A stretch of 64,000 nt of DNA. Origin: Candidatus Delongbacteria bacterium (GTDB lineage Bacteria > UBA4055). Below are positions 1 to 64,000 of the stretch, piece after piece; within the stretch, counting starts at the first letter, position 1, and every line of letters begins with the position of its first letter. The notes beneath the pieces were generated by a model. That model made no database searches and had not been told where the DNA came from. It saw only the letters and a program-made list of their open reading frames with translations. The position numbers and the translations under genes were made by a program. The stretch is taken from contig JAFGVM010000064.1 in NCBI GenBank assembly GCA_016937995.1, positions 1-64,000 of the forward strand. The letters are read 5' to 3'.

Positions 1-1
1 A

Positions 2-271
2 CCTTCAAAAGTAATTCCTGTCGAGTTCGTTGTATTCCAGTCCACAGTGATACCCGCTATTCCTTCAAACATTGTAACAAGTGTTTCAGGAACGGATTTT
101 GTGATAGACTGGGATGTCGCAGCTGATGCAACCAGCTACGATGTATATTCGTCTGATGATCCTTACGGAACATTTACTTTAGAGGCTAATGTTGGAACGA
201 ACCAGTATGTTGTTCCTGCAGAGACTGTGAAAAAATTCTATTATATAGTAGCTATCAATAGTACTAAATAA
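2..271 (+). CDS. C-terminal fragment of a fibronectin type III-like surface protein (5' end outside window)
   Basis: The reading frame is open from the left edge (first codons read PSKVIPVEF) to the TAA at 269-271, so this is the tail of a longer gene and the GTG at 47 is probably not its start. The last ~75 residues have the alternating hydrophobic pattern of a fibronectin III or Ig-like beta-sandwich (FVIDWD, ATSYDVYSSDDPYGTF, KKFYYIVAINSTK). Such domains usually sit near the C terminus of secreted or surface proteins. No type IX secretion C-terminal signal is obvious. A strong terminator follows 19 nt after the stop. The function of the whole protein cannot be told from this piece. Confidence 0.7.
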   Translation, partial: PSKVIPVEFVVFQSTVIPAIPSNIVTSVSGTDFVIDWDVAADATSYDVYSSDDPYGTFTLEANVGTNQYVVPAETVKKFYYIVAINSTK

Positions 272-290
272 CATATGTGCATATATGAAT

Positions 291-323
291 AAAAAGCCGG
301 TTCAAGTAATACCGGCTTTTTTA
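291..323 (+). terminator. Rho-independent terminator
   Basis: An 11-bp perfect inverted repeat (AAAAAGCCGGT / ACCGGCTTTTT) with a 9-nt loop runs into a T-rich tract. It ends the upstream fibronectin-like gene and, with its A-run on the left arm, could also stop transcription from the other direction. Confidence 0.85.
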
Positions 324-414
324 TTTATTTTGCTTGTCAATTTCAGATATTTATTTTATCTTAAAAACTTTAATATTTACGCAGAATTAATTCCATAAAA
401 TTTCAAGAAATAAT

Positions 415-3400
415 ATGTCTAAGAAAAAGTTAAAACAACTGGATGAAATGATCAAAGAGATACTTAACGTATCTCATGATGCAATAGTAGTATCAGATAA
501 TGATATGAAGATCATTTATGTCAATGATGTTGCAATAGAGCTTTTTGGATACTACGAAGAAGAAATGATCGGAATGAAAATATTGAATTTACTTCCTGAA
601 AGAAAAAAAGAAAACTATATCATGGACGAACAAAAGATATTGGTAGAAAAAGTTACGATATCCAATGTAGTATCAGGAGAAGAATTCTTTGCTAAAAAAA
701 AGGACGGGACTGAATTTTCAATAGAGTTAACATGGATAAACTGGGAAGGACGATCAAAAAACCTCTATAACATAGCTCAGATCAGAGACATTACAAAAAG
801 AAAATCATTTGAGAAGGAATTAAGAGAAAGTAATGCAACCATAAAAATTTTGAACGAATGCAATAAAGCGTTAATTGATTCTATAGATGAAAATGATTAC
901 TTCAAAAATATTTGTGATAACCTGGTTGATTTTGGAGGTTATAAAATTGCTTGGATCGGTTTAATAAAGCACGATGAAATCCAATCAATTGAACCATTAA
1001 CATACACAGGTTTACCTATAGGGCATTTTGAAAACGAAATTGCCATAAAAGGTAGAATGAGCTGGAAATTTAAAGGAGATTCTTCTACAGGACCAACTGC
1101 TAGAGCAGTTAATCAAAAAAGTGCGGTAGTGTGCAATAATATTCTTACAGATCCAAAGTATGAATCATGGAGAAAAGAAGCAAAGAAAAGAGGTTATAAT
1201 TCACAGATATCTTTACCTTTAGTTGTTGATGAAGATATTGTAGCAATACTAATAATACTGTCAGAGAACCCAGATGCTTTTCAAAATAAAGAGATCAAGT
1301 TTCTTGAAGAACTTTCAAATGATATATCATTCGGTATAAAATCTTTAAGATTAAAAAAAGCTCAAAAAGAAATAGAAGCAAACATTATTAAAAATGAAAT
1401 TGATCTGATTCAACTAAATAAACTTTTACTTGTTACCAGTGAATGCAATAAAGCTTTAACTAAATCAATCAATGCAATAGACTACCTACAGTCAATTTGT
1501 GAAATACTTGTTGAAAAAGGAGGAAACACAAGATCGATATTTCAGAAAGTATATCACGAGGATAGTAATATATATACTGAAGGCTTGGCATTATGTGGAG
1601 AAGATCTAGGAAGCTGGAGCTTGGAGTTTGTAGAAAAAAGAACAATAAAAGGTTTGTCAGGCAGCTGTATAATAGAACGAAGACCGATAGTATATCAAAA
1701 TATCAAGCAAAACGGTAATTATGTGTACTGGGATAAAGATCCTGACAAAGTACTTTTTCAATCAACGGTAGCAATACCACTTTTTGAAGGTAATGTTATT
1801 TCCTGGGTACTAAGAGTATATTCAAAAGATCAGTTTGCATTCGGTTCAAGAGAACTTGCTCTGTTAAAAGATCTGTCTAATGATATTGTTTACGGATTAA
1901 GCACTTTCAAAACCAAAAATGAGAAGTTTTTAACGGAAGTTAAATTAAGTGAATCAGAAGAGAAGTATAAAATACTGTTCCAGAACAGTAACGATGCAAT
2001 ATTTTTAGCAGATAGTGAAACTGGAAGTATAATCGACGCTAATGAAAAAGCTGTTAAAATGCTTGGTGTTGCATTGGATGATATAATCGGTATGCATCAA
2101 ACGAAACTTCACCCAAAAGGAGAAGAAGCTAGATATAAAGAATTGTTTGAATCCCATATTGCTTCTAAACACAAAATTGATCAATTCTATGTTGTTGACA
2201 GCACGGGAAAACATATTCCCGTTCATGTAAGCGCGAGTACAATAGTTATTGGCGGAAGAAAAATTATTCAAGGTATCTTCAGAGATATCTCTGAAACAAA
2301 ACGAAAAGATGAAAAGTTACGTCAAAGTCAGAAAATGGAAGCATTGGGTACTTTGTCAGGTGGAATAGCTCATGATTTTAACAATATTCTTTCACCGATA
2401 ATCGGTTATTCTGAACTTGCAATAATAGAAAAAGACAGCAATAAAGTGTCCAAATATTTAAACGAAATATTATCAGCATCTAACAGAGCAAAAAGTCTAG
2501 TATCTCAGATATTAACATTTTGCAGAAAAGGTGAATCCGAAATGAAACCTTTCAGACTTCAACCGATCATTAAAGAAGCTTTAAAATTAATAAAGATATC
2601 TTTACCATCAAATATCGAAATGGAAATTAATATTGATCAGGATTGCGGTGCTGTCCTGTGTGATCCTACACAGATCCATCAGGTAGTTATGAATCTGTGT
2701 ACTAACGCATATCATTCCATGAAGGAGAAAGGTGGAAAACTGAATGTGTCTTTGCTGGGAATGGATTCAAAAGATATCAGACATGATATTATTGAAGAAG
2801 TGAAAATTAAGAATTACCTATGTCTTACAGTTGAAGATACCGGAACAGGGATGACAAAATCAGTAATGGAAAGAATATTTGAACCGTATTTTACAACTAA
2901 AGGTAAAGATGAAGGAACAGGCCTTGGATTATCAGTAGTTCTTGGTATTATAAAAGCCCATGGTGGAGATATTTATGTCAGAAGCTACCCCGGTGAGGGA
3001 TCTTACTTCAAAGTTATTTTACCATTACTAGAATATCATGCGAGAGATGAGAAAGTAGAAAATACTGATGTTATAAAAGGGAAAAAAGAACGGATAATGG
3101 TTATCGATGATGAAAAAATATTGTGTGAAATAGTTTCAGCAATATTAAATGATCTTGGATATGTAACAACTACTTTTAATAGCAGTCTTGTTGCTCTTGA
3201 GGAATTTAAAAAGGATCCTTATAAATTTGATCTTATTTTTACAGACCAGACAATGCCCGGTATGGTGGGATCGGAACTTGCAAAAAAAATTCTTAAGATA
3301 CGGAATGATATCCCAATTATTCTAGCGACAGGTTATTCACCTCTGATCTCGAAAGAGGATGCACTTAATCTGGGGATAAAAGATTTTATCATGAAACCGT

Positions 3401-3468
3401 TCACCCGCTCCAGTTTGGCAAATGCAGTTGGAGCTGTGTTTGAGAAAAGTAAGGCCGTCAAAGGGTAA
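415..3468 (+). CDS. Hybrid sensor histidine kinase (PAS-GAF-GAF-PAS-HisKA-HATPase-REC)
   Basis: A 1,017-residue two-component hybrid kinase with no clear membrane segment, so probably cytoplasmic. Domains by eye: PAS at ~10-130, GAF-like at ~150-310, a second GAF-like at ~345-500, PAS at ~515-635, dimerisation/phosphoacceptor domain with His653 in AHDFNN, ATPase domain with N box Asn764, G1 DTGTGM (808-813), F box FEPYFTTK and G2 GTGLGL (834-839), then a receiver with Asp898/Asp899, phosphoacceptor Asp944, Thr972 and Lys994. All catalytic residues are present. The two GAF units begin with near-identical ECNKAL blocks (residues 148 and 344), so they probably arose by duplication. A receiver at the C terminus of the kinase suggests a phosphorelay to a response regulator encoded elsewhere. 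The signal sensed is unknown. Confidence 0.93.
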   Translation: MSKKKLKQLDEMIKEILNVSHDAIVVSDNDMKIIYVNDVAIELFGYYEEEMIGMKILNLLPERKKENYIMDEQKILVEKVTISNVVSGEEFFAKKKDGTEFSIELTWINWEGRSKNLYNIAQIRDITKRKSFEKELRESNATIKILNECNKALIDSIDENDYFKNICDNLVDFGGYKIAWIGLIKHDEIQSIEPLTYTGLPIGHFENEIAIKGRMSWKFKGDSSTGPTARAVNQKSAVVCNNILTDPKYESWRKEAKKRGYNSQISLPLVVDEDIVAILIILSENPDAFQNKEIKFLEELSNDISFGIKSLRLKKAQKEIEANIIKNEIDLIQLNKLLLVTSECNKALTKSINAIDYLQSICEILVEKGGNTRSIFQKVYHEDSNIYTEGLALCGEDLGSWSLEFVEKRTIKGLSGSCIIERRPIVYQNIKQNGNYVYWDKDPDKVLFQSTVAIPLFEGNVISWVLRVYSKDQFAFGSRELALLKDLSNDIVYGLSTFKTKNEKFLTEVKLSESEEKYKILFQNSNDAIFLADSETGSIIDANEKAVKMLGVALDDIIGMHQTKLHPKGEEARYKELFESHIASKHKIDQFYVVDSTGKHIPVHVSASTIVIGGRKIIQGIFRDISETKRKDEKLRQSQKMEALGTLSGGIAHDFNNILSPIIGYSELAIIEKDSNKVSKYLNEILSASNRAKSLVSQILTFCRKGESEMKPFRLQPIIKEALKLIKISLPSNIEMEINIDQDCGAVLCDPTQIHQVVMNLCTNAYHSMKEKGGKLNVSLLGMDSKDIRHDIIEEVKIKNYLCLTVEDTGTGMTKSVMERIFEPYFTTKGKDEGTGLGLSVVLGIIKAHGGDIYVRSYPGEGSYFKVILPLLEYHARDEKVENTDVIKGKKERIMVIDDEKILCEIVSAILNDLGYVTTTFNSSLVALEEFKKDPYKFDLIFTDQTMPGMVGSELAKKILKIRNDIPIILATGYSPLISKEDALNLGIKDFIMKPFTRSSLANAVGAVFEKSKAVKG

Positions 3469-3573
3469 ATAAAACCAAATAAATATTTTATATTTTCATA
3501 AATAAATTGTTAGAATAATTGCAATTTTGTTGTTATATTATTTTTCACTAAAATTAATTCATAGGGTTATACA

Positions 3574-5058
3574 ATGAATGTGGATACTGCTTTAAAAAAC
3601 AGCATAAAAAAGAACATCAATGATCTGATGGATTCTTCAGCAGATTATGTCGATGTAAGGTATTTGTTAAATGATGATTCTGAATCCATAATGCTTTATA
3701 ACGGAAATCTCGAATCGAATGATACTACTTTCGAGAGTGGTCTTGGAGTCAGAGTTTTATACAAAGGTACCTGGGGATTTGCAGCAACAAGCAATTTGAA
3801 CTCGATAGAAAATTGTTTTCAACAAGCTTTTCATAATGCAAAAACAGCAGCTTCTTTAGTTAAAGTACCTCTTTCCATGGGGAAGAAAGAACCACACATA
3901 AGTAATTTTAAATCTCCGGTTAAAATTGATCCGTTCACTGTTCCTCTCTCGGAAAAATTAGCTTTTTTAAACAAGATAGATGAGCAATTGAAAGAGGAAT
4001 GGATATTGCAGAGAATCGTAAGAGCTGACTTTCAAAAAAAGATATCTCTATTTCTAAACAGTGAAGGTACTGAAGTTGAACGTGAACTATACAATGTTTT
4101 TGCATCAATTAACATAATGGCTCTTGATAATGAAGGTCAAATGCAGAACAGAACTCATGATCTCTTTACAACGGGAAACGGTACAAGAGGATGGGAAATG
4201 TTAATTGATCCAGATCTGTTCAGTGGAAATATTGAAAGAATAAAATCAGAGCTTAAGGAATTGACAAAAGCTGATTCGCTGGAGTATGGAAAAAGAACTG
4301 TTATACTTCTACCGACACAGGCCTGGTTACAGGTTCATGAGACTATCGGGCACCCTCTTGAGTTGGACAGAATATTAGGATATGAACTTTCATATGCAGG
4401 TGGTTCCTTTGTTGATCTTGATTCTTTTGGCAAATTACAATATGGAAGTAAAAAGCTGAATGTGAGTGCTTATGGCAGTATTGAAAATTCTCCCGGTTCA
4501 TTTGGTTATGATGATGAGGGTTCACCTGAAAGAGATTATATGCTTATAAAAGACGGCATACTGGTAAATGCATTAACTTCAAGAGCAATGATAAATGAAG
4601 CCAATCAAAAAGCCGGCAAACAGATATTTAAAGAAAGTGGCGGTGCCGCCAGAGCAACAGCATTCTACAGAGCACCTATAGACAGAATGACGAACGTAAA
4701 CATACTGCCGGGAAGTGATGGAACACTTGAAGATATTATAGCCGGAACCGAGGATGGTATAATCGTTGATTATCCAAATTCATGGTCGATAGGTTCAAAC
4801 AGGGAACATTTTCACTTTGGTTGTGAGATCGCCTGGGAAGTTAAGAAAGGAAAGATCACCAGGGTATTAAAAAATCCGACTTACCAGGGACATACAATAG
4901 AATTTTATAATTCATTGTCAGCAGTCGGTGACAGATCCACATGGCAGGTCGGCCAGGTAGATAATTGTGGTAAAGGTGAACCTAACCAGGTAATGCAACT
5001 TGGACATGGTGTTCCTGTAGTTAAGTTTGATAATGTAATTACCGGAGAGAGGAAATAA
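3574..5058 (+). CDS. tldD: Metalloprotease TldD
   Basis: A 494-residue TldD, the active subunit of the TldD/TldE protease that cleaves unfolded peptides (in E. coli it matures microcin B17 and degrades CcdA). The family's HExxxH metal motif is at His255-Glu256-His260, and Cys465 in NCGKGEP aligns with the Cys that completes the metal site in E. coli TldD. Conserved GxxxxR and HFHFGCE segments support the call. The length is close to the usual ~480. The stop is 2 nt before the tldE start, so the two are co-translated, as expected for an obligate heterodimer. No peptide-precursor gene is evident beside the pair, so the substrate is unknown. Confidence 0.95.
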   Translation: MNVDTALKNSIKKNINDLMDSSADYVDVRYLLNDDSESIMLYNGNLESNDTTFESGLGVRVLYKGTWGFAATSNLNSIENCFQQAFHNAKTAASLVKVPLSMGKKEPHISNFKSPVKIDPFTVPLSEKLAFLNKIDEQLKEEWILQRIVRADFQKKISLFLNSEGTEVERELYNVFASINIMALDNEGQMQNRTHDLFTTGNGTRGWEMLIDPDLFSGNIERIKSELKELTKADSLEYGKRTVILLPTQAWLQVHETIGHPLELDRILGYELSYAGGSFVDLDSFGKLQYGSKKLNVSAYGSIENSPGSFGYDDEGSPERDYMLIKDGILVNALTSRAMINEANQKAGKQIFKESGGAARATAFYRAPIDRMTNVNILPGSDGTLEDIIAGTEDGIIVDYPNSWSIGSNREHFHFGCEIAWEVKKGKITRVLKNPTYQGHTIEFYNSLSAVGDRSTWQVGQVDNCGKGEPNQVMQLGHGVPVVKFDNVITGERK

Positions 5059-5060
5059 TC

Positions 5061-6434
5061 ATGATAAATGAAAAAATAAAGAATATAATAATAGAATCCA
5101 GAGATATAGCTGCCGAGAAAAAATTACAGGCATCATTTTTGCTACATTATGAGAACAGTCACTTAATGAGGATCGGGAATAATTCGGTATCTTTGAGCAC
5201 ATCAGAAGAATTGTTCAGACTGGATATAGTTGTAACTATCGGATCTAAGCAGGGGTCACATACACAACTCGGTGACATAAGCTCAATTGATCAAATATTA
5301 AGATCATTGGAAATAGCAGAAGAAAAAGCAAAAGTGGCGAATGACAAGGATTATACTCCGATCGAAGATATTGTTGATGAAGAGGTCAAAGAAGAATCCC
5401 AGTATGACAGTGATTTTGAAAAATTATCACCTTCTTTTAAAGCTCAAGCTTACGCAGAAATATTTAATCAGGTAGGAGATAAATATAATTATTCCGGATC
5501 ATGGTCAAGTGGATATACAGAGCAGTTCATTGCCACTACAAATAACAGAAATACTGCATATCATAAAGGTACTGACCAATTATTCAGCATTGTTCTTAAA
5601 CATCCAGAGAAACACTGGGAGATAACTTCGTCTCAAACAGGCTGGAGGAAAGATGACTTTTCTGTTGAATCTGTTATAAAACAACTGAAGGAATATGTTG
5701 AATATTATGAAAATCTTCAACCTGTTAAAATTGAACCTAATAAATATACAGTTGTACTCGGTCCACAGGCGATTGCAGAAGTAATTGAGATGGCCATTTA
5801 TACCGGATTCTGGGGAAGAATTTATGAAGAAAAGCAGGGATGGACCTCTAATAATAAATTCGGAGACAAAATTTTAGGTGAGAACATCAGCATCTGTGAT
5901 GATCCTGCGAACGATAATACATTTAAGTTTAAATTTGATCTTTCGGGACAATCGAGAATTAAGAGAATGCTTGTTGAAAATGGGATATTCAAAGGACTAA
6001 TGTATGATCCGTCCACAGCAGCAAAATTCAATAAGCAGAAAACCGGACATAATATCAGATCTTCAAGTATTTCAGTGAAATGCGGTGATGGAGAAGAATG
6101 CCCTTTAGAAGCAGTAAAAAGTTTAGGAGATGTATTATATATACCTGCGCTTCATTATATAAATCTGCCTAACATCAGCAAAGGTATTTTTACAGGCAGT
6201 TCACGATTCAATGCTCTTTATGTTAAAGATGGAAAAGTAGTTGGTCCTATATATTCTTCAAGAATAACAGATACTTTTCAAAATGTGTTCGGAGATGTTG
6301 CAAAAATTTCTAAAGCGGATATTTCTGTTAATCTGTCGAATACATACGGGCGTAGAGCTCCGGTAGCATCGAGTGTTCCTAAATATATGGTATGCCGGGG
6401 TGTTAAAATAACAGACAGTGCGGATAGTTTTTAG
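5061..6434 (+). CDS. tldE: TldE/PmbA-family protease subunit
   Basis: A 457-residue partner of TldD. It has the fold-defining segments of the PmbA/TldE family (GPQAIAEVIEM and GTGF-like loops around residues 230-260, and HYINLPNISKGIFTGSSRF near 370) but lacks the HExxxH metal motif. That absence is normal for TldE, which forms the chamber while TldD carries the metal. It begins 2 nt after tldD stops. A short hairpin follows the gene and marks the convergent boundary with the lipoprotein gene. Confidence 0.92.
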   Translation: MINEKIKNIIIESRDIAAEKKLQASFLLHYENSHLMRIGNNSVSLSTSEELFRLDIVVTIGSKQGSHTQLGDISSIDQILRSLEIAEEKAKVANDKDYTPIEDIVDEEVKEESQYDSDFEKLSPSFKAQAYAEIFNQVGDKYNYSGSWSSGYTEQFIATTNNRNTAYHKGTDQLFSIVLKHPEKHWEITSSQTGWRKDDFSVESVIKQLKEYVEYYENLQPVKIEPNKYTVVLGPQAIAEVIEMAIYTGFWGRIYEEKQGWTSNNKFGDKILGENISICDDPANDNTFKFKFDLSGQSRIKRMLVENGIFKGLMYDPSTAAKFNKQKTGHNIRSSSISVKCGDGEECPLEAVKSLGDVLYIPALHYINLPNISKGIFTGSSRFNALYVKDGKVVGPIYSSRITDTFQNVFGDVAKISKADISVNLSNTYGRRAPVASSVPKYMVCRGVKITDSADSF

Positions 6435-6439
6435 TGAGT

Positions 6440-6458
6440 AAGGCAGTTAAACTGCCTT
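6440..6458. terminator. Convergent hairpin between tldE and the minus-strand lipoprotein gene
   Basis: AAGGCAG / CTGCCTT form a 7-bp stem with a 5-nt loop that may extend by two pairs. It lies directly between two convergent genes and overlaps the lipoprotein stop codon. The T-tracts on either side are short, so it is only a likely bidirectional terminator. Confidence 0.5.
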
Positions 6459-6819
6459 ATTTCATTTTAGGGATATTGTCCTTAAACATTTTTTCATAAG
6501 CCACTTTTGAAGTATCACTGATAACATAATTGATCTCTAATCCCTGAGTATTTTCAACAAGCACCTCAAAAGTATCCATGTCCGGATCAATTGTAATAAT
6601 GATCTGTTTTGCAATTTGGGGGGTTAAATTATATTCTTCAAGATATACAGGTTTAACAGACCAGCATTTGTATTCCTGAGGATAACCGAAAGCATCTAGT
6701 TGAACTATCCAGTTACATGCAAATATTTCTATATGCGTATAGTCGTGTACCGGTTGATTAACATCAGAATCACAACTGATCAAAATAAATAAAAATATAG
6801 ATAAAAGGAAATTCTTCAA
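6457..6819 (-). CDS. Small lipoprotein, unknown function
   Basis: A 120-residue protein beginning with a lipoprotein signal (MKNFLLSIFLFILISC, lipobox ISC at residue ~16), followed by acidic residues DSD. In FCB bacteria an acidic stretch after the Cys is often seen in exported lipoproteins. The mature part (~100 residues) is rich in Ile/Val/Tyr and looks like a small beta domain; I recognise no family. It is transcribed toward tldE and is alone on its strand. I chose the ATG at 6819 because the signal peptide begins there. Confidence 0.7.
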   Translation of the reverse strand: MKNFLLSIFLFILISCDSDVNQPVHDYTHIEIFACNWIVQLDAFGYPQEYKCWSVKPVYLEEYNLTPQIAKQIIITIDPDMDTFEVLVENTQGLEINYVISDTSKVAYEKMFKDNIPKMK

Positions 6820-6909
6820 ATTTACATCCGGTTAAGTATTAACATATTTATCGCTAATTCTAATATAATTTAAATCACGCAATTAGTCAATTTAAAAAAC
6901 TAACTGCTT

Positions 6910-6930
6910 CATGTTACTCTGTTGAACATG
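6910..6930. promoter_or_regulatory. Inverted repeat in the divergent promoter region upstream of the TPR/sprA operon
   Basis: CATGTT-N9-AACATG forms a 6-bp perfect dyad in the 197-bp gap between the divergent lipoprotein and TPR genes, with further flanking matches (AAACT upstream, AGTTT downstream). A TTGAAC box at ~6951 followed by A+T-rich DNA could be a promoter for the rightward operon. A regulator-binding role is only a suggestion. Confidence 0.35.
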
Positions 6931-7016
6931 ATAGTTTAAAATGAAATATTTTGAACTATTTTAAATTATATTAGTTATAGTAAGTTATTAATGTTATATA
7001 GGAGAAGCACAAGAAG

Positions 7017-8864
7017 ATGGTCTTGAATCTGAAATGGAAATATACAGGGCGTTATTTATCAGCATTTTTTGCAATTATCATTTTTTTCATATCAACATCT
7101 GTTTGTGGTCAGAACACAAAAAAAATGTTCAAAGACAGATCTGCCGTTCCTAAAAACTATAATCAGGTGCAGGCAGTCATTATTAAAGCTGACAGATACG
7201 AATCATTCTCAGAATATTCAAAAGCCTATAGTCTTTATAACAGTTTGATAAGGACTAACTTTACAGATCCTCAGGTATTGAATGGATATGTTAGAAATTC
7301 CGTTAAAACTAATAGGATAAAAGAGTGCGAAATAAAATTAAAACAGATAATTTTAGATTATAAAAAGGATGAAAAGAAAAAAAGTAATATAGTTGAAATA
7401 CAACTTGAATCTTTTCTTGGGCAATTATTTTTTATGACCGGAAGAGATATGCAGGGTAATGAAATAATAAAATTGATAAATTCTTCCGATATTTCAAATA
7501 AATTGAAGTATTCTACAAAAGGCAGGATTTATTTTGAATCAGGTTCGTATAAAAACTCAATAGATCAATATTTAAAGGCAAGAACTGAATTAGATGATGA
7601 AAATATATTTTCAAAAGAGCTTTTTTATTCCTACAGGTCAAGTAATATGATCTCAGATGCTGCTGAAGAATTGGTAAACATATTTATATCTGAAGACAGG
7701 CAGATAGACAGGGAGATCAGATTTGATGTATTTTCTTCAAAACATGAAATGGTCAAGTTGTTTCAGGATGAGATGAACAGAAAACCTATAATAAAAAAAG
7801 TGAAGGAGCGTTCTACAAAAAATAAGAAACTTATCCCTTTACTTTCAGAGCTTTATTTCATGAACAAAGATTATGATCAATCCTTTGAGGTTATCAAAAA
7901 TACAAATATTGATGACGATATACCTGCTATTATTTCTTTTGCAAACAGACTGTACAAAGATAAAGAATATGAAAATTCAGCTAATTTTTTCAGTTTATAC
8001 TTTACAGACTCTTATGAACTGACCGATGATGATATGGAGCAGTTCTTAGTTTATATAGAAGTACTTCTGAATTTAAATGAATTTGATAAATGCATAGATA
8101 AGCTTTCAAAATATGATTTCCCTGAGACAAAGATAAAGAACGCATATATTTTCCATCAAACAGGAAATTGGGATAAAGCAGTATCTGAATATGAGAATGA
8201 AATTGAAAATTTAAAAGAATTTCCAAAGGAATTCATTGATTATTTAAAATTATTGATCAGTATTGATGATCTTGCTAAATGTCAGAATATTGTAACGAAA
8301 TCGCTTAAAGATGTTTCGTATCATTCCCTGAGAAGGGAAGTAGAAGATCAACTGTTATTTATCGATATAATGCTCAGCCTTTTTCAAAACAATATGAATG
8401 AATTTAATGAAAAATATGAGAAATTAACAAAAGACAATATTATTGCAGATACAGATAATGATATAATAAAAGTTAAAAATCAGCTTCAGATCATTGATGG
8501 TGATGACAGGTTACGAAACAGTTATTTTGATTACTTACGGAATAATATTGATCCAACAAATAAATTCGAAATTATTCCGGATGATCCTGATAATTCGGAA
8601 GATAAAGCTGAAATATTGTTTGTCTTAGGATTAAAATATTACTATCTTAAGGCTTCAAAAAACATTGAAGAGCAGAGTAAGGTCATAAGACTGATATTAG
8701 ACCAGGATCCAACCAGTTCAGATATAGGTCTTTTGATACTGGATTATTGTGAAAACAATGATATCAAAAAAGAGGAAAGAAATGAGATCATTATGGAGTT
8801 ATTAAAAGGAGAATATTCTGATCTTATAAAATCCAGGGCAAGAAAAATCATAAGGCAGAATTAA
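7017..8864 (+). CDS. Exported TPR-like protein encoded immediately upstream of sprA
   Basis: A 615-residue protein with an N-terminal signal or anchor (hydrophobic residues ~14-31, ending VCGQ). The rest is almost wholly helical, with recurring TPR-like pairs such as YSKAYSLYNSLI, YKNSIDQYLKA, KDYDQSFEVIKN and GNWDKAVSEYENEI. It is probably periplasmic and a scaffold for protein-protein contact. GGAG lies 12 nt before the ATG. Its stop is 5 nt before the sprA start, so the two are surely one transcript and may act together. TPR proteins are common accessory parts of secretion machines, but a direct role with SprA is inferred from position only. Confidence 0.75.
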   Translation: MVLNLKWKYTGRYLSAFFAIIIFFISTSVCGQNTKKMFKDRSAVPKNYNQVQAVIIKADRYESFSEYSKAYSLYNSLIRTNFTDPQVLNGYVRNSVKTNRIKECEIKLKQIILDYKKDEKKKSNIVEIQLESFLGQLFFMTGRDMQGNEIIKLINSSDISNKLKYSTKGRIYFESGSYKNSIDQYLKARTELDDENIFSKELFYSYRSSNMISDAAEELVNIFISEDRQIDREIRFDVFSSKHEMVKLFQDEMNRKPIIKKVKERSTKNKKLIPLLSELYFMNKDYDQSFEVIKNTNIDDDIPAIISFANRLYKDKEYENSANFFSLYFTDSYELTDDDMEQFLVYIEVLLNLNEFDKCIDKLSKYDFPETKIKNAYIFHQTGNWDKAVSEYENEIENLKEFPKEFIDYLKLLISIDDLAKCQNIVTKSLKDVSYHSLRREVEDQLLFIDIMLSLFQNNMNEFNEKYEKLTKDNIIADTDNDIIKVKNQLQIIDGDDRLRNSYFDYLRNNIDPTNKFEIIPDDPDNSEDKAEILFVLGLKYYYLKASKNIEEQSKVIRLILDQDPTSSDIGLLILDYCENNDIKKEERNEIIMELLKGEYSDLIKSRARKIIRQN

Positions 8865-8869
8865 GTTTA

Positions 8870-11800
8870 ATGAAATTGAGATCAGTTTTAAATATTCTCA
8901 TGTTCATCTTGGTATTAGATCTTTTTTCTATTCAAAATTCAGACAGTACATCGTTTAAATTAATATATGATACCGGAATACTGAAAAATCAGGTTGAAGT
9001 ATTTCCTCCGGTAGGACAGAATTTTCTGACTAAATATAAAAAAGATTCAATTGTCTTTTCCATCAGCTCAACTAAATATAAACATGGTATTGAGATAGAT
9101 GAATCAATGCAGTATGTTGTCATATATGAAAGACTTTTCGAGGAAGATTATAAAAAATCAATAGTGATGAAGCTTCAGGATTATATCTCTCAAAGAACCG
9201 AATATGAAACAAGGGATCAGTGGTTCAAATCAGTAACGAAGGGCCTGGGAGTGGGAGAATATGGAGGTTTCCTGTCAGGTGAAGAAATTGCAATAGATAT
9301 TCCATTTAAAATTAAATCAAGGACTTTTCACAGGGTTTTTGGTGGGGATAAGATCGGATTGAGAGTAAAAGGATCCCTGTCATTAAGTATTACCGGTCAA
9401 AAGAGTTATACTGATCTTCCAAATGTTGAAGATTCAAGCTTTGATTTTACTCTCGATCAGACTCAGAATATTTCTATCAGAGGAAAAATAGGTACCAAAG
9501 TCGATGTTGATATTGCACAGAATACGGAGTCTCTGGATTTTGAGAACTCTCTTAAGTTAACTTATACCGGTGAGAGTGATGAGATCATACAGAAGTTCGA
9601 AGCAGGGAATATCGGTCTTAGTTTACCGGGTACCAGGTTCGTAAGTTACAGTGGTGTCAATAAAGGATTATTCGGTTTGAAAACTGTGATGCAGATAGGA
9701 AATCTGAAGAATACCACTATCGCATCATTTGAGAAAGGACAGAAAAATCAACTTACTGTTAAGGGTGGAGTGACAACAAGAGAAGTATCTATTAATGCGA
9801 AAAATTACCTGCCATACACTTATTTCTACATTGAGGACAGTTTTAAGGAAAATTTTGCTACAGAGAACAACTATGAAAATATACTTGCCCATGTTCCGTT
9901 ATCAACTTCAATTTATAAAATTCAACCCTATTCTCTCGAACTGTTCGTAACAATCGGGAATGAAGTAGGTACATTCCCGGATGCGGATATATATATTGAT
10001 TATACTGATAACTCTGATTCAATTGGTGTATATCCGAACAGTTACCCCAATTTATATAAACAGAACCGTGTAAAAAGATTAGAACCTGAGCAATATGAAA
10101 TAAATAACGAGCTTGGATATATCAGGTTAAAATCTGTTAATCTTGTAAGTGGACAGATCCTTGCAGTGAAATACATTAAACAACACTACCAATTATTGAC
10201 CGATACAATACACATAGGAAAAAAAGTAAGTGATACAAAATATGAGCTTCAGATAATAGCTGAAAAAGGTCAGAAATTCAGTGCTCCCTGGTCAGATCTT
10301 GAATGGAAAAACGTTTATTCTCTGGGAGGAACAGATGTCAGTAGAGAGGATTTTAAACTCACAATAACAAAAGATGTAGCCGGTACAACAAAATCCGAAG
10401 AATTGGATCCATCCGGAGTTCCGGTACCATATCTTCAATGGTATGAGGTGGAGGATGAGCAGGCTAATGACCTTGTGGATATAGGCTACCTGAACCCAGC
10501 TTACGGAGAGTTCAGATTCCCTAATCAGAGACCGTTCGAACCTGACAGCAACAGTGTGATCTATAAAACCACAGGACTTGCAGATACACTTTTTACAGAT
10601 CCTGAAATATATCAGGACCCTTATACGACATTTACTTCTCCATTCAATCTGAAATTTGTGATCACCAGTAAATCGAGTACTTATCAGCTTGGATTTAACG
10701 TGATCGAAGGATCGGAAGTTGTAAGGTCCGGAGCAACTGAATTACAAAAAGATGTGGATTATATAATAGATTATCACTCAGGACAGCTTTCTCTGATCAA
10801 TGACCTTTATCAAACAGCTGACATAGAAATTTCTTATGAATCTGCAACAATATTTCAACTCGATGAAAAAGTTCTTTTAGGTAACAGATTTGAATATTCT
10901 TTCAATAAAGATACGTACATAGGAGGTACCGTTCTTTATTTATCTGAATCAACAAATGAGGAAAGGGTCCATGTCGGGTATGAACCAAAAAGAAATCTTA
11001 CTCTGGATATTAACGGACAAACAAAATTTGATACACCTTTCATTACTAAGATGCTTGACAGATTACCTCTGATAGAAACTGACTCAAAATCATCATTTTC
11101 ACTGGAAGGTGAGGTTGCACAGATATATCCAAATCCCAACCCACTGGATGCGGCTTACATAGATGATTTTGAGAACAGCAAGAAAAATACTTCACTGGGT
11201 ATCAATTATTCAAGCTGGCATTACTCATCAGTACCGGATTATTATGAGACCCTTGTTTCTTATACACAATCAACTGATGTGACCGGTGATGGATTGATCT
11301 TACCAACATCATACTTTCTTCAGGCATATTCCGGAAATTCTGAAACAGATGAACCTGCATTTTACTGGTATAATCCCAATGATGATGATAAATTGGCAAA
11401 AGATGATATTTATACTGATGTTCCTGCAACGGAAAAAAACGATAAAGTATCGACTCTGGATATGATATTTAAGCCTATGAACAGATCTGAAGGTATCAAC
11501 GGTAATGATATTAGACCAGAAGATTCATGGGGTGGAGTTATGAAGTATCTTCATTCATCATATCAGGATATGAGAGAGATAAAATATATTGAATTTCTTG
11601 CTTCAACAAACAGAAATATAACATTGAATATTGACATTGGTGAATTGAGTGAGGATGTTATACCGGATGGATATCTGAACACTGAGGATATTAACAACAA
11701 TAATGTTCTTGATATTGTTGATAATTCTGAGGATACAGGACTGGATATGATGTCAGGACAAAATGATTTTAACCCTTTGTATCTCTTCGATCCAAACTCC

Positions 11801-14800
11801 CCTAGAGCAAAAGAAAATTATGAACGTTTTTCTTTTGATGATCACCCAGAAGAATCAGCAGGAAAACCAACTCCTGATTCCCAACTGGATAATTACTGGG
11901 ATTTTATTAAGACCGAGAAAAACGGAAGGCTGGATTCAGAGGACCTTGACGGTGGAGGTAACCTTGATAAGACTGTAAAAGCCTACAGGTATTCTCTTGA
12001 ACTGAGATCCAATCCAACTGTGGACCTAAATTATGTTATCAGTAAAGACTATAGTCCCGGTTCAGGTTTTGCACTTTACCGGGTACCTTTAGATGATAAA
12101 TTAAGAAAAATATTGAACAGTGAGCCTGATCTGGCAAAAATGAAATATCTGAAATTGTGGGTTAACAATTCAGCCGATACTATAAATACTACAAAAATTC
12201 AGTTCGTGACCCTTAACCTTGTAGGAAATGAATGGGCTGCAAGAGGAGACAGTAAAGGTAGAATTGAAGCTAAAACAATAAATAACGAAGATGATAAGGA
12301 AAGATACCATTCTCCACCTGGAGTAAAAAAACTTGATTCAGATAATTACGAGGTACCTGAGCAGTCCCTTTTAATGGACATAACTCTTGATCCGTTCTCA
12401 ACTTCAAACTTACCTAAAAATCCAACACTTACCAAATATTTGATAGGTGGAGAAAATTATTTATTATACGAAGAAATGAAAATGTTCATTCATGGTGGTA
12501 CGGAAAAGGATGATCCTTTATGGCCGGTGGATAGACCATTATACTTTGTCTACAGATTCGGCTCAGACTCTTTGAATTACTATGAGTATAGATCAAAACT
12601 TGTAGCAGGATGGAAAAATACAGAAGTTAATAATCAAATGATAATTCCTTTGAACGAATTAACCGAGTTGAAAACTTTAAGATCGGATGACGGTGCACGT
12701 ATTGACTCGATGTACATGAAAGGATTTAACGATGAACTGATAAAAAGATACATAGGTATTCGTGGAAATCCAACTCTTCAAAATGTAAAATATTTAAATG
12801 CAGGAATTATTGACTCAGCGAATACAGCCCTGAATACAGAGATCTGGCTTGATGAGTTACGCTTGGTCAAAGTAAAAAAAGATCCTGGTATGGCAATGAG
12901 AGCTAAATCAAGGATAGAATTGGCAGATGTGGCAACGGTTGATATGGAGATGACAAGGCAGGATGGAAATTTTCACAGAATAGAGGAGAAGAGCGGAAGT
13001 GGATTGAATTCTCAAAATTTCAATCTGAATACAACATTCAATCTGGATAAACTGGTTCCGCAAAAATTAGGGTTGAGAGTACCGCTTAAATATACATATT
13101 CAAACAGTGACAGTTATACAAAGTATCAGGGAAGTACTGACATCTTAGTTGATGAGAACAATATTCCTGATTCTGTAAGGATCATTAATAAAAGACATCA
13201 ATATGATTTCTCTGTCAACAAGACCTCTAAATCAACAAATCCTTTTCTTAAATATTCGATAGATAATATTTCATTTACAGGAAATGCTTCTTTCTCCAAT
13301 CTCAGTAATGCAACCTATCTGACTTCTGAATCTGAAAATTATAAATATAAGATCGGATATTCTCTGAATTTACCGGAATCATGGTTTTCTTTAAAACCTT
13401 TTGGCTGGGTTGGTGCTAATAGTTTCATGAAAGGGATGAAGGATTTTAAATTTGTATTCTTTCCATCAAGTTATACAACTAATTTAGAAACAACGAAAAA
13501 TAAAACTGTTTCATTGACCAGAAAGGGGAATAATACTACATCACAATTATTTGATGTTACAAGATCATTCAATACTAAAATGTCCCCGATACCTATATTG
13601 AATACCAGTTATGACCTGACTTTGAGATCTGATATGTTCAAAACAAAGATCGATACAATTGATACGAACAGCGGGGAAACTGTCACTCTGGTGGTTGATG
13701 ATAAGACCAGAGATTTTTCTGATATTGCATCTTTTAACTTTGGTGAACTGTCAACTCTGGATTCAAAATTGAATAATAATTTGAACTTAAACTTTTTTAA
13801 ATTCTGGACGAACGATCTGTCATTTAATACAGCATACAGTTGGAATGGTAACCTTGCAAATAATTCGATGGGAACTGACATAAAAAACCGGTATGATGCT
13901 AAGATCGGTACTAAATTGAAAACTAAGGATATTTTTACCGGAATTCAAAGTTCGATTGAATATTTTTTCCCTAAAAAGGAAGAAAAAAAAGAGACTGTAC
14001 AACATAACGATGATCCAGCTCCGCCTCAAAAAAATGATCCTAAAGATGTCAAAAAAACTGATAATATGAGGAATATTAGAAAAAGTAAGTCTTCTAATTC
14101 TGAAAAGAAAAAATCTATACTTGATTTTTTAAAGAATAATTTATCTGACCTTTCTCTGTCCTATTCACAAAACCGGGAAAACACATTTAATAATATCAAC
14201 TCCTTTGACCAGGCTGATCTGGGATTTATATTTGGAGTATCTTCCGAACCGGAAGATCTGGAATATGAAAATACCAGCTGGGGTGGTAGTTGGGCTTTAT
14301 CCGGAAGTACAAGATTGAGCCTATCTAATAATCTGGCTTTTGATGGAATAACTTATCAGTTCGGAAGATCTTACAGAGAAAACAATAATGAGGGTTTTGC
14401 AGGTACAGATACAGAGACAAACTTTGTATGGCCGTGGGTCACTGAAGAAGAGCATAAAAAAAGTGATGTGACCTCCTACATGATACCGAATTATTCTATT
14501 AATATTAAAGGTTTGGAAAAACTGATGATCAACTCTGAAAGTATATCATCAATAACAATATCACATCAAAAATCCGGTAATGTTTCTTCGGTCTGGTATA
14601 TGGAGAACAGCAGCCCTGATATGTACCTGACCGGTATTCCCGACCTGGATCCTAACATTCTTAAATTAAGGTCTAAAGCTTATAATGTTTCTTTCAGACC
14701 TTTGGCTTCTTTCAAGCTGAATCTTAAGAACGGATATAATTTTAGTGCTTCTTACAACTACACATACGATATGAAAGAGCAATATGCATACAATGACGGT

Positions 14801-15202
14801 GTTGCAGACATTCAGTCCGGTGATAAAAAATATTCCCGGGAGTTAAGGGTCTCAAGTGGATATAATCAAAAAGGCGGTTTCAAAATACCATTGAATTTTT
14901 GGCCTTTCAACGGTAAAAGACTGGATAATGATATTACCTACAACTTATCATTGTCTTATAACTCTTCAGAAACTTATAAATATGATCTTGAAGCAAAAGA
15001 ATATGAAGGATTTGCAGACGGGATAAAATCAGATAATTTTACTGTAGCTCCGGATATAACATATAAAATATCACAAAAACTAAGCGGTACAGCATCTTAT
15101 TCATATAATTATAATGAAAGCCAGAGTTATGGCGCAAGAAGTGTTGTGAATACAAACCATAAGTTCGAATTAAGAGCTGTGTTGAGTATCTCGGGAAGGT
15201 AA
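8870..15202 (+). CDS. sprA: SprA/Sov-like giant outer-membrane translocon (type IX secretion / gliding)
   Basis: A 2,110-residue protein with an N-terminal signal peptide (hydrophobic residues ~8-22). The segment at ~170-270 (SLSITGQKSY, ISIRGKIGTKVDVDI, LDFENSLKLTYTGESDEII, EAGNIGLSLPGTRF) is the characteristic SprA N-terminal region, and IYPNPNPLDAAYIDDFENSK at ~753-772 is another family hallmark. SprA is the very large beta-barrel through which type IX cargo crosses the outer membrane, and this length is typical. Residues ~1702-1755 form a Lys/Asp/Asn-rich, probably disordered insert (DDPAPPQKNDPKDVKK). The start overlaps no Shine-Dalgarno of its own, so translation is probably coupled to the TPR gene. 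No other type IX genes (porK/L/M/N, porV) are in the window. Confidence 0.93.
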   Translation: MKLRSVLNILMFILVLDLFSIQNSDSTSFKLIYDTGILKNQVEVFPPVGQNFLTKYKKDSIVFSISSTKYKHGIEIDESMQYVVIYERLFEEDYKKSIVMKLQDYISQRTEYETRDQWFKSVTKGLGVGEYGGFLSGEEIAIDIPFKIKSRTFHRVFGGDKIGLRVKGSLSLSITGQKSYTDLPNVEDSSFDFTLDQTQNISIRGKIGTKVDVDIAQNTESLDFENSLKLTYTGESDEIIQKFEAGNIGLSLPGTRFVSYSGVNKGLFGLKTVMQIGNLKNTTIASFEKGQKNQLTVKGGVTTREVSINAKNYLPYTYFYIEDSFKENFATENNYENILAHVPLSTSIYKIQPYSLELFVTIGNEVGTFPDADIYIDYTDNSDSIGVYPNSYPNLYKQNRVKRLEPEQYEINNELGYIRLKSVNLVSGQILAVKYIKQHYQLLTDTIHIGKKVSDTKYELQIIAEKGQKFSAPWSDLEWKNVYSLGGTDVSREDFKLTITKDVAGTTKSEELDPSGVPVPYLQWYEVEDEQANDLVDIGYLNPAYGEFRFPNQRPFEPDSNSVIYKTTGLADTLFTDPEIYQDPYTTFTSPFNLKFVITSKSSTYQLGFNVIEGSEVVRSGATELQKDVDYIIDYHSGQLSLINDLYQTADIEISYESATIFQLDEKVLLGNRFEYSFNKDTYIGGTVLYLSESTNEERVHVGYEPKRNLTLDINGQTKFDTPFITKMLDRLPLIETDSKSSFSLEGEVAQIYPNPNPLDAAYIDDFENSKKNTSLGINYSSWHYSSVPDYYETLVSYTQSTDVTGDGLILPTSYFLQAYSGNSETDEPAFYWYNPNDDDKLAKDDIYTDVPATEKNDKVSTLDMIFKPMNRSEGINGNDIRPEDSWGGVMKYLHSSYQDMREIKYIEFLASTNRNITLNIDIGELSEDVIPDGYLNTEDINNNNVLDIVDNSEDTGLDMMSGQNDFNPLYLFDPNSPRAKENYERFSFDDHPEESAGKPTPDSQLDNYWDFIKTEKNGRLDSEDLDGGGNLDKTVKAYRYSLELRSNPTVDLNYVISKDYSPGSGFALYRVPLDDKLRKILNSEPDLAKMKYLKLWVNNSADTINTTKIQFVTLNLVGNEWAARGDSKGRIEAKTINNEDDKERYHSPPGVKKLDSDNYEVPEQSLLMDITLDPFSTSNLPKNPTLTKYLIGGENYLLYEEMKMFIHGGTEKDDPLWPVDRPLYFVYRFGSDSLNYYEYRSKLVAGWKNTEVNNQMIIPLNELTELKTLRSDDGARIDSMYMKGFNDELIKRYIGIRGNPTLQNVKYLNAGIIDSANTALNTEIWLDELRLVKVKKDPGMAMRAKSRIELADVATVDMEMTRQDGNFHRIEEKSGSGLNSQNFNLNTTFNLDKLVPQKLGLRVPLKYTYSNSDSYTKYQGSTDILVDENNIPDSVRIINKRHQYDFSVNKTSKSTNPFLKYSIDNISFTGNASFSNLSNATYLTSESENYKYKIGYSLNLPESWFSLKPFGWVGANSFMKGMKDFKFVFFPSSYTTNLETTKNKTVSLTRKGNNTTSQLFDVTRSFNTKMSPIPILNTSYDLTLRSDMFKTKIDTIDTNSGETVTLVVDDKTRDFSDIASFNFGELSTLDSKLNNNLNLNFFKFWTNDLSFNTAYSWNGNLANNSMGTDIKNRYDAKIGTKLKTKDIFTGIQSSIEYFFPKKEEKKETVQHNDDPAPPQKNDPKDVKKTDNMRNIRKSKSSNSEKKKSILDFLKNNLSDLSLSYSQNRENTFNNINSFDQADLGFIFGVSSEPEDLEYENTSWGGSWALSGSTRLSLSNNLAFDGITYQFGRSYRENNNEGFAGTDTETNFVWPWVTEEEHKKSDVTSYMIPNYSINIKGLEKLMINSESISSITISHQKSGNVSSVWYMENSSPDMYLTGIPDLDPNILKLRSKAYNVSFRPLASFKLNLKNGYNFSASYNYTYDMKEQYAYNDGVADIQSGDKKYSRELRVSSGYNQKGGFKIPLNFWPFNGKRLDNDITYNLSLSYNSSETYKYDLEAKEYEGFADGIKSDNFTVAPDITYKISQKLSGTASYSYNYNESQSYGARSVVNTNHKFELRAVLSISGR

Positions 15203-15207
15203 AAGAT

Positions 15208-15228
15208 AGTTGTAAGTTGTAGGTTATG
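15208..15228 (+). repeat. Heptamer tandem array (3 units)
   Basis: Three consecutive 7-bp units AGTTGTA, AGTTGTA, GGTTATG lie 6 nt after the sprA stop. It belongs to the same family as arrays at 18991-19018, 23615-23642, 30375-30402 and 48885-48947. Confidence 0.6.
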
Positions 15229-15236
15229 AGCCCGAA

Positions 15237-15260
15237 GAGACGGCAGCACTGCTACGTCTC
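15237..15260. repeat. GAGACG...CGTCTC palindromic element, copy A
   Basis: GAGACG and CGTCTC arms enclose a smaller GCAG/CTGC pairing. The 15-mer GCACTGCTACGTCTC is shared exactly with copy B at 22732-22752. Confidence 0.7.
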
Positions 15261-15295
15261 ACAACACTTGATAAGGTCATAATATAATACTGTTG

Positions 15296-15316
15296 GGTCG
15301 GAGTTTACCTCCGACC
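15296..15316. repeat. TGTAGGG-type variable-arm palindrome
   Basis: GGTCGGAG / CTCCGACC form an 8-bp perfect stem with a 5-nt loop TTTAC. It resembles the palindromes at 25361, 35379 and 40766, whose arms differ but remain complementary. Confidence 0.6.
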
Positions 15317-15330
15317 TAAAACGAGAAATA

Positions 15331-15365
15331 AGATTGCAACGGATTTAATAAATCCTCGCAATGAC
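15331..15365 (+). repeat. AGAT...ATGAC hairpin element upstream of xseA
   Basis: AGATTGC at the left and GCAATGACG at the right enclose an inner GGATTT/AAATCC stem. The right end is 23 nt before the xseA start. Related copies lie at 22764, 23712, 27409, 39952, 46312 and, inverted, 49821 and 49870. Confidence 0.7.
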
Positions 15366-15387
15366 GAAATAAAAAGAGTAAAAATTA

Positions 15388-16662
15388 ATGACAGATTTGT
15401 TTTCATACATTGAGGAAGAAGAAAATAAGAAAGAAGCTGAAAAGCTTATTCCTTCTGAAAAAAAGAAAGAAAAAAAAGAGAAAGAAGTTCTTTCTGTATT
15501 TGAGATCACTAAACTGATCAAGGGCGTCTTAGAACCAAATTTTTCAGGTGTCTGGATAGAAGGTGAAATTTCTAACTATAAGCATCATAGCTCGGGTCAT
15601 CATTATTTCAGTTTGAAAGATGAAAAAGCTGTTATCAGTTGCGTTATGTGGAAAGCAACCGGTGACAGATTGAGTTTTAAACCGGATAACGGCCAGAAAG
15701 TTATTGTTCTTGGAAATGTGACAGTCTATGAGGGTAGTGGAAGATATCAGATCGATGTAAAGAAAATGACCGTTTCAGGTATTGGTGAGCTGCAGGAAAG
15801 ATTTGAGATATTGAAGCAGAAACTTCTGGAAGAGGGTCTTTTCGATCAGATACATAAGAAACCGTTACCATTCTTGGTAAAGAATATCGGTGTAGTCACT
15901 GCTGAGACAGGTGCAGCTTTCCAGGATATCAGGAAAGTTATTAGATCAAGAGCTCCTTTTGTCAATATTTTTATTTATAATGCAAGGGTTCAGGGAAAAG
16001 GAACTGAGTCTGAGATCGTTGATGGAATTATTTTGTTCAATTCTCAAGCTGATCCTGTGGATGTTATTATAATCGGTAGAGGTGGTGGGTCACTGGAAGA
16101 TCTCTGGTCTTTCAACGAAGAGGTTGTTGCTCGTGCTGTTTTTAATTCAAAGATACCGGTCATCAGTGCGGTTGGTCATGAAATAGATTTCTCTATTTCA
16201 GATTTCGTTGCTGATGTTAGAGCTGCTACACCTTCACATGCAGCAGAGATTGCAACAATAAATCTTACAGAAGAAAATCTCAGGATAGGTCAGTATAAAA
16301 GCAGGCTGGGAAGTTCTATATCAAATTATTTCCAGAGACAGAATGAACTTTTAAATGCCTATGCAAACTCTCATGCCTTCAAAAGACCTGCGGATATTTT
16401 GAATAATTATACAATGATCCTGGATAATATCGAAGATAAATTTTCAATGCTCCTTAGGGTAAGGTTCGATTCAGAGAAGCAAAAATTATCAAAATATGAC
16501 GATATTTTAAGATCGCTTGATCCCGAGTCAGTTCTGAACAGAGGTTTTGCTATTGTCAGAGATAAAAAGACAGAGAAGATCGTTTCTTCCGCAAAAAAAG
16601 TAAAAAAAGAAACTGAACTAGAAGTTCAGTTTAAAGATGGTAAGGTTGATGTAAAGTCGTAG
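15388..16662 (+). CDS. xseA: Exodeoxyribonuclease VII large subunit
   Basis: A 424-residue XseA, the catalytic subunit of exonuclease VII, which degrades single-stranded DNA from both ends in repair and recombination. After a ~35-residue charged extension (EEEENKKEAEK, KKKEKKEKE), residues ~40-135 form the OB-fold (WIEGEISNYKHHSSGHHYFSLKD), then the catalytic domain carries GVVTAETGAAFQDI, GRGGGSLEDLWSFN and SAVGHEIDFSISDFVADVRAATPSHAAE. The C-terminal coiled-coil part is somewhat shorter than in E. coli (456 residues). No xseB small subunit lies next to it, so that partner must be elsewhere. A dispersed hairpin repeat ends just upstream, between sprA and this gene. Confidence 0.95.
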   Translation: MTDLFSYIEEEENKKEAEKLIPSEKKKEKKEKEVLSVFEITKLIKGVLEPNFSGVWIEGEISNYKHHSSGHHYFSLKDEKAVISCVMWKATGDRLSFKPDNGQKVIVLGNVTVYEGSGRYQIDVKKMTVSGIGELQERFEILKQKLLEEGLFDQIHKKPLPFLVKNIGVVTAETGAAFQDIRKVIRSRAPFVNIFIYNARVQGKGTESEIVDGIILFNSQADPVDVIIIGRGGGSLEDLWSFNEEVVARAVFNSKIPVISAVGHEIDFSISDFVADVRAATPSHAAEIATINLTEENLRIGQYKSRLGSSISNYFQRQNELLNAYANSHAFKRPADILNNYTMILDNIEDKFSMLLRVRFDSEKQKLSKYDDILRSLDPESVLNRGFAIVRDKKTEKIVSSAKKVKKETELEVQFKDGKVDVKS

Positions 16663-16663
16663 G

Positions 16664-16706
16664 GATCGCAAAAATGCGATCATTAAGCGAAAAAGGAATG
16701 CATTCC
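16664..16706. repeat. Two palindromes at the xseA / glycosyltransferase boundary
   Basis: GATCGCA-AAAA-TGCGATC (16664-16681) begins 1 nt after the xseA stop, and GGAATGCATTCC (16695-16706) follows. The preceding GTAGGG matches the flank of the variable-arm palindrome family. Between convergent genes they could also act as terminators, though no T-run follows. Confidence 0.55.
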
Positions 16707-16721
16707 TGCGTTCCGTACAAA

Positions 16722-17591
16722 TCATTTTAATTTTTTCAGGCTTCGGTAAATCGCTCCGGCAAATAAATATTTAAACATTATAAAATTCATTACACCACCG
16801 AAAAGCTTAGCTTTCATTTTTGCTATAGCGAAAGATAAAGGATTAAAGCAAAATCCTGCTTTCCAGGAAGTTAAAAAATCATAGTTGAATCTGTCTTTAT
16901 TCTCAGGATACTTGTTGATAATATATTTAAAATTTGTTCCTGAATTTTCAAGCTGACTTACCCATTGATCAAGATCTTTATTATGGTAATGTAATAAAAG
17001 GTCCGTTTTATAGAACTTGATCTTTCCCCCGTTCTTTTCTATTCTCATACCCAGTTCAGGATCTTCCCATCCATATCCTTTAAAATTCTCATCGAACTTG
17101 CCTATATTATTAAAGAATTCCTTCTTTATTCCGCAATAAGCTGATGTGAAATAATTACTTTTAAAATTTTCCTCAAATCCTTTTTGATTTGCTCCACGGG
17201 TATTAAGAAACTTATTTAGACATGATTTAGCACCGTCTGATCTTACATTTATAACATTAGCGAAAACCGCATCGAACTCCTGATCCATAAGCTCCACAAA
17301 GATATCGAAAAGATTATCTTTCATCTCGATATCATCATCAACAAAGAAAAGTATGTCACCCTTAGCCATGTCAGCACCTTTATTACGTGCCTTTGACCTT
17401 CCAATATTCTCACCATTATTTATAACGGTCACTTTTTTATCAAAAAAACTTTCAATAGGATGTTCAGGGCTGTCATTCACAACTATAATCTCATAGTAAT
17501 TTTGTGTATCATGATCAAGTATAGAGTTGACAGTTCTTTTGATAGAATCCGGTCTATTGTAAGTAGGTATTATGATTGACATTCTAATCAT
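16722..17591 (-). CDS. Family 2 glycosyltransferase
   Basis: A 289-residue GT-A fold glycosyltransferase: IIIPTYNRPDSIKRTVNSIL at the N terminus, EIIVVNDSP, the metal-binding FFVDDDIEM at ~84-92, and GYGWEDPELGMRIEKNGGKI near 168-187, which is the acceptor/catalytic segment of the GT2/galactosyltransferase-C group. The C-terminal ~50 residues are hydrophobic and may associate with the membrane. Its start overlaps the stop of the preceding membrane protein by 4 nt (ATGA), so the two are translationally coupled. The pair probably decorates a surface glycan or lipid; the sugar is unknown. Confidence 0.85.
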   Translation of the reverse strand: MIRMSIIIPTYNRPDSIKRTVNSILDHDTQNYYEIIVVNDSPEHPIESFFDKKVTVINNGENIGRSKARNKGADMAKGDILFFVDDDIEMKDNLFDIFVELMDQEFDAVFANVINVRSDGAKSCLNKFLNTRGANQKGFEENFKSNYFTSAYCGIKKEFFNNIGKFDENFKGYGWEDPELGMRIEKNGGKIKFYKTDLLLHYHNKDLDQWVSQLENSGTNFKYIINKYPENKDRFNYDFLTSWKAGFCFNPLSFAIAKMKAKLFGGVMNFIMFKYLFAGAIYRSLKKLK

Positions 17592-18718
17592 GATCTATCT
17601 CCTGATTTATTTGAATATATTCTTGTATAAATAGAATATAAAGTAACAAGCAGTAATGTTGCAAGTGAAAAAATCATTGTCAGCTGTCTATCGGGTAATG
17701 GAAATCTTGAATAAAAATGGTGCGGTAGAGCTAATACGGTCAATATGAGAAGAATATTTTTATTCTTTTTAGTTAAAAATTCTTTCTGTTCAAGTATATA
17801 TCCTACAAGAAAATAGAAAACTGGAAAGACAGGAGCAAATAATCTCTCGTTATCCCCGGCAATGAAACAGCTGAAGAAGTAAATTATTACAAATATAAAA
17901 AAGTATGAATGTTCTTTAAAAAACTTGATTTTTTCTTTGAAAAAAACAGCAGGGATTAAAGCCAAAGGTAAAAAAGTATTTATTATGATTCTGTAGTATG
18001 TTCCGGGTTTGAATATTTTATTAGTGTCATCAAAGTGTAATTTGCCGAAAGAATGTGCAAGGCCACCACCCGAAGAAGACTCGGTTATAATAAAAGTCCT
18101 TATGCCTGTTAAGATTATTACTGAAGGTATTGTTGCAGCAATGAGTTGATAAGTTTTCTTAGGAGATCTTTCTTTGAACCAATAGTAGATCAATCCTGCC
18201 GGAACTGCAAACAGGATGGTTTCTCTGTTTAAAACTCCGATGATCAGAATGATCGAAATGTATAAGAAATTTTCTTTTTTTAAAGCTATGAAGAAGAGTA
18301 AAATAAGTAAATGGGTCACTAGATCGTTTATGTCATAAAAATCCCAGATTGCAAATCCATAGGTATATTTATTGAGCATGAACAGGATAGTTATGAAGAA
18401 TGCAGTGTTCTCTTTTAGGCCGTATAGTATTAAGAACCTTAAGAGAAATATCGGTATCATTAAAGCTATCAATATTGTTAATAAATAAAACCCGAGATCA
18501 GTATTCATAGGTAAAATTCCGACGATCCATGGAGATAGTATTCTGTAGCCGAAATTTCTGGATACTTCAGGATTGAAACCAGGGGATGCTTCTGCCATCA
18601 TTTTATAATGGATTATGTCCGGGATCTCGTTGAACGGTTCAATGGAAATGTTGATCTTTCCGTAATAGAAGATCATTATTAATGATACGAGTATTAGTAA
18701 TAGATATGGTTTTTTCAT
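17588..18718 (-). CDS. Polytopic membrane protein, probable glycan-related (GT-C-like or polymerase-like)
   Basis: A 376-residue protein with about ten hydrophobic segments, starting with MKKPYLLLILVSLIMIFYYG. A loop after the first segment contains EPFNEIPDIIHYKMMAEASPGFNPEVSRNFGYRI (the longer loop lies at about residues 27-60), and the sequence NRETILFAVPAG near 165 resembles membrane GT-C and DUF2029-like enzymes, whose first loop holds an acidic catalytic residue. I cannot name the family with certainty. Coupling to a GT2 gene by a 4-nt overlap supports a role in glycan assembly. Few lysine or arginine residues lie in the membrane segments, as expected for an inner-membrane protein. Confidence 0.6.
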   Translation of the reverse strand: MKKPYLLLILVSLIMIFYYGKINISIEPFNEIPDIIHYKMMAEASPGFNPEVSRNFGYRILSPWIVGILPMNTDLGFYLLTILIALMIPIFLLRFLILYGLKENTAFFITILFMLNKYTYGFAIWDFYDINDLVTHLLILLFFIALKKENFLYISIILIIGVLNRETILFAVPAGLIYYWFKERSPKKTYQLIAATIPSVIILTGIRTFIITESSSGGGLAHSFGKLHFDDTNKIFKPGTYYRIIINTFLPLALIPAVFFKEKIKFFKEHSYFFIFVIIYFFSCFIAGDNERLFAPVFPVFYFLVGYILEQKEFLTKKNKNILLILTVLALPHHFYSRFPLPDRQLTMIFSLATLLLVTLYSIYTRIYSNKSGDRS

Positions 18719-18774
18719 ATTTCGTTAATATAAAATAATAGACTCGGCTAAGCTAACAAAAAAGAAATTATTTT

Positions 18775-18800
18775 GTAATTCCCGGACTTGATCCGGAAGC
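18775..18800. repeat. Degenerate dispersed hairpin (CCGGA...TCCGG)
   Basis: CCGGA-CTTGA-TCCGG (18782-18796) lies after GTAATTC. It resembles an inverted, worn member of the AGAT...ATGAC family. It opens a 378-nt gene-free stretch (18719-19096) filled with repeats. Confidence 0.45.
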
Positions 18801-18816
18801 CTTTTATTTATTTTAC

Positions 18817-18842
18817 GTTACTTTGTTTTGAAACAAAGTAAC
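18817..18842. repeat. 12-bp inverted repeat in the hisS upstream region
   Basis: GTTACTTTGTTT (18817-18828) and AAACAAAGTAAC (18831-18842) are perfect complements with a 2-nt centre. It resembles the CTTTCTTTTG...CAAAAGAAAG hairpin downstream of hisS at 20375-20400, so the hisS gene is bracketed by related elements. Confidence 0.6.
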
Positions 18843-18852
18843 CAAAGTTCAA

Positions 18853-18945
18853 GGCAATCCAAGTTTTTTACCCCCTAAAGTGTGCAAATTTTTAACAGTG
18901 TAGGTGCGAACCCCGTGAATGTTGGATTGCCGAATTTTCACGGGG
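18853..18945. other. Two interlocked inverted repeats (pseudoknot topology)
   Basis: Arm A GGCAATCCAA (18853-18862) pairs with A' TTGGATTGCC (18922-18931), while arm B CCCCGTGAA (18911-18919) pairs with B' TTCACGGGG (18937-18945). The order A-B-A'-B' means the two stems interlock. Both are perfect over 9-10 bp. It could be a structured RNA or part of a larger dispersed element; no coding potential is seen here. Confidence 0.5.
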
Positions 18946-18990
18946 GAGTAATTGGTCGCATCCTTAGCAGTCTGTGAAGGTAAGTCAAAA

Positions 18991-19018
18991 GATGACTTAC
19001 AACTTCCAACTTTCAACT
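18991..19018 (-). repeat. Heptamer tandem array (4 units)
   Basis: Units GATGACT, TACAACT, TCCAACT, TTCAACT run consecutively; on the minus strand these read as AGTTGNA-type units. The array lies inside the spurious upstream extension of the hisS frame. Confidence 0.55.
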
Positions 19019-19096
19019 AAATTAAAAAAGGTTTTCAAAAACCACTATATAACATTATATTTTAGCTTAATCATTAATATTTACTTAGGATCAACT

Positions 19097-20335
19097 ATGA
19101 AAGTGAACACTAATCCTGTCAGAGGAATGAAGGATTTTCTGCCTGATGAGGCAGAACTAAGAGAAAGAGTTAAGAGAACGATCATTGATACATATACATC
19201 TTTCGGTTATAGAAAGATCGAGACACCTATACTTGAGCATTTGAATTTATTGCAGTCCGGAGACGGTGGTGATAATGAAAAACTTACTTTCAAGGTCATG
19301 AAAAGGGGTGAAAAACTTAAGATCGATACTGCTAAGGAAGAGAATGATATTGCTGATTCAGGTATGAGATTTGATCTGACAGTTCCACTTACAAGGATAT
19401 ATGCAAATAATCAGGGGAATATACCTCTGCCGTTCAAGGTTATTCAGGCTGACTGGGTTTTCAGAGCTGAAAGACCTCAGAAAGGTCGTTACAGACAATT
19501 TATGCAATGCGATATTGATGTTATCGGAGAGAAAGATATTATCGCTGAGATAGATCTTCTGATTGCTTCATCTCAGGCTTTGTTGAATATAGGGTTTGAG
19601 GATTTTACGATTAAAATCAACGATAGAAAAGTTTTGAAGGATCTTGCAACGAAATGGGGTTTTTCAGAAGAAGACCATGAAAGTGTTTTTATCACTCTGG
19701 ATAAACTTGATAAGATCGGTAAGGATGGTGTGAAGAAAGAACTCATTGAAAAAGAATACTCTCATGATGCTATCACAGCTATGTGGTTTGATATTGGACA
19801 ATTCAATATTGGTGAATATAACCATATTTATCTAACTGATGATTTAAAGAAAGTTATTGAAGGAATAAATTTGACTTCGACGGGTAAATTTAAAATAGAA
19901 TTCGATCCAACTCTTGTTCGTGGAATGGGATATTACACAGGTATGATCTATGAGATAAAGTACAAAGATTATCCTGGTTCAGTCGGAGGTGGAGGTAGGT
20001 ATGACAAGATGATAGGGAAGCGTATTGGTCAGGATGTTCCGGCTTGCGGATTTTCAATTGGTTTTGAAAGGATTGTGGATATAATGTTGGAAGAAGAGCA
20101 GGCAAATAGTTCTATAGAGAAACTTGCAATAATATTTGATCTTGAATACCATGATATTAAAAGAATTTATCAGGAAGCTGAAACACAAAGAATAACGAAT
20201 AATTATATTGTTTCTGTTGTGAATAAAGAAAAAAAATTTGGCAAACAATTGAAGAAGTTAAAAGATATGGGATTTACCCGTTTTGGAGAACTGACAGATA
20301 ATCATTCAGCTTTTACAAGCAAACCCCTAGAATAA
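19097..20335 (+). CDS. hisS: Histidyl-tRNA synthetase
   Basis: A class II synthetase of 412 residues that charges tRNA-His with histidine. Motifs: PVRGMKDFLPDEAELRERV at the N terminus, motif 2 region VFRAERPQKGRYRQFMQCDIDVIG, the histidine-binding GMGYYTGMIYEI segment, and motif 3 ACGFSIGFERIVDIM. The C-terminal anticodon-binding domain is short and ends HSAFTSKPLE. I place the start at 19097, not further upstream: AGGA lies 8 nt before this ATG, the family begins here, and the 41 codons upstream translate repeat DNA. A T-tailed hairpin follows the stop. Confidence 0.95.
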   Translation: MKVNTNPVRGMKDFLPDEAELRERVKRTIIDTYTSFGYRKIETPILEHLNLLQSGDGGDNEKLTFKVMKRGEKLKIDTAKEENDIADSGMRFDLTVPLTRIYANNQGNIPLPFKVIQADWVFRAERPQKGRYRQFMQCDIDVIGEKDIIAEIDLLIASSQALLNIGFEDFTIKINDRKVLKDLATKWGFSEEDHESVFITLDKLDKIGKDGVKKELIEKEYSHDAITAMWFDIGQFNIGEYNHIYLTDDLKKVIEGINLTSTGKFKIEFDPTLVRGMGYYTGMIYEIKYKDYPGSVGGGGRYDKMIGKRIGQDVPACGFSIGFERIVDIMLEEEQANSSIEKLAIIFDLEYHDIKRIYQEAETQRITNNYIVSVVNKEKKFGKQLKKLKDMGFTRFGELTDNHSAFTSKPLE

Positions 20336-20340
20336 TTGTT

Positions 20341-20371
20341 CATACAAACAGCACAATTGTATGTTTTTTTT
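20341..20371 (+). terminator. Rho-independent terminator of hisS
   Basis: CATACAA (20341-20347) pairs with TTGTATG (20357-20363), followed immediately by eight Ts. It starts 5 nt after the hisS stop. Confidence 0.75.
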
Positions 20372-20374
20372 CAG

Positions 20375-20400
20375 CTTTCTTTTGCTTGCCCAAAAGAAAG
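20375..20400. repeat. CTTTCTTTTG hairpin of a dispersed element
   Basis: CTTTCTTTTG-CTTGCC-CAAAAGAAAG is a perfect 10-bp stem. A 15-nt piece in inverse orientation (GGCAAGCAAAAGAAA) recurs at ~35338-35352, and a related stem is at 18817-18842. The stretch 20401-20630 that follows shows no reading frame and no other structure I can support; with this element it makes up most of the 460-nt gene-free gap 20336-20795. Confidence 0.55.
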
Positions 20401-20635
20401 TTGGAAAGAAAAGGGCAGCACGAACGCTAATTTTGGGACTACCGGTATTTTTCACTTTAAAATCTGAATCCCATATTAACTGGAAGTAGTTTTTACACAT
20501 CAGTGAAAAATCACTTTCGTCAGGTAACCAAAATTCCGTTAAGTGCTAAAAAATCAAACAAAAGCAAAATAACATTTTACAACCAGACAAATTGAAAGTT
20601 TGATTTGCGATATACTTGGTTACTCATCTAGTAAA

Positions 20636-20676
20636 TGTATGTAAAAACCGAACAAATGTATGGAATAGGCGAACAA
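20636..20676. promoter_or_regulatory. Operator-like unit pair 1 (two 20-bp units at 21-bp pitch)
   Basis: Two copies of TGTATG-N7-CGAACAA at 20636-20655 and 20657-20676. With the base before each unit they approximate a dyad with outer half-sites NTGT and ACAA. The pitch of 21 bp puts both units on the same face of the helix. The pair lies upstream of the promoter of the MNT gene and is repeated at 20745-20785. Confidence 0.7.
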
Positions 20677-20678
20677 TA

Positions 20679-20711
20679 TACAGATAAAATACAGATAGAA
20701 TACAGATAATT
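20679..20711. repeat. Three 11-bp tandem repeats abutting the -35 box
   Basis: TACAGATA recurs at 20679, 20690 and 20701, an exact 11-bp period (one helical turn). The last unit ends 2 nt before TTGACT. Phased repeats directly upstream of a -35 box suggest an activator or UP-like site. Confidence 0.65.
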
Positions 20712-20712
20712 C

Positions 20713-20741
20713 TTGACTACGGCAAAAGATTGTATTAAATT
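20713..20741 (+). promoter_or_regulatory. Probable promoter of the MNT-HEPN operon
   Basis: TTGACT (20713-20718) followed after 17 nt by TAAATT (20736-20741). It lies between the two operator-like pairs, and the downstream pair covers the expected transcription start. Base matches to sigma-70 consensus are good at -35 and moderate at -10. Confidence 0.55.
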
Positions 20742-20744
20742 TAT

Positions 20745-20785
20745 TGTATGTATAAACCGAACAAGTGTATGGTCTAAGCGAACAA
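20745..20785. promoter_or_regulatory. Operator-like unit pair 2 (two 20-bp units at 21-bp pitch)
   Basis: TGTATG-N7-CGAACAA at 20745-20764 and 20766-20785, the same arrangement as pair 1, displaced by 109 bp. Unit 3 reads TTGTATG...CGAACAA, the best dyad of the four. Sitting between the -10 box and the start codon, bound repressor would block transcription. The encoded winged-helix/MNT protein is the natural candidate ligand. Confidence 0.7.
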
Positions 20786-20795
20786 TAGGATTGGT

Positions 20796-21383
20796 GTGAG
20801 CATTTTAGCAGAAATATTTTCTTCAAAAGTTCGGTCTGAATATTTTAGAATTTTATTCGGACTGGAAAGTAAAGAGTATCATCTTCGGGAAATTCAAAGA
20901 CTTTCCGGTTTTGCAATTGGTTCTGTCAGGCAAGAGGCTCAGAAGTTGACAAAACTTGAACTGATCCTTAAACGGATAGATGGGAACAGAACCTATTATT
21001 CTGCAAATAAAAATCATCCGCTATACTCAGTTTTTCATGATCTTGTTATGAAAACAAATGGATTGGCAGATGTTCTCAAGAATTCTTTAAATGTTGAATC
21101 GATTGATTATGCTTTCATTTTTGGATCAATAGCATCCGGAGAAGAAAGACCTGAGAGTGATGTAGATCTTTTTGTGATAGGCAAGATCGGATTAAGAGAG
21201 CTGAGTAAACTTTTAAAAGAAGCAAATACCATTATTGATAGAGAAATAAATCCTTATACAATATCTATGGAAGATTTTATTCAACGCAAGAACGAGAATG
21301 ATCACTTTATATCAAGGGTCTTAAACTCTTCAAAAATTATTATTAAAGGAAGCATCGATGACATTGAAAAACTGGGAGAGTAA
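20796..21383 (+). CDS. Winged-helix + MNT-type nucleotidyltransferase (probable antitoxin/regulator)
   Basis: A 195-residue protein with an N-terminal winged helix (~1-75, LREIQRLSGFAIGSVRQEAQKL with a wing around DGNRTYYSA) and a C-terminal minimal nucleotidyltransferase carrying Gly110-Ser111, Asp122 and Asp124 in GSIASGEERPESDVDL and a likely third carboxylate at Glu150. In MNT-HEPN pairs the nucleotidyltransferase protein is the antitoxin and modifies or binds the HEPN toxin; the DNA-binding domain would add autoregulation. It starts with GTG at 20796, 10 nt after the last operator-like unit, and overlaps the HEPN gene by 26 nt. Confidence 0.82.
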   Translation: MSILAEIFSSKVRSEYFRILFGLESKEYHLREIQRLSGFAIGSVRQEAQKLTKLELILKRIDGNRTYYSANKNHPLYSVFHDLVMKTNGLADVLKNSLNVESIDYAFIFGSIASGEERPESDVDLFVIGKIGLRELSKLLKEANTIIDREINPYTISMEDFIQRKNENDHFISRVLNSSKIIIKGSIDDIEKLGE

Positions 21384-21798
21384 CGGCTGGCTTAAATCTC
21401 ACAGCTCGAGCAAGCAGGAAATTGAACAACTGCTTCAAATAGTAGATCGTGATATTAAAGATTCCAAGCAAACAGATCTGTCACCGGACTGGAGATTTGG
21501 TATAGCTTATAATGCTGCTTTGAAACTTTGTACTATTTTATTATATTCAGAAGGTTTCATGGCAGAAAGATCTGCAACACATTATCGTACGATCCAGTCA
21601 CTCAGTCTTATACTCGGAAAAGAGAGAGAAGATGATGCAGATTATCTGAATACATGTAGAGCAAAAAGAAATATGGTCGAGTATGATTCTGTCGGTGGTG
21701 CAACTGATGCGGAAGCCGATGAACTGATAGATTTCGTTGGAAATTTAAAAGATGATGTACTTAAATGGTTGAAGATAAATCATCCGGAATATTTATGA
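21358..21798 (+). CDS. HEPN-domain protein (SAV_6107-like), partner of the MNT protein
   Basis: A 146-residue all-helical protein. RFGIAYNAALKLCTILLYSEGF (~46-67) and RAKRNMVEYDSVGG (~101-114) match the HEPN pattern of the SAV_6107-like group as I remember it. Arg104-Asn105 of the HEPN RNase-type motif is present, but the catalytic His position holds Tyr109 or Asp110, so ribonuclease activity is uncertain. The start overlaps the MNT gene by 26 nt and the stop overlaps the panE start by 4 nt (ATGA). HEPN proteins next to MNT proteins are typically toxins or abortive-infection effectors; here that is inference from context. Confidence 0.75.
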   Translation: MTLKNWESNGWLKSHSSSKQEIEQLLQIVDRDIKDSKQTDLSPDWRFGIAYNAALKLCTILLYSEGFMAERSATHYRTIQSLSLILGKEREDDADYLNTCRAKRNMVEYDSVGGATDAEADELIDFVGNLKDDVLKWLKINHPEYL

Positions 21799-22724
21799 AT
21801 AATAAAATCGTAATATTAGGAGCAGGGGCAGTTGGTTCTACTCTTGGAGCCGCTTTGGAGGAGAAGTATTCCGGTTCAGTTACTCTTATCGGTAGAAAAT
21901 CACATGTTGATAAGATAATTTCTGACGGTCTTTCTATTGAAGGAGATGTTTCTAAGAATCTTAAGATCAGTGCTAAGACAAAGATAGATTTCAGCTTAGA
22001 AAATACTTTATTGATCATTTCCACTAAGATAACGACCCTCCCTGGTGCTATTGAAGAGATATTACCATTTGTCACTGATACAACGACGATATTATTGATC
22101 CAGAACGGTTATGGTGCAAAGGATATTGCAATTGAAGCTATTAATGGAAAGATATCTGAGAATAATGTTTATCAGTCGATAATTTCCATGGGTGTTGTTT
22201 TCAGAGAGCCGGGGATAATTGATTTCTGGGGTGGTGGAATAAAAGTAGAGAAACCTTTCACAGAGACAGATTATTCTGAGATATTCAAAGATACGTTCAT
22301 AGATTTCAAAGCCACAAGGAATATTGGTCACGCTATATGGTATAAGCTTGTGATTAATAGCGTTGTAAATCCTTTGTCGGTAATATTAAAAGCTAAGAAC
22401 AAGGTTATAGCAGAAACCCAATATAATGATCTAAAAGAAAAAATATTGAATGAATGTATAGCTGTTGCAAAAAGTGAAGGGTTTGATACAAGTATGACTG
22501 TTGAACAATTCAATTCTTATATTTCAAACGACAACTATACCTCAATGCTGCAGGATTATTTTTATAAGAGAAATAACGAGATAGATCTTATAAACGGAGT
22601 GATAATCAGGTTTGGTGAAAAGAACGGTTTAGATGTTTCAATGAATAAATTGATATTTGATCTGGTTAAATCTATTGAAAAAGTCAATCTGGAAGGGAAA
22701 TCAATATCCAACATACAAGGATAA
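21795..22724 (+). CDS. panE: 2-dehydropantoate 2-reductase (ketopantoate reductase) family
   Basis: A 309-residue NADPH-dependent reductase of the pantothenate pathway, converting 2-dehydropantoate to pantoate. It has the Rossmann motif VILGAGAVGS at residues ~5-14 and the conserved helical-domain segment IWYKLVINSVVNPLSVILKAKN near 180-201, whose Lys is the catalytic residue of the family. I start it at ATG 21795, which overlaps the HEPN stop as ATGA; the ten codons upstream lie inside the HEPN gene. ApbA/PanE paralogues are sometimes not true PanE, and no panB, panC or panD gene is nearby, so the substrate is less certain than the fold. Confidence 0.85.
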   Translation: MNNKIVILGAGAVGSTLGAALEEKYSGSVTLIGRKSHVDKIISDGLSIEGDVSKNLKISAKTKIDFSLENTLLIISTKITTLPGAIEEILPFVTDTTTILLIQNGYGAKDIAIEAINGKISENNVYQSIISMGVVFREPGIIDFWGGGIKVEKPFTETDYSEIFKDTFIDFKATRNIGHAIWYKLVINSVVNPLSVILKAKNKVIAETQYNDLKEKILNECIAVAKSEGFDTSMTVEQFNSYISNDNYTSMLQDYFYKRNNEIDLINGVIIRFGEKNGLDVSMNKLIFDLVKSIEKVNLEGKSISNIQG

Positions 22725-22731
22725 ACCGTAA

Positions 22732-22752
22732 AGACGTCGCACTGCTACGTCT
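22732..22752. repeat. GAGACG...CGTCTC palindromic element, copy B
   Basis: AGACGT (22732-22737) and ACGTCT (22747-22752) flank CGCACTGCT. It shares a 15-mer with copy A at 15237-15260. Confidence 0.65.
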
Positions 22753-22763
22753 CGTATAAAATA

Positions 22764-22800
22764 AGATTGCCACTCCCGATAAATCGGGAACGCAATGACA
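22764..22800 (+). repeat. AGAT...ATGAC hairpin element upstream of the TauE-like gene
   Basis: AGATTGC and GCAATGACA enclose the perfect inner palindrome TCCCGATAAATCGGGA (22774-22789). The right end is ~20 nt before the next start codon. Confidence 0.7.
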
Positions 22801-22819
22801 AAATAGCAAGGGAGTATTG

Positions 22820-23605
22820 ATGTCAGGTGAAATATTTATTTTGTTCTTAACAGGGATCGTGGCAGGTTTTCTCAGTGGATTTCTCGGTATAGGTGGCGGA
22901 ATTGTAACTGTCCCGGTGATAATTTATTTCCTTGAAGGAAAAGTACCTGACGAAAATCTTTTTTTGGCAGCATCTACAATTTCTCTGGCAGTGATAATAT
23001 TCTCAGCAGCAAACGCATCTCTGAAACATATAAAGCATAAGAATTTTTACAAGAAAGCACTCATTCCTATTGCATTAGGATCAATAATAGGACCTATCCC
23101 CGGAAATTATATCTGCTATGTCATATCTGATAAATCGAGAATAATTTTCTTTGCAGCAGTTATTTTCTTACTGGCAATAAAAATACTCTGGTTCAGAAAT
23201 CAGGATGAATCAGTTAAAGCAAATTTCAATTTCTGGCTGATGTTATCAGCAGGTATAGTAATGGGTATGATATCATCAATGACAGGTCTTGGTGGCGGAG
23301 CTGTTTTGGTTCCAATGTTAACAGTATTCCTGCACTTTGATATAAAAAAAGCAATTGGTATTTCGACTATAGTAATGATATTTACAGCTGCATCAGGTAT
23401 AATTGGGAGAGCTATCACAGGTATTAGCAGTTATCTCAGCTGGGATGTATTTGTACCGTTCTTTCTTGCAATAACAGTAGGAACATTATTATCTGCAAGA
23501 TTGGGAGCAACGGTTAATATTAGAAGTAAGAGTAAGAATGTTAAGGTGTTTGCAGCGACATTGTATTTCATCGTGGCGTTTAAGATGATCTACAAAATTT
23601 TGTAG
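22820..23605 (+). CDS. TauE/SafE-family membrane exporter
   Basis: A 261-residue integral membrane protein with about eight hydrophobic segments in two related halves. The first half begins GIVAGFLSGFLGIGGGIVTVPVI, the second GIVMGMISSMTGLGGGAVLVPML; these paired glycine-rich G(I/L)GGG motifs define the TauE/SafE (DUF81) family, which exports sulfite, sulfoacetate or other organic anions. I start at ATG 22820, 5 nt after GGAG, not at the TTG one codon earlier. It is monocistronic, bracketed by dispersed repeats on both sides, so context does not show the substrate. Confidence 0.88.
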   Translation: MSGEIFILFLTGIVAGFLSGFLGIGGGIVTVPVIIYFLEGKVPDENLFLAASTISLAVIIFSAANASLKHIKHKNFYKKALIPIALGSIIGPIPGNYICYVISDKSRIIFFAAVIFLLAIKILWFRNQDESVKANFNFWLMLSAGIVMGMISSMTGLGGGAVLVPMLTVFLHFDIKKAIGISTIVMIFTAASGIIGRAITGISSYLSWDVFVPFFLAITVGTLLSARLGATVNIRSKSKNVKVFAATLYFIVAFKMIYKIL

Positions 23606-23610
23606 ATCAT
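23585..23610. terminator. 26-bp perfect palindrome overlapping the end of the TauE-like gene
   Basis: Two 13-nt arms (ATGATCTACAAAA and its complement) meet without a spacer at 23597/23598. It covers the last codons and the stop. As RNA it would form a stem with a small loop; no clear T-run follows, so its role as terminator is a guess. Confidence 0.5.
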
Positions 23611-23614
23611 AATT

Positions 23615-23642
23615 GAGAATGGAAAATGGAGAATTGTGTAGA
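23615..23642 (+). repeat. Heptamer tandem array (GARAATG-type)
   Basis: Consecutive 7-bp units GAGAATG, GAAAATG, GAGAATT, GTGTAGA. The unit differs from the GTTGTRA arrays but has the same length and intergenic position. Confidence 0.45.
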
Positions 23643-23662
23643 GACGCAACACTTTGCGTCTC
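23641..23662. repeat. GAGACG...CGTCTC palindromic element, copy C
   Basis: GAGACGCAA-CACT-TTGCGTCTC, a perfect 9-bp stem, extended outward by GTGTA / TACAC. Confidence 0.7.
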
Positions 23663-23711
23663 AATACACGAAACGAACAACAGATTAAACAAATAAGTTC
23701 AACAAAAAAAA

Positions 23712-23738
23712 AGATTCTGAAATAAATTCAGAATGACG
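23712..23738 (+). repeat. AGAT...ATGAC hairpin element upstream of murJ
   Basis: AGATTCTGAA and TTCAGAATGACG enclose a 5-nt loop ATAAA. The right end lies 7 nt before the murJ ATG. It is nearly identical to the copy at 46312-46337. Confidence 0.7.
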
Positions 23739-23745
23739 AGAGAAA

Positions 23746-25278
23746 ATGACAGGAATTTCAAAAAATATTATAAAGATCTTCACTGGAACGTTCTTTTCAA
23801 GGATCTTCGGTTTTATCCGCGAGATTGTTGTAAGTGCTTATTTTGGCACAGGTCGTGTAGCTGATGCATTTACTTTTGCCCTGATGTTCCCGAACCTGTT
23901 CAGGCAGATACTCGGTGAGGATATGGTCGAAAGAGCTTTTATGCCGCCTTTCAAGACCATATATGATGAATGCAATAAAGAGAAAGCATGGAAATTCGTT
24001 TCAGTGTCTTTCAACTGGTTCTTTTTTTCTCTGCTGGGAATAATGACATTGTTATACCTGATAACTCCATTGGCATTTATGCTGATTCAACATTTTGGAA
24101 TAGATTCAGGTTTTGATTATGCTCTTGCAATGAAATTAATATATATACTTCTTCCGTTCATGCTGTTCATAGGGATTGCCGCTTTTGTAGGAAGTATGCT
24201 GAATTTCTTTGAAAGGAACTGGATCTTTGGTTTTGCACCTATGATGCTTAGCATTGGTGTGATCGCAGGAATAATATTTTTAAAACCTGTTATCGGTGAT
24301 TATTCTATTGCAGTAGGATATGTTCTCGGAGCACTTCTTCAATTACTAGTTCAATTACCGTTCATCTATAGCAAAAAATTCAAAAGCGAGACAGGATTAA
24401 AGCATGATCTGGTATTGAAAGATCATGAGAATGATTTTTCTGTGATAAAGCGTGAGAGTAAAGTTATTTCTCTGAATGCGGTTTTCAACAAAAGTACAGA
24501 GTTCTTCGGTAGAATGCTGGCTACAACTTTAGCTGCAGGGGCAACATCTTCTCTGTTTTATGCCAACAGAATATTTCAATTACCTTTTGCGATAATATCT
24601 TTACCTATTGCCAGAGGTATAAATCCTGTTCTTAACAAAATGAAAGCTACAGGTGATTTTAGTAATTTCAATAGAACCTTCAAAAAAGGGATCGATCTAT
24701 ATCTGATGTTCTTTATTCCGATCACTGTTATTTGTTTAACTTCTTCAGATGAGATCATTGATCTGATCCTGAGAAGAAAAGCTTTTGATGCTAATTCTGT
24801 AGCATTGACCTCAGATGCTCTTAGAATGTATTCATTGGGTCTTTTACCTATGAGTTTTGTAGGTTATTATGTCAGAGTGATGTCACTGGTCAATAAGAAT
24901 ATCCATGCCCTGAAAGTATCTATCACTTGTGCAATTGCGAATATTATTTTAGCATATATCCTTGCGAAACATACTCCACTTTCACATTCAGGGATAGCTT
25001 TGGCATCCTCATTGTCATTTTATTTGAATATGATGATGATGGACTATTTCACAAAAAAAGAGTTAAAAGATATGATCGACCCAACGATGAGATACTTCTT
25101 TGCACTTAAAAATTTAGTGGCAATTTTGATAGCTGTAGGTTTAGTTCTGTTTTTAAATAGTCATGTTTTTACCGGGATGAATTTCTTTGATGGGAAGTTG
25201 CAGGCTTTTGTGATGCTATCGATAAAGTCAGGGATAGTCGGGATTGTTTTTTATGTTTATTATAAATTCGTCAAGTAG
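23746..25278 (+). CDS. murJ: Lipid II flippase MurJ
   Basis: A 510-residue MviN/MurJ-family membrane protein that moves lipid II across the inner membrane for peptidoglycan synthesis. The N terminus (FTGTFFSRIFGFIREIVVSAYFGTGRVADAFTFALMFPNLFRQILGEDMVERAFMPPF, residues ~12-70) has the family's conserved first two helices with the key Arg residues. About 13-14 hydrophobic segments follow. The segment SLFYANRIFQLPFAIISLPIARGINPVL near 265-292 is also typical. The length matches the family (~510). The start is the ATG at 23746, right after a dispersed hairpin element; GAG in the element's flank is the only visible ribosome-binding hint. Confidence 0.94.
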   Translation: MTGISKNIIKIFTGTFFSRIFGFIREIVVSAYFGTGRVADAFTFALMFPNLFRQILGEDMVERAFMPPFKTIYDECNKEKAWKFVSVSFNWFFFSLLGIMTLLYLITPLAFMLIQHFGIDSGFDYALAMKLIYILLPFMLFIGIAAFVGSMLNFFERNWIFGFAPMMLSIGVIAGIIFLKPVIGDYSIAVGYVLGALLQLLVQLPFIYSKKFKSETGLKHDLVLKDHENDFSVIKRESKVISLNAVFNKSTEFFGRMLATTLAAGATSSLFYANRIFQLPFAIISLPIARGINPVLNKMKATGDFSNFNRTFKKGIDLYLMFFIPITVICLTSSDEIIDLILRRKAFDANSVALTSDALRMYSLGLLPMSFVGYYVRVMSLVNKNIHALKVSITCAIANIILAYILAKHTPLSHSGIALASSLSFYLNMMMMDYFTKKELKDMIDPTMRYFFALKNLVAILIAVGLVLFLNSHVFTGMNFFDGKLQAFVMLSIKSGIVGIVFYVYYKFVK

Positions 25279-25280
25279 GA

Positions 25281-25347
25281 TCGAACACATATAATTTGAC
25301 AGAGTTGGTTAGTTGATTACTTGCAACCAACTAACTTATGTGTTCGA
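25281..25347. repeat. Long imperfect hairpin after murJ
   Basis: Outer arms TCGAACACATA (25281-25291) and TATGTGTTCGA (25337-25347) pair perfectly over 11 bp; inner arms GTTGGTTAGTTG and CAACCAACTAAC pair over 12 bp with one wobble and one mismatch. It starts 3 nt after the murJ stop. Confidence 0.6.
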
Positions 25348-25360
25348 CCGGTAGAGTTGT

Positions 25361-25392
25361 AGGGAATGGTTTCAAACCATTCCCTTTATTTT
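25361..25392 (+). terminator. TGTAGGG-type palindrome with T-tract, probable terminator
   Basis: AGGGAATGGTTT-C-AAACCATTCCCT, perfect over 12 bp, followed by TTATTTTTT. It is flanked on the left by TTGT, as in the other variable-arm palindromes. It can act as terminator for murJ transcription. The 311-nt gap 25279-25589 holds this and its neighbours and no gene. Confidence 0.65.
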
Positions 25393-25408
25393 TTACAGTC
25401 AGGTTGTT

Positions 25409-25455
25409 CCACAGGTTGAAACCTGTGGTTACAGTAGTATAATCCCGTTGGGATT
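25409..25455. repeat. Two further small palindromes before miaB
   Basis: CCACAGGTT-GA-AACCTGTGG (25409-25428) and AATCCC-GTT-GGGATT (25441-25455). Both are perfect and follow the murJ hairpins in a tight row. Confidence 0.6.
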
Positions 25456-25589
25456 AGATTAATACTCAGTCAAAAGATTATCATTAATACGCTTATTCTA
25501 TGGGATTATATATAATAAATAACATTGTTTTTAACCTGACCCTTTAATATATTACTTATTGTTATTAATTATAAGGAAAGTACTTAGCT

Positions 25590-26903
25590 TTGAATAAAAC
25601 ATTTTATATAGAGACATACGGCTGTCAGATGAATATCGTTGACAGTGAGATCGTGACATCTATTCTGATCAAAGCTGGATTTAAGCTTGTTAAGCATATC
25701 AAGGAAGCTAATATTCTGCTTTTAAACACTTGTGCGATCAGAGAGAAGGCTGTTGAGAGGGTGATCAACAAAATGAAGCATCATAAGAGTCTCAAAAATA
25801 CAGGCAAACTTGAAATTGCAGGTATTCTGGGATGTATTCCTGAGCATACCGGAGATGAATTGAAATCAAAGCTTGATTTTATTAAACTTCAAGTAGGACC
25901 GGACAAATACAGAACTTTACCTGAACTGATCAAAAAAATATACAGAGAGAAGACATATTTCGAAGAACTGGATTTCGACATAGATGAAAATTATGAAGAT
26001 GTAACTCCTTACAGAAGTGAAAATACAAATGCCTTTATATCTGTGATGAGAGGTTGTAACAATTTTTGTTCTTATTGTGTTGTTCCTTATGTTCGGGGCA
26101 GGGAAAAAAGTAGATCAATGGATTCTATCATAGCAGAAGTAGAACAAACACTTGCTGAAGGTATTTCTGAGATAACATTACTGGGTCAGAATGTAAATTC
26201 ATACGACTATGAAGGTGTCAGATTCCCGGAATTACTTCAAAAAGTTGCTGATGTGAAAGGTTTGAAAAGATTAAAATTCGCAACTTCTCATGCAAAAGAT
26301 CTTTCTGAGGAACTGGTCGATGTAATTGTCAGAAATAAAAATATCTCAAACAGTTTCCATTTACCTTTTCAAGCAGGAAGCAATACAGTTCTAAAGAATA
26401 TGAACCGGGGTTATACTATCGAAGAATATCTCGCTAAAATAGATATGATAAGACGAAAGTTACCTGATATAGCTATAACGACAGATGTTATCGTTGGTTT
26501 TCCGGGAGAGACTGAAGAAGATTTTCAGCAAACTGTAGAAGTATTGAAGAACACAGAATTTGATAATGCATTTATGTTCATTTACTCAGAGAGAAAGAAT
26601 ACAGCATCTGCAAAAAATTTTACTGATGATGTTCCAAAAGAAGAGAAAGGTAGAAGGCAGCAATTTATCGCTGATCTGCAAAAGGAGATAGGATTAGAAC
26701 AATTACGAAAGGATATAGGTAAAACAAGAGAAGTTCTGATAGAATCTCTCAGTAAAAAGAGAAAAGAGCAGTATAAAGGTAGAACTGAGCAGAACAGGAT
26801 AGTTGTGTTTGACAAGATCACAAACTTCAATGTTGGAGATTTTGTCAAAGTAAAGATAATCAAGGCTGAAGGTGTGACATTATTCGGTGAAATTGTTAAA
26901 TAA
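25590..26903 (+). CDS. miaB: tRNA-2-methylthio-N6-dimethylallyladenosine synthase MiaB
   Basis: A 437-residue radical-SAM methylthiotransferase that adds the 2-methylthio group to i6A37 of tRNAs. The UPF0004 domain carries Cys12, Cys48 and Cys82 (auxiliary iron-sulfur cluster); the radical-SAM domain has Cys156-x3-Cys160-x2-Cys163 in RGCNNFCSYCVVPYVRGRE; a C-terminal TRAM domain follows (~365-437). The start is a TTG at 25590 with AAGGAAAG 9-10 nt upstream; the next ATG would delete the ETYGCQMN motif that includes Cys12. It is followed 20 nt later by the LapA-like gene, probably in one operon. Confidence 0.95.
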   Translation: MNKTFYIETYGCQMNIVDSEIVTSILIKAGFKLVKHIKEANILLLNTCAIREKAVERVINKMKHHKSLKNTGKLEIAGILGCIPEHTGDELKSKLDFIKLQVGPDKYRTLPELIKKIYREKTYFEELDFDIDENYEDVTPYRSENTNAFISVMRGCNNFCSYCVVPYVRGREKSRSMDSIIAEVEQTLAEGISEITLLGQNVNSYDYEGVRFPELLQKVADVKGLKRLKFATSHAKDLSEELVDVIVRNKNISNSFHLPFQAGSNTVLKNMNRGYTIEEYLAKIDMIRRKLPDIAITTDVIVGFPGETEEDFQQTVEVLKNTEFDNAFMFIYSERKNTASAKNFTDDVPKEEKGRRQQFIADLQKEIGLEQLRKDIGKTREVLIESLSKKRKEQYKGRTEQNRIVVFDKITNFNVGDFVKVKIIKAEGVTLFGEIVK

Positions 26904-26923
26904 TTTATATAAGGAGATAAAAA

Positions 26924-27343
26924 ATGACCTATGCAAAAAGGATATTCCAGCTGGTCTTACTATTCGCAATAATCTGGCTGACGATACAGAATTACAGTGC
27001 TAAAACAGATATTAAGGTCTTTAACAAAGAGATCACTGATGCCTCAGTTATTTTAGTAATATTTTTTTCTCTGATGATAGGCGGACTGATCTCGGCATTT
27101 TTCTCTGCATTAAAAGACTTTAAGAATTCTAAAGAGCATAGCAGAGTATTAAAAGAGTTAAAACTTACTAATAAGGATCTTGAGATCAAGACCAAAGACC
27201 TCCTTATAGCAGTTAATGACCTAGAAAAATTAAAAGTTGAGAATACTTCATTGTCGAATGAAATTAAAACCCTTAAAGAGGTAATGAAATATCCTAATAA
27301 GGCTATTAACACTGAAGAAGGTGGAAAGTTAATTGATTACTAG
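26924..27343 (+). CDS. LapA-domain membrane protein with C-terminal coiled coil
   Basis: A 139-residue protein with two N-terminal membrane helices (~7-22 and ~41-64; FQLVLLFAIIWLTIQNYSAKTDIKVF and VILVIFFSLMIGGLISAFFSAL) separated by the short N-x-x-x-V-x-F loop typical of the LapA/DUF1049 family. Residues ~75-125 are a charged heptad-like coiled coil (LKLTNKDLEIKTKDLL). AAGGAG precedes the ATG. LapA/YciS proteins in E. coli join LapB to regulate LPS synthesis through FtsH and LpxC; a similar role here is possible but not shown, since no lapB-like gene adjoins it. Confidence 0.75.
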   Translation: MTYAKRIFQLVLLFAIIWLTIQNYSAKTDIKVFNKEITDASVILVIFFSLMIGGLISAFFSALKDFKNSKEHSRVLKELKLTNKDLEIKTKDLLIAVNDLEKLKVENTSLSNEIKTLKEVMKYPNKAINTEEGGKLIDY

Positions 27344-27365
27344 GTGATCGATCACACGAATTGAA

Positions 27366-27386
27366 CAAGGTGGCTTTAGCCCCTTG
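27366..27386. repeat. Bulged palindrome
   Basis: CAAGGTGGCT and AGCCCCTTG pair with a single bulged T. It lies between the LapA-like gene and nadB. Confidence 0.45.
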
Positions 27387-27408
27387 CAGTGATAGAATTT
27401 AAAAGAAA

Positions 27409-27453
27409 GATCCTGAATTCCCGATAAATCGGGACAAGCCGAGTTCAGGATGA
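27409..27453 (+). repeat. AGAT...ATGAC hairpin element upstream of nadB
   Basis: ATCCTGAA (27410-27417) and TTCAGGAT (27444-27451) enclose an inner CCCGATAAATCGGG palindrome. The element ends ATGACA, 14 nt before the nadB start, and its own ATG creates a false in-frame start at 27450. Confidence 0.7.
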
Positions 27454-27467
27454 CAAAGAGACGAAAA

Positions 27468-29108
27468 ATGAAAGAAAAAATTTACGATTATCTTGTAATA
27501 GGAACCGGTGCAGCTGGTCTGTTCTTTTCGATCAATGCATCAAAACACGGAAAAGTTCTGCTTTTATCCAAGAATAAGATCAAAGATTCAAACACCTATC
27601 TGGCTCAGGGGGGTATTGCATCAGTTGAAAAGCCCAATGACAGTTTTGAGGATCATATTCAGGATACTTTGAATGCAGGTGATGAACTGTGTAATCTTAA
27701 AGCTGTTGAGATGATAGTAAGAGAGGGACCGAAGGTCATTGATGATCTGCTTGATCTGGGAGCGAAGTTCTCAAAAGAAACAAGCAAAGGTTTCTACTCT
27801 CTTCACAAAGAGGGAGGGCACTCTAAAAGCAGAGTATTCCATTTTAAAGATACTACAGGAAAGGAATTGATAAGAGCACTGACTAAAAGTGTTAAATCCA
27901 ATCCTAATATCGAGATAATGGAAAATGCAATAAGTATTGACCTTTTGACTGAACACCAGAAGACAGCTTCATCGGAAGAATCAAAAGGGATAACTTGTTA
28001 CGGAGCATATGTTCTGGATATAAAGACCGATAAAGTATTAAAGATATTATCAAGATCAACTATTCTGGCAACAGGTGGTTCAGGTCAGGTCTATCAGCAC
28101 ACATCAAATCCTTTACCCGCTACCGGTGACGGTATCGGAATGGCATACAGAGCCGGTGCGACAATCTCAAATCTTGAATTTTTTCAATTCCATCCCACAA
28201 CTTTATATACAGGCAAAAGTGAAGAAAGTTCTTTCTTGATTAGTGAGGCAGTGAGGGGTTTTGGAGGAATATTAAAAACAGCTTCAAAGAAAAAATTCAT
28301 GCACAAATACCATGAGCTGGGGTCACTAGCTCCAAGAGATGTTGTTGCAAGGGGGATCGATGCTGAAATGAAAAAAAGCGGAGATTCTTGTGTTTATATA
28401 GATATAACAAATTTCCCGGCAAAGAAAGTCATCAGTTCATTTCCTAATATATACAGCAAGTGCCTTGAGAACGGGATCGATATTACAAAAGAAATGATTC
28501 CTGTAGTACCTGCTGCCCATTATCAATGTGGTGGTATTGAGGCAGATATTAACGGAAAAACAGATATAAGAGGTCTATTTGCTATCGGTGAAGTAGCACA
28601 AAATGGAGTTCACGGTGCAAACAGATTAGCATCAAACTCTCTTCTTGAAGCACTTGTTTTTGCAAAAAGGTCAGCAAAGAGTTCCGAGCATTATATCAAG
28701 AAAACAACTTTGGATTTTACTGGTATTGAGGATTGGCATTCGGATGCATCTGTTGACAATGAGGAAAAGATCATTATTTCATTCTTGAAGAATAACATCA
28801 AGAGTCTTACAAGTAAATTCGTCGGGATCGTAAGAAGTAAGGCACGTTTGGAAATAGCTACAAAAATGATCGATCTATTGTTGTGGCAGGTTAGGGATTA
28901 TTACAGGAATACAAAGATAACTAAAGAAACTATTGAATTACGTAATCTTGCAGATGTTGCAAGTTTACTTGTGCGGTTCGCAAATTTCAGGAAAGAATCC
29001 AGGGGTTTGCATTATAACATAGATTATCCTGATAAAGATAACGTGAACTGGCAGAAAAATACAAGGATACGCAGTTCAGGCAGAACAAGTAAAAAAGATG
29101 TGAACTAA
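27468..29108 (+). CDS. nadB: L-aspartate oxidase NadB
   Basis: A 546-residue flavoprotein that oxidises aspartate to iminoaspartate, the first step of de novo NAD synthesis. It has the FAD motif VIGTGAAGLFFSI near residue 9, NTYLAQGGIASV near 40, EGGHSKSRVFH and HFKDTTGKELI around 106-125, the active-site EFFQFHPTTLY (~240) and PVVPAAHYQCGGIEADINGKT (~345), and a C-terminal helical domain of the succinate dehydrogenase/fumarate reductase type. I start at ATG 27468; the ATG 18 nt upstream is the ATGAC end of a dispersed repeat. The family differs from fumarate reductase by this Glu/Arg context and soluble nature. nadA and nadC are not in the window. Confidence 0.94.
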   Translation: MKEKIYDYLVIGTGAAGLFFSINASKHGKVLLLSKNKIKDSNTYLAQGGIASVEKPNDSFEDHIQDTLNAGDELCNLKAVEMIVREGPKVIDDLLDLGAKFSKETSKGFYSLHKEGGHSKSRVFHFKDTTGKELIRALTKSVKSNPNIEIMENAISIDLLTEHQKTASSEESKGITCYGAYVLDIKTDKVLKILSRSTILATGGSGQVYQHTSNPLPATGDGIGMAYRAGATISNLEFFQFHPTTLYTGKSEESSFLISEAVRGFGGILKTASKKKFMHKYHELGSLAPRDVVARGIDAEMKKSGDSCVYIDITNFPAKKVISSFPNIYSKCLENGIDITKEMIPVVPAAHYQCGGIEADINGKTDIRGLFAIGEVAQNGVHGANRLASNSLLEALVFAKRSAKSSEHYIKKTTLDFTGIEDWHSDASVDNEEKIIISFLKNNIKSLTSKFVGIVRSKARLEIATKMIDLLLWQVRDYYRNTKITKETIELRNLADVASLLVRFANFRKESRGLHYNIDYPDKDNVNWQKNTRIRSSGRTSKKDVN

Positions 29109-29119
29109 ATTTTGGGAAG

Positions 29120-30373
29120 ATGTTGAAGAAGTTTTTGATAATAGTATTATTTTTAACTATCATTGCAAAAGCAGATGATATTTTGATCCCCATGGACTGG
29201 GGCCAGAAAGATCATTTAAAAGCTTATGGATTAGCTTATTGGGCTATTGAAAATGGAGCAAAAGTTGACTGGTTACTAAATTACCGTGGCGGATCTTTCA
29301 AAATAGAAGGATATGAGAACGTTATTAATGAGGCAGTTGTAAGGGGAGTTAGTTACGAATTAATATCTCAAAGTGATTTTGCTGTGATAGCCGGTGAAAT
29401 ACTGGAATCAAATATGGATATTGTCAAACTTGAAAAAGCTCCCAAGGTCGCAGTCTATACACCTGAAGGGAAATTTCCATGGGATGATGCTGTTACTTTA
29501 GCTCTAACTTATGCAGAGATCCCTTATGAGACTCTGTGGGATAAAGAAGTTCTCAGGGGAGATCTTACAAAGTATGACTGGCTCCACCTTCACCATGAGG
29601 ATTTTACCGGTCAGTATGGAAAATTTTTCTCAGCTCACGGCAATGATGAATGGTACAGAGATCAGGTTAGAAGATTTGAAGAACTTGCTCAGCAGCTCGG
29701 TTTTTCTAAAGTTTCGAAAGAGAAACTTGCAGTTGTGATCAAGATAAAACAGTTTGTTATTCAGGGTGGATTTTTATTTGCAATGTGCAGTGCTACCGAT
29801 ACTTATGATATTGCTTTGGCAGCATACAATACGGATATCTGCGAAACTGTTTTTGACGGTGATCCTGCTGATCCAAACTGTCAAAGCAAACTGGATTTCT
29901 CTCAATGCCTTGCTTTTAAAGATTTTCATCTTGAATTGAATCCGTATGTATATGAACATTCTGATATTGATATGTCAAAGGAAATGAGTATGAGCGTTCC
30001 GGAAAATATTGATTATTTCACTCTATTTGATTTCTCCGCAAAATTCGATCCGATAGCTTCTATTTTAACTCAGAATCATACCAGGATATTAAAAGGTTTC
30101 ATGGGACAGACCACTGCTTTCAGAAGAAACTTGATCAAAAAGAATGTTGTCGTTTTAGGAGATGTTAAGAATACTGAGATCGTTAAATATATTTATGCGC
30201 CACTTGGACAGGGATTTTTTACTTTCTACGGAGGGCATGATCCAGAGGATCACAAGCATTATATTATGGATCCTCCTACAGAGCTTGAACTTTATAAGAA
30301 TTCACCGGGTTACAGGTTGATCTTGAATAATATTTTATTTCCAGCTACGAATAAGAAGAAGAGAAAAACGTAG
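29120..30373 (+). CDS. Exported protein of the FCB family often labelled asparagine synthetase B (function unproven)
   Basis: A 417-residue protein with a signal peptide (MLKKFLIIVLFLTIIAKA, cleavage after ~18). The mature N terminus ILIPMDWGQKDHLKAYGLAYWAIENGAKVDWLLNYRGGSF is a segment I recall from FCB-group proteins annotated as asparagine synthetase B, but the sequence has no PP-loop ATPase motif and no N-terminal catalytic Cys, so that label is doubtful. The internal GGFLFAMCSATDTYDIALAA and HGNDEWYR regions suggest a glutamine-amidotransferase-like or ThuA-like fold. It follows nadB by 11 nt, so is likely co-transcribed. Exported location is supported by the signal; activity is unknown. 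Confidence 0.6.
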   Translation: MLKKFLIIVLFLTIIAKADDILIPMDWGQKDHLKAYGLAYWAIENGAKVDWLLNYRGGSFKIEGYENVINEAVVRGVSYELISQSDFAVIAGEILESNMDIVKLEKAPKVAVYTPEGKFPWDDAVTLALTYAEIPYETLWDKEVLRGDLTKYDWLHLHHEDFTGQYGKFFSAHGNDEWYRDQVRRFEELAQQLGFSKVSKEKLAVVIKIKQFVIQGGFLFAMCSATDTYDIALAAYNTDICETVFDGDPADPNCQSKLDFSQCLAFKDFHLELNPYVYEHSDIDMSKEMSMSVPENIDYFTLFDFSAKFDPIASILTQNHTRILKGFMGQTTAFRRNLIKKNVVVLGDVKNTEIVKYIYAPLGQGFFTFYGGHDPEDHKHYIMDPPTELELYKNSPGYRLILNNILFPATNKKKRKT

Positions 30374-30374
30374 A

Positions 30375-30402
30375 GGGTTATGGGTCTTGGGTTTTGAGTG
30401 AT
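30375..30402 (+). repeat. Heptamer tandem array (4 units)
   Basis: GGGTTAT, GGGTCTT, GGGTTTT, GAGTGAT run consecutively starting 1 nt after the preceding stop codon. Confidence 0.55.
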
Positions 30403-30428
30403 CATGATTAGTTTTTTAAGAGGAATGT

Positions 30429-31877
30429 ATGTTCTTTAATTCAATAGATTTTGCCATATTTTTACCAATAGTATTTATTTTCTACTGGTTCGTGTTTCAA
30501 AAAAATCTGAAAGCTCAGAATTTCTTTATTTTAACAGCAAGCTATATATTCTACGGCTGGTGGGACTGGCGTTTTCTTTCTCTGATATTTTTCAGTTCAA
30601 TAGTTGATTATATAGTTGGTCTTAAGCTGGCAAAGACGGATAAAACCGGTCATAGAAAATTTCTATTACTTACGAGTATCACGGTGAATCTCGGGTTTCT
30701 CGGATTTTTCAAGTATTACAATTTCTTTGCTGAAAGTTTTGCAGATGCGTTCACTTTATTCGGTACATCAATTGAACCTTCCAGATTAAATATAATCCTG
30801 CCTGTTGGTATAAGTTTTTACACATTTCAGACTTTAAGTTACTCGATAGATGTCTATAAAAGGAAACTTGAGCCTACCAAGGATATCATAGCATTTTTCA
30901 GCTTTGTCAGTTTCTTCCCGCAACTCGTTGCCGGTCCTATTGAAAGAGCGACTCATCTTTTACCTCAGTTCTATGTAAAACGAAAGTTTGACTACGATAA
31001 AGCTATAAACGGTTCAAGACAGATACTCTGGGGTCTTTTTAAGAAGATCGTTATTGCAGATAATTGTGCAAAATATGCAAACCTGATGTTCAATGATCCT
31101 GCAGATAAACCCGGCAGTGCACTGGTACTAGGAGCTGTATTCTTTGCTTTCCAGATCTACGGGGATTTCTCAGGTTATTCAGATATTGCGATCGGAACTT
31201 CGCGATTGTTCGGTTTCGACCTGATGAAGAACTTCTCATATCCGTATTTCTCGAGAGATATTGCTGAATTCTGGAGAAGATGGCATATTTCACTATCAAC
31301 ATGGTTCAGAGATTACCTGTACATTCCTCTCGGAGGAAGTAAGGGATCCACTTCGAATAAAGTCAGGAATACATTTATTATTTTCATAGTCAGTGGTTTC
31401 TGGCATGGAGCGAACTGGACTTTCATTGCATGGGGAACTTTGAACGCTATATATTTTCTTCCTCTGCTGTTATCCAACCGTAACAGAAGGAATATCGGAA
31501 CAGTAGCAGAGAATACCATATTTCCTTCACTCAGAGAAACTTTAAGTATCTTATCAACTTTTGCATTAACGACTTTTGCATGGATATTTTTCAGAGCTGA
31601 GAGCATGAAACATGCTTTTGAGTATATTGCAGGGATATTCTCAATATCTTTATTTGCGAACCCGGATCTGCCAGCCAAAGCTTATCAAAGCATAAGACTG
31701 ATAATTCTGTTTATTATCATTGAGTGGATAGGGAGGAAGCAGGAGTTCGCTATAGAGGAGCTAAAGCTTTACAATTATAAAGTTCCAAAATGGATATTTT
31801 ACTATGCTATAGTAATGGTGATCTACATCTGGGGAAATTATTCCGAGACAATAGAATTTATTTATTTCCAGTTCTGA
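30429..31877 (+). CDS. MBOAT-family O-acyltransferase (AlgI-like)
   Basis: A 482-residue polytopic membrane protein of the membrane-bound O-acyltransferase family, resembling AlgI/DltB. Signature segments: FKYYNFF near 96, VGISFYTFQTLSYSIDVYK (~121-139), AEFWRRWHISLSTWFRDYLYIPLGGS (~279-304; His286) and the catalytic His326 in SGFWHGANWTFIAWGTLNA. AlgI-type proteins pass an acyl group, usually acetyl, across the inner membrane to an exported acceptor. The two downstream SGNH-like membrane-anchored proteins would complete transfer to an exported glycan. The three genes are spaced by 1 nt and a 1-nt overlap, so they form one operon. The acceptor may be the surface polysaccharide made by the cluster at 54-64 kb, but this is inference. 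Confidence 0.9.
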   Translation: MFFNSIDFAIFLPIVFIFYWFVFQKNLKAQNFFILTASYIFYGWWDWRFLSLIFFSSIVDYIVGLKLAKTDKTGHRKFLLLTSITVNLGFLGFFKYYNFFAESFADAFTLFGTSIEPSRLNIILPVGISFYTFQTLSYSIDVYKRKLEPTKDIIAFFSFVSFFPQLVAGPIERATHLLPQFYVKRKFDYDKAINGSRQILWGLFKKIVIADNCAKYANLMFNDPADKPGSALVLGAVFFAFQIYGDFSGYSDIAIGTSRLFGFDLMKNFSYPYFSRDIAEFWRRWHISLSTWFRDYLYIPLGGSKGSTSNKVRNTFIIFIVSGFWHGANWTFIAWGTLNAIYFLPLLLSNRNRRNIGTVAENTIFPSLRETLSILSTFALTTFAWIFFRAESMKHAFEYIAGIFSISLFANPDLPAKAYQSIRLIILFIIIEWIGRKQEFAIEELKLYNYKVPKWIFYYAIVMVIYIWGNYSETIEFIYFQF

Positions 31878-31878
31878 T

Positions 31879-32757
31879 ATGAAAAAATATTTTTTCAAAA
31901 TAATTATATTTACTCTCGGGGTGATCCTGATCAACACAGTGATATATTTCATTACTGACCGATATTATTTTAAACCCTATGAGAACATTGAAAAGATAAA
32001 TTCAAACGATACAGTGTTTATACTGGCAGATTCTCACGGTGGTCCTCTGAAGCAGAATTTAAGAGAGTTCGGAGTTTACAATTTTTCTATTGGATCTGAT
32101 TCCTATTTTGATATCTACAGGAAGATAGTATACCTGAAAAAACATTCTAATATTAAGAAAGTCATTATTACAGCTGATGATCATACTCTGTCAATTTACA
32201 GAGAAAGACTGAATAACAAAGACAGGTCAGTTCATTTCTTAGAAATAAGCGACAGTGATATTTTACTGGAGGGCCGATTTTCCATTTTCAAGGAAAAGTA
32301 TTTCAAGAGATATGTTCCGTTGTTCAATCCAAAAACGACAGCTATAGTTGGAAGATATTTCAGATCATTGTTCAAAAAGAAGAAGAATACAGTTCTGGAC
32401 TGGGATACGAATGATAATAAGAAGAAAGAATCTGTAAAGAGAGCAAAAAGCCAGTTCAGAGGTACAGAGTCATCAACGGAACTCACAGAATGCATTAGAA
32501 AAACAGTAGAGCTGTGCAAGTCTTATGATATTGAGATAGTTACGATAAAATTCCCTTTAGCTAAGGATTATTTAAGTGAGATCAAAGGTAGAAATTTTGG
32601 GGCTGATGAACAATTCAGGGAACTTGGTATTAAGACTTACGATTTTACTGAGCTTTACATTAATCATGATGAATATTTTGCAAATCAGGATCATTTGAAT
32701 GATCTTGGAGGAGAATTATTTGCAAAAGAACTTTTAAAGATAGTGGAAGCTGACTGA
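31879..32757 (+). CDS. Membrane-anchored SGNH/AlgJ-like O-acetyl-transfer protein (first of two)
   Basis: A 292-residue protein with one N-terminal membrane anchor (~5-27) and the rest probably periplasmic. FILADSHGG (Ser52) fits the block I nucleophile region of SGNH-type hydrolases and transferases, and NQDHLNDLGGELF near the C terminus fits the Asp/His block. It lies 1 nt downstream of the MBOAT gene. In alginate-type systems AlgJ/AlgX/PatB proteins of this fold accept acetyl from AlgI and place it on the glycan. The middle part is charged and lowly conserved to my eye, so the family name is approximate (DUF1574/AlgX-like). Confidence 0.65.
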   Translation: MKKYFFKIIIFTLGVILINTVIYFITDRYYFKPYENIEKINSNDTVFILADSHGGPLKQNLREFGVYNFSIGSDSYFDIYRKIVYLKKHSNIKKVIITADDHTLSIYRERLNNKDRSVHFLEISDSDILLEGRFSIFKEKYFKRYVPLFNPKTTAIVGRYFRSLFKKKKNTVLDWDTNDNKKKESVKRAKSQFRGTESSTELTECIRKTVELCKSYDIEIVTIKFPLAKDYLSEIKGRNFGADEQFRELGIKTYDFTELYINHDEYFANQDHLNDLGGELFAKELLKIVEAD

Positions 32758-33662
32758 TGAAAAATTATCTGACTAAAATATCTTTCTTTGTTCTACCGAT
32801 ACTTTTAACGTTGGTCTTCCTGGAATTTTATATTCGAAGTAAACCCAATGATTACTCATATAAGAATAAATATCTGACCGAGAATGCTAAAGATATCGAA
32901 ACTCTGATAATTGGAAGTTCGCATAGTTTTTACGGTATCGATCCTCAGTATTTTTCAATGAATACTTTTAATGCTGCACATGTAGCTCAATCTCTTAAAT
33001 GGGATTATTTTATCTTCGACAACTTCAAAGACAGGATGACGAATTTAAAATTTCTTATTATTCCCATATCGTATTTTTCTCTGTTCTATGATCTTGAAGG
33101 GGGAGATGCTGACTGGAGGATCAAGGATTATAAGATATACTATGATGCTGATGGACCCTCATGGAAGTATAATTTTGAGATACTGAACAGAAAGATCGTT
33201 CCTTTAGTGATACATGCATACAAACTTTTCTCCGGAGAAGATCATGGGATAAATTGTACTGATCTTGGTTTCGGGAAAAGGACAGCTTTGGTTGATATAG
33301 ATATGGATACCTCTGGTAAGACAGCAGCTGAAATACATACTGTCGAGAATTTTGATGATTATGATAGTAATATTGAGATATTGGAGAAGTTTATCATTGA
33401 TTGTAGATCTATGGATGTGAAAGTATTGTTAATATCTTTGCCTTCATGGGAGACTTACAGAAAGCATTTGAAAGCTGATCAGTTGAAGAAGACGGTTGAT
33501 GCTTGTCTGGATCTGAGTGGAAAGTATGATAATGTTGTATATTATTCTTTTTTTAATGACAGAAGATTTGTTCTGGAAGATTTTGCAAATGCCGATCATC
33601 TGAATGATAAAGGAGCTGAAAAAATTTCGCGTCTGTTAGATGCCCTGATCGTTGCACCGTAG
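32757..33662 (+). CDS. Membrane-anchored SGNH/AlgJ-like O-acetyl-transfer protein (second of two)
   Basis: A 301-residue paralogue-like partner of the preceding protein, with a membrane anchor at ~7-25 and a clear SGNH start: TLIIGSSHSFYGIDP at residues 49-63 (nucleophile probably Ser55). The C-terminal NADHLNDKGAEKISRLLDAL supplies the Asp-His pair. The start overlaps the previous stop by one base (TGATG), so translation is coupled. Having two such proteins beside one MBOAT resembles AlgJ plus AlgX or related acetylation sets. The substrate is unknown. Confidence 0.7.
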   Translation: MKNYLTKISFFVLPILLTLVFLEFYIRSKPNDYSYKNKYLTENAKDIETLIIGSSHSFYGIDPQYFSMNTFNAAHVAQSLKWDYFIFDNFKDRMTNLKFLIIPISYFSLFYDLEGGDADWRIKDYKIYYDADGPSWKYNFEILNRKIVPLVIHAYKLFSGEDHGINCTDLGFGKRTALVDIDMDTSGKTAAEIHTVENFDDYDSNIEILEKFIIDCRSMDVKVLLISLPSWETYRKHLKADQLKKTVDACLDLSGKYDNVVYYSFFNDRRFVLEDFANADHLNDKGAEKISRLLDALIVAP

Positions 33663-33820
33663 GGTGGTAATTTATTATGCCCTTTTTCATTTATTATCTA
33701 GTTATTGTTACATCAGCAGTGTTTTGTTCGACAACAATATAATAATTTATCAATTGCTGACCGTTCACTTAATCTATATTACGATAAATCCCTCCTCTAA
33801 TTTCAAATTTCAAAAAATTC

Positions 33821-33856
33821 TTGACAATGTAAAATAATAGTAGTAAATTGCTACTA
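33821..33856 (+). promoter_or_regulatory. Promoter with overlapping operator of the TrmB-type regulator gene
   Basis: TTGACA (33821-33826), 17 nt, TAAATT (33844-33849). The dyad TAGTAG-N7-CTACTA (33838-33856) covers the -10 box. A repressor bound there would block the promoter, which fits autoregulation by the encoded TrmB-like protein. TGGAG precedes the start ATG. Confidence 0.65.
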
Positions 33857-33875
33857 ATAAAATTGTGGAGTCCTC

Positions 33876-34727
33876 ATGACAAATGTAAATGCTTTGAAAA
33901 ATATGCTGAATGATATTGGGCTTAACGATCTTGAGACAACTATATATATATGGTTGCTCGAGCACAGGAAAAGTACAGGTTATAAGATAGCAAGTCAGAT
34001 AAATAAACCTGTTGCAAATACATATAAAGCTCTTGGAAGTCTTGAAATTAAAGGAGCAGTTATAAGTGACAAGTCATCAGGAAAAGCGTATTTCGATACA
34101 GTGCCTATAGAACAATTTTTGAATAAGATGGAAAATGAATTTGCCAATACTCGAAAGAATATTATTGATGAAGTTAAAAAGCTTGATGTTGAGCAGGAAT
34201 CAGGTGGTATTTATGAATTGAAATCAGTAGAAATGGTTTATGGAAAAGCTTTCAGTATGATCAAATCAGCAGAAAAATTATTACTAATAGATTGCTTTCC
34301 TATTCCTATGCAAAAGATAAAAGGTCATATTAAAAAAGCAGGTAAAAGAAAGATCGATGTTTATTTGAAGAATTATTGTGCAGAGAAGATCGATAATATC
34401 AATCAGATCATGTCAAAGAATACTGAGATACCAATTGAAAGTATTTCCGGTCAATGGATGATGGTCCTGAAGGATACTGAAGAATCACTTATTGCTATGT
34501 TCAATCAGGACGGGACAGAGCTTAAGCATTGTATCTGGACTACAAACAAATTTCTTTCATTCGTTCTGTTCAACGGTTCTATCTATGAATTTAATTATAC
34601 TCAGATCCATAAAAAGTTATTTGATGATCAGGGCAACAAGATAGATAGGATAAAGGAAGTTGTTGCAGGTCAGCAGAATATTTTAAAATTACTTCAAACT
34701 ATAGAAAAAGATGTTCATAAAAAGTAA
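33876..34727 (+). CDS. TrmB-family transcriptional regulator
   Basis: A 283-residue regulator with an N-terminal winged helix (LKNMLNDIGLNDLETTIYIWLLEHRKSTGYKIASQINKPVANTYKALGSLEIKGAV, residues 7-62), a short coiled coil (~88-112) and a C-terminal domain of the PLD-like/TrmB sensor type (~115-283). TrmB proteins usually respond to sugars or other small ligands. A perfect dyad over the -10 box suggests it controls its own operon, which contains a two-helix membrane protein and a truncated lipoprotein. No transporter or sugar enzyme lies next to it, so the ligand is unknown. Confidence 0.82.
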   Translation: MTNVNALKNMLNDIGLNDLETTIYIWLLEHRKSTGYKIASQINKPVANTYKALGSLEIKGAVISDKSSGKAYFDTVPIEQFLNKMENEFANTRKNIIDEVKKLDVEQESGGIYELKSVEMVYGKAFSMIKSAEKLLLIDCFPIPMQKIKGHIKKAGKRKIDVYLKNYCAEKIDNINQIMSKNTEIPIESISGQWMMVLKDTEESLIAMFNQDGTELKHCIWTTNKFLSFVLFNGSIYEFNYTQIHKKLFDDQGNKIDRIKEVVAGQQNILKLLQTIEKDVHKK

Positions 34728-34745
34728 ATAAAAGGAGAGATTGTC

Positions 34746-34988
34746 ATGGAAAAAACTATTGCAAGTCTTATCATTGGTAGTGCAATGATCTGGGGTGCAA
34801 CTATTTTAGCTGTTTCATTTAAGTTGAAAGGGATGGAAATAAAACCTGATGTTATTCAGGTTATAGGTCTAGCAGCAGGTATGCACCTTATTCTTATCTG
34901 GGGACCAGCTGGTGCAATGATCAGAAAGATGAAGCTCAAAGAGCTAAAAAAAGATAAAGAAAAGGAGGGAAATGATGAAGGATATTAA
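34746..34988 (+). CDS. Small two-helix membrane protein, unknown
   Basis: An 80-residue protein with hydrophobic segments at ~5-26 and ~38-58 (IASLIIGSAMIWGATILAVSF and VIQVIGLAAGMHLILIWGPAGAM) and a Lys/Glu-rich cytoplasmic tail. AAAGGAGAG precedes the ATG. It starts 18 nt after the TrmB-like gene and overlaps the following gene by 14 nt, so it is part of that operon. I recognise no family. It may be the regulator's physiological target. Confidence 0.65.
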   Translation: MEKTIASLIIGSAMIWGATILAVSFKLKGMEIKPDVIQVIGLAAGMHLILIWGPAGAMIRKMKLKELKKDKEKEGNDEGY

Positions 34989-35265
34989 GAGGAATATCAT
35001 TTTTATACTAGCACTGTCAACTTTCATTTTTATAGGTTGCGGAAGCAAGGAAACTGGAGCAAAACTGAATTATGAGATCAAAGATGTAAATGGTGTAAAA
35101 GTTTATGCGAACAGTAAAGAACCTTCGGTTAACAAGATCGAAGTTAATTATGTTGAATCTTTCACCATTGCAGGTGATAGTGAGGATGAAGAGAAGAAAT
35201 TTCAAATCAGGCAACCTATTGTTGATATTGATGATAAAGGTAATGTCTATACTAAAGTAATTTAA
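34975..35265 (+). CDS. Lipoprotein, probably truncated after its first beta-propeller blade
   Basis: A 96-residue protein with a lipoprotein signal (IIFILALSTFIFIGC, lipobox FIGC). The ATG at 34975 has AGGAGG 6 nt upstream, better spaced than the ATG one codon before. The mature sequence ends KKFQIRQPIVDIDDKGNVYTKVI; the pattern of a hydrophobic strand, then VDIDDKGNVY, is how the first blade of FCB six-bladed beta-propeller lipoproteins (NHL-like) reads, after which several hundred residues should follow. Here a stop comes at once, and no continuation is seen in the next 390 nt in any frame, so it is likely a stump left by deletion. It could instead be a complete short lipoprotein. Confidence 0.6.
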   Translation: MKDIKRNIIFILALSTFIFIGCGSKETGAKLNYEIKDVNGVKVYANSKEPSVNKIEVNYVESFTIAGDSEDEEKKFQIRQPIVDIDDKGNVYTKVI

Positions 35266-35337
35266 ATAACTACAAATGTCAATCATATAATAGGTTTCAT
35301 AACTTTTCCTTGATGATCCCGATTTATCGGAGTTTTA

Positions 35338-35352
35338 GGCAAGCAAAAGAAA
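35338..35352 (-). repeat. Partial copy of the CTTTCTTTTG element
   Basis: GGCAAGCAAAAGAAA is the exact reverse complement of 15 nt within 20376-20390. A fragment of the CCCGATTTATCGG palindrome lies just upstream (35313-35326). Confidence 0.5.
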
Positions 35353-35378
35353 TCTAAAAACAAAAACACTATAAAAGA

Positions 35379-35401
35379 GGGGACGGTAAGAAACCGTCCC
35401 C
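35379..35401. repeat. TGTAGGG-type variable-arm palindrome between two gene remnants
   Basis: GGGGACGGT / ACCGTCCCC form a 9-bp perfect stem, flanked by TACAA on the right. With the T8 run at ~35407 it could also terminate the TrmB operon. It lies between the truncated lipoprotein and the ATPase remnant in the 392-nt gap 35266-35657. Confidence 0.6.
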
Positions 35402-35418
35402 TACAATTTTTTTTCAAT

Positions 35419-35598
35419 ATGTGGAATGATTTCTTATTTTTAACACATGGTATTTTCTTGAAACAAATAATCTTAAAACCTCATAGTGAAAGTGCATTTC
35501 CTTTCACTCTCCATATCATTCAAAATTTCGAAAAGTCATTCCTCAAAGATCCGGAAAACTTTTTAAAAGATTATGAGAGATATTATTTTTTATTTTGA
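35419..35598 (+). pseudogene. Remnant of an AAA-family ATPase (N and C ends joined by internal deletion)
   Basis: An unbroken 59-codon frame from ATG 35419 to TGA 35598. Its first ~38 residues (GIFLKQIILKPHSESAFPF, then TLHIIQNFEK) read like the N terminus of stand-alone AAA/ABC-type ATPases, in which the Walker A loop follows a few residues later. Its last ~20 residues (SFLKDPENFLKDYERYYF) read like their C terminus, the usual FLNNPERFL ending. The ~180 residues between, with Walker A, Walker B and the His switch, are missing. I therefore read it as an in-frame internal deletion. The match is from memory of the family and not from an alignment. Confidence 0.55.
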
Positions 35599-35657
35599 AA
35601 ATAGCATTTATTGCGTTATTTTGTGATTTACACAAATAAATATTTCGGGATAAAAAA

Positions 35658-38600
35658 ATGAAAAATCTCATACCTCATTTGATTCAGGAAAAATATTTAA
35701 AAAACAAAACATCCGGATGGATCTTCGGTTCTGTAGTATCAATTGATCTGAAGGGTTTTACAAAAATGACTGAAGATCTTATGAAAGATGGTTACTATGG
35801 TGCAGAAACATTATCTGAAATCATTAATAAAGTTTTCGAGCCTGTAATTGATATAATATACAAAAAAGGCGGATTTGTCACAGCATTTATAGGGGATGCA
35901 ATTACCGCAGTATTTCCTAATGAATATGCATTCAATGCTGAATCTGCTTCTAAAGATATTTTAAAAAAGTTCAGCAAAATAAGTTCGATCTCAATAGAAA
36001 ATTATAAATTCAATTTAAATATCAGGATAGGTATTTCCTATGGCAGGGTCATTTGGAAGATAGTTAATGTTCCTGAAAGATCAGTTTATTTTTTCAAAGG
36101 AAAAACTGTAGATCTAGCTGCAGATGCTCAACAAAAAGCTGTGCCTGGGAAAATAAAGATAGACAGATCGTATAAAATTGAAAATGGTAAACCGAATAAT
36201 AAGAAAGCAGTAATAGAAAATATTTCAGAAGAAGTATTAAAAGATTTTGTTCCTGATAATGTTCTTGAAATGAAAACACTGGGTGAATTCAGAGATATAG
36301 TATCAATATTCATTACCTTTAATGAAATCAGCACCGATCTGATCCTGTTGTCTAAGTTCCTTTGCTCTGAAAGTGTAAAATATAAGGGTTATCTAAATAA
36401 GATCGACTTTGGAGATAAAGGAGGTATTGCTCTTGTAGTATTCGGAGCTCCGATCAAGGTAGAAAAATACGCTGAACATGCATTGTCATTTGCAATTGAA
36501 CTTGAAAAGAGATTTCCATTTATAAAGATCGGTATAGCCAAAGGAATTACGTACTGTGGTTTTGTCGGTAGTGCTAAGAGAGCTGAATATACAGTTCTTG
36601 GTGATACAGTTAATTTGTCAGCCAGATTGATAAATGTTACTCCTAAGGGAAAGATCAGAGTTGATGAGAACATGGCAAAGTATAATTATTCCGGCTTTGA
36701 ATTTAAAACCGAAGGTAAGTATAAATTCAAAGGTTTTTCGAAACAATTGGCTGTCTTTTCACCTGAAGTAAGATCACATAAGAAACATTTGGATGTTGAA
36801 AGTGTATTCGTAGGCAGAGAAAAAGAAATGCAGGTCCTGAAAGATTTTATAGAACCGATATTTAAAAATAGATTCGCAGGATATATACAGATAAATGGGA
36901 ATGCGGGTGTAGGTAAAAGCAGATTGGTAAGTGCATTAAAAGATAATCTTGGAAAGAAGAAATTTAAGTGGTTCTTTATTTCATGTGATAATATCGTAAA
37001 TAAAAGTTTTCAGCCTCTAATATCATTTCTTAATCAGTATATTCAACTGATAGAGAGTCTGGATATTTATGAAAAAACAAAAATATTTAAAGAACATTTA
37101 GGCGAACTTAAGAAAATAAGTAGATCAATAAAAGATAATCTCAAGAAGATAGAATTTTTTCTTGGAAAATTACTCGGATTAAATGTAAATGATAAAACTT
37201 TTGAAAAACTTCCTTCACAGGATATATATGAAAACACATTATTTGCATTTAAACACTATATGTTGTCATACTGTACTAAATATCCGGTTATACTTGAAAT
37301 AGATGATATCTATAAAGCTGATGAACAGACTCTTGATGTAATAAAAGTATTATCGAGGTCCGAAGAAAATATCCCATTTTGCATTATAGGCTCTTCGAGA
37401 TATCTTGATAATGGAGAGAAGTTCGTTCCGGGGTTAGATGATGTTGATGAATTTTCAATAGAATTAAAAACTTTGACAAGATCATCTGCAAGAGCAATTA
37501 TTGAGTTTCTGCTTAGTGTTAAAATATCGGACAAATTGTTCAATACAATTTGGGAAAAATCCACCGGAAACCCTTTTTATACCGAACAGCTGACACTTTT
37601 TCTTAAGGAGTCAAAATTTTTATATCTGGAAGAAGGTACAATGACCATTGATCCAAAGGAATATGCTATCCCGGAGAAAATAAGTTCTGTTATAATTTCA
37701 AGGATCGACAGATTAAGTTCAGAACTCAGAACTTCTATTAAAACAGCATCAGTGCTCGGTAAAGAATTTTCAGCTATGGTACTTTCAAAAATGCTTAAAA
37801 GTGAAGATATTGATTCACATTTAAAACTTATAGAAAAAGAAGCATTCTGGTCAAACATAACCGAGATGTTATACATCTTTAAACATGCACTTATCAGAGA
37901 CAGTGTTTATCAAATGCAGTTGAAAAAAACTTTAAAAGTTCTACACAAACTTGCTGCAGAAACGATAAAGTCTGTTCATAAAAAGGGAATAGAGAAATAT
38001 TATGCAGATATTGCGTATCATTATGAAAAATCCGGAGACAATAAAAATACAATAGATTATTTGTACAAGGCAGCTTTGTATGCCAATGAGAAATATTTTT
38101 TGAAGGAAAGCATTAACCACTATAACAAATTGTTAAAGTTTGAAACCGATAAAACAAATATCGCTGATATTAAATGCACTCTGGCAGATATGCTTTATAC
38201 ACTCGGTAAATGGGATGAAAGTAAAGCTCTGTATAAAGAAGCGGAAGTTCTGGCGAAAAAATTAAAGAATATTCGCCTTATGATAAGAGCAAAATCTGGT
38301 ATTGCTGAAATAGTATTTGAAAAAGGTGATCCAGTAAAAGCTATGGAAATCTTTAAGAAACTTAATCTACAGGCAAAGAACAATAAATTGTACAGACTTC
38401 AGGCTGATATTTTAATTAATATGGGTGTTATAAATCGGATATCATCAAAATTTGATGAAGCCCTTAAATGCTATAACTCAGTAATAAAACTAGACAAATT
38501 TAATAAAGATGACAGATTAATGTGCGGTGTTTATGATAATCTGGGAGTTGTATATCTGAACAATAGTGAGTTAGGTAAAGCAAAAGAGAATTTCAATAAA

Positions 38601-39599
38601 TCAAAAGAGATAGCAAAAAGAACTAATAATATCGTTGGTTTAATGCACGCAAGATCAAATGAAGGAATAATATATTACAGGCAGGGAAATACAAAAGAAG
38701 CTGAAAAGATATATTTGGAAGCTTTAAAAGTTGCTGAAGATATTGGACATCTGAGACATAAAAGTACAATCCTGGGGCATCTTGCTTCTATAAGTTATTA
38801 CAACACTGACTATAATCAAGCATTGGATTATTTAAATGAGGGTTACGATATAGCAAATGATCTCGGTGATAAAGCAAGTAAATGTTATTTGTTGTCGTCT
38901 ATAGGTGTATTGAACCGGAGATTGGGGAATAATAAAAAAAGTTTTGAATCATTTGAAATCCAAAAAAAATTGGCAAAAGAATTAAATAATCATGAACAAT
39001 ATGCTATGTCTATCGGAAATATTGCTTTTATGCATTCACTTCTAGGAAATTTTAAAAAAAGTAATAAGATGTATGAAGAAAGCAACATTCTTACTAAGAA
39101 AGTAAATGACAGGTACAGTCTGGGACATAATTATATTAGTATGGGAGAGAATTTCAGGCACTTGAAAGATCACAAAAAGTCGATCGAGTATTACAAAAAT
39201 GGATTAGTGATCGCGGAAGAATTTGATGCGAAATTTCTTCTGGTTTCGTCATATTATTATTTTGGAGAAGTATATTTTGATGTGAATGACCATAAGAATG
39301 CAAAGATATACTTTAGTAAGGCTTTAAACCTAGCTAAAGAGCTTGAAAGAGATGATTATATTTTCGACAGCAAATTAATGCTGATATTCATTGATAAAAA
39401 GATGAAGGATAAAGAAAAAGCACTCCTTGAATTAAGACCGGATAAACTTGGAGAAAATAAAAAAGCTAATCTTAACAGAATTCTTTTCCTTACTACAGGC
39501 ATGAAGAAATATAAAACAGCAGCAGTGAAAATTTATAGAGATCTATTTGATAAATTTGGATATTACGAATATAAAGTGGCTTTAGATCAATTAAAATAA
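35658..39599 (+). CDS. Soluble adenylyl cyclase-like protein: two cyclase domains, NTPase, TPR (first paralogue)
   Basis: A 1,313-residue cytoplasmic protein with the layout of mammalian sAC (ADCY10): class III cyclase domain 1 (~20-165), domain 2 (~212-370), AAA/NACHT-like P-loop ATPase (~385-780; Walker A GNAGVGKS 414-421, Walker B-like ILEIDDIYKADEQTL near 545) and about twelve TPR-like repeats (~790-1290). Metal-binding Asp30 and Asp80 are in domain 1; Lys248, Asp316, Asn319 and Arg323 (purine and transition-state residues) are in domain 2. So one composite active site can form, and the second site is degenerate. It probably makes cAMP, possibly gated by ATPase and TPR. A paralogue is at 50731-54351. 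Confidence 0.88.
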   Translation: MKNLIPHLIQEKYLKNKTSGWIFGSVVSIDLKGFTKMTEDLMKDGYYGAETLSEIINKVFEPVIDIIYKKGGFVTAFIGDAITAVFPNEYAFNAESASKDILKKFSKISSISIENYKFNLNIRIGISYGRVIWKIVNVPERSVYFFKGKTVDLAADAQQKAVPGKIKIDRSYKIENGKPNNKKAVIENISEEVLKDFVPDNVLEMKTLGEFRDIVSIFITFNEISTDLILLSKFLCSESVKYKGYLNKIDFGDKGGIALVVFGAPIKVEKYAEHALSFAIELEKRFPFIKIGIAKGITYCGFVGSAKRAEYTVLGDTVNLSARLINVTPKGKIRVDENMAKYNYSGFEFKTEGKYKFKGFSKQLAVFSPEVRSHKKHLDVESVFVGREKEMQVLKDFIEPIFKNRFAGYIQINGNAGVGKSRLVSALKDNLGKKKFKWFFISCDNIVNKSFQPLISFLNQYIQLIESLDIYEKTKIFKEHLGELKKISRSIKDNLKKIEFFLGKLLGLNVNDKTFEKLPSQDIYENTLFAFKHYMLSYCTKYPVILEIDDIYKADEQTLDVIKVLSRSEENIPFCIIGSSRYLDNGEKFVPGLDDVDEFSIELKTLTRSSARAIIEFLLSVKISDKLFNTIWEKSTGNPFYTEQLTLFLKESKFLYLEEGTMTIDPKEYAIPEKISSVIISRIDRLSSELRTSIKTASVLGKEFSAMVLSKMLKSEDIDSHLKLIEKEAFWSNITEMLYIFKHALIRDSVYQMQLKKTLKVLHKLAAETIKSVHKKGIEKYYADIAYHYEKSGDNKNTIDYLYKAALYANEKYFLKESINHYNKLLKFETDKTNIADIKCTLADMLYTLGKWDESKALYKEAEVLAKKLKNIRLMIRAKSGIAEIVFEKGDPVKAMEIFKKLNLQAKNNKLYRLQADILINMGVINRISSKFDEALKCYNSVIKLDKFNKDDRLMCGVYDNLGVVYLNNSELGKAKENFNKSKEIAKRTNNIVGLMHARSNEGIIYYRQGNTKEAEKIYLEALKVAEDIGHLRHKSTILGHLASISYYNTDYNQALDYLNEGYDIANDLGDKASKCYLLSSIGVLNRRLGNNKKSFESFEIQKKLAKELNNHEQYAMSIGNIAFMHSLLGNFKKSNKMYEESNILTKKVNDRYSLGHNYISMGENFRHLKDHKKSIEYYKNGLVIAEEFDAKFLLVSSYYYFGEVYFDVNDHKNAKIYFSKALNLAKELERDDYIFDSKLMLIFIDKKMKDKEKALLELRPDKLGENKKANLNRILFLTTGMKKYKTAAVKIYRDLFDKFGYYEYKVALDQLK

Positions 39600-39859
39600 T
39601 TTATCCACAGACAATCTGTTAGATCAACAAAGATATGGATCATTAACCCTATACCGATGATTCTTGTTTTTGGGATAAAACTTAAAATTAGATAAATTCC
39701 AATAGCGTAATATGAATGCAAAGGATGAAATCCGATACTACATCTTGCAGGATCAAAGATCGGAGTAGCTAAAAGATGATCAAGATCGATCAAATAGGCT
39801 GCTAACATGATGAGCCATGAGCTCTTCCATTTACTGTTAAAAAAGAACCAGGCGATCAT
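39587..39859 (-). CDS. DUF6122-like small membrane protein (true start probably upstream)
   Basis: About 90 residues with three hydrophobic segments and the conserved stretch YLIDLDHLLATPIFDPARCSIGFHPLHSY, then GLMIHIFVDLTDCLW. I recall this pattern from DUF6122 in Bacteroidota. The family N terminus extends upstream of the ATG at 39859: 15 in-frame codons (LQTIIHNSLHILIPG) match it, but no ATG, GTG or TTG exists before the stop at 39911-39913. AAGGAA (39914-39919) precedes two ATC codons (39905-39910), so a near-cognate start is possible. The 3' end overlaps the convergent cyclase gene by 13 nt. The Asp/His-rich loop may bind metal; the function is unknown. Confidence 0.7.
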   Translation of the reverse strand: MIAWFFFNSKWKSSWLIMLAAYLIDLDHLLATPIFDPARCSIGFHPLHSYYAIGIYLILSFIPKTRIIGIGLMIHIFVDLTDCLWINYFN

Positions 39860-39951
39860 GCCCGGTATTAAAATGTGTAAACTATTATGTATAATCGTTT
39901 GTAAGATGATTTATTCCTTATTTATAACACCTAGATTCCTCACTGCGATTT

Positions 39952-39986
39952 AGATTGCCACACATCCCGATTTATCGGGACAATGA
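39952..39986 (+). repeat. AGAT...ATGAC hairpin element
   Basis: AGATTGCC then TCCCGATTTATCGGGA (39965-39980, perfect) then CAATGACA. It lies in the gap between the DUF6122-like and Bax-inhibitor genes. Confidence 0.65.
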
Positions 39987-40049
39987 CAGCGAGTAACCTC
40001 ATACCTTATATCTAAAAAAGTCTTACATTTCGGTAACTCAATGTGACTT

Positions 40050-40745
40050 TTAATCCCTGCGACCAAAAATTCTAAGCAGCATTAGGAATAAATTAATAAA
40101 ATCCAGATAAAGCCTTAAAGCACCCATGATGGCTTCTTTCTTATCCTCATCAGTATTTTCATTTCCGATGATGTTCATCTCTTTTATCTTCTGAGTATCA
40201 TAAGCTGTCAATCCGGTGAAAACAAAAACACCAACATAGGTTATCAGCCAGTACAAAGCACTGCTTGCCCAGAAGATGTTTACAACTGAACCTATGATAA
40301 TCCCGATCAGTCCCATGAAGAAGAAGCTTCCCCAGCTTGTAAGATCTTTCTTTGTAGTATATCCATAGAAACTCATTGCAGCGAACATAGCTGCTGTTGT
40401 GAAAAAAGCACTGTTTATTGCCTCAGAAGTATAAACGATGAATATAAATGACATTGTAAGGCCGTTCAATGCTGCATAAAGAAAGAATACTAGCATGGCT
40501 GTTGAAGCGCTCATTTTTTTAACAGCAACAACCAGATAACCGACTGCGAAAAGTTCACCAATGAATAATCCGAAAAATAACATTGGATTACCGAACATAT
40601 AACGCATCATTGATTCGCTTCCTGATACAAAATAAGCTACTAAAGCAGTTATTAGCAATGCACTGCTCATCCAGTTATAAACTTTCATCATAAAACGTCT
40701 TTGCTCATCAGCAACTTCCTGGGATATTGCTCTTTGTTCAAACAT
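40050..40745 (-). CDS. Bax inhibitor-1/YccA family membrane protein
   Basis: A 231-residue protein with seven hydrophobic segments. Family marks: an N-terminal cytosolic lead RRFMMKVYNWMSSALLITALVAYFVS, central AALNGLTMSFIFIVYTSEAINSAFFTTAAMFAAMSFYGYTTKKDLTSWGSFF (longer segment at ~92-145), and the C-terminal LTAYDTQKIKEM with the Asp that forms the pH-sensing pair. BI-1 proteins (YccA, YbhL, TMBIM) conduct or leak calcium or modulate FtsH. The reading MFEQRAISQEV is a plausible start, preceded by GGAG. It is followed by a palindrome and then the M42 peptidase gene upstream on the same strand. Confidence 0.92.
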   Translation of the reverse strand: MFEQRAISQEVADEQRRFMMKVYNWMSSALLITALVAYFVSGSESMMRYMFGNPMLFFGLFIGELFAVGYLVVAVKKMSASTAMLVFFLYAALNGLTMSFIFIVYTSEAINSAFFTTAAMFAAMSFYGYTTKKDLTSWGSFFFMGLIGIIIGSVVNIFWASSALYWLITYVGVFVFTGLTAYDTQKIKEMNIIGNENTDEDKKEAIMGALRLYLDFINLFLMLLRIFGRRD

Positions 40746-40765
40746 AATGTGCTCCTTGTAAAAGA

Positions 40766-40788
40766 GGGGAGGGTTGGGAACCCTCCCC
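40766..40788. repeat. TGTAGGG-type variable-arm palindrome
   Basis: GGGGAGGGTT-GGG-AACCCTCCCC, 10-bp perfect stem. Read on the minus strand the left flank is TTTTGTAG, as in the copies at 35379 and 25361. Confidence 0.65.
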
Positions 40789-40805
40789 TACAAAAGTGTT
40801 TTTTG

Positions 40806-41843
40806 TTATTTTGCCAACATATACATTATCGTTAATTCTGTTGTTGCATCGATTGAATCCCTGTGAACTCTTTCAAATGAATGAGATGCGTCAACTCCCG
40901 GGCCGAAAAGAATATGTCTTGCATCAATACCGGTCCTCAATGCACCTGCAACATCACTTCCGTACATTGGATATATGTCAACTTTGTAAGGTATCTTATT
41001 CTTTTTTGCCAGATCAACTATCTTAGTTCTAAGTTTGTAATCGAAAGGTCCTGTAGAATCTTTTGCACAGATAGATACAGAAAATTCATCGCTTGCCTGA
41101 CCATGTCCCAGAGCACCCATATCAATTGCAGCTATCTCAAAACAATTATCAGGCAACTTGGAAATTGTGCCATTACCCACTTCTTCAGCGACTGAGATGT
41201 AGAACCACGTTTCGTACTCAGGAACTTTCTTGGTCCTTACAAAATATTCTACAGCACCGAAAAGAGCAGCAACTCCAGCCTTATCATCAAGATGTCTTGA
41301 TTTAATAAAACCGGACTTAGTAACTTCAACTCTGGGATCAAAATAAACGTAATCACCGATCTCTATACCTAATTTCTGAACATCTTCAATACTGTTAACT
41401 TTTTCATCAATTTTTATGCTGATATTATCAAAACTTCTTTCTTCTTTGCTTAATTTTGCATTTACATGTGCAGAAGGATTATTATGAAGTACAGTACCTC
41501 TGTATCTTTTCCCTTTCACAGTCTCGATAGTTACATATTCACCTTCAATACTGAACGGAGCAACTCCACCGACTGGAACTAAGTAAACTCTTCCGTCATC
41601 ACCGATCTTCTTGACCATTCCGCCAAGAGTATCTGCATGAGCTGTAAGTAATCTGACTTTCTTATTATTTTTACCTTTTAACTTTATGATCAGACCGCCT
41701 TTATAAGTTTGTTCACTTTTGATCTTTAGAGCTTTGGTGTATTTTTCCATTAGTTTTACAACTTTTTCACAATTACCTGAAATACCTTCAGTGTTAAGAA
41801 GTTCAGGTAACATTTTCCATGCATAATCTTTAGCTTTTTTCAT
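40806..41843 (-). CDS. M42-family metallopeptidase (glutamyl/leucyl aminopeptidase-like)
   Basis: A 345-residue dinuclear zinc or cobalt aminopeptidase. Ligands and catalytic residues are visible in order: LLTAHADTLGG (His, Asp), RHLDDKAGVAALFGAV (Asp), YISVAEEVGNG (catalytic Glu-Glu), AAIDMGALGHG (Asp) and GPGVDASHSFERVH (His). An inserted beta subdomain with VPVGGVAPFSIEG lies between the halves, as in the family. M42 peptidases form dodecameric tetrahedral shells that trim peptides in the cytoplasm. The start at 41843 begins MKKAKDYAWKMLPELLNTEGISG, the family's usual lead. Confidence 0.93.
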   Translation of the reverse strand: MKKAKDYAWKMLPELLNTEGISGNCEKVVKLMEKYTKALKIKSEQTYKGGLIIKLKGKNNKKVRLLTAHADTLGGMVKKIGDDGRVYLVPVGGVAPFSIEGEYVTIETVKGKRYRGTVLHNNPSAHVNAKLSKEERSFDNISIKIDEKVNSIEDVQKLGIEIGDYVYFDPRVEVTKSGFIKSRHLDDKAGVAALFGAVEYFVRTKKVPEYETWFYISVAEEVGNGTISKLPDNCFEIAAIDMGALGHGQASDEFSVSICAKDSTGPFDYKLRTKIVDLAKKNKIPYKVDIYPMYGSDVAGALRTGIDARHILFGPGVDASHSFERVHRDSIDATTELTIMYMLAK

Positions 41844-41889
41844 TATAAATATCTCCGATAGTAATTTTCATCGTTCAATCAAATTAATT

Positions 41890-41911
41890 GTTAAGAATTT
41901 TATTTCTTAAC
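41890..41911 (-). terminator. Hairpin downstream of the DEAD-box helicase gene
   Basis: GTTAAGAA-TTTTAT-TTCTTAAC forms an 8-bp perfect stem between the helicase stop and the M42 gene start. No strong T-run follows on the minus strand, so it may be a weak terminator or processing site. Confidence 0.4.
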
Positions 41912-41953
41912 AGCATCAAAGTAATTTAGTAAATATTCTATTAAAAAACAATA

Positions 41954-43258
41954 CTAACGGGATGTTTTAAGCGCTTTATACCATTTTTTCTTTGTATTAT
42001 TTTCGTGTGATTTGCTTTTCCCGGGTTCTGTTGATCTTTTTTGCCTAGGTTGTTTGACCGGTTTAACAGGATCATGGTCGATCAACGGGAAAGGATGGTC
42101 TTCAATTACTTCTATTTTCTTGTTTATCAATTTCTCAATATCTTTGAGAAAAGGTTTTTCATCAGCATCACAAAATGAAATTGCTGTTCCCTCAGCTCCC
42201 GCTCTTGCTGTTCTGCCTATTCGATGAACATAAGTCTCTGAAATATTAGGTATCTCATAATTGATCACGTACTCCATATCATCAATATCAATACCTCGGG
42301 CCGCAATATCTGTTGCCAATAATACCCTTGTTGTTTTAGCTTTAAAATTCGCTAATGCTTTCTGTCTTGCATTTTGAGATTTGTTGCCATGTATAGCTTC
42401 AGCCTTTATATTGTTTTTATGCATGATCTTCACAAGTTTGTCAGCCCCGTACTTTGTTCTGGTAAAAACCAGTGCTGAGTTGATGTTTTCATCTTTTAGA
42501 ACATCAAGAAGTAATGCACTTTTGTTACCTTTATCAACAAAGTAAACGCATTGTTTTACAATTTCTACTGTGGACGAAACTGGTGTAACTGAAATATGTG
42601 CAGGATCATTCAAAATAGTGGCAGCAAGAGTAACTATTTCTTGAGGCATTGTTGCTGAGAAGAAGAGTGACTGTCTTTTCTTTGGAAGTTCGGCTATCAT
42701 TTTTTTTACATCGTGAATGAATCCCATATCAAGCATTCTATCTGCTTCGTCCAAAACGAAATATTTTATATTCCGTAATGTTAAAACCCCCTGGTTCATA
42801 AGATCCAGAAGCCTTCCGGGTGTTGCAACTACAACATCTACACCGGATTGTAACGAACTTACCTGAGAATGTTGTTTTACTCCACCAAAGATCACAGCAT
42901 GTTTAATTCCTGTATGCCTTCCATAAGCCGCAAAGCTTTCTCCGATCTGGATTGCAAGTTCTCTTGTCGGAGTGACGATCAGTGACTTGATTTTTCTCTT
43001 ATCTTCGTAATTTCTATTGGTTTCTAACAATTGCAATATTGGAATCGCAAATGCAGCAGTTTTACCTGTTCCGGTCTGAGCACATCCGAGGACATCCGAT
43101 CCTTTCAGGACTATAGGAATACATTGTTCCTGTATCGGTGTAGGTATGGAATAACCTTCTTCTTTTATAGCTTTTAAAATGGGTTTGATGATGTTCAGTG
43201 ATTGAAATTGTATCTCATGTTCGTGCGTCTTAGGTTTAATTTCTTTTATTTTTGTCAA
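41954..43258 (-). CDS. DEAD-box ATP-dependent RNA helicase
   Basis: A 434-residue DEAD-box protein of the RhlE type. Motifs in order: F...NI Q motif with PTPIQEQCIPIVL, AQTGTGKT (motif I), PTRELAIQ, GG, ATPGRLLDLM, LDEADRMLDMGF (motif II), FFSATM (III), VFTRTK, ATDIAARGIDI (V), HRIGRTARAG (VI), then a ~60-residue basic tail ending KKKWYKALKTSR. I start at TTG 43258, with AGAGGA 8 nt upstream, not at the ATG 45 nt earlier, whose extra residues (MIRWCQVTKLKRKLN) are translated from recN in another frame. It still overlaps the recN end by 23 nt, so the two are coupled. Confidence 0.93.
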   Translation of the reverse strand: MTKIKEIKPKTHEHEIQFQSLNIIKPILKAIKEEGYSIPTPIQEQCIPIVLKGSDVLGCAQTGTGKTAAFAIPILQLLETNRNYEDKRKIKSLIVTPTRELAIQIGESFAAYGRHTGIKHAVIFGGVKQHSQVSSLQSGVDVVVATPGRLLDLMNQGVLTLRNIKYFVLDEADRMLDMGFIHDVKKMIAELPKKRQSLFFSATMPQEIVTLAATILNDPAHISVTPVSSTVEIVKQCVYFVDKGNKSALLLDVLKDENINSALVFTRTKYGADKLVKIMHKNNIKAEAIHGNKSQNARQKALANFKAKTTRVLLATDIAARGIDIDDMEYVINYEIPNISETYVHRIGRTARAGAEGTAISFCDADEKPFLKDIEKLINKKIEVIEDHPFPLIDHDPVKPVKQPRQKRSTEPGKSKSHENNTKKKWYKALKTSR

Positions 43259-44879
43259 GTTTAATTTCCTCTTTAGTTTTGTCACTTGACACCAGCGAAT
43301 CAATTTCTTTTAATCTATCCGATCCTTCAAGTTTCTTGATTTTCACCATAGTTTTATTGTTATTAACTTCTTTTCTGACAGAGAAATGGTGAATTCCCTT
43401 TGAAGCTATTGCAGGAAGGTGAGTAATTACAAATAACTGTTTATTTTTTGATAGAGCTTCAAGTTTTGCTCCGACCTTTTCAGCGATCCTTCCACTGATA
43501 CCTGAATCTATCTCATCAAATATAAGTATGTTGATACCTTTCTTCTTACTTATGATATTTTTTATAGCAAGCATGATCCTTGAAACTTCACCACCGGAAA
43601 CTATCTTTGACAGTGGTTTGGAATCCTCTCCGATATTGGTTCTGATGAAAAGCTCAATATCATCCATTCCATTCTCAGAGATATCTTTCTCGCTGAAAAC
43701 AAAGCTTATCTCAGCAGCCGAAAGACCGACATCATCAAATTCCTGATTGATCCTTTTGACAAGGTCTTTTGAACCGGTTTTTCTCTGTTCACTGATTTCA
43801 GAACAAACGACTTTTAGCTGATCTTCAGTATTTTTAATTTCTTTATTTAATTTTTCAATATCAAAAGAGATATTTTCAATGGATTCCAACTGACCATTGA
43901 TCTCATCAAGGTATTTTATTACATCTTCAATTTCCGGACCGAATTTCTTCTTTAATTTCGAAAGTTTATTTAGTCTGTCATTCAAATAAACAAATCTCTC
44001 CTCATCGAATTCCAAACCGTTAACATATCTTGAAGCAGAGTCATTCAGTTCGGAGAAAGTTGCATAAGCTGAGTCGATGTCTTTATCGAATTCAAGGAAT
44101 TCCGGGTTTATTCCGGATAATTCTTCACATTTATTCTTCAGTGTATCTATGGCAGAAAGAACAGAATTCGGGGATCCTGAGATCAAGTGGTCTATATGAT
44201 CTGAAGTTTTCTTTAAATTTTCAATGTTTTCAAGTTCTCTCAGCTCTTTGTCTACTTGGGTATCTTCGTCATTCTCAGGTGATATCTCTTCAATTTCTTT
44301 CTTGTGATATTCAAGCAACTCTTTTTTATCTTTGAGTTCGTTCTCTTCTCTGATAGTTTTTTCAAGTTCTTTCTTAAAGTTAATTAACTTTAAATATATT
44401 TTTGAAATTCCACCGGTGTTGATATCAAGGTAATTATCTAAAATTGATAAATGATTATTCTTATCCAGCAGAGACTGATGTTCGTGCTGTCCATGTACGT
44501 CGATTAATTTTTTTCCAATCTCAGTTAGTATATCGATCTTAACAGGGGAATCATTTATAAATGCTCTGCTTCGATTACTACTGTTAAGTTCTCTTCTGAT
44601 GATCAAAGGATCTTCAAAAAGTATATAATCGTTATCAGAGAGGATTTTTTTTACTTCATCATCAAGGTTGATAAATTCAGCTTCGACTGTTAATTTATCT
44701 TCACCTGTTCGTATCAGAGTTGTATCGATCCGGTTCCCAAGTATCAGGTTCAATGATGCAATAATAATAGATTTTCCGGCACCTGTTTCACCGGTTAAAA
44801 TATTAAGACCATCATGAGGAATGAATTCAAGATGGTCTATAATTGCAAGATTATCTATTGTGAGTTTGCTTAGAAGCAT
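43236..44879 (-). CDS. recN: DNA repair protein RecN
   Basis: A 547-residue SMC-like ATPase of double-strand-break repair. Walker A GETGAGKS at 30-37 follows the typical N terminus MLLSKLTIDNLAIIDHLEF. A VHGQHEHQSLLD segment near 145, a long coiled coil (~160-340), the signature SGGEVSRIMLAIK and Walker B ILIFDEIDSGISGRIAEKVG with ITHLPAIASKGIHHFSV complete the family features. The length is close to E. coli RecN (553). Its 3' end overlaps the DEAD-box gene, which suggests one transcript. The 255 nt upstream (44880-45134) hold only the divergent promoters. Confidence 0.95.
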   Translation of the reverse strand: MLLSKLTIDNLAIIDHLEFIPHDGLNILTGETGAGKSIIIASLNLILGNRIDTTLIRTGEDKLTVEAEFINLDDEVKKILSDNDYILFEDPLIIRRELNSSNRSRAFINDSPVKIDILTEIGKKLIDVHGQHEHQSLLDKNNHLSILDNYLDINTGGISKIYLKLINFKKELEKTIREENELKDKKELLEYHKKEIEEISPENDEDTQVDKELRELENIENLKKTSDHIDHLISGSPNSVLSAIDTLKNKCEELSGINPEFLEFDKDIDSAYATFSELNDSASRYVNGLEFDEERFVYLNDRLNKLSKLKKKFGPEIEDVIKYLDEINGQLESIENISFDIEKLNKEIKNTEDQLKVVCSEISEQRKTGSKDLVKRINQEFDDVGLSAAEISFVFSEKDISENGMDDIELFIRTNIGEDSKPLSKIVSGGEVSRIMLAIKNIISKKKGINILIFDEIDSGISGRIAEKVGAKLEALSKNKQLFVITHLPAIASKGIHHFSVRKEVNNNKTMVKIKKLEGSDRLKEIDSLVSSDKTKEEIKLDKNKRN

Positions 44880-45094
44880 GGTAGTTGCTCTAACTCGGTT
44901 TTATTTTATTTGTATGACTGCTTATATTCATGACTTGTAATATAAAAGAATAAACTACTTTTGCAATTCATTTATTTGATCTGTCAAAAATCTTCAAATT
45001 AATCTACACATTTTCTTCTGATACACAAGGGTATTCTAAGGTAGATTAAATTTAATTATTCTCTTGATTTGCTAGAGAATCGGTTTTATTATTG

Positions 45095-45131
45095 TATAAT
45101 TATTAAGTAACAAAATATTTAAGAGGAGTTC
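45095..45131 (+). promoter_or_regulatory. -10 box and ribosome-binding site of the SUMF1-type lipoprotein gene
   Basis: TATAAT at 45095-45100 is a perfect -10 box, but no good -35 lies 16-18 nt upstream. AAGAGGAG at 45120-45127 is a strong ribosome-binding site for the ATG at 45135. Confidence 0.5.
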
Positions 45132-45134
45132 AAA

Positions 45135-46277
45135 ATGAAAAGATTAATTGTAGCTCTTGTAGTAATAGTGTTATTTTTATTGATCTTCACATCATGCAGT
45201 GATGACAGCAGTTCTGAACCGGGCAATAAAGCTCCTGTAATTACCAGTATCGTATCAAATCCAGCCACAGTTGAGTTAGGGCAGACAGCTACAGTTACGT
45301 GTACAGCTTCAGATGCAGATGTGGATGTTTTAACTTATTCATGGAACAATACAGGTGGAACTATTTCAGGAAGTGGATCAAGTATCACATGGACTGCACC
45401 TGACACAGTAGGGAATTATAGTGTTACTTGTGAAGTCAGCGACGGGGAAGACTCAGTGAATGACGGAGTTAATATAAGTACTTTTGAAACTGCAATACCC
45501 GGTGCAATGGTTTCTGTTACTGGTGGTACTTTCACTATGACCGATCCTTCTAAGCAGACTTATGTGACTGTTACAGTTAGTGACTTTAGCATTGGAAAGT
45601 ATGAAGTTACTCAGAAAGAGTGGGTAGATTTAATGGGCAGTAATCCTGCGTCTTATGATCCTACGAACAATATTGGAGTTGGAGATAATAATCCTGTTTT
45701 TCATATCGGCTGGTTCGATATTCTTGTTTTCTGCAACCAAAAAAGTATGGCAGACAGTTTAACCCCGTGTTATTCTATAAATGGTTCGACAGATCCTGAC
45801 AACTGGGGTGTTAGACCAATTTATAGCTCTGATCCGACTTTTGCAGCATGGAATGCAGTAATATGTGACTGGGATGCTACAGGTTACAGAATGCCGACTG
45901 AAGCAGAATGGGAATTCGCAGCAAGAGGTGGAGTAAACTGGACGGATGATTATACTTACAGCGGAAGTAATATTATTGGTGATGTAGCCTGGTATAATGA
46001 TAACTCAGGTAGTGAACTTCATATTATCGGAACCAAATTACCTAATCAACTTGGTATTTATGATATGACAGGTAATCTTTACGAATACTGCTGGGACTGG
46101 TATGCTGCTTATACTGATAATGCTACTGATCCTACAGGAGCACCGACCGGAGATATGCGTATTGTAAGAGGCGGTTCGTGGATGAGTATTCCTGAAAATT
46201 GTGTCGTTAACGGACGCTACAGAGAGTATCCGAATACAAATTATGATTATAATGGTTTTAGACTGGTTAAAAGATAA
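45135..46277 (+). CDS. Lipoprotein with Ig/PKD-like domain and SUMF1 (formylglycine-enzyme-like) domain
   Basis: A 380-residue exported protein. The signal ends at a lipobox (LIFTSC, Cys ~20). Residues ~33-118 form an Ig/PKD-like domain (APVITSIVSNPATVELGQ, VTCEVSDGEDSVND). Residues ~125-380 form a SUMF1/FGE-sulfatase domain: IGKYEVTQKEWVDLMGSNP, YRMPTEAEWEFAARGG, GNLYEYCWDWY, RIVRGGSW and YNGFRLVKR. The paired Cys of true formylglycine-generating enzymes are not both present (MSIPENCVVN has one), so this is more likely a structural, binding or unrelated enzymatic member, as is usual in FCB lipoproteins. A strong terminator follows. Confidence 0.85.
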   Translation: MKRLIVALVVIVLFLLIFTSCSDDSSSEPGNKAPVITSIVSNPATVELGQTATVTCTASDADVDVLTYSWNNTGGTISGSGSSITWTAPDTVGNYSVTCEVSDGEDSVNDGVNISTFETAIPGAMVSVTGGTFTMTDPSKQTYVTVTVSDFSIGKYEVTQKEWVDLMGSNPASYDPTNNIGVGDNNPVFHIGWFDILVFCNQKSMADSLTPCYSINGSTDPDNWGVRPIYSSDPTFAAWNAVICDWDATGYRMPTEAEWEFAARGGVNWTDDYTYSGSNIIGDVAWYNDNSGSELHIIGTKLPNQLGIYDMTGNLYEYCWDWYAAYTDNATDPTGAPTGDMRIVRGGSWMSIPENCVVNGRYREYPNTNYDYNGFRLVKR

Positions 46278-46282
46278 AATAG

Positions 46283-46309
46283 AAAAGCCCCGATTATGGG
46301 GCTTTTTAA
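46283..46309 (+). terminator. Rho-independent terminator
   Basis: AAAAGCCCC-GATTAT-GGGGCTTTT, a 9-bp perfect stem with a T-run, 5 nt after the lipoprotein stop. Its A-rich left arm could serve the convergent hcp transcript as well. Confidence 0.85.
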
Positions 46310-46311
46310 TT

Positions 46312-46337
46312 AGATTCTGAAACAAGTTCAGAATGAC
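46312..46337 (+). repeat. AGAT...ATGAC hairpin element
   Basis: AGATTCTGAA and TTCAGAATGACG enclose ACAAG. It is the closest relative of the copy at 23712-23738 and lies between the convergent lipoprotein and hcp genes. Confidence 0.7.
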
Positions 46338-46347
46338 GATAATTTTA

Positions 46348-48018
46348 TTACTTACCTGCCATCATAGCTTCTACATCACCTTTTACATCACCAATAGGCT
46401 TGATATTGAAATTCTGTACAAGGACATTTATAACATTTGGCGATAAAAATGCTGGAAGGGTTGGTCCTAAGCGGATCCCTTTAACACCAAGATGCAATAA
46501 TGCAAGTAATACGGTCACAGCTTTCTGCTCATACCATGCAATATCGAATGAAATTGGAAGTTCATTGATATCTTCAAGTCCGAATACTTCTTTCAATTTC
46601 AGAGCTATCACAGCTAGAGAATATGAATCGTTACACTGACCGGCATCGAGTACTCTCGGGATTCCGCCGATGTCACCAAGGTCAAGTTTGTTGTAACGGT
46701 ACTTGGCACATCCTGCGGTCAGGATTATAGTGTCTTTCGGAAGTTCTTTTGCTACTTCAGTGAAATAATCTCTCGAATCATGTCTTCCGTCGCAACCCGC
46801 CATTACAACAAATCTCTTGATAGCTCCGGACTTGACCGCTTCAACGACCTTGTCAGCCAGCGCGATGACCTGAGCGTGAGCGAATCCGCCGACGATATTT
46901 CCTGTCTCGATTTCTGTCGGTGCCGGTAAAGTCTTTGCCAGTGCGATCACTTCGGAGAAATCTTTCGCTTCGCCTTTAGCAGGTATAGCAATATGTTTCA
47001 CACTGTCAAAACCGACATTATTAGTTGTGAAAACCCTGTTCTTATAAGAATCTTTTGGAGGGATCAAGCAATTAGTTGTCAAGATTATTGCTCCATTGAA
47101 TGATTCGAATTCAGTTCCCTGTTTCCACCATGCATTTCCATAGTTGCCTACGAAATGATCATATTTCTTGAAAGCAGGATAATAGTTTGCAGGAAGCATT
47201 TCACTGTGCGTATATACATCAACTCCGGTTCCTTCAGTTTGCTTTAACAATTGCTCCATATCTAACAGATCATGTCCTGAAATTAAGATAGCAGGATTAT
47301 TTCTAACACCGATATTTACTTCAGTGATCTCAGGATTTCCATAAGCTTCTGTATTTGCAGTATCTAAGGCAGCCATTGCATCAACTGAATATTTCCCGGC
47401 TTCCATTACTAACCCAACAAGGTCCATCACTTCCAGAGAATCATCCAGAGTTGCAAGAAGTCCTTTTTCCATGAACATTACTATCTCTTTCACTTCCTTA
47501 CCAAGTCTTAGTGCATGATCAGCATAAGCAGCCATACCTTTGATTCCAATTGTAAGCAGTTCTCTCAATGAACGGATATCCTCATTCTCAGTTCTCAAAA
47601 CACCGACCTGAGTAGCTTTTTCATCAATATTCTCATCTGTTACAAAGAAAGTTGCAGCATCATGCTGTCCCAATTCTCCAACATCAATTCCCATTTCAGC
47701 TACTTTCTTTTTTCCCATCTCACGCATCTCGATAGTTTCCTTGATCGCTTTTACTAAGTAATTTCTGTCGAAATTTGCATTAGTTATTGTCGAGAACAGC
47801 ATCTCAAGGATAAATTTATCCATTTCGTTGCAGGATTCTGCGTATTCCTTTCTTGTTTCCAGTGAAGCACCTGCCCTGAAGATAAGCATTCCTTTTAATG
47901 CGTGGATCAGAAGATCCTGTAAATTTGCTACATCTGCAGTTTTTCCGCAGAATCCTTTGGCGTAAGAACAGCCTTTGTTGCCGATTGTTTCCTGGCATTG
48001 AAAACAGTACATACTCAT
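46348..48018 (-). CDS. hcp: Hydroxylamine reductase / hybrid-cluster protein Hcp
   Basis: A 556-residue hybrid-cluster protein, which carries a [4Fe-4S] cluster and an Fe-S-O hybrid cluster and acts on NO or hydroxylamine. The N-terminal Cys motif is Cys5-x2-Cys8-x8-Cys17-x6-Cys24, the spacing of the anaerobe-type (class I) proteins. Hybrid-cluster ligands appear in [12 protein letters not shown] (His), [48 protein letters not shown] and the late [12 protein letters not shown] (Glu). AAGGAG precedes the ATG. It is the last gene of a minus-strand set with two cupins, an iron-sulfur protein and a TetR regulator, which suggests a stress-response operon against nitrosative compounds. Confidence 0.95.
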
Positions 48019-48193
48019 TATAACTCCTTTTTTTTAGTTTAAATTTTATATTTCTTCGTCATAAACATAATTTGATTCACTCATTTACTGTTTGTAAACT
48101 CATTCAAAAATTTTCTTTCTTCTTTGAACTATTTCATTTAATTCAAAAATGTTTTAGTTAGAAGTTTTCTTAAACATAATTGCCTGAATTATT

Positions 48194-48514
48194 CTATTTG
48201 AATTTCTTTATTACTAGAACAATTATTTGTTCATCCGTATCGTTTCTCATGCCGTGAGGAATATCTCCAGGGCAAGCTATAATAGTGCCTTCTTTTGCAT
48301 TGATCTCTTTATCACCTACAGTGAAAACAGCGCTTCCTTTGTGAGCGAAGAATTCAGAGTCAAAGGGTGTTTTGTGAGGTTTTAGATATGATTTAGGTTC
48401 AAGGGTCATGTGAATTATTTCAAAATTAGGATGAACTGTCATTTTTCTTCCTACGATTCCATCCTGATCATAGATCGGTTCAAGTTTTAATGGGTCAATA
48501 AGCTTCATAGTCAT
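48194..48514 (-). CDS. Cupin-domain protein (second of pair)
   Basis: A 106-residue single-domain cupin. The metal-binding pattern is kept in part: YLKPHKTPFDSEFFAHKGSAVFTVGDKE (motif 1) and CPGDIPHGMRNDTDE (motif 2 with PxDIPH). Small cupins may bind metals, effectors or iron-sulfur cofactors. It starts 4 nt after the other cupin gene stops. About 175 nt of A+T-rich DNA separate it from hcp. The two cupins differ enough that both may be needed. The biochemical role is unknown. Confidence 0.8.
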   Translation of the reverse strand: MTMKLIDPLKLEPIYDQDGIVGRKMTVHPNFEIIHMTLEPKSYLKPHKTPFDSEFFAHKGSAVFTVGDKEINAKEGTIIACPGDIPHGMRNDTDEQIIVLVIKKFK

Positions 48515-48518
48515 ACTC

Positions 48519-48857
48519 CTATAGAAGTTTAGTTTTATTCGTTGGTCGTGGAACTTTATTTACAAGAACTCTAAGAATAGTATCACTTTCATTGTACCAG
48601 CAGTGGGGAATATCTTTAGGACTGTCGATCAGTGTATCCTTTGTAACGACTTTCTTCTCATCTCCGATCTCAACAATACCTTCACCTTCAAGTACGTAGA
48701 AGTAAACATCAACTGGTGTTATATGCTTGATGAGTTTCTCTCCCGGTTGAAGCTGTATGTAAACTACTAATGCATTATCAGTTGAATATAGATCCCTGGC
48801 ATCAATACCATGCGGTGTATTTTTCTTTTCTATCTCTGATACTTTTATTGTCTTCAT
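48519..48857 (-). CDS. Cupin-domain protein (first of pair)
   Basis: A 112-residue cupin. Motif 1 is KLIKHITPVDVYFYVLEGEGIVEIGDEK and motif 2 is DSPKDIPHCWYNESD, so the likely metal ligands are the His of KHITPVD, the Glu of LEGEG and the His of DIPH. It is in the middle of the tetR-ferredoxin-cupin-cupin-hcp set. The ATG at 48857 has GGAG about 6 nt upstream. Cupins of this size often sit beside Hcp genes in anaerobes, to my recollection, but a precise job is not established. Confidence 0.8.
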   Translation of the reverse strand: MKTIKVSEIEKKNTPHGIDARDLYSTDNALVVYIQLQPGEKLIKHITPVDVYFYVLEGEGIVEIGDEKKVVTKDTLIDSPKDIPHCWYNESDTILRVLVNKVPRPTNKTKLL

Positions 48858-48884
48858 TTTATATCTCCAATTTTCTTAATTTAA

Positions 48885-48947
48885 AAGTCAGAAGTCAGAA
48901 GTATTTCTCAACTCACAACTCACAACTCACAACCCACAACCCACAAC
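48885..48947 (-). repeat. Heptamer tandem array (nine consecutive units)
   Basis: On the plus strand: AAGTCAG x2, AAGTATT, TCTCAAC, TCACAAC x3, CCACAAC x2, an unbroken 7-bp period over 63 nt. On the minus strand the core unit reads GTTGTGR. It fills the gap between the iron-sulfur protein and the first cupin and touches the stop codon of the former. Confidence 0.75.
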
Positions 48948-49771
48948 TACAGAATACTTCCACTTATAGATATCACATCCAGCTTTACCATTTTGCTTAC
49001 ACCTGCAATTTCAAGTGCTTTTTGTACGATGACTTCCATTCCACCACAGCAGGGAACTTCCATTCTGACAACATGGATAGACTTGATATTTTTATTTTTG
49101 AATATATATGCAAGTTTTGAAATGTATCTTTCAACTCCCTGATCAAGCTTAGGACAGAAAATTATCAGTCTTTTACCTTTTAGAAATTTTTCATGAAAAT
49201 TCGGATATGATGCCATAACTCCGTCTGCTGCAATCAGAATATCGGCATTGTCAAAACTCGGATCATTCTGATTTATCAAGTGAAGTTGAACCGGCCAATG
49301 TTTCAATTGCGACTTGCCGCTTGCAAGAACAGGTTCAATATTATGGTTATCAGGAATTGTCTGTGGAGCACTTCCAGGACATCCGCCGGTAGCACAAACG
49401 CTTGGTGCATCTCTGAATTGAGGAATATCAATACCTTTCTTAGTTAAGATCTGTATAGCCTGATTTACATATTTGTCAAGGCCGTGATCGTTCAGATGTT
49501 TCAAATGAGCTTTGATCGTATTAGTTCCGGCAGGGATAATATTTTCGATGACGAGAGCTTCATCGTATTCATCAGCCTCTCTTTCTTCAGTAGAAATTGC
49601 TCCAACAGGACAGTTACCTATACATGCTCCAAGCCCGTCACAAAATAAGTCACTGATCAATCTTGCTTTTCCATCGATCATTTGCAAAGCTCCCTCAGGA
49701 CAGTCAGGTATGCAGTTCCCGCATCCGTTACAAAGTTCAGCATCTATTTTTATTATTTGTCTTTTAGCCAT
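48947..49771 (-). CDS. Ferredoxin-domain iron-sulfur protein of the hcp operon
   Basis: A 274-residue protein. The N-terminal 60 residues are a two-cluster ferredoxin: Cys14-x2-Cys17-x2-Cys20-x3-Cys24 and a second, modified set CDGLGACIGNCP (Cys44, Cys50, Cys54), lacking one usual Cys. The C-terminal part (~120-274) has FCPKLDQGVERYISKLAYIF and RMEVPCCGGMEVIVQKAL, a segment seen in related anaerobe proteins. It contains CATGGCPGS (Cys126, Cys130) in the linker. It could donate electrons to Hcp, the role Hcr plays in enterics; this fits the operon but is inferred. Confidence 0.82.
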   Translation of the reverse strand: MAKRQIIKIDAELCNGCGNCIPDCPEGALQMIDGKARLISDLFCDGLGACIGNCPVGAISTEEREADEYDEALVIENIIPAGTNTIKAHLKHLNDHGLDKYVNQAIQILTKKGIDIPQFRDAPSVCATGGCPGSAPQTIPDNHNIEPVLASGKSQLKHWPVQLHLINQNDPSFDNADILIAADGVMASYPNFHEKFLKGKRLIIFCPKLDQGVERYISKLAYIFKNKNIKSIHVVRMEVPCCGGMEVIVQKALEIAGVSKMVKLDVISISGSIL

Positions 49772-49788
49772 TTTATATCTCCTTTTAT

Positions 49789-49929
49789 GAGACGTTGCGG
49801 TGCAACGTCTTTACGGGTTTGTCATTGCGAACCTCGGCTTGACGAGGTGTGGCAATCTCGCTCTATACTGTCATACTCGGGCTTGCCCCGGGTATCCAGG
49901 CGTATCAGAGACGCTCATGTAGAGCGTCT
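49789..49929. repeat. Composite of four dispersed palindromes between tetR and the iron-sulfur gene
   Basis: In order: GAGACG copy D (AGACGTTGC-GGT-GCAACGTCT, 49790-49810), an inverted AGAT...ATGAC element (GTCATTGC 49821-49828 to GGCAATCTC 49851-49859), a second inverted one (GTCATACTCGGGC to GCCCCGGGTATCC, 49870-49897), and GAGACG copy E (AGACGCTC-ATGTA-GAGCGTCT, 49909-49929). D and E share the flank CGTCTTTACGG. The block separates the first two genes of the operon. Confidence 0.7.
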
Positions 49930-50511
49930 TTACGGTTCGATCATTACTTTCACATTGTTCCAGAGGTTTATTCCTTCTTTTTTCAGATCGAATGCATTTC
50001 CGTTGTAACACCATTGAAGGATCAGTAGTCTCATTGAACCAACTATTGTTCTAAACACCGAAACAGGATCAAGTTCCTTTTTAATTAGTCCGGACTTTTG
50101 TCCTTCTTTGATGAATCCGGTCACAGTCCCTTTATGACCATGCATGATAGATCTTGCTTTGTTTGATAGTTCTTCATCATTAACGAAAATTCCTTCTGAG
50201 AACATTACTTTTGCCAGATCAGGATCTGAAGAGAACTTTTCGTATCTGTCGGTAAGAAATAATTCTATTTTTTCAATAGGGGAGAGAGTACTACCGGCAG
50301 GGATATCCGGCATCTCTGATATATCCTTGAAAAGGTCAAGTATTCCCATTAGAATTGCATGCTTACTTTCATAATGTCTGTATAAAGCAGCTTCGGATAC
50401 ACCTATCTTTGCAGATAAGTTCTTTGTTGTAAGGTTCTGAATCCCTTCCTGTGCAATAATTGAGATCGAAGTTTTCAGGATCTGCTTTTGTCTTTCGGTC
50501 AGTTCACTCAT
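49930..50511 (-). CDS. TetR/AcrR-family transcriptional regulator
   Basis: A 193-residue regulator with a typical TetR helix-turn-helix at ~10-55 (ILKTSISIIAQEGIQNLTTKNLSAKIGVSEAALYRHYESKHAIL, residues 11-54) and a helical ligand/dimer domain. It is first in the minus-strand set that ends in hcp. A 20-bp dyad (GTTAGT-N8-ACTAAC) lies 12 nt upstream of the ATG, so it probably represses its own transcription. The effector is unknown; nitrosative or redox signals are likely given the neighbours. Confidence 0.9.
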   Translation of the reverse strand: MSELTERQKQILKTSISIIAQEGIQNLTTKNLSAKIGVSEAALYRHYESKHAILMGILDLFKDISEMPDIPAGSTLSPIEKIELFLTDRYEKFSSDPDLAKVMFSEGIFVNDEELSNKARSIMHGHKGTVTGFIKEGQKSGLIKKELDPVSVFRTIVGSMRLLILQWCYNGNAFDLKKEGINLWNNVKVMIEP

Positions 50512-50522
50512 GATTTTTCCAT

Positions 50523-50542
50523 GTTAGTAAGTGTTCACTAAC
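50523..50542. promoter_or_regulatory. Probable TetR-family operator
   Basis: GTTAGT-N8-ACTAAC, with a central AAGTGTTC that also has partial symmetry. It lies between the regulator gene and a TATTAT -10-like box on the minus strand. The size and form fit TetR-family operators. Confidence 0.65.
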
Positions 50543-50660
50543 AAAGATAATACAGAGAGTATTGATAGTTCATGATTAATGTCAGGAAAGGAAAGATAAT
50601 TGAAAATTAAAATCAAAAGAATAAAGAATTTCAACACAGAGGGACCGTAACCTTTCGTCT

Positions 50661-50687
50661 ATTTTTATTGCGACTCGCAATAAAAAT
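50661..50687. repeat. 12-bp perfect inverted repeat upstream of the second cyclase gene
   Basis: ATTTTTATTGCG-ACT-CGCAATAAAAAT. The hairpin lies 44 nt before the start codon and contains a TTG (50668) that opens a longer but unlikely reading frame. It could be a leader structure or attenuator. Confidence 0.55.
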
Positions 50688-50730
50688 CCCTATTTTATCC
50701 AAAACCATGAAAATATACGAGGAAGAAACT

Positions 50731-53700
50731 ATGTCTCAACTGAACGGAGCATTCCCGAAGCATATTCATTCGCCTGAGTATTATATGAATAAACAGTTCA
50801 TGTTCATTGATATATCAGGGTTTACACCATTGTGTGATAAATTTATAAGTGAGAGCAGTTACGGAGCAGAAAAGATCGGTGATCTGGTGAACACAGTTTT
50901 TAATCCAATTATAGATTTTGTATTTGAAAAAGGTGGGGATGTTATTTCTTTTGCAGGTGATGCATTGTTCGTTGCAGTTGAAAAGAAATCGGTCAAAGCG
51001 GTACAGGATATGTCTCAGAAACTTATAAAAGAACAGACCATAGATAAAAGTCTTGCCATTACAATAGATATGCTGAAAGATGAATACTACCCGAATATTA
51101 TAAAGTCAGCTGAAGGAAGTTCATTTAGCTACTACCCACAGAAAGATAAAAATGATCTATTGAAAAATACTTTCCCTGACGAGATATATGAGATCTATCA
51201 AAGTAATTTCAGAGGTGAACTTAGAGCTGTACCTGTTTTCTTTATTCATATTTCAGAAAAATATTCTATAAACAAAATAAGACCGTTGCTTGAATTCATT
51301 ACAGAGAAATCAAAAGAGAATTCTGTTTATATCAATAAAATAGAATATCTCGACAAAGGCTGGATGATATTGCTTTCAGCGGGATCACCTGTATATTCCT
51401 CCGAAGCACCTGTCAAAATATATGAACTGTTATCCAAATTCTCCAAGAAAGCTAAAACTTATAATATCCCTGTGCAGATAGGTGGAACTCTTCAAAGAGG
51501 TTACTGCGGTATCATCGGTAATGAAAAGAGATGGGAATTTACTTTCTTAGGGTCAAATGTCAACCTTGCAGCCAGGATCGCCTTTTCTTCAGAAAATTAC
51601 AAGATCTCCTGTGATGAGTCATTTGCATATTCTTCTCAAAACCTTTTGAAGTCTGAGTCTATAGGTATAAAGACTTATAAAGGAGTAGGTGAAAGAGAAA
51701 TCTTTGAAATCACGGGTAAGATCAATGATACAAAAAATATTTTCGTAGGCAGGGAGAAAGAGGTACTATCATGCTTGAATTTCTTTTCAGGTGACAGAAG
51801 AGCTTTTGTACTTTTGAACGGTCCTTCAGGAATTGGAAAAACAGTACTTGCAGAACATATAATTCAATCTTTGGGTTATAAGTTTCTTATAAGATTAAAA
51901 GGTGTTTTCGGAAATGAATCAGCTTTCTCCTTATTCGATAATTTCTGTGATAAAAATTCGGGAGCAGCTGAAATATTCAAAAAATTCAAAGCTATAAAGC
52001 AACCAACTCTAATTTATATAGATGACCTGCATTTTGCCGATGACAGCAGTTTATTTATGTTTCACAGAATGATCAACGAAGGTAACCCGTTCGTTAATTT
52101 CATAGCTACAACGATAGGAAGGGAAAAAGTTAAGATCACACCTTTGTCTTACTATGAATCTTTGATAATTGATCTGCAGCCGTTCGACCCGAAAGATATT
52201 CAGCATATAACGAAGATGATATCAGGAATTAATATAACATTGAAGACCAGTAAAATGCTGCACAGATCAACTCAGGGAAATCCTTTATTCATTACTAAAA
52301 TACTGCCTTATATAACAAAAGATATTGAAAATTCAGGAAAAGTTCCCTATTCACTTCAGGAAATAATCTTGATGAAATTAAATGAAATTCCTGATAAAGG
52401 ACCGGAATTCATTGATGGGGGCTCTGTTTATGGTGATATTTTTGATCATGGTGTGGTTAGAGAAGTAATAAATCTGAAGGATAAAATATTTAGAGACATT
52501 GTTTCAAAGGCGGAGAACGAAGGATTAGTAAGAAGATCTCTTTCCCGTGATGAGATGGAGTTCTCGAACACAATTATAAGAGAAATTATCTATGAAAGAC
52601 TTTTAAAAAAGAAGATCGATTTTTTCAGGATAAAAATAGCAGAAGCTATTGTTGACTCAAAGACTAAAGATCTGAAAAAATTATATAAAGCAGTGACAAT
52701 GTACTTTTCTGCAAATGATAATAGAGCTCTACCTTTAGCTCTTAAACTTGTTGAAGAATTTAAAAGAACAAAAGATCATGGTACTTTAAGAAGTATCGTT
52801 CAAAGATCTTTTGAGTTCATTAAAAAGAATAACTTATATTCAAAGGCTTATGATTTTATTGAGTTGTTTTCAAGATCTTCTCAATTTGTTATTGGTGCAA
52901 AACTAACAACAATACTCGAAGAAATAGCCTTCAAGATAACTGATTGGAGAAATAATGAAAAATTACTTCTCTATATTGCAAGATTAGTTTTTGAGATACA
53001 GTTCAAAGCACCCGAGGAACTTCTGAAAAAATATCTGGAATTGAAAGGTGAAGATAAACATTATCTTTGGACAAAAGTAAAGACCTGTGCTTATGTAATA
53101 CCGCAAAACGAAGCTGTGAAGATATTTTACGATCTGAAAAATAAATTCGAAGGCAATGAAAGGGTAGAGTTCTATATAGATTTTGTGGGTTATGCATTCT
53201 TTATCACAGGGAATGTGGACATGGAAAAAGAAGGTATAAAGGAATTGCAGAGACTCGAATCATCTATGCCTGTTTATTTAAAAGTATCTTACTTGTTCAT
53301 AAAGAACAGCATAGCTATTCACAGGGACGATATGACTGAATCAAAAAAATGTCTTGATGAAATTACAAGTTATAATAAAAAAGATGTGGATCTTAGTGAT
53401 TCTTTCTCGATATACAATGATTATTCGATCCTTTATCTGAATTTGGCCTATGAAAATTTTGATAAAGAATATATTAAGAGATCTTTAAAGTATTCCATTA
53501 AAGCTGTTAAGGCAATGACAGACCTCCAAATAGAAGCTGATCTGCCTTTGATGACGACCAATCTTGCAAGTTACTATATGACCAGTGGTTATGTGAAGAA
53601 GGCGGAAAGAACTTATCTTGAAGGCTTGTATTATGGACTAAATATCGATCATCCTGTTGAGGTACTTTATACAAAATCTAGGATTGCTTTTCAAACTTCT

Positions 53701-54351
53701 GCATCAGGAGCTTATGCTCTTTCGATTAAGTTATCAGATGAAGTTATTCAGGGAAAGATCACAGATATCCTATCCGGTTCATATACCATCAAATATCTAT
53801 ATGGTGGTAAAAAGGAGAATGATCTCAAAACAGCCAAAAAATATGCTCTGGAGATAGCTAAATTCGGATCTGCAAAATGTTACTGGGAGATGTCAAGATT
53901 AATGACCCAGCAGGCATTTGCTGATAATGATATCAGTGAAATGAAAAAGATCAGAAGAGACTTGATGAAATGGAGAAAATATACTCAAAGGGCGGGAAAT
54001 CTGTTTGCAAATGAAACTACGATCAAAATACTTGGATTGATGAGTGGAATTAAGACAGAAGCTGTAAAAGTAAGAGACAGATTGTCAAAACTTGAAAAAC
54101 TGAATGTTAATTTCAGTCTTCAAGGTAAATGCTGCTATGCTTTAGGACTTCATCATAAAGATATTGATCTTCTCAAAAAAGCAAAGAAATATGCTTTAAA
54201 GATGAGAGAATATCCGTTCGTTTTAAGGATCGAAAAAGAACTATACAGGATCACACAAGATAATTACTGGTCCCGAAGGATGAAAATATCAGAGAAGAAG
54301 CTTAAAGAAGTGAATAAGATAAAGAGTATTGAGGAATTCTTTGGATACTAA
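50731..54351 (+). CDS. Soluble adenylyl cyclase-like protein: two cyclase domains, NTPase, helical repeats (second paralogue)
   Basis: A 1,206-residue paralogue of 35658-39599. Domain 1 (~20-160) has metal-binding Asp27 and Asp77 (MFIDISGFT, FAGDALFVAV) but is about 40 residues shorter. Domain 2 (~167-325) has Lys203, Asn278 and Arg282 in FLGSNVNLAARI; Ser275 replaces the Asp of the other protein at the purine-reading position. Walker A GPSGIGKT (364-371) and LIYIDDLHFADDSSLFMFH follow, then a long helical region with weaker TPR repeats. I start at ATG 50731 because GAGGAAG lies 5 nt upstream; longer frames from 50668 or 50707 run through a palindrome. It probably makes cAMP or another nucleotide signal. 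Confidence 0.86.
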   Translation: MSQLNGAFPKHIHSPEYYMNKQFMFIDISGFTPLCDKFISESSYGAEKIGDLVNTVFNPIIDFVFEKGGDVISFAGDALFVAVEKKSVKAVQDMSQKLIKEQTIDKSLAITIDMLKDEYYPNIIKSAEGSSFSYYPQKDKNDLLKNTFPDEIYEIYQSNFRGELRAVPVFFIHISEKYSINKIRPLLEFITEKSKENSVYINKIEYLDKGWMILLSAGSPVYSSEAPVKIYELLSKFSKKAKTYNIPVQIGGTLQRGYCGIIGNEKRWEFTFLGSNVNLAARIAFSSENYKISCDESFAYSSQNLLKSESIGIKTYKGVGEREIFEITGKINDTKNIFVGREKEVLSCLNFFSGDRRAFVLLNGPSGIGKTVLAEHIIQSLGYKFLIRLKGVFGNESAFSLFDNFCDKNSGAAEIFKKFKAIKQPTLIYIDDLHFADDSSLFMFHRMINEGNPFVNFIATTIGREKVKITPLSYYESLIIDLQPFDPKDIQHITKMISGINITLKTSKMLHRSTQGNPLFITKILPYITKDIENSGKVPYSLQEIILMKLNEIPDKGPEFIDGGSVYGDIFDHGVVREVINLKDKIFRDIVSKAENEGLVRRSLSRDEMEFSNTIIREIIYERLLKKKIDFFRIKIAEAIVDSKTKDLKKLYKAVTMYFSANDNRALPLALKLVEEFKRTKDHGTLRSIVQRSFEFIKKNNLYSKAYDFIELFSRSSQFVIGAKLTTILEEIAFKITDWRNNEKLLLYIARLVFEIQFKAPEELLKKYLELKGEDKHYLWTKVKTCAYVIPQNEAVKIFYDLKNKFEGNERVEFYIDFVGYAFFITGNVDMEKEGIKELQRLESSMPVYLKVSYLFIKNSIAIHRDDMTESKKCLDEITSYNKKDVDLSDSFSIYNDYSILYLNLAYENFDKEYIKRSLKYSIKAVKAMTDLQIEADLPLMTTNLASYYMTSGYVKKAERTYLEGLYYGLNIDHPVEVLYTKSRIAFQTSASGAYALSIKLSDEVIQGKITDILSGSYTIKYLYGGKKENDLKTAKKYALEIAKFGSAKCYWEMSRLMTQQAFADNDISEMKKIRRDLMKWRKYTQRAGNLFANETTIKILGLMSGIKTEAVKVRDRLSKLEKLNVNFSLQGKCCYALGLHHKDIDLLKKAKKYALKMREYPFVLRIEKELYRITQDNYWSRRMKISEKKLKEVNKIKSIEEFFGY

Positions 54352-54364
54352 TAGCAGGTATGAA

Positions 54365-55156
54365 CTATCTTCCGTACTTATAGAATAATTTATTTACCCA
54401 TACCGGCATAAATCTGAGGAATGTTTTTGCCAATATTTTAGGTATCTGAAAATAACCGTGAAGTTTTTTTACCAGAAAAAAAGAAACTCTCATTTCATTT
54501 TTAACGTTGCTGAATAGAGTTCTGTTCTTCCAGAACTTATCTGTAACCCTGAAATATATCAACGGTTCATGAATGTTATTCATTTTAACATTTTTAACGA
54601 CTGCTCTAGACCAGAGATCATAATCCTGACTTTTTCTGTAATTCTCGTTATAATATCCGACAACATCAAAGAACTCTCTTCTGAAAGCTACAGATGGGTG
54701 AATGAAAGGATTTCTTGTAAATGCCCATTTTTTTATGTCTACCTGGTAAGGCATATTTTTATAGAATATCTCTGCTCCGTCCTTATTAATCTCAATACAT
54801 TCTGTACCGATTAACATAAGATCTTCATCGACTTTAAATTCTTCCAGAGTTCTCTCGAATCTTTTACGGTGAGAAATGTCATCAGCGTCCATTCTGAAAT
54901 AAATATCAGCAGGATATTTTTTTAATGCTTTGTTCAAGGTTGCAGCAAGACCGATATTTTCTTCATTTCTCATGATGGTGATCCTGCGATCGTTCAGAGA
55001 ATTAATGTACAGGTCAATATCTTCATTAGTTTTACCATCTATACAAAGTATAAGATCAAAATCAGAATATGATTGAGATAGAATACTGTTCAGAGCCAAT
55101 TTGAAATACTTTAGCTCATCACTGAGGGAAACAGGTAGTAAAACTTTGATATTCAT
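54365..55156 (-). CDS. Family 2 glycosyltransferase
   Basis: A 263-residue GT2 enzyme, last gene of the polysaccharide cluster. MNIKVLLPVSLSDELKYFKLALNSILSQSYSDFDLILCIDG is the GT-A start, FRMDADDISHRKRFERTL (~89-106) holds the DxD metal site, and NPFIHPSVAFRREFFDVVGYY with SQDYDLWSRAV (~150-187) the acceptor region. It belongs to the same subgroup as the GT2 at 59719-60753. It lies 100 nt downstream of the previous GT gene, so it may be partly separate. Convergent with the cyclase gene, with no evident terminator in the 13-nt gap. The sugar is unknown. Confidence 0.88.
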   Translation of the reverse strand: MNIKVLLPVSLSDELKYFKLALNSILSQSYSDFDLILCIDGKTNEDIDLYINSLNDRRITIMRNEENIGLAATLNKALKKYPADIYFRMDADDISHRKRFERTLEEFKVDEDLMLIGTECIEINKDGAEIFYKNMPYQVDIKKWAFTRNPFIHPSVAFRREFFDVVGYYNENYRKSQDYDLWSRAVVKNVKMNNIHEPLIYFRVTDKFWKNRTLFSNVKNEMRVSFFLVKKLHGYFQIPKILAKTFLRFMPVWVNKLFYKYGR

Positions 55157-55256
55157 TAACAGGTCTTATCTTTAATTTTTAGCTACAGTATGAAAAATAT
55201 AGTATTTTAATGAAATAGTAAAGAGGAAAATGAGACTGAATTATAAAACAATTTCA

Positions 55257-56390
55257 TTAAGTAATATGTACTTTATCGTTAATCATGGATTGGTATAATT
55301 CTGAATATTTATCTGACATAGCTTGAGAAGAAAAGTGTACTTTAATAATTTGTGAACAATCTGTTTTATTATGCAGCAATTCTATAGCTTGTTTGAGTTT
55401 GTTGGATAGTGCAACAGAATCATTATTCTTAAACAAAACACCAACATCACTTTTGTTAAAATAGGTAAGAATTTCTTCAAATGCTGGGATATCTGAAAGT
55501 ATACAGAATAATCCACAAGAAATAGCTTCGGTCACAACTAATCCAAATCCTTCAGTTAAAGATGAACTTATAAAGACATCAGAAGCTTGATAGTAATCTT
55601 CGACATTAGTTTGTCTTCCAACAAATTTAATATTATCAGAACTATTAGATAAAGTCTTACATTCTTCTAATAATTCTCCGTCTCCCACAAAAATTAGTAA
55701 TGACTTTTCAACTTCTGAAATCATAAAAGCTTTAATTGTTGTGATAGGATCTTTTAGTTGTGTTAAATGGCCTACAGATAAAAAAACAACTCGATCAGCA
55801 GGTATTTTAAGCTTATCTCTTAATTTTAATTTTGCAGATAAAGGAATAGAAAAGAATTTTTTTGAATCTATGCCATTATAAACAACAGAAGTATTGAGAG
55901 AGTATCGATTTTTTAAATGCTTGGAAATACTTTTTGAGATTGATACAGGTTGGCTTATCTTTTTCAAAATCTTCATGTGAAAATACAGCATAATATTTCC
56001 TAAGAATTTACCGTATCTTAATAGGTAATCTTTATTTGGAAAATTATGAATTGTAGAAACTGTGCTATATTTTTTTGAGAATATCGAACACAAATAATCA
56101 CTTCGAATACCATGAGAGTGTATTAAGTCAGGATTGATATTGTTGATTATTTTTGAAGTATTTCTTTTCAAAAAAAAGATACCTTTTAGTCTTGATAGTT
56201 TAACCTGACTAACATCCGATCCTTCTTTTACGAATTCATCAATAAGTGAATGTTGTGGTTCTTTTGACAATGTAATTATAAAAACATCAAATAGTTTTTT
56301 ATCAAGGTTTTTAACAATGCTCAATAGAACTTGGACTGGTCCACAATTTTTAAGAGTTGATACGATATATACTATTTTTATTTTTTTCAT
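55257..56390 (-). CDS. Family 4 glycosyltransferase
   Basis: A 377-residue GT-B retaining glycosyltransferase. The N domain begins IVYIVSTLKNCGPVQVLLSIVKNL; the C domain has VFLSVGHLTQLKDPITTIKAF, LIFVGDGELLEE, and the nucleotide-sugar site SSSLTEGFGLVVTEAISCGLFCILSDIPAFEEIL with the E-x7-E pattern. It starts 1 nt after the next upstream gene ends, so it is in the same operon. It has IRSDYLCS and HSHGIR segments of the acceptor side. The donor sugar cannot be told. Confidence 0.9.
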   Translation of the reverse strand: MKKIKIVYIVSTLKNCGPVQVLLSIVKNLDKKLFDVFIITLSKEPQHSLIDEFVKEGSDVSQVKLSRLKGIFFLKRNTSKIINNINPDLIHSHGIRSDYLCSIFSKKYSTVSTIHNFPNKDYLLRYGKFLGNIMLYFHMKILKKISQPVSISKSISKHLKNRYSLNTSVVYNGIDSKKFFSIPLSAKLKLRDKLKIPADRVVFLSVGHLTQLKDPITTIKAFMISEVEKSLLIFVGDGELLEECKTLSNSSDNIKFVGRQTNVEDYYQASDVFISSSLTEGFGLVVTEAISCGLFCILSDIPAFEEILTYFNKSDVGVLFKNNDSVALSNKLKQAIELLHNKTDCSQIIKVHFSSQAMSDKYSELYQSMINDKVHIT

Positions 56391-56391
56391 A

Positions 56392-57477
56392 TTATAATTT
56401 TATCATTTCATTCCATTTATCCATATATTTATCTACAGAAAGAGTGTCAGATATTTTTATAGCATTATTACCCAAATTTCTTCTTAATTCACTATCTGTA
56501 AGTAAAAGTCTTATTTTTTCGCTAAGTTCCTCGATATTTTCATTTTGAATAAGAATACCGTTAACATTATTTTCAATTATATTTCTAGGCCCATTCGGAC
56601 AATCTGTTGAAATAACAGGTAAGCCTGCAGACATAGCTTCAGCTATAACCATTCCGAAAGATTCGGATTTTGACGACAAAACGAATATGTCTGATTGGAC
56701 CATCTTTTCTACTATATTGTCAACTGGATCATGAATGATTATTTTTTGTTCAAGACCTAGGTTGTTAATTAAATTATTTAAATTACTTAACTCTGGGCCT
56801 GAACCATAAATATTCAATTTTAATTTCGGGAACTCTTTTTCTACTTTAGAAAAAGCATGTACAAGGATATCAAAACCTTTGTCTTTTATCAATCTACCTA
56901 CGCTTATCAATTCGTATTTTAAATCGCTATAATTTGTTTTAAATAAGCTGGAATTCATAATAGGGTTGTATACAACATGTATTTTATTGCTCAATACTGA
57001 TGAAAAAAAAATCTTATCCTCAGGAGTAATAACAGTGATTGCTTTTGTAAGTTTATATGTTTTTATTCTCAGAAATTCCCATATATTGCCGATTTTTTTA
57101 AAGCAAAGTGCAAAATGCTCAGTTGCAATTACTGGAATTTTAGTTTTGAATAGAGAGATTATGGTTAAAATATTCAATATATCTGCAAATGAAATAATTA
57201 GGTCGGGTTTTGTTCTTAGAATCGCTTTCCTAATCTTATATAGTGTTACTGGAAAATATAATGATTTTAAGACAGGATTTTTGATCTTGCCGAGTATGTC
57301 AGTTTTGATCAATTTGATTTGGGGATCCAACGGATAAAAACTATTTTTAGAAGTATCACTGACTGTTAATATAGTAACTTTATGATCACGCTTCACCAAT
57401 TCAGATGATAGGATGGACATTACTCTTTCAGTTCCCCCAGAGTTACTCATTTTTGATATTATTAAAGTTATTCTCAT
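56392..57477 (-). CDS. Family 4 glycosyltransferase
   Basis: A 361-residue GT4 enzyme. GGTERVMSILSSELVKRDHKVTILT marks the N domain, LISVGRLIKDKGFDILVHAFSKV the hinge and donor domain, and SSKSESFGMVIAEAMSAGLPVISTDCPNGPRNII the E-x7-E donor site. The latter, with CPNGPRNII, resembles N-acetylgalactosaminyl- and galactosyltransferases of the EpsF/PglH type. It is followed after 1 nt by the next GT4 gene and preceded by an 17-nt gap, so it is operonic. Confidence 0.9.
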   Translation of the reverse strand: MRITLIISKMSNSGGTERVMSILSSELVKRDHKVTILTVSDTSKNSFYPLDPQIKLIKTDILGKIKNPVLKSLYFPVTLYKIRKAILRTKPDLIISFADILNILTIISLFKTKIPVIATEHFALCFKKIGNIWEFLRIKTYKLTKAITVITPEDKIFFSSVLSNKIHVVYNPIMNSSLFKTNYSDLKYELISVGRLIKDKGFDILVHAFSKVEKEFPKLKLNIYGSGPELSNLNNLINNLGLEQKIIIHDPVDNIVEKMVQSDIFVLSSKSESFGMVIAEAMSAGLPVISTDCPNGPRNIIENNVNGILIQNENIEELSEKIRLLLTDSELRRNLGNNAIKISDTLSVDKYMDKWNEMIKL

Positions 57478-57494
57478 TTGATCTATACAATTCC

Positions 57495-58499
57495 CTAAAA
57501 TAATCTTGATTTTTTGTTCTTGTAGATATTGAAGTATATATTGTCGAAATATAAAAGCATAATTGATTTAATCATAAGTTTATAATTTTTAAATGGATTC
57601 ATATAAAATGCTCTTCTAAGGAAATATTTTATTATCTTCCTTTTTCTTAAACTGAAATATTTTTTTTCTTCTTTCAATACGGCCCAATTTGTAAGTATCA
57701 TAACAGTAGTTCTGACAATTTTGTCATACTTAACAGCATTTATGATCTTCGAATCCTCTTTTTGGTCTATGAATTTTTTTTCCAGATGGTAGAGTGATTT
57801 CAATATTGTAAGATATTTTAGATTTTTCAGATTCTGCATTGTTCCCTGATCATGTCTGAGATAAATTAGAAGCTCTTTATTAACACAGCTAACTCTATTT
57901 GCTTTGGCAAGTGATTCGTAGTTAAATATCTGATCCTCACCATAGCTGATATTTTCATAAAATCTGATCTTATTATTTTCTAATAACTTTTTATCGAATA
58001 AAATGCTCCAAATGTACATATATGTTTCAGATTTAAGGTATTTCAATAAAACATCTTTTCCGGATAAAACACCTTCTGTGTATTTATATCTATCCAGGTA
58101 TGTTCTGAAAACAGATCCGTCAGTCAAGACTTCAGTATAACCACAATAGACCATATCTGAACCATTTTCAATGATTTTATTATACATTAATTCAAGGTAA
58201 TTATTTTCCACATGATCATCACCGTCAATGAAACAAATATATTTACCGATCGAAAGTTCAATCCCGATATTTCTACTTTTACTTACCCCTTTATTTTCTT
58301 GGTCGATCACACGATAATTTGAGAAAATGTCCTTATAAGAGTTGATCACATCCAAAGTACTATCAGTTGAACCATCGTTTACAACTATTATTTCAAAATT
58401 TTGGAAAGTCTGATTTTTTAAACTGTCCAATGTTTTTGATACGAAGTTACCAACGTTAAATGCCGGTATTATGACAGTGATATATATATCGTTGATCAT
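57495..58499 (-). CDS. Family 2 glycosyltransferase (EpsJ-like)
   Basis: A 334-residue GT2 with an N-terminal catalytic domain: YITVIIPAFNVGNFVSKTLDSLKNQTFQNFEIIVVNDGSTDSTLD (residues 6-51), CFIDGDDHVENNYLELM (DxD-type site), and SYGEDQIFNYESLAKA (catalytic ED). The ~100-residue C-terminal part is basic and may bind membrane. It directly abuts the preceding GT4 gene (58499/58500). It belongs to the group often found in exopolysaccharide clusters. Confidence 0.9.
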   Translation of the reverse strand: MINDIYITVIIPAFNVGNFVSKTLDSLKNQTFQNFEIIVVNDGSTDSTLDVINSYKDIFSNYRVIDQENKGVSKSRNIGIELSIGKYICFIDGDDHVENNYLELMYNKIIENGSDMVYCGYTEVLTDGSVFRTYLDRYKYTEGVLSGKDVLLKYLKSETYMYIWSILFDKKLLENNKIRFYENISYGEDQIFNYESLAKANRVSCVNKELLIYLRHDQGTMQNLKNLKYLTILKSLYHLEKKFIDQKEDSKIINAVKYDKIVRTTVMILTNWAVLKEEKKYFSLRKRKIIKYFLRRAFYMNPFKNYKLMIKSIMLLYFDNIYFNIYKNKKSRLF

Positions 58500-59732
58500 T
58501 TAGTTCTCATTTATAATTTCTAAATATTCATTGATAATTCTTTTGGAATCAAAATCAAATGCTCTGGCCTTACCTTTATCTGAGTAATCTTTACTCATAT
58601 TTTTATCATTGAGCAAAACTTTTATTGCATCTAAAAGAAATTTCTCTTCATTCGTTAATGGTTCATAAGCATTTCTGAATTTTCCATCGCAAACTGGCGT
58701 TAATATACCAAATTCAGCAAATTCAATTTTATCTTTCAAGTTAACATCCCGGGAGCCTGGAGCTAATATCTCTCTAGGACCAGCTTTACAATCAGGGAAT
58801 ATCACAGGCAAACAACAGATCATTGATTCAACTATAACATTTCCAAAACCTTCAAGTATTGAACTTGAAACAAATATGTCAGCACTTTTTAGAAGATTAT
58901 ATGGATTTTCAGTATAATCAATGAATCTGATACAGTCTTCCAGGTTTAACTCATTTATTAGGGTTAGTAACTGATCTTTTATTTTGATCTCAACATCTAA
59001 AAAGGCTTCACCGATTATTACGAGTTCTATGTCTGCAAATTCCTTTTTTACCTCTGAAAATGATCTGATTAAATGCCAAAAAGCTTTTGTATGACAAATC
59101 CTTCCGATTGTAATTAATCTTTTGGCATTAGATTTTTTTTGGAATTCTGTCGAGAGTGGTTCTGAAGACCGTTTGATAATGTCATCAGTATTAAACGGGT
59201 TGTATATCGGGACGATCTTTCTTTCCTGAAGATTAAAATTAGATACAAGGTCTTTTTTTAATGATCTGGATACAGTAATAATTTTATCACTTTTGTTATA
59301 TAAAAACCGTATCAAGACTTTGTTAACAACGCCTCTGAAATCCCTCCTTTCAGATTCCTCTTTCGACTTGTAGCTATGAATTGTAAGTATGGAGTTATTA
59401 GTTGATCTAGATAGAATGTTTAAAATGTTAGGGTGTTCACCAAAAGAAATTATTGATCCGAGATTATATTTTTTAACAAAATTTCTTAACATGAAAAATT
59501 TCTTAAAACTTCTGGTAAATCTGTGTATTATTTTATTGGATTGAGCATTTTGATCTAATATTAAAAGTTTACCTGAAAAATCAAATAACCTGTTCTTATT
59601 TGAGTATACAATGACAAAAACATTATAATGCTTTGAAAGCTCATTTGATAATGTCGTTGCAACCCTTTCGATCCCACCGATCACATTAAAATCTCTGAGC
59701 AATAAACCGATATTATTTTTATTTTCTGTCAT
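58500..59732 (-). CDS. Family 4 glycosyltransferase
   Basis: A 410-residue GT4. IGGIERVATTLSNELSKHYNVFVIV begins the N domain; LITIGRICHTKAFWHLIRSF the C domain; SSSILEGFGNVIVESMICCLPVIFPDCKAGPREIL is the donor site, similar to EpsF/GalNAc-transferase members. Length is a little above the usual 370 because of an insert near residues 320-345 (EILAPGSRDVNLKDKIEFAEFG). Its start overlaps the end of the upstream GT2 by 14 nt, so translation is coupled. Confidence 0.9.
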   Translation of the reverse strand: MTENKNNIGLLLRDFNVIGGIERVATTLSNELSKHYNVFVIVYSNKNRLFDFSGKLLILDQNAQSNKIIHRFTRSFKKFFMLRNFVKKYNLGSIISFGEHPNILNILSRSTNNSILTIHSYKSKEESERRDFRGVVNKVLIRFLYNKSDKIITVSRSLKKDLVSNFNLQERKIVPIYNPFNTDDIIKRSSEPLSTEFQKKSNAKRLITIGRICHTKAFWHLIRSFSEVKKEFADIELVIIGEAFLDVEIKIKDQLLTLINELNLEDCIRFIDYTENPYNLLKSADIFVSSSILEGFGNVIVESMICCLPVIFPDCKAGPREILAPGSRDVNLKDKIEFAEFGILTPVCDGKFRNAYEPLTNEEKFLLDAIKVLLNDKNMSKDYSDKGKARAFDFDSKRIINEYLEIINEN

Positions 59733-60753
59733 ATTTGATCGAACATTTTAATAAGAATTTTAATTTCAATACAAACCCCGGGTTAAATTTTTGTGAATAA
59801 ATGAATTCTGAATAAATATCTTTTGTTTTCAATCCGAATTTTGTTGAATTAGTACAAACTGAGAACCAGTATTTTGATATTATATTTTTAAAAATGTTGT
59901 GCTGATATATTTTATTATCATCATTTGCTTTGATCAGGTTATTTATCCAAGCAAGTATCAGTTTAAGATCCTCAAATTTATCAAGAATTTTATTGGTTGA
60001 TAAATTTATATGAGTTGTGATTTCTGATTCATCAGGTTTTAAACCAAGAACTTCCAACTGAGCCAAGAAGATCCTCTTCAAGAAAGTTTTTCTATAATCT
60101 TTAGTAGTCGAATTTGTAATATTTGAACTTAAGAAACGGTATTTTAATAAAGGTTCAGTGAGATTCGCAAATTTTGTATATTTAACCATTCTAGACCAAA
60201 GCTCATAGTCCTGACTGATTTGAAATTCTTCGTTATAACGGAATTTATGCTCATCAAGTACTGATTTTCTCATAAACACCGTTGGGTGCATGATCACATC
60301 TCTAAATAACAATTCAACCTTTATCTCATCATGCGACAATGGAAGTTCTGTGAGTTCATTATATTTGCCAAAAAATTGAATATTCGTACCTAAAACTCCC
60401 ACATCAGAATTATCCTCCATGAATGAGTACTGTTTAAGAAATCGTTCAGGTTTAGAAATGTCGTCTGAGTCCATTCTTGCTATATATTTTCCCTTTACAA
60501 TATCAAGCATTTTATTCAAATTTTTTGTAAGACCAATATTTTCTAGGTTTTTTAGCAATACTATTCTATCATCTTGCTTCGCATAATCTTCTAGAATTAT
60601 TAACGAAGTATCAGAAGAACAATCATCTGTAATTATAAATTCAAAATCAGAAAACGATTGGTTTAAAATGCTGTCAACAGATTCTTTTAAGTATAACTCG
60701 CTGTTATATACAGACATTATGACAGATATTTGAGGAGTGTTTTTAGAATTCAT
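59719..60753 (-). CDS. Family 2 glycosyltransferase
   Basis: A 344-residue GT2 (QISVIMSVYNSELYLKESVDSILNQSFSDFEFIITDDCSSDTSLI at the start; ARMDSDDISKPERFLKQ with the metal site at ~92; HPTVFMRKSVLDE; SQDYELWSRMVKY at ~180). Its catalytic domain closely resembles that at 54365-55156, so the two are probably paralogues in one cluster. An extra C-terminal ~110 residues are helical and basic. It overlaps the polymerase gene by 11 nt and the next GT4 by 14 nt. Confidence 0.9.
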   Translation of the reverse strand: MNSKNTPQISVIMSVYNSELYLKESVDSILNQSFSDFEFIITDDCSSDTSLIILEDYAKQDDRIVLLKNLENIGLTKNLNKMLDIVKGKYIARMDSDDISKPERFLKQYSFMEDNSDVGVLGTNIQFFGKYNELTELPLSHDEIKVELLFRDVIMHPTVFMRKSVLDEHKFRYNEEFQISQDYELWSRMVKYTKFANLTEPLLKYRFLSSNITNSTTKDYRKTFLKRIFLAQLEVLGLKPDESEITTHINLSTNKILDKFEDLKLILAWINNLIKANDDNKIYQHNIFKNIISKYWFSVCTNSTKFGLKTKDIYSEFIYSQKFNPGFVLKLKFLLKCSIKYDRK

Positions 60754-62032
60754 TCTGGATAGCTTTTTTTCTTATTACAAATTTCTGAGAAATAAATATA
60801 ATGATAAAAACTGAACCTACACTCCAAATATACCTGAATTCCCATTTAAGTAATCCCATGATACTAACGAAAAATACTAATAGTAAAAGTGAAAAACTTA
60901 CGATAGAATAATTTTTACGGAATGTATTAAAAGTAAGAGAATTAATTACTCCTATAATGTAGGAATATAGTGCTATCCCAAAAATTCCTGCATCTCTATA
61001 GAATGTATACAGCATCGTATAATGTGAGTTGTGATTTATTGCAGAACCGCCAAGGCTTCTGTATGTTGCAGTAATTTCATGAAATGAGTTATTGATATTC
61101 GCAAAAGGTATGGATATTTTCTTAAAAATGATATCTAGGATCCAATCTATTCCGGCTATAAAACCTCGAAAGTATGAATAATCATAATCAATTCCCACTT
61201 TATAATTATTCAAAAAGTAGTCAAAAGCAGTGAATGGACCTGCAAAGTACCAAACGAAATAATTCTTAATTATTGAAAATGGATCAAGAGATTGATTTGA
61301 GGTTCTGAATGTGCTCATAGAAATTATAAATGTAATTAGCAATAAAACACTAGCAATATATCTGAGCTTAATTTTCTTTTTATCAATAAGAAAATAAAAA
61401 CCTAAAAAAAGATTTATAACAATTAAGAAAATAGGAAACCTTCCAATTGTAGATATACTGTATAAAATTAGGTTCAAAAAAGATATGAATAGAAATCTCT
61501 TTGGTAACTTCTCCAACAAAACTCCTGCAATTGAAATGAACGAACATGCATAAAGGCTTGGTTTTACAAAATACGCAAAATATAGCAGATAATTTCCATA
61601 TAGTCCTTCAGAAGAATATACCATACCTCTAAAAGTACCAGGATTAAGATTTCTTAACATACCTATTGTTTTCTGGATCATTAAAATTAGAATGATAGTA
61701 ATGAAAAATTGGAAATAAAAAAATAATTTTAATTTAATTGAATTATTTATATTGAAGTCAAGCTTTTTAACTTTTTTCAATAATAACTTCTTATTACTTA
61801 AAAATGTTATGCTTCCTACAGAAAACATTATCAGAGATAAAATAATCAATTGATATGCATACATACTTGGTAGCCTCATTCCTATCAAATTGAAAGTAGA
61901 TAGAAAAATAAATCCACCCCACCAAATCACATAAATTGTGGTTGGATTTGCTAAAGTCTCTGATTTTACCCATGCCAGAAAAATTGAGAGAAAAATAACA
62001 GAAAATAAAATATAATAAAATGAATCAGGCAT
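60743..62032 (-). CDS. Wzy-type oligosaccharide repeat-unit polymerase (putative)
   Basis: A 429-residue protein with about 12 hydrophobic segments and few charged residues outside loops, the pattern of O-antigen/capsule polymerases. A large external loop (~266-340) includes YDYSYFRGFIAGIDWILDIIF and TYRSLGGSAINHNSHYTMLYTFYRDAG, the latter resembling the oligosaccharide repeat polymerase (OPS) family. Position between the chain-length regulator and the glycosyltransferases supports the call; sequence identity in Wzy proteins is always low, so it rests on topology and context. A wzx flippase is not seen in the window. Confidence 0.78.
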   Translation of the reverse strand: MPDSFYYILFSVIFLSIFLAWVKSETLANPTTIYVIWWGGFIFLSTFNLIGMRLPSMYAYQLIILSLIMFSVGSITFLSNKKLLLKKVKKLDFNINNSIKLKLFFYFQFFITIILILMIQKTIGMLRNLNPGTFRGMVYSSEGLYGNYLLYFAYFVKPSLYACSFISIAGVLLEKLPKRFLFISFLNLILYSISTIGRFPIFLIVINLFLGFYFLIDKKKIKLRYIASVLLLITFIISMSTFRTSNQSLDPFSIIKNYFVWYFAGPFTAFDYFLNNYKVGIDYDYSYFRGFIAGIDWILDIIFKKISIPFANINNSFHEITATYRSLGGSAINHNSHYTMLYTFYRDAGIFGIALYSYIIGVINSLTFNTFRKNYSIVSFSLLLLVFFVSIMGLLKWEFRYIWSVGSVFIIIFISQKFVIRKKAIQNEF

Positions 62033-62037
62033 CTACT

Positions 62038-62901
62038 TTACTCTTTAATTGCCGCAAAGATCTTCTTAAATCCCGGTTTCAATGAAACGATCAGGACTGA
62101 AAACAATCCACCTAAAAACGTAGTCATTATGACCATGAAAGATCTTTTTGGATATATTCTTTTTGAAGGTATGTAAGGTTTATTGACTACTGTAAAAACA
62201 TTTGAGGATAAAACGAACTTATCTTCGATCTTGGTTGACAGTTTCTTTTCAAGCATTTGTATAACTCTTGAATCCTTAGTTTTATTTATTAGATCCTCAT
62301 AAAACTCAATATCAGCCTGCAGATTTTCAACATTTTGATTTCTTATATAGTCTCTAAGGGTAATTAAAATTTCATTCATAAGCTCATAAGCAAAATATTT
62401 ATCCTTCAATTTAACAGACAGACCTATAGTATTATGATCAGTATTCACTGCGTATTTAATTACTTTTTCAAGAATTTTAATTGCAGTATCATGTTTCATC
62501 TGTTCTTTTAATTTTTTATCAGGCTCGATTTTATCAATTTTAGATAAAATATCTCCAAACAACCGTTCTTCTTTTTCGTATTTCTTATAAAATATTTCAA
62601 GGAAAGTATTGGATTTTAATGTTAGTAAGATCTGATTTATCACAGGTGTACTTGTATAGCCACCAAGTGAAAATCCCATCAAATTAGTACTGGATTCCAA
62701 TGATGTTTCCTCAGATGCTTCTGCGGGTTTAATGATTGCATTCACTTCATAAATATGATCAACTACCAGTGAATAAATAATACTTCCAATTGCGAAGATC
62801 ATTGTTATTAGTATAACCTGATATCTGTCTTTCCAAAGATTACGGATAAGATTATAAATGTTAAATTCATCCATCATGTCTTTCTGTTCTTCATTGCTCA
62901 T
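62038..62901 (-). CDS. Wzz-type chain-length determinant protein
   Basis: A 287-residue Wzz/PCP-1 protein: a cytosolic N terminus (FNIYNLIRNLWKDRYQVILITMIFAIGSIIYSLVV, first membrane segment ~34-51), a periplasmic domain (~55-258) with helical coiled segments, and a second membrane segment with the Pro-rich lead PYIPSKRIYPKRSFMVIMTTFLGGLFSVLIVSL (~247-279). No tyrosine-kinase domain is fused, so it is the Wzz type, not the Wzc type. It sets the length of the polysaccharide made by the neighbouring polymerase. It lies 5 nt before the polymerase gene. Confidence 0.9.
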   Translation of the reverse strand: MSNEEQKDMMDEFNIYNLIRNLWKDRYQVILITMIFAIGSIIYSLVVDHIYEVNAIIKPAEASEETSLESSTNLMGFSLGGYTSTPVINQILLTLKSNTFLEIFYKKYEKEERLFGDILSKIDKIEPDKKLKEQMKHDTAIKILEKVIKYAVNTDHNTIGLSVKLKDKYFAYELMNEILITLRDYIRNQNVENLQADIEFYEDLINKTKDSRVIQMLEKKLSTKIEDKFVLSSNVFTVVNKPYIPSKRIYPKRSFMVIMTTFLGGLFSVLIVSLKPGFKKIFAAIKE

Positions 62902-62960
62902 TGCTATATCCTATTGTCCTTTAGTATTAATAATGACTTTGTTATACGTATAAATTTGAT

Positions 62961-64000
62961 TTAAGTTCGTTCCAATATGTTTTCGTTAAGTACGTGAATA
63001 TTTGAATAAAGTTGATATGCTCTCATTCCTTCGATGTTCTCTAATATGTCATCAGGGATAAAACCGGGGTTCTTATCTTTAAATTCGATCACATCATTTT
63101 TTATTATATCCCGGTGATATTTCAGATAGTAATAATCATGAGTTTCTGTATCAAAGCGGTTGGGAAAATTGACAGGCAGTTTTATTTTTCCCTGAATTAT
63201 ACTATTCAACTTTCGGATAATTCTATACTCCAGATCCTGACATTTGTTGCTCAGTCCTATCTCTTTATTTCTAAAAATAGATGAGACATTATTAATATTT
63301 AGCAGTTTGGGATCAATTCTATTTAACAATCGGTTAACGATAGCTTTATATTTTCTGCTACTGTCAGGTAAGGACATGAAAAGATTCTCGATCCTGTGAT
63401 CTAAAGGTGGAATGATAACATTTGTATATCTTCGCCAGACATTTACCAGACCGAACATGAACTTGGAGTTTCTTTCCCTTATATAGACATATTCATTGAA
63501 GCTTGATATAGTTCTGTTCAGTTTCCAGTCAGTAAATAATTTTTCTAGATCAGAAATGATCTCATCAGTAATTTTCTGAGGGATCCGGTATTTACCTGAA
63601 GCATTAATTATGGTTTTATAGTAACTTGACTTTGTAAATTCATTGTTTAGTTCAGGGTCGCATGCATAGCCGAATATACCGTCGGCCAAAACACCCGAAA
63701 TCAAATTTGAACCTTTAGGATCTACATCCGATAAGTAACTAAATAAATGACTATTTTGAACTCCAATAAAACCACCGGAAATTTCGGATAATTCAACAAT
63801 ATCTTTCATGTATTTATCTTCGGTCAATTTATGAAAAATATGTTTTTTCCTGTCATATCCTAGCAGATCTATCACTTTTTTTGCAGCTGCATTTTCGATG
63901 ATATTTTTATTAAAACCATAAGTTACGAACTCGTTTATATATTTTTCTTTATCGAACAATGAAAGGAACAAACGGCTGTCAAATCCTCCGCTTACAGGGA
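62961..64000 (-). CDS. Asparagine-synthase-like PP-loop ATPase domain protein (5' part outside window)
   Basis: The frame runs open through the right edge; upstream of the TTG at 63971 it still reads PVSGGFDSRLFLSLF, the SGGxDS ATP-pyrophosphatase loop of asparagine synthetase C-terminal domains, so 63971 is not its start. About 345 residues are visible. It has RNSKFMFGLVNVWRRYTNVIIPPLDHRIENLFMSLP, a segment typical of asparagine-synthase-like proteins in polysaccharide clusters. Such proteins may amidate sugar acids; whether the glutaminase N domain is present cannot be seen. It is the first visible gene of the cluster. Confidence 0.82.
   Translation of the reverse strand, partial: PVSGGFDSRLFLSLFDKEKYINEFVTYGFNKNIIENAAAKKVIDLLGYDRKKHIFHKLTEDKYMKDIVELSEISGGFIGVQNSHLFSYLSDVDPKGSNLISGVLADGIFGYACDPELNNEFTKSSYYKTIINASGKYRIPQKITDEIISDLEKLFTDWKLNRTISSFNEYVYIRERNSKFMFGLVNVWRRYTNVIIPPLDHRIENLFMSLPDSSRKYKAIVNRLLNRIDPKLLNINNVSSIFRNKEIGLSNKCQDLEYRIIRKLNSIIQGKIKLPVNFPNRFDTETHDYYYLKYHRDIIKNDVIEFKDKNPGFIPDDILENIEGMRAYQLYSNIHVLNENILERT

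Follow-up and report, generated by a model that had tools for sequence, protein, structure and literature searches.

It was concluded that the region upstream of a winged-helix-MNT gene is very probably an autoregulated PDC-M05 promoter, at which the MNT protein would repress its own operon through two adjacent dyads in the -10/+1 region. The region lies in the window, a stretch of 64,000 nucleotides from a Candidatus Delongbacteria contig. A two-site layout of the same kind, with ever-changing letters, was found before distant relatives in many bacterial lineages. Autorepression by the winged-helix MNT protein had been suggested in a first-pass annotation of the same DNA. This reading was strongly supported by the family-wide geometry, the tracking between half-sites and recognition helix, the placement over the -10/+1 region and the missing layout before MNT genes without a winged helix. 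The binding of MNT, the repression, the dimer state and stoichiometry of the bound protein and a toxin-antitoxin role of the pair are what we infer from the sequence comparisons.

Operators and promoter in the window

Four exact copies of TGTATG-N7-CGAACAA were present in the window (20636-20655, 20657-20676, 20745-20764 and 20766-20785). The pitch was 21 bp within each pair and the distance between the pairs was 109 bp, and the positions given in the first-pass annotation were confirmed by an exact motif scan. When the window was dinucleotide-shuffled 60 times, TGTATGN7CGAACAA was never matched exactly. The genome search suggested in the same annotation returned no further exact copies in the 2.75-Mb assembly (2,745,438 bases), where the next-best match (C65:22574) had one mismatch and was a single isolated dyad. 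The predicted operator was located at its own promoter and was unique to that promoter in the genome.

The differences between odd and even units were as described earlier. The units had been regarded as direct repeats; the repetition stood, but the units were not merely direct, as every one was also an imperfect palindrome, a 21-bp dyad TTGTATG-N7-CGAACAA with the half-sites TTGTATG/TTGTTCG. Since a unit and one more base make up the 21-bp dyad, each operator pair consists of two abutting dyads (Table 1). The 43-nt block 20636-20678 was 88% identical to 20745-20787, and a duplication of the operator pair as a block is plausible. The O4 dyad adjoins the ribosome-binding site, and the transcription start is expected to be covered by O3.

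Table 1. Features of the PDC-M05 control region and genes (positions of the window)
Feature	Position	Strand	Basis and remarks
O1, upstream pair dyad 1, ATGTATG-TAAAAAC-CGAACAA	20635..20655	.	exact motif; counterpart in L039 and L042 at a distance of 98 bp
O2, upstream pair dyad 2, ATGTATG-GAATAGG-CGAACAA	20656..20676	.	exact motif; 21-bp pitch to O1
Three TACAGATA repeats, spacer	20679..20708 (starts 20679, 20690, 20701)	.	11-bp pitch; not conserved in L039 or L042
-35-like TTGACT	20713..20718	+	promoter scan (alone not above chance); relatives carry it at the matching position
-10-like TAAATT, 17-bp spacer	20736..20741	+	promoter scan; relatives
O3, main pair dyad 1, TTGTATG-TATAAAC-CGAACAA	20744..20764	.	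exact motif; conserved in L039, L040, L042 and L012
O4, main pair dyad 2, GTGTATG-GTCTAAG-CGAACAA	20765..20785	.	exact motif; conserved like O3
Winged-helix-MNT protein (PDC-M05A), GTG start	20796..21383	+	profile and structure comparisons; predicted autorepressor and nucleotidyltransferase
Codons of residues 40-53 (residue 40 and modelled recognition helix 41-53)	20913..20954	+	covariation; structural model
HEPN-type partner (PDC-M05B)	21358..21798	+	PADLOC profile; partner alignment

The main pair, just after the -10 element, was preceded by a sigma-70-like promoter, TTGACT-17-TAAATT (20713-20741), which in the scan alone was not above chance; the same elements were found at the same position in relatives. 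The location of the second pair between the -10 box and the MNT start codon had been reported correctly, and the placement was the same in four related genomes. The TACAGATA repeats had been described as abutting TTGACT. Their 11-bp pitch was verified, but a gap of 4 bp separates the end of the last repeat from the -35 element. As the repeats were not conserved in L039 and L042, and hence not even within the genus, they were rejected as a conserved element, and a role for them was not supported.

A dispersed non-coding repeat of ~200 bp (20362-20574) was observed between hisS and the operators. Its copies were located on C56, C3, C81 and C37 of the genome with 78-91% identity, and none was seen at the corresponding site of the related genomes. 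The operator repeats themselves were rejected as a dispersed element, since the motif occurs nowhere else in the genome as an exact copy; the repeat at 20362-20574 is separate from them.

Conservation in close relatives

Four related genomes were compared, namely L039/G001, L040/G003, L042/G002 and L012/G010, the first three being named Candidatus Delongbacteria. In all four, the main pair was located between the -10 element and the start codon and the pitch was always 21 bp, so that the phasing, which the first-pass annotation had proposed to check in relatives, was found to be kept. The main pair was conserved between genera and the surrounding DNA was not.

Among these close relatives only members of the window's genus had the upstream pair. 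Its distance from the main pair was 98 bp in L039 and L042 and 109 bp in the window, and the 11-bp difference falls within the TACAGATA spacer. The pair was absent from L040, L012 and most homologues and is therefore dispensable. It was regarded as a genus-level extra that may perhaps strengthen the repression in this genus. A further operator unit, TGTATGTACAAACCGAACAA, precedes the upstream pair by 67 bp (G001:C181 / L010 position 1285, L039 position 2785), hence the L039 species may carry three blocks. Extra tandem pairs were also recorded 61 bp (L132) and 58 bp (L150) upstream of the main junction at loci outside the genus of the window, and so a second pair arose more than once.

Operator layout across distant homologues

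The homologue set contained 99 non-redundant loci of <65% identity, 72 of them used at first hand and 27 held out. In the 100 bases that precede the aligned start, the fit sought the position, dyad length and pitch (14-35) giving the highest score for four half-sites resembling one another. Homologues at 25-60% identity had quite different upstream sequences and the same layout. The best pitch in the 72 loci was 21 in 36, 22 in 13 and 20 in 7, when 2.4, 2.6 and 3.4 loci, respectively, were expected from shuffles. The pitch distribution was flat in the controls, taken 300-400 bases upstream and within the gene. Predictions for the held-out set were written beforehand, and 23 of its 27 loci had a pitch of 21-22 (3.65 expected for 20-22). 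Over both sets, 79 of the 99 loci fitted best at a pitch of 20-22 near the promoter (~12 expected), and 20 were without the layout. The layout was fitted by 66 of the 73 loci with a detected HEPN partner. MNT genes without a winged helix showed no excess (2 of 26, 3.35 expected), which indicates that the layout accompanies the winged helix.

In 54 of 56 loci the midpoint of the dyad junction fell between two bases, typically between ACAA and TTGT, and the pitch of 20, 21 or 22 results from a dyad interior of N6, N7 or N8. Half-site positions 2-4 were mostly TGT throughout the family. Positions 6 and 7 carried 0.07 and 0.05 bits across loci and agreed in 84% and 73% of within-locus comparisons, respectively, values which are somewhat inflated because the fit maximises within-locus agreement. 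The half-site sequence was nearly constant within a locus and free between loci. A promoter was recognisable in 53 loci, and in ~25 of these the -35 element stood 25-29 bases before the junction, hence the junction overlaps the -10 element there (often TACAAT); in most of the 53 the pair was on or beside the -10.

Covariation with the recognition helix

Locus distances in half-site bases 5-8 were compared with the distances per protein column, the overall protein distance being allowed for. The leading columns among 178 were those of S43 and A40 (76 loci), reached by none of 2000 permutations, and the next-ranked G38, R45 and L54 are in or beside the recognition helix. A guanine at half-site base 6 was recorded in 13 of 14 loci with Asp40 and in 5 of 62 others. 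When the held-out loci were taken alone (n=23), the column ranking was not significant and residues 40 and 43 did not take the lead stated for them beforehand. All 4 held-out cases agreed with the pre-stated pairings of Asp40 with G6 and of Gly40-Ala43 with C6C7. A tree-based pair test of Asp40/G6 gave four independent pairs only, about three of them concordant and none discordant, a number too small to decide, and the same kind of test did not support the Gly40/C6 link. The covariation is to be read with the independent changes on the tree in mind, which were too few to exclude common descent.

These data suggest that half-site bases 5-8 are read in part by residues 40 and 43, where the modelled recognition helix begins.

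The encoded proteins

The gene pair clearly belongs to PDC-M05. The M05A protein matched PDLC04368 (7.7e-51) over residues 3-192, covering the winged helix and the nucleotidyltransferase, and the adjacent M05B HEPN protein matched PDLC04374 (2.7e-45) over residues 1-145. The two genes overlap by 26 bp, and relatives have ATG at the position of the GTG start of the MNT gene.

In the AF2 model of the MNT protein (mean pLDDT 88.5, six aligned sequences), residues 41-53 form the recognition helix and residues 57-70 the wing. Residues 1 to ~95 matched ArsR-type repressors best (BigR, SqrR, CzrA and NolR; VIA-align Z 10-11.5), matches that speak to the fold and not to DNA binding, and the best structural matches of the C-terminal part were MNT antitoxins (MntA). 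Sequence similarity to NF033788 (HTH_metalloreg) was weak (18.1 bits, cut-off 55), and a Pfam search of the MNT protein gave no HTH match. The GSX10DXD motif was found at residues 110-124 (GSIASGEERPESDVD).

No Pfam or NCBIfam model matched the HEPN partner. Instead of the canonical Rx4-6H it carries the motif R104-N-x3-Y109 (R104-N-M-V-E-Y109, no His). R104, Y109 and H75 were conserved in 93%, 97% and 93% of 73 HEPN partners, respectively, and the catalytic mechanism of this partner family, if any, may be unusual.

The stop codon of the HEPN gene is overlapped (ATGA) by a ketopantoate-reductase-like (PanE/ApbA) gene (21796-22724). In L039 and L043, too, a relative follows the HEPN gene, and this is possibly a third operon gene in the genus of the window. 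A viral origin was rejected, as no relatives were found in viral contigs or phage records. Matches were present in 14 plasmid records, half of them from Legionella.

Proposed mechanism and alternatives

It was proposed that the MNT protein would use its ArsR-like winged helix to bind two neighbouring 21-bp dyads, both on one face of the DNA helix. Residues 40 and 43 would take part in reading half-site bases 5-8; the outer TGT is common to the family. MNT bound over the -10/+1 region would block RNA polymerase, and the operon would stay low until the MNT protein was titrated, modified or lost.

A more elaborate arrangement, in which the dimers on the upstream and main pairs are in contact by DNA looping or HEPN-oligomer bridging and the repression becomes very tight or conditionally cooperative, was judged rather unlikely. 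In three species of the genus an upstream pair lies on one and the same side of the promoter, the distances of 98, 98 and 109 bp differ by 11 bp or about one helical turn, and the unrelated L132 and L150 carry extra tandem pairs at 61 and 58 bp. However, most homologues, L040 and L012 included, manage without the upstream pair, none of the distances (98, 109, 61 and 58 bp) is an integral multiple of the helical repeat, and three spacings are too few for phasing. The position of the upstream pair, just upstream of the -35 element, is also a frequent one for activators, and MNT might activate from the pair instead of repressing. Such activation is highly unlikely, since the pair shared by all lineages lies over the -10 or the start site, which is the position of a repressor.

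The sites might also be used by another regulator encoded elsewhere and not be bound by MNT, as winged-helix folds can serve other roles and MNT binding here is something we infer. This was considered very unlikely: the layout travels with the MNT gene across lineages and is missing before MNT genes without a winged helix, the operator letters track the MNT recognition helix, and the lack of any other exact site in the genome would be unusual for a global regulator. Mere local tandem or block duplication, or a part of a dispersed element, with no regulatory role would agree with the dispersed repeat directly upstream (20362-20574), the repeated 43-nt block and the TACAGATA units, which resemble a simple tandem expansion. 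But the motif is confined to one site in the genome, the main pair is kept between genera when the surrounding DNA is not, and the same geometry recurs with other letters across the family, so that this explanation is extremely unlikely.

It was suggested tentatively, at somewhat less than an even chance, that promoters throughout this toxin-antitoxin or candidate defence family have a fixed geometry (two abutting dyads, 20-22 bp pitch, the junction often being the -10) in which operator letters and recognition helix change together. If so, each copy would be transcriptionally insulated from its paralogues, one protein would both modify the toxin and repress its own gene, and nucleotide or HEPN binding would perhaps switch the DNA binding.

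Significance

No published description of the abutting-dyad operator architecture was found in the literature searched (most subscription journals lay outside it). The control region with its operator is what is new here; the autoregulated antitoxin is a kind already known. PDC-M05 is widespread, its function and control are unconfirmed, and the operator offers a direct handle on them. For many homologues it supplies a partial recognition code and predicted binding sites. It could also serve as a simple reporter of when the system switches on (e.g. by phage), and the repressor-operator pairs make up a natural orthogonal set. Through it, HEPN-MNT systems, which the literature searched does not describe as DNA-binding, are tied to the classic autoregulated toxin-antitoxin operons.

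Comparison with known systems

PDC-M05 is a PADLOC candidate defence system composed of the M05A nucleotidyltransferase and the M05B HEPN protein, the anti-phage activity of which is unconfirmed (PMC12988326). Both window proteins match it in the same gene order, and no difference from a member of the system was found. The window system shares with type VII HepT/MntA (PMC7641770) the MNT fold, the GSX10DXD motif and an MNT gene upstream of the HEPN gene, and its MNT protein has structural matches to 7bxo, 8xeo and 8xeh. The HepT/MntA paper makes no mention of promoters or repression (PMC7641770). MntA is without a winged helix, whereas the window MNT has one and falls below the curated cut-off of the NCBIfam MntA model (28.7 of 60 bits); the toxin motif RX4HXY of HepT is missing in the window HEPN (RNx3Y). 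A further mark of type VII systems is that their HEPN toxin is AMPylated. Because the MNT enzyme is shared, the winged helix is not and RX4HXY is absent, the window system was not filed as type VII.

Dimers of ArsR-type repressors bind dyads at promoters. Their fold is like that of residues 1 to ~95 of the window MNT; however, the sequence similarity is weak and the window winged helix is fused to an enzyme. BrxR is a WYL winged-helix repressor of a defence operon that binds inverted repeats near the -10 (PMC9122601), and it differs from the window MNT in belonging to another protein family, in using a single inverted repeat and in not being an antitoxin. According to a 2009 survey, the non-HEPN-toxin side of MNT-HEPN modules is unlikely to hold a transcription regulator (PMC2701414), a picture to which the window winged helix is an exception.

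AbiEi (PMC3985639) and Rv2827c (PMC7319586) are winged-helix antitoxins that autoregulate their operons through inverted repeats at the promoter. Their winged-helix family and C-terminal domain differ from those of the window MNT, the nucleotidyltransferase of AbiE is the toxin, unlike that of the window system, and the AbiE repeats are two 23-bp arms, whereas those of the window are abutting 21-bp dyads. As AbiEi and Rv2827c autoregulate through inverted repeats, the window system would work like a known kind, the autoregulated antitoxin.
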